Shown: positions 1 through 16,411 of the stretch, one piece after another
Layout: every line of letters starts with the position of its first letter
Position numbering within the stretch: position 1 is the first letter of the stretch
Assembly (NCBI GenBank): GCA_002887195.1
Contig: PJAB01001201.1
Span: 1-16,411, forward strand
Source of the DNA: Chrysochromulina parva
Taxonomy: Eukaryota; Haptophyta; Prymnesiales; Chrysochromulinaceae
Direction of reading: 5' to 3'
Length of the DNA stretch: 16,411 bases
Notes under the pieces: model-generated
Database searches by the model: none
Told to the model about the DNA's origin: nothing
What the model saw: the letters and a program-made list of their open reading frames with translations, nothing else
Made by a program: the position numbers and the translations under genes

Positions 1-132
1 TGGCACCTTGCCGTCGCTGCCTTCCGGGTTCGGGTAAATCAAGGCGTGCCGCTGAACAACCATGGAGAGCGAGACCAGCGAGCCGGCAACCACCTCGAGC
101 ACGATCGCCAAGACGATCGAACCGGTCGCCAT
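1..132 (-). CDS. NIPA-like (DUF803) membrane transporter, N-terminal 44 codons only
   Basis: On the minus strand an ATG (complement of 130-132) opens a frame that runs 44 codons off the window edge. The peptide starts MATGSIVLAIVLEVV and continues through a hydrophobic segment to SMVVQRHALIYPNPEG. One membrane helix followed by a Q-R/K-x-A/G-L motif resembles the first helix of NIPA magnesium transporters of the DUF803 family, but only this helix is visible, so the family call is tentative. The context GGCATGG is Kozak-like. The copy at the right end encodes the same 44 residues with one silent change (GGT versus GGG at codon 4). The leader contains a 7-bp stem with a 7-nt loop (207-227). The gene is divergent from the EF-hand gene, with 300 bp between the starts. 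The fragment is cut by the contig end, not by mutation. Confidence 0.5.
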   Translation of the reverse strand, partial: MATGSIVLAIVLEVVAGSLVSLSMVVQRHALIYPNPEGSDGKVP

Positions 133-193
133 GCCGCGATCGCGTCCGGCGGCGACCGCTCGTTTTCAAAGGGAACAAGGCTTCGCGGACCGG
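1..193. repeat. Left arm of terminal inverted repeat
   Basis: Bases 1-193 read as the reverse complement of 16223-16411. The first 162 bases match with one substitution (position 121). Beyond that there are two 2-base indels plus a mismatch up to 193, and then similarity fades. The well-conserved part is the coding start of an outward-reading gene plus some of its leader. Both arms end at exactly the same base. No transposase, integrase or polymerase lies between the arms, so this looks like two copies of a duplicated gene at contig ends rather than a transposon terminus. Confidence 0.9.
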
Positions 194-381
194 GGGGTTG
201 TTTGCCGCGGCGATTCGGCTTCGCCGCCGGACCTCGCTCGGTGTGAAGCAAAACATGAAGTTCTGTCTAAAATCTTTTCGATAGGGAAAAAAGGGTTCAC
301 ACGAGTCATCTACATTGTATGTGCACGAATCGCGTCCCAAACGCGGAAAGTATCGACGTTCTTTTCTGTTTCGTTTCGGCG

Positions 382-411
382 GACTGTGCGCGACTGTGCG
401 CGACTGTGCGC
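382..411 (+). repeat. Three tandem copies of GACTGTGCGC
   Basis: The unit GACTGTGCGC occurs three times in a row with a 10-bp period, ending 21 bases before the preferred ATG of the EF-hand gene. It lies in the presumed 5' leader. If translation began at the upstream ATG (319) it would encode a Cys/Ala-rich run unlike the rest of the protein, which argues against that start. Confidence 0.8.
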
Positions 412-432
412 GTGGGCGGCCTAACCGCGAGT

Positions 433-2610
433 ATGGCCGCTCTCAGCCCCACGCGGGTTCTCTCGCGAGGCGATCTGCCGCCCTTGAGCCCTGGAGGGTT
501 GCCGAGCATGTGTAGCCCACCAGCGAGGCTCTCGCCACGGCGGACCGGGCTTGCCATGCGACTGGCTGAGGAGGCCGCTGCAAGCGAGGCACATGAGCTC
601 AGGAGAATGCACAACCAATCGTGGTTCGCGTACTCTCATTCAAAGGGCATTGCAGGGTACCATGGAGCTCCATCGCGTGATCGCCCCGAGCCGTACGCCT
701 CCTACAGCATGTTTGAGCTCGAACGCAGCGCAGTCATCGCCCTTGGCAATCCCAAGCCTCCGTCGAGCACCAGCAATCTGAGGAGCTCCCAGACGAAGAG
801 CACGCGGACGAGCCCACCTCGCACAGCTTCGTCACCTCGCGACGAGGAGGAATTGATCAGCTGGGACATTGGCCGCCTGGCAAGGGCGCGCGCTATGGGC
901 TCCACCACCAAGTTGGCACCAGCACCCCCGTCTCCGCGGCTCCTCACGCTCGCGAAGCCGCTCCGTTCCAGGGGGATGCTGATCAACGTGCGCATGTCAC
1001 CACCCTCCACGGCGAGGCCAGGCCAAACGCGCTTCAACACGCTGAAGGGGACGTACGAGTACACGCGCGAAGACGGCACGGTCGAGGACCATCGCAATAT
1101 GCATTGCACCATGACCTCCCGCCACCTCGACTTCGGTCCTCCGCCCAAGGTGAAGGTCTCGCCGCGGGTCCTTCCAAAGGTGCTTAGGGTGCTTCTGAAG
1201 GCAGAAGCGCGCCGAGAAAAAGAAAGGAGCCCCGCCTTTGCCCAAGCCAAAGCCTCGCTTGAGAGCGCGCTCGCTCGCTCTCTCAACACGCTGGTGAACT
1301 GCTTTTCGCAGTGGGACGCAGATGGAAGCGGCACCATCGATAAGTTCGAGTTTCGCAAGGCGGTTACGGAGCAGCTCGGGTGGAGCTGCAAGATGTTCGC
1401 AACCGGCTCTGCCCATAGCTGGGGACCCGAAAATGTATGCGATGCCGTATTCGCCGACCACGACGTCGACGGGTCTGGAACGGTCGAGTACAAGGAGTAC
1501 GTGCGTTACGCGCTGCGCGGAGCTCTCAAACGATCCCATACGCGGATCATCGACATCTTCAAGAAGTGGGACGCGGATGGTAGTCGAATGATCGAGAAAG
1601 CCGAGTTTCGGCGTGCTGTTGAAGAGATCGGCTTCGATGCTCCTTCCGAAGAGCTCAACGCCATCTTCGACATGATCGATACGGATGGCTCCGGGGTTGT
1701 GAGTTACGAGGAATTGCACGCGCTCTTGCGGCGTGGTTCGGATATCACGCTCGAAAAGAGCTTGCAAGATGGAGTCAAGGGTGAGATCGAGACGGAAGCG
1801 CGCCTGAAGATCGCAACCCGCAAGGATGCGAACGAGCGGCGTGGCCCCATGCGGGCGGCCACGGTGGATGAACTCCGCAAGGCGATCTCGGAGCGTTACA
1901 CGCGCGTCATGGACCTCTTCAAGATGTTTGACAAGAACGGCGATGGCCGTGTGGCCAAATCGGAGTTTCGTGCCGCCCTCCCACTCCTGGGCTTCGATTC
2001 GAGCTCCGCTTCCGTCATCGACAACCTTTTCGACTCCTTGGATGTCGATGGGTCAGGCTCTATCGATCACATCGAGCTCAATGCCAGGTTGCGCCAGGGC
2101 GCCGATGTGGCACTTGACGAGGCGCTGCAGGATGGCGCGATGGGCGAGATTGTTCTTGAGGCTAAACTCAAAATCGCGGCCCGCACCGGCTTGGATGACC
2201 GCGGCACCTCGGCGCCGCTCGAAGTGGTGACCGTCGACGCGCTGCGGCAGGCCCTCGTCAGCGGCCTCACGCGAGTCGTCGAGGTCTTCCGCATGCTCGA
2301 CCGCAACCTCGACGGCATTGTGACCAAGAAGGAGTTCCGGGCGGCATTGCCGCTGCTCGGTTTCGACGGCCGCAACACGACCGTCGTGGATCAGCTGTTT
2401 GACGAGCTCGACGTTGATCAGAGCGGCTCAGTCGATTATGATGAGCTTGCCGCACGCCTCGAGATGCGCGGGGCGAGTGCGCAGGTGCGCGAGGAGCTGC
2501 GCGCAACCTTCAAAACGGATGAACAGAAGGCTCTCGAGAGTGAGCGCTATGGGCACAACCCTCTCGCTGCGAAACGAACCTTCTGGGCGCCGAGCGGGTT
2601 GGGCGCTTGA
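433..2610 (+). CDS. Multi-EF-hand calcium-binding protein (eight EF-hands)
   Basis: This is an intronless frame of 725 codons from the ATG at 433 (A at -3, G at +4). An upstream in-frame ATG at 319 would add 38 poorly conserved-looking residues across a tandem repeat, so 433 is preferred. The first ~280 residues are basic, Ser/Pro-rich and unrecognised. Eight EF-hand loops follow; counted from the 319 ATG they start at residues 333 (DADGSGTIDKFE), 382, 418, 454, 538, 575, 661 and 698. Loops 1, 2, 4, 5, 6 and 8 keep the usual calcium ligands. Loop 3 has R where G is expected (DADGSRMIEKAE), and loop 7 (DRNLDGIVTKKE) has L at its fourth position and keeps the other usual residues. The last three EF pairs are separated by a repeated helical linker (LQDG-KGEI-EA-LKIA), pointing to tandem duplication of a roughly 120-residue module. 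It is probably a calcium sensor or structural protein of cytoplasm or flagellum; no enzymatic domain is seen. Fold call secure, role unknown. Confidence 0.93.
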   Translation: MAALSPTRVLSRGDLPPLSPGGLPSMCSPPARLSPRRTGLAMRLAEEAAASEAHELRRMHNQSWFAYSHSKGIAGYHGAPSRDRPEPYASYSMFELERSAVIALGNPKPPSSTSNLRSSQTKSTRTSPPRTASSPRDEEELISWDIGRLARARAMGSTTKLAPAPPSPRLLTLAKPLRSRGMLINVRMSPPSTARPGQTRFNTLKGTYEYTREDGTVEDHRNMHCTMTSRHLDFGPPPKVKVSPRVLPKVLRVLLKAEARREKERSPAFAQAKASLESALARSLNTLVNCFSQWDADGSGTIDKFEFRKAVTEQLGWSCKMFATGSAHSWGPENVCDAVFADHDVDGSGTVEYKEYVRYALRGALKRSHTRIIDIFKKWDADGSRMIEKAEFRRAVEEIGFDAPSEELNAIFDMIDTDGSGVVSYEELHALLRRGSDITLEKSLQDGVKGEIETEARLKIATRKDANERRGPMRAATVDELRKAISERYTRVMDLFKMFDKNGDGRVAKSEFRAALPLLGFDSSSASVIDNLFDSLDVDGSGSIDHIELNARLRQGADVALDEALQDGAMGEIVLEAKLKIAARTGLDDRGTSAPLEVVTVDALRQALVSGLTRVVEVFRMLDRNLDGIVTKKEFRAALPLLGFDGRNTTVVDQLFDELDVDQSGSVDYDELAARLEMRGASAQVREELRATFKTDEQKALESERYGHNPLAAKRTFWAPSGLGA

Positions 2611-3930
2611 GCTACATTAAAGGCTCTTCCACCCCTTACTTAAACACAATGGATTTGGGGGGGGGGGGCTTATGCCATTTCTGTGGTCGCGTTCGTCGAT
2701 CAAAATTCGACGGTAAAATTTCGAAGATTAGTCAACTCGATATCTAGTTTCGTCAACGGGCGCTAGTAGCTCGCTTTCGTGCTGCCGTGCGCGCTACCAA
2801 GGCGTCTCGTCTAGCGTCTAGACGAACCGTAAACGCAATCTGCGCTCCCATCATGCTTCCCACTCGAGCTTTTTCGGCGATTCGCGCGGCTGTCGTGACC
2901 CATTCGGCCCCTGTGAAGATTCCGACCGCGATGGAAGGATACGAGTACGCTGCTCTCATGCGCGCAATCGAGGTTGTGAAGACCAAGCCGCTCCTGCTTG
3001 GCTGCTCGCACTCGAGGGCGACCTCGTGCACGAGCTACTTGTGCCCATTCTGTTCGAGCTCGCGCGAGGCGCCCACAGACGAGAGGAGCATAACACACTC
3101 AAGGTGCCCATGATCGAGGCTGAGCATCATCGCAATCTTGCTAGAGGTCGTGTCGGGTGCACGCGCACGCCTGGAACTCACACCTGGAAGGTATCCCCGT
3201 TATTACTTAGACGGTATGTATCCGTCTTTTGTCGGCCTCTCGCGCGTGGTACGCGCGCGTCACCGACAAATAATGTTTCGCGCGGAGCATCTTGGCTTTG
3301 GTCGTCTGGGGTTCAACAAAAGTAACACGTGCTCTGGAGGTTATTTCTCTCTTCGCCATGCTCTTAGCACATGAGTGGCGTGGCGACCCACACCGGTCAG
3401 GGGGGATCTCCCCCAGGATCCTCCGCCGCTCGCACGTCCCCTCGCCGCACCGACCCCTCGCCGCGTACCGTGCCGAAATCCGAATGCACAATTCGCATGT
3501 GTTCTGTTGTTCTCTGGCCAACCCGATTTGCAGGACGAGCGCGCTTACGCATTCCAGCTTTATCTGCGCTTGTCGGCTGCATCTCACTGCGTCGCGAATC
3601 GCGGGTCGTGTGTAAGAAATCACAGACACCCAACAAACATCTTTCACACCATATTCACACACCATACGTGGGTTCCGAGAAGTGGGGGGATTAGAGGGCG
3701 AGAGGCCCATGGCGAGCTTAAAGCTCATGTGTTCTGTTTGTTGTGTTCAGTTTTCGTGCATCGCTAGATCCTAGACACATCGCATGAGCATTCAATTCCC
3801 AAACAGGTGTAGGGATGGGCCCTATGAATAACATGCAAATAATGGTAGACCACTGGCCATATGCCACTGGGCCTCTCGTCTTTGGGTCAAGGCTGCCGCT
3901 CTTGGCGTTACTGTGGAGGTTGCAGTCTGC
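2611..3930. other. Intergenic stretch without a convincing gene
   Basis: This 1.3-kb spacer lies between two convergent genes, so it should hold both 3' ends. Its base composition is more AT-rich than the flanking genes. A run of 12 G lies at 2657-2668. Short frames occur on both strands (for example the minus strand of 2753-3031 and of 3207-3728), but none shows a recognisable motif or coding-like composition. Two adjacent hairpins lie at 3209-3269. A GC-rich 6-bp stem with almost no loop lies near 3396. I see no tRNA, rRNA or mobile-element gene. Confidence 0.6.
3209..3269. other. Two adjacent inverted repeats (possible structured RNA)
   Basis: AGACGG (3209-3214) pairs with CCGTCT (3222-3227) around a 7-base loop. 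One base later TTGTCGG (3229-3235) pairs with CCGACAA (3263-3269), and CGCGCG at 3241-3246 can pair with a CGCGCG inside 3252-3259 within that outer stem. Two neighbouring hairpins in an otherwise empty spacer could belong to a 3' UTR element or a small RNA, or be chance in GC-rich DNA. They match no RNA family I recognise. Confidence 0.35.
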
Positions 3931-5286
3931 TCACCGCGCTGGCCGGCTGGCAGCGCGCGGGCCCCGCCCGGGCTCCGATCCCTCTCCCGCCACCTCCGCA
4001 CGTACACGCACTCCGTTCGACAGCTCACTTAACAGCTCTCGTTGACAGAGAACACATTGGCACCAAAAGCCATACTTTGCATGCAGCTTCTCGCGCCGCG
4101 CGTGCACAGAGAGCACGTGGCCATCAGCCGCAAGGTATGACGTCGTGAGCTCCTCACCCGCAGCAATGGGGCACACGGCGCGCACGAACGCCACGTTGTC
4201 ATGATCGCCAAAGTCTCTCGACGTGTTTGGCTCGCACGCATGGTTCATGCGGCAGAGACGCTCGAAGAGGACGGCGGTCCAAGGCCGTACGCCGTCAAAG
4301 CAGTTGCTCCGCAGGATGCCACCCGGCGTCTTCCGAACCCTCTCGAACCCGTCGTCATCGAGCTCGAGCGAGGCGAAGTTGTCACAGAGTTCGAGCATGC
4401 GCCCTTGGGCTCCGGCAGGCAGCTGCTCGTACGCGCGCTGCGCGGCGTGCTGGAGGAGCAGGTCGAATTCCGGCGTCGCCTCAGGCTCAGTGGCTGCCGC
4501 TTTGGCCGCTCGCGCGAGCAGCGGACCCATATTTGGATCGTCTGGCTGCCAAAAATGGACAATGACGAGAGGCGTTTCGTGCAGGAGCAACGTGCCTGCC
4601 TCGATGGGGCGCGTGGCGAAGATGCCCCAGCCGCCTTGGCCGTCGCGGCAGCAGCTGATGCGGTCGGTCGAAAACAGGCCTCGGGTGAGCGCCGGCGAGT
4701 CGGGCGGCGGAGCCTCCGAGGAGGGAATGACGTTACGGAGCGAGAGCGAGAGCAGCGGCTGGGCGGCGGTAGTCGGTGCAGGTCCCACGTGCCTGAGCTT
4801 GACGCGCCCCGACGCTTTGAGCACGCCCGCCTCCTTGCTCGACGAAGGAGCGACCACTGTCGCCTGCCGTCCATTCAGTTCTGGTTTCGACGTACCGACG
4901 ATTGTGACCTGTGCCAATGGGGCCGGTCGCAACTTCTCATCCGCAAATCCGATCGCAAGACAATCCAGGCAGACCCACATGGCTTCTTGGCGCTGGATGT
5001 AGTGGGTGGCGTCGATGCGGCTACACTCGGCACAGCCGAGGACGAGCGGAGAGTCACGCTGACGCGACAAACACTTTGCCAGCTCGCTGTGCGTCGCTGC
5101 AGAGCCCGTGAAGAACTCGACGAGCTGAGAGTGAGACATTGGCATCAGGCCATCTTCGCCCAAAGCTACTGTGACGGTGTATGCTTCTGATAGCACAGGG
5201 GCGGGCAGCACCCATTCGTATCGAGTGCGGCCAGTCTTCGCGTCGCGGCGCTTGACAATGCCATGAGAAGAGCCCTTCGCATTCAT
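3931..5286 (-). CDS. SET-domain protein, SMYD-like putative lysine methyltransferase
   Basis: This is a 451-residue frame. An in-frame TGA sits immediately before the ATG, so the start is fixed unless an upstream exon exists. The N-terminal part has a two-CxxC pair (C85/C88 and C106/C109), likely a small zinc site, then a short SH3/KOW-like stretch around 125-168 containing PELNGRQATVV. A split SET domain follows: GWGIFATRPIEAGT at 219-232 (cofactor loop), a helical insertion, the catalytic core NHACEPN at 348-354, GEELTTSY at 377-384 with the conserved Tyr384, and a post-SET CxCxxC at C409, C411 and C414 after a KYGF turn. All key SET residues are present, so it should be active, using S-adenosylmethionine to methylate lysine. 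The split SET with a C-terminal Cys cluster resembles SMYD proteins, but no MYND finger is seen inside the domain. The last ~30 residues are low-complexity and could be altered by unseen splicing. The upstream neighbour on the same strand ends 151 bp away. Confidence 0.85.
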   Translation of the reverse strand: MNAKGSSHGIVKRRDAKTGRTRYEWVLPAPVLSEAYTVTVALGEDGLMPMSHSQLVEFFTGSAATHSELAKCLSRQRDSPLVLGCAECSRIDATHYIQRQEAMWVCLDCLAIGFADEKLRPAPLAQVTIVGTSKPELNGRQATVVAPSSSKEAGVLKASGRVKLRHVGPAPTTAAQPLLSLSLRNVIPSSEAPPPDSPALTRGLFSTDRISCCRDGQGGWGIFATRPIEAGTLLLHETPLVIVHFWQPDDPNMGPLLARAAKAAATEPEATPEFDLLLQHAAQRAYEQLPAGAQGRMLELCDNFASLELDDDGFERVRKTPGGILRSNCFDGVRPWTAVLFERLCRMNHACEPNTSRDFGDHDNVAFVRAVCPIAAGEELTTSYLAADGHVLSVHARREKLHAKYGFWCQCVLCQRELLSELSNGVRVRAEVAGEGSEPGRGPRAASRPAR

Positions 5287-5437
5287 TCACACGTTCCCCA
5301 GCGCTGACCTTTACCAACAAGCGCGACCGCGGTGACAGCGCCCGTCTGTCCTGTGTTTCGCGTGGTAGTGGCTGGTCGGTACATGTACCTTGTGTGTCGA
5401 TTCAACTGACCCTTTCGCAACAAATAGTCCTGCAATT

Positions 5438-6496
5438 TTAATAATATATCTGGATGCCCGCCTGGCTGCTGCCTGCCACGCTGCTCGCCGAGCTGCCGCC
5501 TGTGTGTGAATGTGAATACTTGGCCACGCTGCTCGCCGAGCTGCCGCCGCCATCGCCACCGCCGCCCGCACCGACGCCACCGCTGCCGCTGCTGCCGCTC
5601 CTAGTGTGCGCGCTCAGATGTTCGGGGAGGCTCGCGAGCATCGCATCCGACACGGCCCAATCGTCCTCGTCGGCACGCGTCGCACCTCCGGGCGCGGCCA
5701 TGGGCACGGGAGCACCCAGAATGGCCACGGGCGCACCCAGAATGGGCACGGGCGCACCCAGAATGGCCCTGGGCGCACTCGGAATGGCCACGGGCGCTTG
5801 GCTGCCGATTGGCAGGGCGTCAGGCAAGTTGGCGAGCACCTCGTCCGACAGCTGCCAATCGTCGTCGTTGACGGGCGCCGTCGCGAGCGGAGGCGGCGCG
5901 GCGGCCAATGGCACTACGTCTGGCAAGCTTGCCAGCGCCTCGTCAGAGATCTGCCAGTCATCCTCGGACGCGGGCGCCGCTGCGGACGCAGGCGACGGGC
6001 TCTCGACGTCCGCCATCAGGCTTGCGAGGATGGCTCGGGCTGATTTTTGAGCGACGGCTGGGCGGAACTTGACGTGCGTCACCTGCACGCCATCGCGAGC
6101 CGCGCGTACGAGCAGCTCGTTGGTAGGGTCGCGCGAGTCGTCGCCGTTGCCGTCCCAACGCCAGACCTTCAGGCTGCGTTCCCATCGGAAGCCGAGCGGC
6201 TTCAAGAGCATCTCCTTGCACTGCTCGGTGTCGCCGGTTACGTCGGTGATGGCTCCGGCACGCTGCACGCAGCGGAGTTGCAGGCCCGTGCCGAGAGGCG
6301 CGTCCTGAGGCGTCGCCCGAGGCCGCTTTGCCGCAAAGTGCGAGGTGATAGCTGGCGAGGAGAATGAAGGGCCGTCGTCGGAGAGCCTTGGCGTTTGCGC
6401 CGTAGCCGATGGCGGCAACGGGCGCTTCGGGCTTGCGTACGATGGCGATGAAGACGAGCTGATGGGGTCCGTGCTGGCGGAAGGACGTGAAGCCAT
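5438..6496 (-). CDS. Disordered protein with a GxRW/W module and three DDWxxSDxxLAxLP motifs
   Basis: This is a 352-residue frame starting at an ATG in a perfect Kozak context (GCCGCCATGG). Residues 1-70 are Ser/Pro-rich with a basic patch (KRPR at 57-60) that could be a nuclear localisation signal. Residues 72-116 hold a compact module with GDTEQCKEML and LGFRWERSLKVWRW. It resembles small domains with a G-x-R-W...W pattern such as DUF5710, where the aromatic residues pack together. The rest is low-complexity Ala/Pro linker carrying three copies of an acidic-aromatic motif: EDDWQISDEALASLPD (178-193), DDDWQLSDEVLANLPD (211-226) and EDDWAVSDAMLASLPE (277-292). Conservation of the motif amid drifting linkers suggests a repeated docking peptide, perhaps for a nuclear partner. 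A Gly/Ser-rich tail ends in GIQIYY. No enzyme domain is seen and I do not recognise the family. It is divergent from the LYR-J gene. Confidence 0.75.
   Translation of the reverse strand: MASRPSASTDPISSSSSPSYASPKRPLPPSATAQTPRLSDDGPSFSSPAITSHFAAKRPRATPQDAPLGTGLQLRCVQRAGAITDVTGDTEQCKEMLLKPLGFRWERSLKVWRWDGNGDDSRDPTNELLVRAARDGVQVTHVKFRPAVAQKSARAILASLMADVESPSPASAAAPASEDDWQISDEALASLPDVVPLAAAPPPLATAPVNDDDWQLSDEVLANLPDALPIGSQAPVAIPSAPRAILGAPVPILGAPVAILGAPVPMAAPGGATRADEDDWAVSDAMLASLPEHLSAHTRSGSSGSGGVGAGGGGDGGGSSASSVAKYSHSHTGGSSASSVAGSSQAGIQIYY
5700..5801 (-). repeat. 21-bp coding minisatellite
   Basis: Four full units and a partial fifth with a 21-bp period (5700, 5721, 5742, 5763, 5784) encode repeats of the type PILGAPV/AILGAPV in the linker between the second and third DDW motifs. 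The period is a multiple of three, so copy-number change keeps the frame. Confidence 0.85.
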
Positions 6497-6734
6497 GGCG
6501 GCGGCGTCAGCGCTGTGGCCGGGTCCCCAAGGTCAGCCAGTCACACGCGCTCGGAGTTCTCGGACGACTGTTTCATGCCGCGTTACGCAAGTTCATGAAA
6601 ATTACTGTACGCGCGCGCCGGTGTCCTCAACATTAGAAAACATGGAACCAGTCAAGATTCCGGAGAGTCCATCAACGCAGAAGAAAAGGTCGAGCCTCGT
6701 GTGGACTTGACTTTTCCGCGGAATCCTGGACCGA
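6497..6734. promoter_or_regulatory. Divergent promoter region with an inverted repeat
   Basis: The 238 bp between two divergent starts must hold both leaders and probably a shared promoter. A 7-bp inverted repeat TTTCATG (6571-6577) / CATGAAA (6594-6600) encloses the small symmetric element GCGTTACGC. No clear TATA box is seen. An in-frame TGA at 6708-6710 bounds the start of the LYR-J frame. Confidence 0.4.
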
Positions 6735-7361
6735 ATGGCTGCTTCTTCGACGACCAGTCCTGCTGAGGCAACGTCCGCTGAGTCGACGTGGGGCAGCGGG
6801 TTCGGTGGCATGTCAGTCGTCGCGGCGGCGTTCGCAGCGCTGTCGGTGCCAGCCGTTCTGTCTGGCCGTGCCTCGGTGGCGAAGCAGTCGCTCGGCCACA
6901 GATTGGAGGTGCTGATGCTCTACAAGCGCATCCTGCGTACCTGCCAGAGCTGGCCGTCGGTCAAAAAGGCGGAGGTCGCCGCCAGCATCCGCGACGAGTT
7001 CCGAACCAATGCCAGCGAAAGGTCTCCCAAGAGGATCGAAAAGATGCTCGCGGAGGCTCGCTCGGGGCTCCAGCAGCTCTCTCATCAGGCGGCGGAAGCG
7101 GCCAGAGCGCGGGCGACGCCGGGCGTTCGACGCGGGGATGCAGCCCTTCAGCGTGGAGATCCACGCCTTCAGGCCCACAGGTGGGCGCTCGACGAGCTCG
7201 GCGTGGGTGCGAAGCCGACGATGGCCGACCTGAAGCTGGCGTATCGCGAGCGCGCGAAGACGTGCCATCCTGACAGCGGCGGCACGGCCGAGGCCTTCGA
7301 GCGACTCACGCGCGCGTGGGAGCACGCGCAAAAGCATTATCCGCGTGTGGTCAAGGCTTGA
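6735..7361 (+). CDS. LYR-domain / J-domain fusion protein (putative mitochondrial Fe-S co-chaperone)
   Basis: This is a 208-residue frame and the first ATG after an in-frame TGA. Residues 22-43 are a hydrophobic, Ala/Val-rich stretch. M26 (6810) is a possible alternative start that would give a presequence-like N-terminus lacking acidic residues. Residues 55-115 match the LYR (Complex1_LYR) helical fold: LYKRILR at 62-68 (LYK in place of LYR), SWP, then SIRDEFRTN at 84-92 with the conserved phenylalanine, and a third helix KRIEKMLAEARSGLQQL. Residues 148-202 are a short J domain: helix I (HRWALDELGV), helix II (LKLAYRERAKTC), intact HPD at 178-180, and helix III (AFERLTRAWEHA). LYR proteins act in mitochondria with acyl-carrier protein in Fe-S cluster and complex assembly, and J domains stimulate Hsp70 ATPase. 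One chain carrying both would bring Hsp70 to a LYR/ACP complex, as HSC20 does in trans. Both domain calls rest on motifs. The fusion is in one uninterrupted exon, so it is not a splicing guess. Confidence 0.85.
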   Translation: MAASSTTSPAEATSAESTWGSGFGGMSVVAAAFAALSVPAVLSGRASVAKQSLGHRLEVLMLYKRILRTCQSWPSVKKAEVAASIRDEFRTNASERSPKRIEKMLAEARSGLQQLSHQAAEAARARATPGVRRGDAALQRGDPRLQAHRWALDELGVGAKPTMADLKLAYRERAKTCHPDSGGTAEAFERLTRAWEHAQKHYPRVVKA

Positions 7362-7844
7362 AAACGCCAGAGGCACATGATGGTATCGTCGATGACTACA
7401 ACGTTCCACGCGATGTAGCATGTAGGTCGGAGGGGCGCGGTCTTTGTAGGCCGTCCCACAAACTGTACAGTATGATGGCTGACAATGCAATTTACCCCCG
7501 CCCCCACCTTATATAACCTTGTATCCTATCACAATCCCGCCCGGCAGCATATGGCAGAAAGCGACAGGGAACACGTCCCTGCACGCTGGGGAGACCAAGA
7601 CCGGACTAGCACTAACTAGCACAATAATCAATATATTGGTGCTCATGATTGTTGCCGCATTGGTGGAGACAGTGCGACCCGAGACGAGCGCGAGCGTGCG
7701 TGGAGTGACACTCAGTACTTGTGTTGACCGAGGGGTGCGGAGCCGTCCGTTGAGACGGTGTTGTGGTGAGTTCGGATCACCGCGACGTAACTGACTGACT
7801 GTCTGGAACCGCTTCGCTCGTTTAGCTTCGAAGAAAGCGTCGTG
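7362..7844 (+). promoter_or_regulatory. Upstream region of the coiled-coil gene
   Basis: This 483-bp spacer holds the 3' end of the LYR-J gene and the promoter and leader of the next gene. It is AT-richer than the coding DNA. A TATA-like box lies at 7510-7516. A possible leader intron runs from GTGAGT at 7766 to TTTAG ending at 7825, with TAACTGAC as a branch-like site between. No gene is seen inside. Confidence 0.4.
7510..7516 (+). promoter_or_regulatory. TATA-like box
   Basis: TATATAA stands out in a C-rich context, about 335 bp before the coiled-coil gene ATG. If it is used, the leader would be about 300 bases, part of which could be removed by the proposed leader intron. It is a sequence match only; no start site is known. 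Confidence 0.3.
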
Positions 7845-8603
7845 ATGGGCGCGCGCTGGCGCGACGCTTCGATGCAGTGGCCTGGGTCGGCTCTCGGCTC
7901 GATCGGCAGCCGGCTGCGCGAGCAGGCGGCGGAGCTGCGCGAGCAGGCCGCGGCCGCTGCCAGCTTAGCTGCCGAGAATGCCAAGGGTCTGCGCGAGGAC
8001 GCGATCGAGAAGGCCAAGAGCCTGCGTGAGGATGCTGCGGAGGTCGCCAAGGTGGCCGCACTGCAGGCATCCCGGCTGTCTGAGGGCGTCGAGAGCGCTC
8101 GCCATCTGGTCCAGGACGCGCGCGCATCCGTCGGGCAGATCCTCGACGATAACGACAAGGTCGAAGACCTGCTGCGCTCCAAGAACCAGCGCATCCTCGA
8201 CCTGGAGCGCGAGTGGAGGGCACGCTCGGAGGAGCTCGAGACGCTCAAGCAGCGAACCGTCGTCAAGTTCAAGGCCATGTCGGCGGAGAAGGCGGCGCTC
8301 GAGGAGCGGCTCCGCGTCGCTGAGGCAGCCGCCGCCGCCGCCGCCGCCACGTCCACCGCCGCGCCTCCGGACTCACCCATGCCAGCCGGCGCCGGCGCCT
8401 GGTCAGGGGGCGGCGACACGCTGATCGCGTTCGACTCTCCCGCGCCGCCGCTGATCGCCTTCGACTCCTCCGACTCGCCGCTGATCGCCTTTGACTCACC
8501 CGCCGACGGAGCCCCGCCCGCGACGCCCGCCACCATGGGCGAGAATGGCATGGGCGTGAATGTGATCAGCCCAGCCTCCCTCTTCGCGACCCCAGCACAC
8601 GCT

Positions 8604-8636
<33 letters not shown>

Positions 8637-11275
8637 GCCCCCCCGTCGTCGGCGGAGCACGAGCAGCAGTGGCAGGCGCGCGTCAACGCGCTCGAAGCCG
8701 AGCTCCGGCTCGCGCACGAAGAAGTCACTACCAAGGAAGCGAGCCTGAGTGACTTGCGATCCAAAGGGAGAGAGGCGCTCAGCCGAATGAAACGAGAGAA
8801 CACAGAGCTGACGCGCCGCCTGCAAGCGCTCACTACGGCGCTCGAGAAGGCAGAGGAGGCGTCGGTAGGTGCGAGCGAGCGGGCGACGGCCGCGGAGGCG
8901 AAGGCGGCGGCGGCCGAGGCGAAGGCGGCGGCGGCGCAGGCGGCGGCGCAGGCAGCGGCGCAGGCGGCGGCAGTGGCCGTCGCTGATGCGCAGGAGAGTG
9001 CTGCTCTGCGCTGGCACGCGGCAGCCGAGGCACAGCCGACGCCTCGGCGTGACTCAGGGGCGTCGGACAGCGAGGCGGCCGCAGCGGCCGAGATGGCGAC
9101 GGCGACCGCGGCGGCGGCCGTGACCGAGGCCAACGCGCTACGCGAGCGACTGGCTGCCGTCGAGACGCGTCTCTCGGAGGTCACGGCTGAGCTGACAGAG
9201 ACGCACGCGCGGCTGGCGAGCGCCCAGAGCGACGCCCGCGCTGAGGTGAGCGCTCAGCTCGACGCGCTCGAGGCGCAGCTGGCGGCGGCGGTGAGTCGAG
9301 GGGATGAGCTGCAGGCGGCCGTGGCGGAGGGGGAGGCGCGCAGAGGGGCGCTCGAGACGGCGCTGCAAGCGGAGGCGCTCGAGGCAAGGCAGGAGGCGCA
9401 GGCGGCGGAGGCGAAGGCGGCGCAGGCGGAGGCGAAGGCGGAGGCGAAGGCGGTAGAAGCGGAGGCGAAGGCGGTAGAAGCGGAGGCCAAGGCGGCGCAG
9501 GCAGAGGCCAAGGCGGCGGAGGCGGAGGCGGCGCTGGCATCTCTCTCGCAGCAGACATCGGGAGCGGATACGGCGGCGGCGCGCGTGGCGGCGCTAGAGG
9601 CGGCGCTAGAGGCGGCAGAGGCGTCCAGGGCGGCGCACGTCGAGAGGTTACAGGAGGAGGCGGCGGCGGCACGCAAGGAGTATGAGGCACTCAAGGCGCG
9701 GCTAGAGGCGGCGGCGGCCGAGAGGCTTGCCAGTGCGTCGGGAAGCGTCGTGGTGGCGGCGGCGGCGGAGAGGCTTGCCAGTGCGTCGGGAAGCGTCGTG
9801 GTGGCGGCGGCGGCGGTTGGGGTGGCGGCGGCGGTAGAAGCGGTGGAGAGCACGAAGCATGACGGTGTGAAGTGTGAAGACGAGGGCGAGGAGGGCGAGG
9901 ACGGCGACATGGCCTCCCCCGAGGGCGCAACGGCGGCGACGATGAAGAAGAAGAGGAAGAAGAAGAAGAGCAGAGCGAGCAAAGACGAGCCGGAGGCGGC
10001 AGGTGACGCGGTGGTGGCTCCAGCGAACGAGCCATTCACAGCGGATGAGCCATTCACAGCGGACGAGCCATTCACTCTCGGCAATCACGAGTCAATGACT
10101 GTGCTCATTGCCGGGCTGGGCGGCGAGAGTCCCCTCACCATCGCCCACAGCCCCACCAACGCCCACAGCCCCAGCAACGCCCACAGCCCCACCATCGCCC
10201 ACAGCCCCGCCATCGCCCACAGCCCCAACAACGCCCACAGCCCCGCCATCGCCCACAGCCCCGCCCCCCCGGAGACTCCGTCATGGCTCAACCAAGCGCA
10301 AGGCGCTCTGATCGACTTTTCGTCATTCAGCGATCGGCCGCCGGCCGCGGCGGCGGCGGAGGTCGAGGCGCTCAACACGGCGCTCCAGTCCGCGTCGGCG
10401 GCGGAGGCCGAGGCGAAGGCGGTGGCCGTGGATGCCGAGGCCCGTGCTGTCGCGGCGGAGTCTCGCGCTTCCACAGCCGAGGCCGAGCTCGAGGCGCTCA
10501 GCACGGCGCTCCGAGTGGCCGAGGCCGAGCGGGAGGCGCTCACTACGGCGCTCAAAGTGGCCGAGGCGACGGCCACGCAGCAGCAAGCGGCCATGCAGCA
10601 GCATGCGGCAATGCAGCAGCAAGCGGCAATGCAGCAGCAAGCGGCGGCCACTACGCCGCAGCCGCAGCCGCAGCCGCAGCAGCAGCAGGAGGCCGCGCAG
10701 GCGCAGGCGCTTCAGGCGGCGGCGGCGGCGGCGGCGGAGGCGCTGGCGAGGGCGGAGGCGGCGGAGGCGGCGCAGGCGCAGGCGCAATCGCGGGCGGCGA
10801 GCGCGCAGGCGGAGGCGGCGCAGGCGCAGGCGGAGGCGGCGAGCGCGCGGCAAGATGCCGAGGAGCGTCTCGCCTCAGCGGCTCGATTGCGAGAGCAATC
10901 AGAGGAGGAGGCGGCTCGATTGCGAGAGCAATTAGAGGAGGAGGCGGCTCGATTGCGAGAGCAATCAGAGGAGGAGGAGGCTCGATTGCGAGAGCAATTG
11001 AGGCACGCGCAGCAACAGGCGCAAGACGCAGAGGCGGCGAAGGAGGCGGCGGAGGCGGCGAGGGAGGCGGCGGAGGCGGCGAAGGAGGTGGCGGAGGTGG
11101 AGAAGGAGATGGCCGAGGGCGCCAAAGAGGAGGCGGAGGCGGCCTTGCACTCCGCGGCGATGGCGCGGCAGGCTGCCGACGACGCACGTGAACGGGCCGA
11201 GCGCCGTGCCGAGCGCGAGAAAGAGGTTCTCGAGGCGCAGAGGGCATCGCTCGAGGCACAGGTGGAGCGACTGTC

Positions 11276-11311
<36 letters not shown>

Positions 11312-14300
11312 CGTGGCGACGGCTGTACCAGCGTTGACGGCTTCTGCGGCGGACAGTCACAGTAGCGCGACGGCGCAAGCGACGCGTTCGGTGGTTCATC
11401 TCGACGAGAGCGCGCCGATGGTGATGGGCGAGGATGGCGAGATGAGGCCTGTCATTAGGACGTCATTAGGAGGCAATCAGGTGATGGGCGAGGATGGCGA
11501 GATGAGATCGGCGCGGGCCGACGACGTGGGCGCCCACGACAGCGCCGCCGCGGCCACGGCGGGCGCCCACGACGACGCCCACGACGAAGGCGAGGAGCTC
11601 CGGCTGAGCGCCGTCTCGAGCGTCGCCGCCAAGCGCGGCGTCGTGCGCAAGCTCGCCGCCGAGCGCGCGCAGCTGAGCGCGGCGCTCGAGACGGCGCGTA
11701 CGCAGGCGGCGGAGCTGCAGGCGGCGTGCTCGGTGCTCGCGCAGTCGAACCTCTGATGACCTCTCTGATGACCTCTGATGACCTCTGATGACCTCCGATG
11801 ACCTCTGATGGCCCCTCTCCCCACAGGTGCTGGCGCAATCGAACGACGCCCTTGAGAAGAAGGTGACGAAGCTCGAGACGAAGGCGAGCGGCGCGAAGGA
11901 GAGTTTGAAGGAGGCTCACGCGGAGGCCAAGGAGGCGAAGCGGCTGTGGGAAGTCGAGCGGAGGGCCCTCGGCGCCGACAAGGTGGAGCTGGCCAAGAAG
12001 GTGACGAAACTCGAAGAGGAGGCGGCGAGCTCTGATGACCTCCCTGATGACCTCTGATTGCCTCCGTCATCAGGTGACGAAACTCGAAAAGGAGGCGGCG
12101 AACCTGGCGCTGCAGCTCGAGAGGTGCGGCTGATGGCGGCTGATTACGGCTGATTACGGATGATTACGGATGATTACGGCTGATGACGGCTGATGGCGGC
12201 TGATGGCGGCTGATGGCGGCTGATGGCGGCTGATGGCGGCTGATGGCGGCTGATGGCGGCTGATGACCTCGCGCGCCCACCCGCCCTCAGAGCGACGGCT
12301 CGGCTGCGTGCACTCGAATCCGAATCAAGTCAACGGCTCGAGAGGGGCACGCTGCCCTCACTGCCCCACGGCGCCGATGACGCGATGGTGGCGCTCGCGA
12401 CGCTCAATCAGGAGCTTGTGAATGCAAAGCTGCGTTGCGCCGAGAGCGAGGCAGACCGTGCGCAGCTCCGACGTGAGTTCAAGCGGATGCAGTCGGCGAT
12501 GGAGAAGCTGCATACGGCCGAGCTCGAGGAAGTGGCAGTCGAGGCAGCAGCACCCTCGCGCCCGTCGTCGCGCCCGTCGTCGCCCAACACGGCCGCGGCG
12601 GCGGCGGCGGCGGCGGCGGCGCTTACGACCGAGGCCCCCGCGTCCATCGAGCCCGGCGCTCCACAGCACGGCGCTCGACACAGCGCTCTGCCGCACGAGG
12701 CCGAGCCGTCCATCAGCGCCGTGTCGAGCGCCGGCGCGCCGTCGAGCGCCGTGTCGAGCGCGCCGCCCACCCCGATGGCGGCGGCACAGAAGCTGATGGC
12801 TACACTGGCGAAGAGTGAGGCGCGCGGCCGACCCTCGAGTTCGAACTTGATGACCTCGGATGACCTCGGATGACCTCGGATGACCTCGGATGACCTCGGA
12901 TGACCTCGGATGACCTCGGATGACCTCTGATGACCTCTGATGACCCTTGATGACCTCTGATTGCGTCCCTCATCAGGCGCGCGGCGCGACCCTCGAGCTC
13001 GAGGCGATCCGACGCGACCTCGCCGCCGCCCAAGCGGACGCCGCGCGTGAGCTCCGGGGACGCGAGGCAAGTGTGATGAGGGTGGCGGCGCTTGAGACGG
13101 CGCTCGCGGCGGCCGAGGCGCGGGAGGGCGAGGCGCGCGAGGCGGTGCGCTGATGACCTCTGATGACCTCGGAGTGCCCTTGATTGCGTTCCTCATCAGG
13201 CGCGCGCGCAAGGCGGTGCGCTGATGACCTCTGACGACCTGTGATGACCTCTGATGACCTCAGAGTGCCCTTGATTGCGTCCCTCATCAGGTGCGCGTGC
13301 TCACGAGCGAAGTCGACACTCTCGAGGCGAAGGTCAAGAAATCTCCAGGAGCTCGAACTTGATGGCCCCTCCTAATAACCTCCGCATGACCTCCGCATGA
13401 CCTCCGCATGACCTCCTAATAACCTCCGCATGACCTCCTCATGACCTCCCTGATGACCCTTAATTACACCATCAGGTCAAGAGTCTCCAGGAGCGTAACG
13501 GCAAGGCGAAGGAAGTCGTGCTCAAGCAACAAGACGAGCGCAAGCAGCTGGTGAGCGAGTGTGAAGAGATGGGGAGGCAGCTCAAGGTACGTTCAAAGGA
13601 GGTCGAGCGGGCGCAGGCGGAGGCGGCCGAGGCGCATCGTCAGCTTGAGAAGCTCAAGATGAGCCTCTCGGACGCTGTGGGGAAAGCGAGTGTACTCGCC
13701 GAGGCGAAGGCGGCCGCGGACAAGGCGGCCAAGGGCGCAGCGAGCGAGCGAGACGCGTTCCAAGCGAAGGTCGAGAAGCTCGGGGCGGCCGGCGCCAAGG
13801 TGCACGCGAAGCTCGTCGACTGATGACCTATGATGACCCTGAATGACCCTTGATTGCATCCCTCATCAGCCGCGAAGCTCGTCAACTGATGACCTCTGAT
13901 GACCCTTAATGACCTCTGATGGCCCTCAATGACCCTTGATTGCATCCCTCCTCAGGTGCAAGCGAAGCTCGTCGCGGCCAAGGAGGAGCTCGCGAAGGAG
14001 AAGGGCGCGTCGGAGAAGGCCATCAAGGAAGCAAGCGCGCTCAAGAAGCAGCTCGAGGTGCTCAGCACGACGCGCGAGCGCCTCGAGCGCGATGCGATGC
14101 GATGGCGGGAAGAGGCCGAGGACGCGCAGGCCGAGAGCGACGCGATGCGCGCGCGCGTCTCGGCGCTCGAGCGCGAGCTCGCGGGAGCTCAGGGGCTCGT
14201 GATGCAAAAGGAGCTCTTGCTCGCCGACCTCGACCCGCATGCCTTGACGAACCTCAAGTCGGAACGCGACGCCGCCGCCGACGATGCCAACGGCTTTCGT

Positions 14301-15869
14301 ACGCGCGTCGAGAATCTGAGCCGCGAGCTTGGGGCCGTCAAGGCGGAGCTCTCCGAAGGGCGCCAAGCGTGGGAAGGGGAGCGTCGTCGCTTCGAGATGC
14401 TGCTCTCCCTCGCAGCCGCCAACAAGGCCCTTGGTGAAACGCCCGCGACGGCGCCAGCGCCCGCGACGGCGCCCGCGCCCGCACCCGCGCCCGCGCCCGC
14501 GCAGAGTTTTGGGGGCGGGTTTGCGGACTTCTCGGCCGACTTCTCGGCGGGCTTCGGCGACGCGGGCGACGCGGGCGACGGAAGCAGCAACGGTGGGAGG
14601 GCGGCGGCGGCGGCGGCGGAGGCGACCGCCGCGCTCGAGACGGCGCTCGAACGCGCCGCGTCCGCCGAAGCCCGCGCTCATCAGGCCGCCGACGCCGCCG
14701 CCAAGTCCGCCGCTGACGCCGCCGCCGCCGCAGCGCGCGAGCGTGCCACACTCGAGTCGATCGGCGCGCTCGAGACGGCGCTCCGATCGGCGGAGCAGTC
14801 GCGCGCTGCGGTGGCGGCCGAGCTGGCAGCCTTGCAGCACGAGCGTTCGATGTCAGACGAGGAGCGCAAGGAGAAGGCCGCGGCGCTCAAGGCGAAGACG
14901 AAGGCGTACGTGACGGAGCTGCAGCAATCGTATCAAGTAGAGAGGGCGAAGCTGACAGCCGCCTTGCAAGCTGCGGAGGCGGCGGCGAGTGAGGCGCGCG
15001 CTGAGCTTAAGTCGATGGCGGCCGCCGCCGCGTCCACCATTGCTGAGCATGAGGAGAAGCGCGTGGCGGCCGAGAGGGCGGCCGCGCTGGCCGCGCAGGA
15101 CGCCGCCGCGCAGGCGCGCCATCGGCCCCTGAGCGCTCCACAACGGTCTACTTTCGAGGCGGAGGTGACGGGCCTGCGCACCGAGCTTTGATGACCTCTG
15201 ATGACCTCCCTGATGACCTCCCTGATGACCTCTGATGGCCTCTGATGACCTCCCTGATGACCTCTGATGGCCTCTGATGACCTCTCTAATGACCTCTGAT
15301 GACCTCCCTGATGACCTCTGATGACCTCCCTGATGACCTCTGAGTTCCTCCGTCATCAGGTGACGAGATTGCGCACCGAGCTCGAGGTGCTGCGGGGAGC
15401 GAGCGGCGCGGCGGGCGAGGCGAGCGCAGCCAGCCACGTGGCGGCCGAGTGGCTCGCGGCCGGGGATCGAGATTCGTATGAGCGCAGTCTGATGCGGGCC
15501 GATGCGGGGCATGCCGCCCGACTGGCAGCGCTCACGATGGCGCTCGAAAAGGAGGCGAGCGCGCAGGTCGAGTGGCAGCGCATCGCCGACGCGGCCAAGG
15601 CCGAGGCGGAGGGGACGCGACGGCAGCTCTGCGCCCTCCAACGCCAAATGGAGCGGCTGGTCTCTTCACAGCTCGACGATGACGCCGCTGTGAATGAAGT
15701 GGCCGCTGGGAAGCTCGCGGCGCTCACGCCGCAGGAGCTGCGCCGGCAGGTGGCGTCGCAGCGCGCCTGCATCAAGTCGCTCGACGAGGCGCTCGCGCTC
15801 GCCCAGGCGCGGGTGCATCTGCTCGAGACGGCGCGCCCGGTGGCCGCCAAGCCCAGCACTGCGAGGTGA
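7845..15869 (+). CDS. Giant coiled-coil protein, spliced, about 2,277 residues
   Basis: Proposed exons: 7845-11420, 11481-11732, 11827-12000, 12074-12123, 12291-12819, 12977-13144, 13291-13332, 13476-13799, 13956-15164 and 15360-15869. All joins keep the frame: eight introns are phase 0 and intron 3 is phase 2. Keeping the 60-nt segment 11421-11480 would give 2,297 residues. The ATG at 7845 starts MGARWRDASMQWPG. An amphipathic, Ala-rich N-terminal helix leads into long heptad-rich coiled coil (Ala, Glu, Gln, Leu, Arg), interrupted by disordered linkers. The linkers hold three LIAFD motifs (residues 193, 203, 213), poly-Gln (254-264), an EPFTAD triplet (from 729), an AHSPxx array (from 767), and in exon 8 an Ala-Pro linker with FADFSADFSAGF. 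The composition recalls golgins, tethers and myosin-like tails, but no GRIP domain, motor or membrane anchor is evident. The LIAFD motifs fit the clathrin-box pattern. Role unknown, probably a tether or scaffold. Exons 2-9 rest on splice-site and repeat logic, not on transcript data. Confidence 0.8.
8421..8495 (+). repeat. Three LIAFD motifs spaced exactly 10 residues apart
   Basis: Codons for LIAFD start at 8421, 8451 and 8481, each followed by Ser. LIAFD satisfies the clathrin-box consensus L-hydrophobic-x-hydrophobic-[DE]. The flanking residues are Pro, Ser and Asp, which suits an exposed linear motif. Confidence 0.75.
8604..8636 (+). repeat. CAG repeat encoding 11 glutamines
   Basis: Ten CAG codons and one CAA encode a poly-Gln run (residues 254-264) between two coiled-coil blocks. 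As a pure triplet repeat it is probably length-variable between strains. Confidence 0.95.
9720..9815 (+). repeat. Tandem duplication of a 48-bp coding unit
   Basis: Positions 9720-9767 and 9768-9815 are two near-identical 48-bp copies encoding ERLASASGSVVVAAAA. The period keeps the frame. The near-identity implies a recent duplication. Confidence 0.9.
10029..10082 (+). repeat. 18-bp coding repeat EPFTAD, three copies
   Basis: Two complete EPFTAD units and a third EPFTLG lie in the linker after a Lys-rich patch (KKKRKKKKS). The acidic-Pro-Phe pattern recalls DPF-type adaptor-binding peptides, but this is only a resemblance. Confidence 0.85.
10143..10268 (+). repeat. 18-bp coding array AHSPxx, seven units
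   Basis: Seven units encode AHSPTN, AHSPSN, AHSPTI, AHSPAI, AHSPNN, AHSPAI and AHSPAP from residue 767. The Ser-Pro repeats are potential proline-directed phosphorylation sites in a disordered linker. Confidence 0.9.
10881..11012 (+). repeat. 33-bp array encoding an 11-residue coiled-coil repeat
   Basis: Units begin at 10881, 10914, 10947 and 10980 and encode RLREQSEEEAA, RLREQLEEEAA, RLREQSEEEEA and a decayed RLREQLRHAQQ. Eleven residues is a hendecad, so this part of the rod should have little or no supercoil, unlike the flanking heptads. Confidence 0.85.
11421..11480 (+). other. Intron 0 (proposed): 60-nt, stop-free, reverse-orientation introner
   Basis: The first 26 bases (11421-11446) are identical to the 26 bases that follow the segment (11481-11506), both starting GTGATGGGCG. 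The remaining 34 bases contain GTCATTAG twice and end GGAGGCAATCAG. Reverse-complemented, they read CTGATTGC-CTC-CTAATGAC-GTC-CTAATGAC, which is the vocabulary of the other introns on the opposite strand. GT and AG ends are present. Length 60 and no stop mean it could equally be read as 20 codons. Confidence 0.55.
11733..11826 (+). other. Intron 1 (GT-AG, 94 nt)
   Basis: The frame stops at TGA 11754-11756 soon after the proposed donor TCG|GTGCTC. The intron opens with 18 bases (11733-11750) that match the start of exon 2 (11827-11844) with two differences. About five TGATGACCTC-like units follow, then CCTCTCCCCACAG. Phase 0. Confidence 0.75.
12001..12073 (+). other. Intron 2 (GT-AG, 73 nt)
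   Basis: Bases 12001-12030 match the start of exon 3 (12074-12103) in 28 of 30 positions. The remainder is two TGATGACCTC-type units and TGATTGCCTCCGTCATCAG. Donor AAG|GTGACG, phase 0. This is the shortest of the forward-oriented introns. Confidence 0.8.
12124..12290 (+). other. Intron 3 (GT-AG, 167 nt, different repeat)
   Basis: Donor GAGAG|GTGCGG and acceptor CCGCCCTCAG|AGCG join exons 3 and 4 in phase 2, the only non-zero phase in the gene. The body is an array of a 10-bp unit CTGATGGCGG (with TTACGG variants), related to but distinct from the TGATGACCTC unit. There is no obvious copy of the next exon at its start and no CATCAG end. Confidence 0.65.
12820..12976 (+). other. Intron 4 (GC-AG, 157 nt)
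   Basis: Donor GAG|GCGCGC is non-canonical GC. The first ~25 bases match the start of exon 5 (from 12977) with one 1-base gap and one mismatch, which places the donor exactly. About nine copies of GATGACCTCG and further TGATGACC units follow, then TTGCGTCCCTCATCAG. Phase 0. Confidence 0.75.
13145..13290 (+). other. Intron 5 (GT-AG, 146 nt, doubled unit)
   Basis: The intron contains two successive units, each ending TTGATTGCG(T/T)TCCTCATCAG-like or TTGATTGCGTCCCTCATCAG. The first ends at 13199. The bases after it repeat the end of exon 5 (GCGCGCG...GCGGTGCGCTGATGACC) before a second unit runs to 13290. Splicing at the last AG keeps phase 0 (GCG|GTGCGC). Using the inner AG would leave a 16-nt exon that breaks the frame. 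Confidence 0.65.
13333..13475 (+). other. Intron 6 (GT-AG, 143 nt)
   Basis: Bases 13333-13358 resemble the start of exon 7 (from 13476), with indels that would shift the frame if the intron copy were translated. The array uses variants CTAATAACCTC and CGCATGACCTC and ends TTAATTACACCATCAG. It follows a 42-nt exon. Donor AAG|GTCAAG, phase 0. Confidence 0.7.
13800..13955 (+). other. Intron 7 (GT-AG, 156 nt, doubled unit)
   Basis: Bases 13800-13820 match the start of exon 8 (13956-13976) with three differences, and a partial third copy lies inside the intron at 13870-13886, directly after an internal CATCAG. Two introner units are thus stacked. The final acceptor is TCCCTCCTCAG. Phase 0. Confidence 0.75.
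15165..15359 (+). other. Intron 8 (GT-AG, 195 nt)
   Basis: Bases 15165-15188 match the start of exon 9 (15360-15383) at 20 of 24 positions. A long array of TGATGACCTC, TGATGACCTCCC and TGATGGCCTC units follows, then GAGTTCCTCCGTCATCAG. Donor GAG|GTGACG, phase 0. This is the longest intron of the gene. Confidence 0.75.
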
Positions 15870-16279
15870 GAAATAATCACAAGGATACTGTAGTAGACAG
15901 AGCTGAGAAAAGAGAGATGAGAGAGAATAGTACAATTTAGAGACTGAAAGCTGTAACCTGTACGTTGCACACCTGTTCCTCCTTCGGCACAACTCGCGCG
16001 TCGGGCTTCATACTACGGCTCTAGTTGTCCACCGTCGACCGTCGTGCGTGTACACGTCGCGCTTCCCCTGCTAGCAACGAGACGAGGGCGTGGGCCACCT
16101 CAGAATCACCATTCAATTGTAAAGTGAGTACGCAGAGTAACCACAAGTTTATATTTGGAAATCCGATCTTATTTGGAGAATTTGGGCCCGCGGCGAAGCC
16201 GCAGACACGAGCGCCTCCACTTCCGGTCCGAAGCCTTGTTCCCTTTGGACGAGCGGTCGCCGCCGGACGCGATCGCGGC
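15870..16279. other. Intergenic stretch between the coiled-coil gene and the right NIPA-like fragment
   Basis: These 410 bp hold the 3' UTR of the coiled-coil gene and the leader of the next gene. They are purine- and AT-rich just after the stop. TGTAA at 15952-15956 could be a poly(A) signal of the green-algal type, but this is weak. A small hairpin GCGGC-gaa-GCCGC lies at 16190-16202, in the leader of the right fragment. No gene is seen. Confidence 0.5.
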
Positions 16280-16411
16280 ATGGCGACCGGGTCGATCGTC
16301 TTGGCGATCGTGCTCGAGGTGGTTGCCGGCTCGCTGGTCTCGCTCTCCATGGTTGTTCAGCGGCACGCCTTGATTTACCCGAACCCGGAAGGCAGCGACG
16401 GCAAGGTGCCA
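16223..16411. repeat. Right arm of terminal inverted repeat
   Basis: This is the reverse complement of 1-193, with one substitution in the outer 162 bases and small indels in the leader. The match includes the coding start of the outward-reading NIPA-like gene and ends at the same base as the left arm. Confidence 0.9.
16280..16411 (+). CDS. NIPA-like (DUF803) membrane transporter, N-terminal 44 codons only (second copy)
   Basis: ATG at 16280 in the context GGCATGG opens a frame running off the window. It encodes the same 44 residues as the left-end copy: one hydrophobic helix (SIVLAIVLEVVAG...) then QRHALIYPNPEGSDGKVP. The only coding difference from the left copy is silent. It starts 410 bp after the stop of the coiled-coil gene, on the same strand. 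The family assignment has the same limits as for the left copy. Confidence 0.5.
   Translation, partial: MATGSIVLAIVLEVVAGSLVSLSMVVQRHALIYPNPEGSDGKVP

What the first reader, a model, noticed from the sequence alone, without database searches (positions are those of the whole stretch)
11733..15359. A family of introner-like introns whose 5' end copies the start of the next exon
Seven introns here (1, 2, 4, 5, 6, 7, 8) share one plan: a duplicated stretch of the following exon (6-30 bases, imperfect), then an array of TGATGACCTC-type units, and an end close to TTGATTGC(G/A)TCCCTCATCAG (intron 1 instead ends CCTCTCCCCACAG). The 5' splice site lies in the copied exon sequence, so the mobile or expanding part need only supply the branch site and the acceptor. 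This fits intron creation by insertion with target-site duplication, as known for introners in Micromonas and Aureococcus, or by tandem duplication of an AGGT site. The duplications are longer than the short target duplications I know of, and the divergence between copies varies, so the introns may have different ages.
Basis: partly seen in the sequence, partly recalled or inferred. Interest (0 to 1): 0.87.

Follow-up and report, generated by a model that had tools for sequence, protein, structure and literature searches.

The report
Introners with long exon-start duplications
A small alga's genome holds more than three thousand matches to two short intron-making sequences, many of them beside an unusually long copy of the next exon, which gives a fresh way to study how new introns are made.

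Summary
The window's coiled-coil gene reads as one 2298-residue protein if eight introns are removed exactly at the exon-copy boundaries. The intron 3' end has 1391 hits in the 45-Mb genome at up to 2 mismatches, none for the reversed pattern. The organism is close to Chrysochromulina tobinii.

Of 120 sampled family ends, 56 have a strong upstream copy of the next exon, against 0 of 120 re-paired; well-preserved copies run from 14 to about 46 nt, median 24. In 18 unselected joined loci, 8 carry a Pfam domain in the sense frame and 6 of these cross the junction. For a ZIP gene, close homologues are uninterrupted while another record reads into the intron.

A second, sequence-unrelated family (1819 hits) has the same architecture, so the long duplication belongs to the insertion process rather than to one element's ends. 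I call these introners of a new variant: the body brings branch site and acceptor, the duplicated exon brings the donor. Nick-primed, perhaps RNA-templated insertion fits best but is inferred. No RNA-seq was available.

The parts
7842..15869 (+). coiled-coil protein gene, 2298 aa after exact removal of 8 introns (start codon not verified)
   Evidence: one open frame; seven of eight introns in phase 0
11733..11826 (+). intron 1; exon copy 11733-11750, array, ends CCCCTCTCCCCACAG; next-exon original 11827-11844
   Evidence: 18-nt repeat, score 12
12001..12073 (+). intron 2; exon copy 12001-12028, exon original 12074-12101
   Evidence: 28-nt repeat, score 25
12124..12290 (+). intron 3; TGATGGCGGC array, no exon copy found
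12820..12976 (+). intron 4; GC donor, gapped exon copy from 12820, ends GATTGCGTCCCTCATCAG
   Evidence: gapped alignment score 41 against 95th percentile 22 of shuffles
   Evidence: frame test
13333..13475 (+). sixth intron of my count; 7-nt ungapped exon copy, imperfect beyond
13800..13955 (+). seventh intron of my count; two bodies (inner end at 13869), exon copy 13800-13818, exon original 13956-13974
15165..15359 (+). eighth intron of my count; exon copy 15165-15187, long array, exon original 15360-15382

Best explanation
These are introners: short mobile intron-making insertions, some of them young, in a haptophyte close to Chrysochromulina tobinii. Shown by sequence: the inserted body (median about 60 nt) carries branch-site-like units and a 3' splice site; it lies between two copies of 14 to about 46 nt of target; the inner copy nearly always begins GT or GC, so it can serve as donor and exact removal restores the exon; two sequence-unrelated bodies do this. 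Inferred: insertion starts at a precise cut just before a GY, the body's exact AG end is joined there, the other strand is cut a variable distance downstream, and fill-in makes the duplication. The closest known chemistry is target-primed reverse transcription of a short or excised-intron RNA, perhaps begun by reverse splicing into DNA. Nested arrays then grow by local tandem duplication, and each CAG|GT junction could regenerate a donor.
For: Family A: 1391 hits; 752 of 957 exact cores followed by GY against 17-18% expected. Duplications: 56 of 120 against 0 of 120; 46 copies at 90% identity or more measure 14-50 nt, median 24; 21 of 57 GY-starting duplications are identical. Mobility: one 60-nt body identical in C60 and C142, one mismatch in C2004, each with its own duplication. 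Family B: 1819 hits, 21 of 35 with repeats against 1 of 35. Exact excision: 6 of 18 unselected joins have a Pfam domain across the junction, 2 more have one beside it; 8 of 10 hand-picked joins cross (four loci shared with the 18); 34 of 46 joins open against 10 and 8 of 46 unspliced. Gain: P0016, P0017, P0018 uninterrupted, P0019 ends as the read-through of the intron.
Against: No transcript data. 60 of 120 family ends lacked a strong repeat at first pass; 16 of these exceed a shuffled 95% level with gaps, some only through array sequence. Gene and sense bias is not proven: GY next (34 of 38) could be a target preference, 10 of 18 unselected joins show no Pfam domain, and a coding model called 22 of 60 antisense. 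Random 240-nt windows are open in 1169 of 2000, so the frame test is weak. Two 5' fillers tested for a parental origin hit only themselves. Family A ends CTGATGA/TCATCAG can be read as terminal inverted repeats, and C60 and C142 share a 5' body start, which random 5' truncation would not predict. The genome search gave only 5 reverse-transcriptase matches, best 34 bits.
Confidence: 0.55

Rival explanations
1. Introners moved by a DNA transposase (MITE-like), with TSDs that happen to be long and variable.
For: Family A bodies often begin CTGATG and end CATCAG, a short inverted repeat; the same body start recurs in C60, C142 and C2004. Most introner families outside ascomycetes carry at least one DNA-transposon sign (passages of PMC9860276).
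Against: Duplications vary from 14 to about 46 nt, while reported introner TSDs are 3-9 bp. Family B bodies, read by eye, show no such inverted repeat but give the same kind of duplication.
Confidence: 0.22
2. Local tandem duplication across an intron 3' end and the start of the next exon, as in the potato RdRp intron (abstract of PMC4974935).
For: Nested arrays such as L022 and C2004 have this form; 10 of 57 duplications follow a family acceptor.
Against: 47 of 57 do not; one body recurs on different contigs; close homologues lack the ZIP intron.
Confidence: 0.1
3. Repair of staggered double-strand breaks with captured filler, as proposed for Daphnia introns.
For: Would give direct repeats of variable length and variable 5' filler, as seen.
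Against: Daphnia exon repeats are 4-12 bp (passages of PMC4202315). Here the inserts are two recurring families with an exact AG end.
Confidence: 0.1

Closest known systems
Introners of Symbiodinium microadriaticum (PMC9860276, Fig. 2B legend)
   Different: 4-bp TSD and clear TIRs there; 14 to about 46 nt here, and family B shows no TIR by eye
[quoted passage not shown] 2C legend and methods)
   Same: same genus name
   Different: 4-bp TSD, element carries the 5' splice site and borrows the 3' one: the reverse of this case
Fungal introner-like elements
   Same: RNA-based spread has been proposed (passage in PMC9860276)
   Different: described there as lacking TSDs and TIRs and as strongly gene-biased; gene bias is only suggested here
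LINE/SINE target-primed insertions
   Same: variable TSDs, defined 3' end, variable 5' end (general knowledge, recalled)
   Different: no partner element identified here; GY boundary and intron function
Potato RdRp intron gained by tandem duplication (PMC4974935, abstract)
   Same: donor from a duplicated exon piece, acceptor and branch from a parental intron
   Different: single local event; fits only the nested arrays here

Membership tests
Introner (any kind) | many similar introns at unrelated positions in one genome | tested here: met
Introner (any kind) | created by insertion into exon, with intronless homologues | tested here: met
   one locus tested (ZIP); the uninterrupted homologues could be paralogues
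Introner (any kind) | spliced out of mRNA | not testable with these tools
   indirect only: Pfam domain across the junction in 6 of 18 unselected and 8 of 10 picked joins
DNA-type introner (Aureococcus, Micromonas, Symbiodinium) | short TSD of 3-9 bp | tested here: not met
   14-50 nt in 46 copies at 90% identity or more; repeats under about 11 nt could not be seen, so a short-TSD minority is not excluded
DNA-type introner (Aureococcus, Micromonas, Symbiodinium) | terminal inverted repeats of 6 nt or more | tested here: inconclusive
   family A CTGATGA/TCATCAG may be array units; none seen by eye in family B
Fungal introner-like element | no TSD | tested here: not met
Fungal introner-like element | strong bias to genes | tested here: inconclusive
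   GY next in 34 of 38 individually sampled hits and 111 of 120 last-in-cluster ends; sense-frame Pfam domain in 8 of 18; no gene models
Target-primed retroinsertion | variable-length TSD with one exact junction | tested here: met
Target-primed retroinsertion | RNA intermediate and a matching reverse transcriptase | tested here: inconclusive
   5 RVT_1 matches, not linked to the family; filler test negative
Tandem-duplication intron | parental acceptor directly before the upstream copy | tested here: not met
   10 of 57 have it, 47 do not

The most novel reading that the evidence does not exclude
This alga makes introns by a body-independent retro-insertion: the 3' part of an excised intron, with its branch site and AG, is joined at an AG|GY in transcribed DNA by reverse splicing or nick priming. 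The second strand is cut some 14-46 nt away and the exon start is duplicated as a new donor. That would be direct genomic evidence for spliceosome- or RNA-mediated intron gain with a target duplication.
Probability: 0.27. Interest if true: 0.93.

Novelty: new variant of a known kind. Interest (0 to 1): 0.75.

Why it matters
How introns arise in bulk is an old open question. Reported introners mostly show short fixed duplications or none. Here two unrelated bodies, with over a thousand hits each, carry long and variable duplications with one exact end, so the insertion chemistry can be read from junctions. The genome is small, some copies are young enough to have identical duplications, and related sequences with and without the intron exist in public data, so gain can be dated and tested. 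A survey that filters out low-complexity introns, as the 2022 survey says it did, could miss a family built of decamer arrays.

Tried and rejected
Splicing evidence from homologues of the coiled-coil gene: no hit among 7999 scored candidates. Viral contigs: no exact match to the core (the tool says records near this genome may be left out). Rfam: no match in the window. 18S identification: not answered in 16 tries. Parental origin of 5' filler: two fillers hit only themselves. A codon-usage model from the window's ORFs was too weak to call orientation (38 sense, 22 antisense of 60). A de-novo scan for repeats starting at AG|GY found 216 pairs, 40 of them in the CATCAG family (listing cut); much of the rest that I could see is arrays read on the other strand or coding repeats. 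snoRNA-like boxes in the decamer (UGAUGA, CUGA; recalled, from no call) were considered and dropped, since units vary and Rfam found nothing. Selection effects: the 10 proteins were picked because they looked conserved; the 20 regions were mostly picked for clusters of hits; the 40 were remaining places of the list. In family B the acceptor was chosen as the one giving the best repeat, while the re-paired control kept that acceptor, so its contrast (21 against 1 of 35) is somewhat flattering.

Full report
What was checked. The window is the whole contig C1201 of a 45.07-Mb, 2199-contig genome. The LYR/DnaJ ORF at 6735-7358 is 100% identical over 46% of its length to Chrysochromulina tobinii Ctob_010627, so the organism is that haptophyte or a close one. 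I could not get an 18S sequence to name it.

Anatomy in the window. In the gene at 7842-15869, copies of the next exon's first 18-28 nt sit directly before the arrays at four acceptors, with a gapped copy at 12976 and only short copies at 13290 and 13475. Removing eight introns exactly from copy start to AG gives one 2298-residue coiled-coil protein; seven of the eight are phase 0 and one has a GC donor.

Genome-wide family A. TTGATTGCRTCCCTCATCAG has 1391 hits at up to two mismatches and none for the reversed pattern. The exact core TGATTGCNTCCCTCATCAG has 957 hits, 752 of them followed by GT or GC; GY is expected at 17-18% of places. These are hits, not proven introns, and include ends inside nested arrays. 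I read 60 fetched regions, four of the first loci and the window: 65 sequences, 263,769 bases, 182 usable ends, 120 of them last in their cluster. Of the 120, 56 have an upstream repeat of the following sequence with score 12 or more, against 0 of 120 re-paired at random. Of the 60 with score 11 or more, 57 start with GT or GC. Among these 57, 21 have identical copies, 25 are 90-99.9% identical and 11 lower. The 46 at 90% or more measure 14-50 nt, median 24, with a body median of 60 nt. The scan stopped at 50 nt, the longest value includes body-like sequence, and repeats below about 11 nt could not be seen. The other 60 ends had no strong repeat; 16 of them exceed a shuffled 95% level in a gapped alignment, some through array sequence.

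Controls against my reading. Random AG|GY sites of the same loci also show repeats in 56 of 400. In a second draw of 800 this was 28 of 612 with no arrays near, 8 of 20 with an array upstream and 73 of 168 others near arrays. Some of the 28 proved to be introns of another family, others coding repeats. Joined flanks are open in 34 of 46 cases against 10 and 8 of 46 for unspliced flanks, but 1169 of 2000 random windows are open too in this GC-rich genome.

Do they behave as introns? From the individually sampled loci L029-L068 I took, without further choice, the 18 non-tandem cases with a duplication and joined the flanks. Eight have a Pfam domain in the sense frame. In six it crosses the junction (Fn3-like, CHAT, U-box, Chromo, MutS_III, Exostosin); in two it lies beside it (UBX, Arm); ten have none. 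An earlier hand-picked ten gave eight crossing (MutS_III, Zip, Peptidase_C2, EamA, U-box, Fn3-like, Chromo, and an EML propeller just under its cut-off), one with WD40 matches that do not cross and one without a match; four of those loci are also in the 18 with crossing domains, and one more (L050) is in both sets without a match. The MSH2 join aligns to a solved Msh2 chain with no gap at the junction; a one-residue gap follows a few residues on.

An intronless homologue. For the ZIP transporter in L027, P0016, P0017 and P0018 run through the site at 86-89% identity. P0017 comes from a 17.6-kb contig, which I take to be genomic. P0019, a cluster of 91 member sequences from a JGI source, ends in VGDFIHNFVDCLPHLR, exactly the read-through of the L027 intron to its first stop. 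So the intron exists in other public records and close homologues lack it; P0016-P0018 could be paralogues.

Mobility. A 60-nt body is identical in C60 and C142 and differs by one base in C2004; the exon copies beside it are about 23, 30 and 24-26 nt and all different. In C326 three introns share a 54-nt body with at most one mismatch, and the third has GACCC before the body, as the exon copy of the second does. In C148 (L003) a similar body (93-94% identical over 71-85 nt, exon copy included) sits in what looks like an unrelated gene. I read these as parent-offspring traces, but they are single cases.

A second family. Scanning for exon-start repeats showed introns with the core CATGCAAGTGCTCACCACGGCGC and an end near CCCCACAG, unlike family A in sequence. 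It has 1819 hits at up to three mismatches and none for the reversed pattern. Of 35 cores in my loci (up to five mismatches, some of them surely chance), 21 have the repeat at score 12 or more against 1 of 35 re-paired, and 19 of the 22 with score 11 or more are followed by GY. Seventeen of those 22 lengths, entered by hand after dropping five tandem or doubtful rows, have median 23 and do not differ from family A (KS p 0.62). So the duplication belongs to the insertion process, not to one element's ends.

Nested copies. Of 182 family A ends, 62 have another end within 130 nt downstream. C2004 repeats the same exon start with different bodies. This looks like tandem duplication across an acceptor and exon start, as in the potato RdRp case (abstract read). 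Only 10 of 57 duplications are of this kind. Because units end CAG|GT, splicing could proceed stepwise; that is inference.

Mechanism. One junction is exact (AG|GY), the other variable, the duplication is long and variable, and body sequence does not matter. GY follows in 34 of 38 individually sampled hits (two of 40 loci gave no row). This may reflect genes and sense strand, selection for splicing, or a target preference; the Pfam test places at least 8 of 18 in genes in sense. Reported introner TSDs are 3-9 bp, and fungal ones lack TSDs and are gene-biased (passages of PMC9860276). Daphnia break-repair introns have 4-12-bp exon repeats (passages of PMC4202315). A nick-primed insertion of a short RNA, perhaps begun by reverse splicing, fits these features. 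It is not proven: two 5' fillers were found nowhere else, body 5' ends are partly shared, and only five reverse-transcriptase matches came up.

Novelty. Searches for 'introner' (40 of 67 listed), 'introner' with 'haptophyt' (6 papers), Chrysochromulina with intron and repeat (20 of 61 listed), and intron gain with duplication terms (none, 15 papers) showed me no report of introners with such duplications in haptophytes. I saw listings, abstracts and passages, no supplements; the library lacks most subscription papers. The C. tobinii genome paper mentions introns once, giving one per gene on average (passages). The 2022 introner survey filtered families of low complexity (section read).

Noticed in passing
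genome-wide; e.g. L019 minus strand acceptor 5694, L013 acceptor 2862, L015 minus 6989: A second introner family (core CATGCAAGTGCTCACCACGGCGC), 1819 hits, same long exon duplications, unrelated sequence.
   Followed up: partly
L023 minus 6952; L016 minus 1329; L015 minus 3050-3219: Introns with exon-start duplications and other bodies (C-rich, CATGACCC-like, TGATGACATCTCGGCGCCCAG), which may be further families.
   Followed up: no
window 8800-10560: Coding repeats such as GCGCTCACTACGGCGCTC resemble the family B core; chance in a GC-rich coiled coil or exonised introners.
   Followed up: no
window 1-150 and 16260-16411: The contig ends look like inverted copies of each other by eye, perhaps an assembly break at a repeat.
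   Followed up: no
L003 and L013: Similar body and a near-identical 14-nt exon copy in two apparently unrelated genes: homology-guided insertion or gene conversion.
   Followed up: partly
window 6735-7358: One ORF joins a LYR domain and a DnaJ match just under its cut-off; the C. tobinii record fuses its start to the coiled-coil gene.
   Followed up: no
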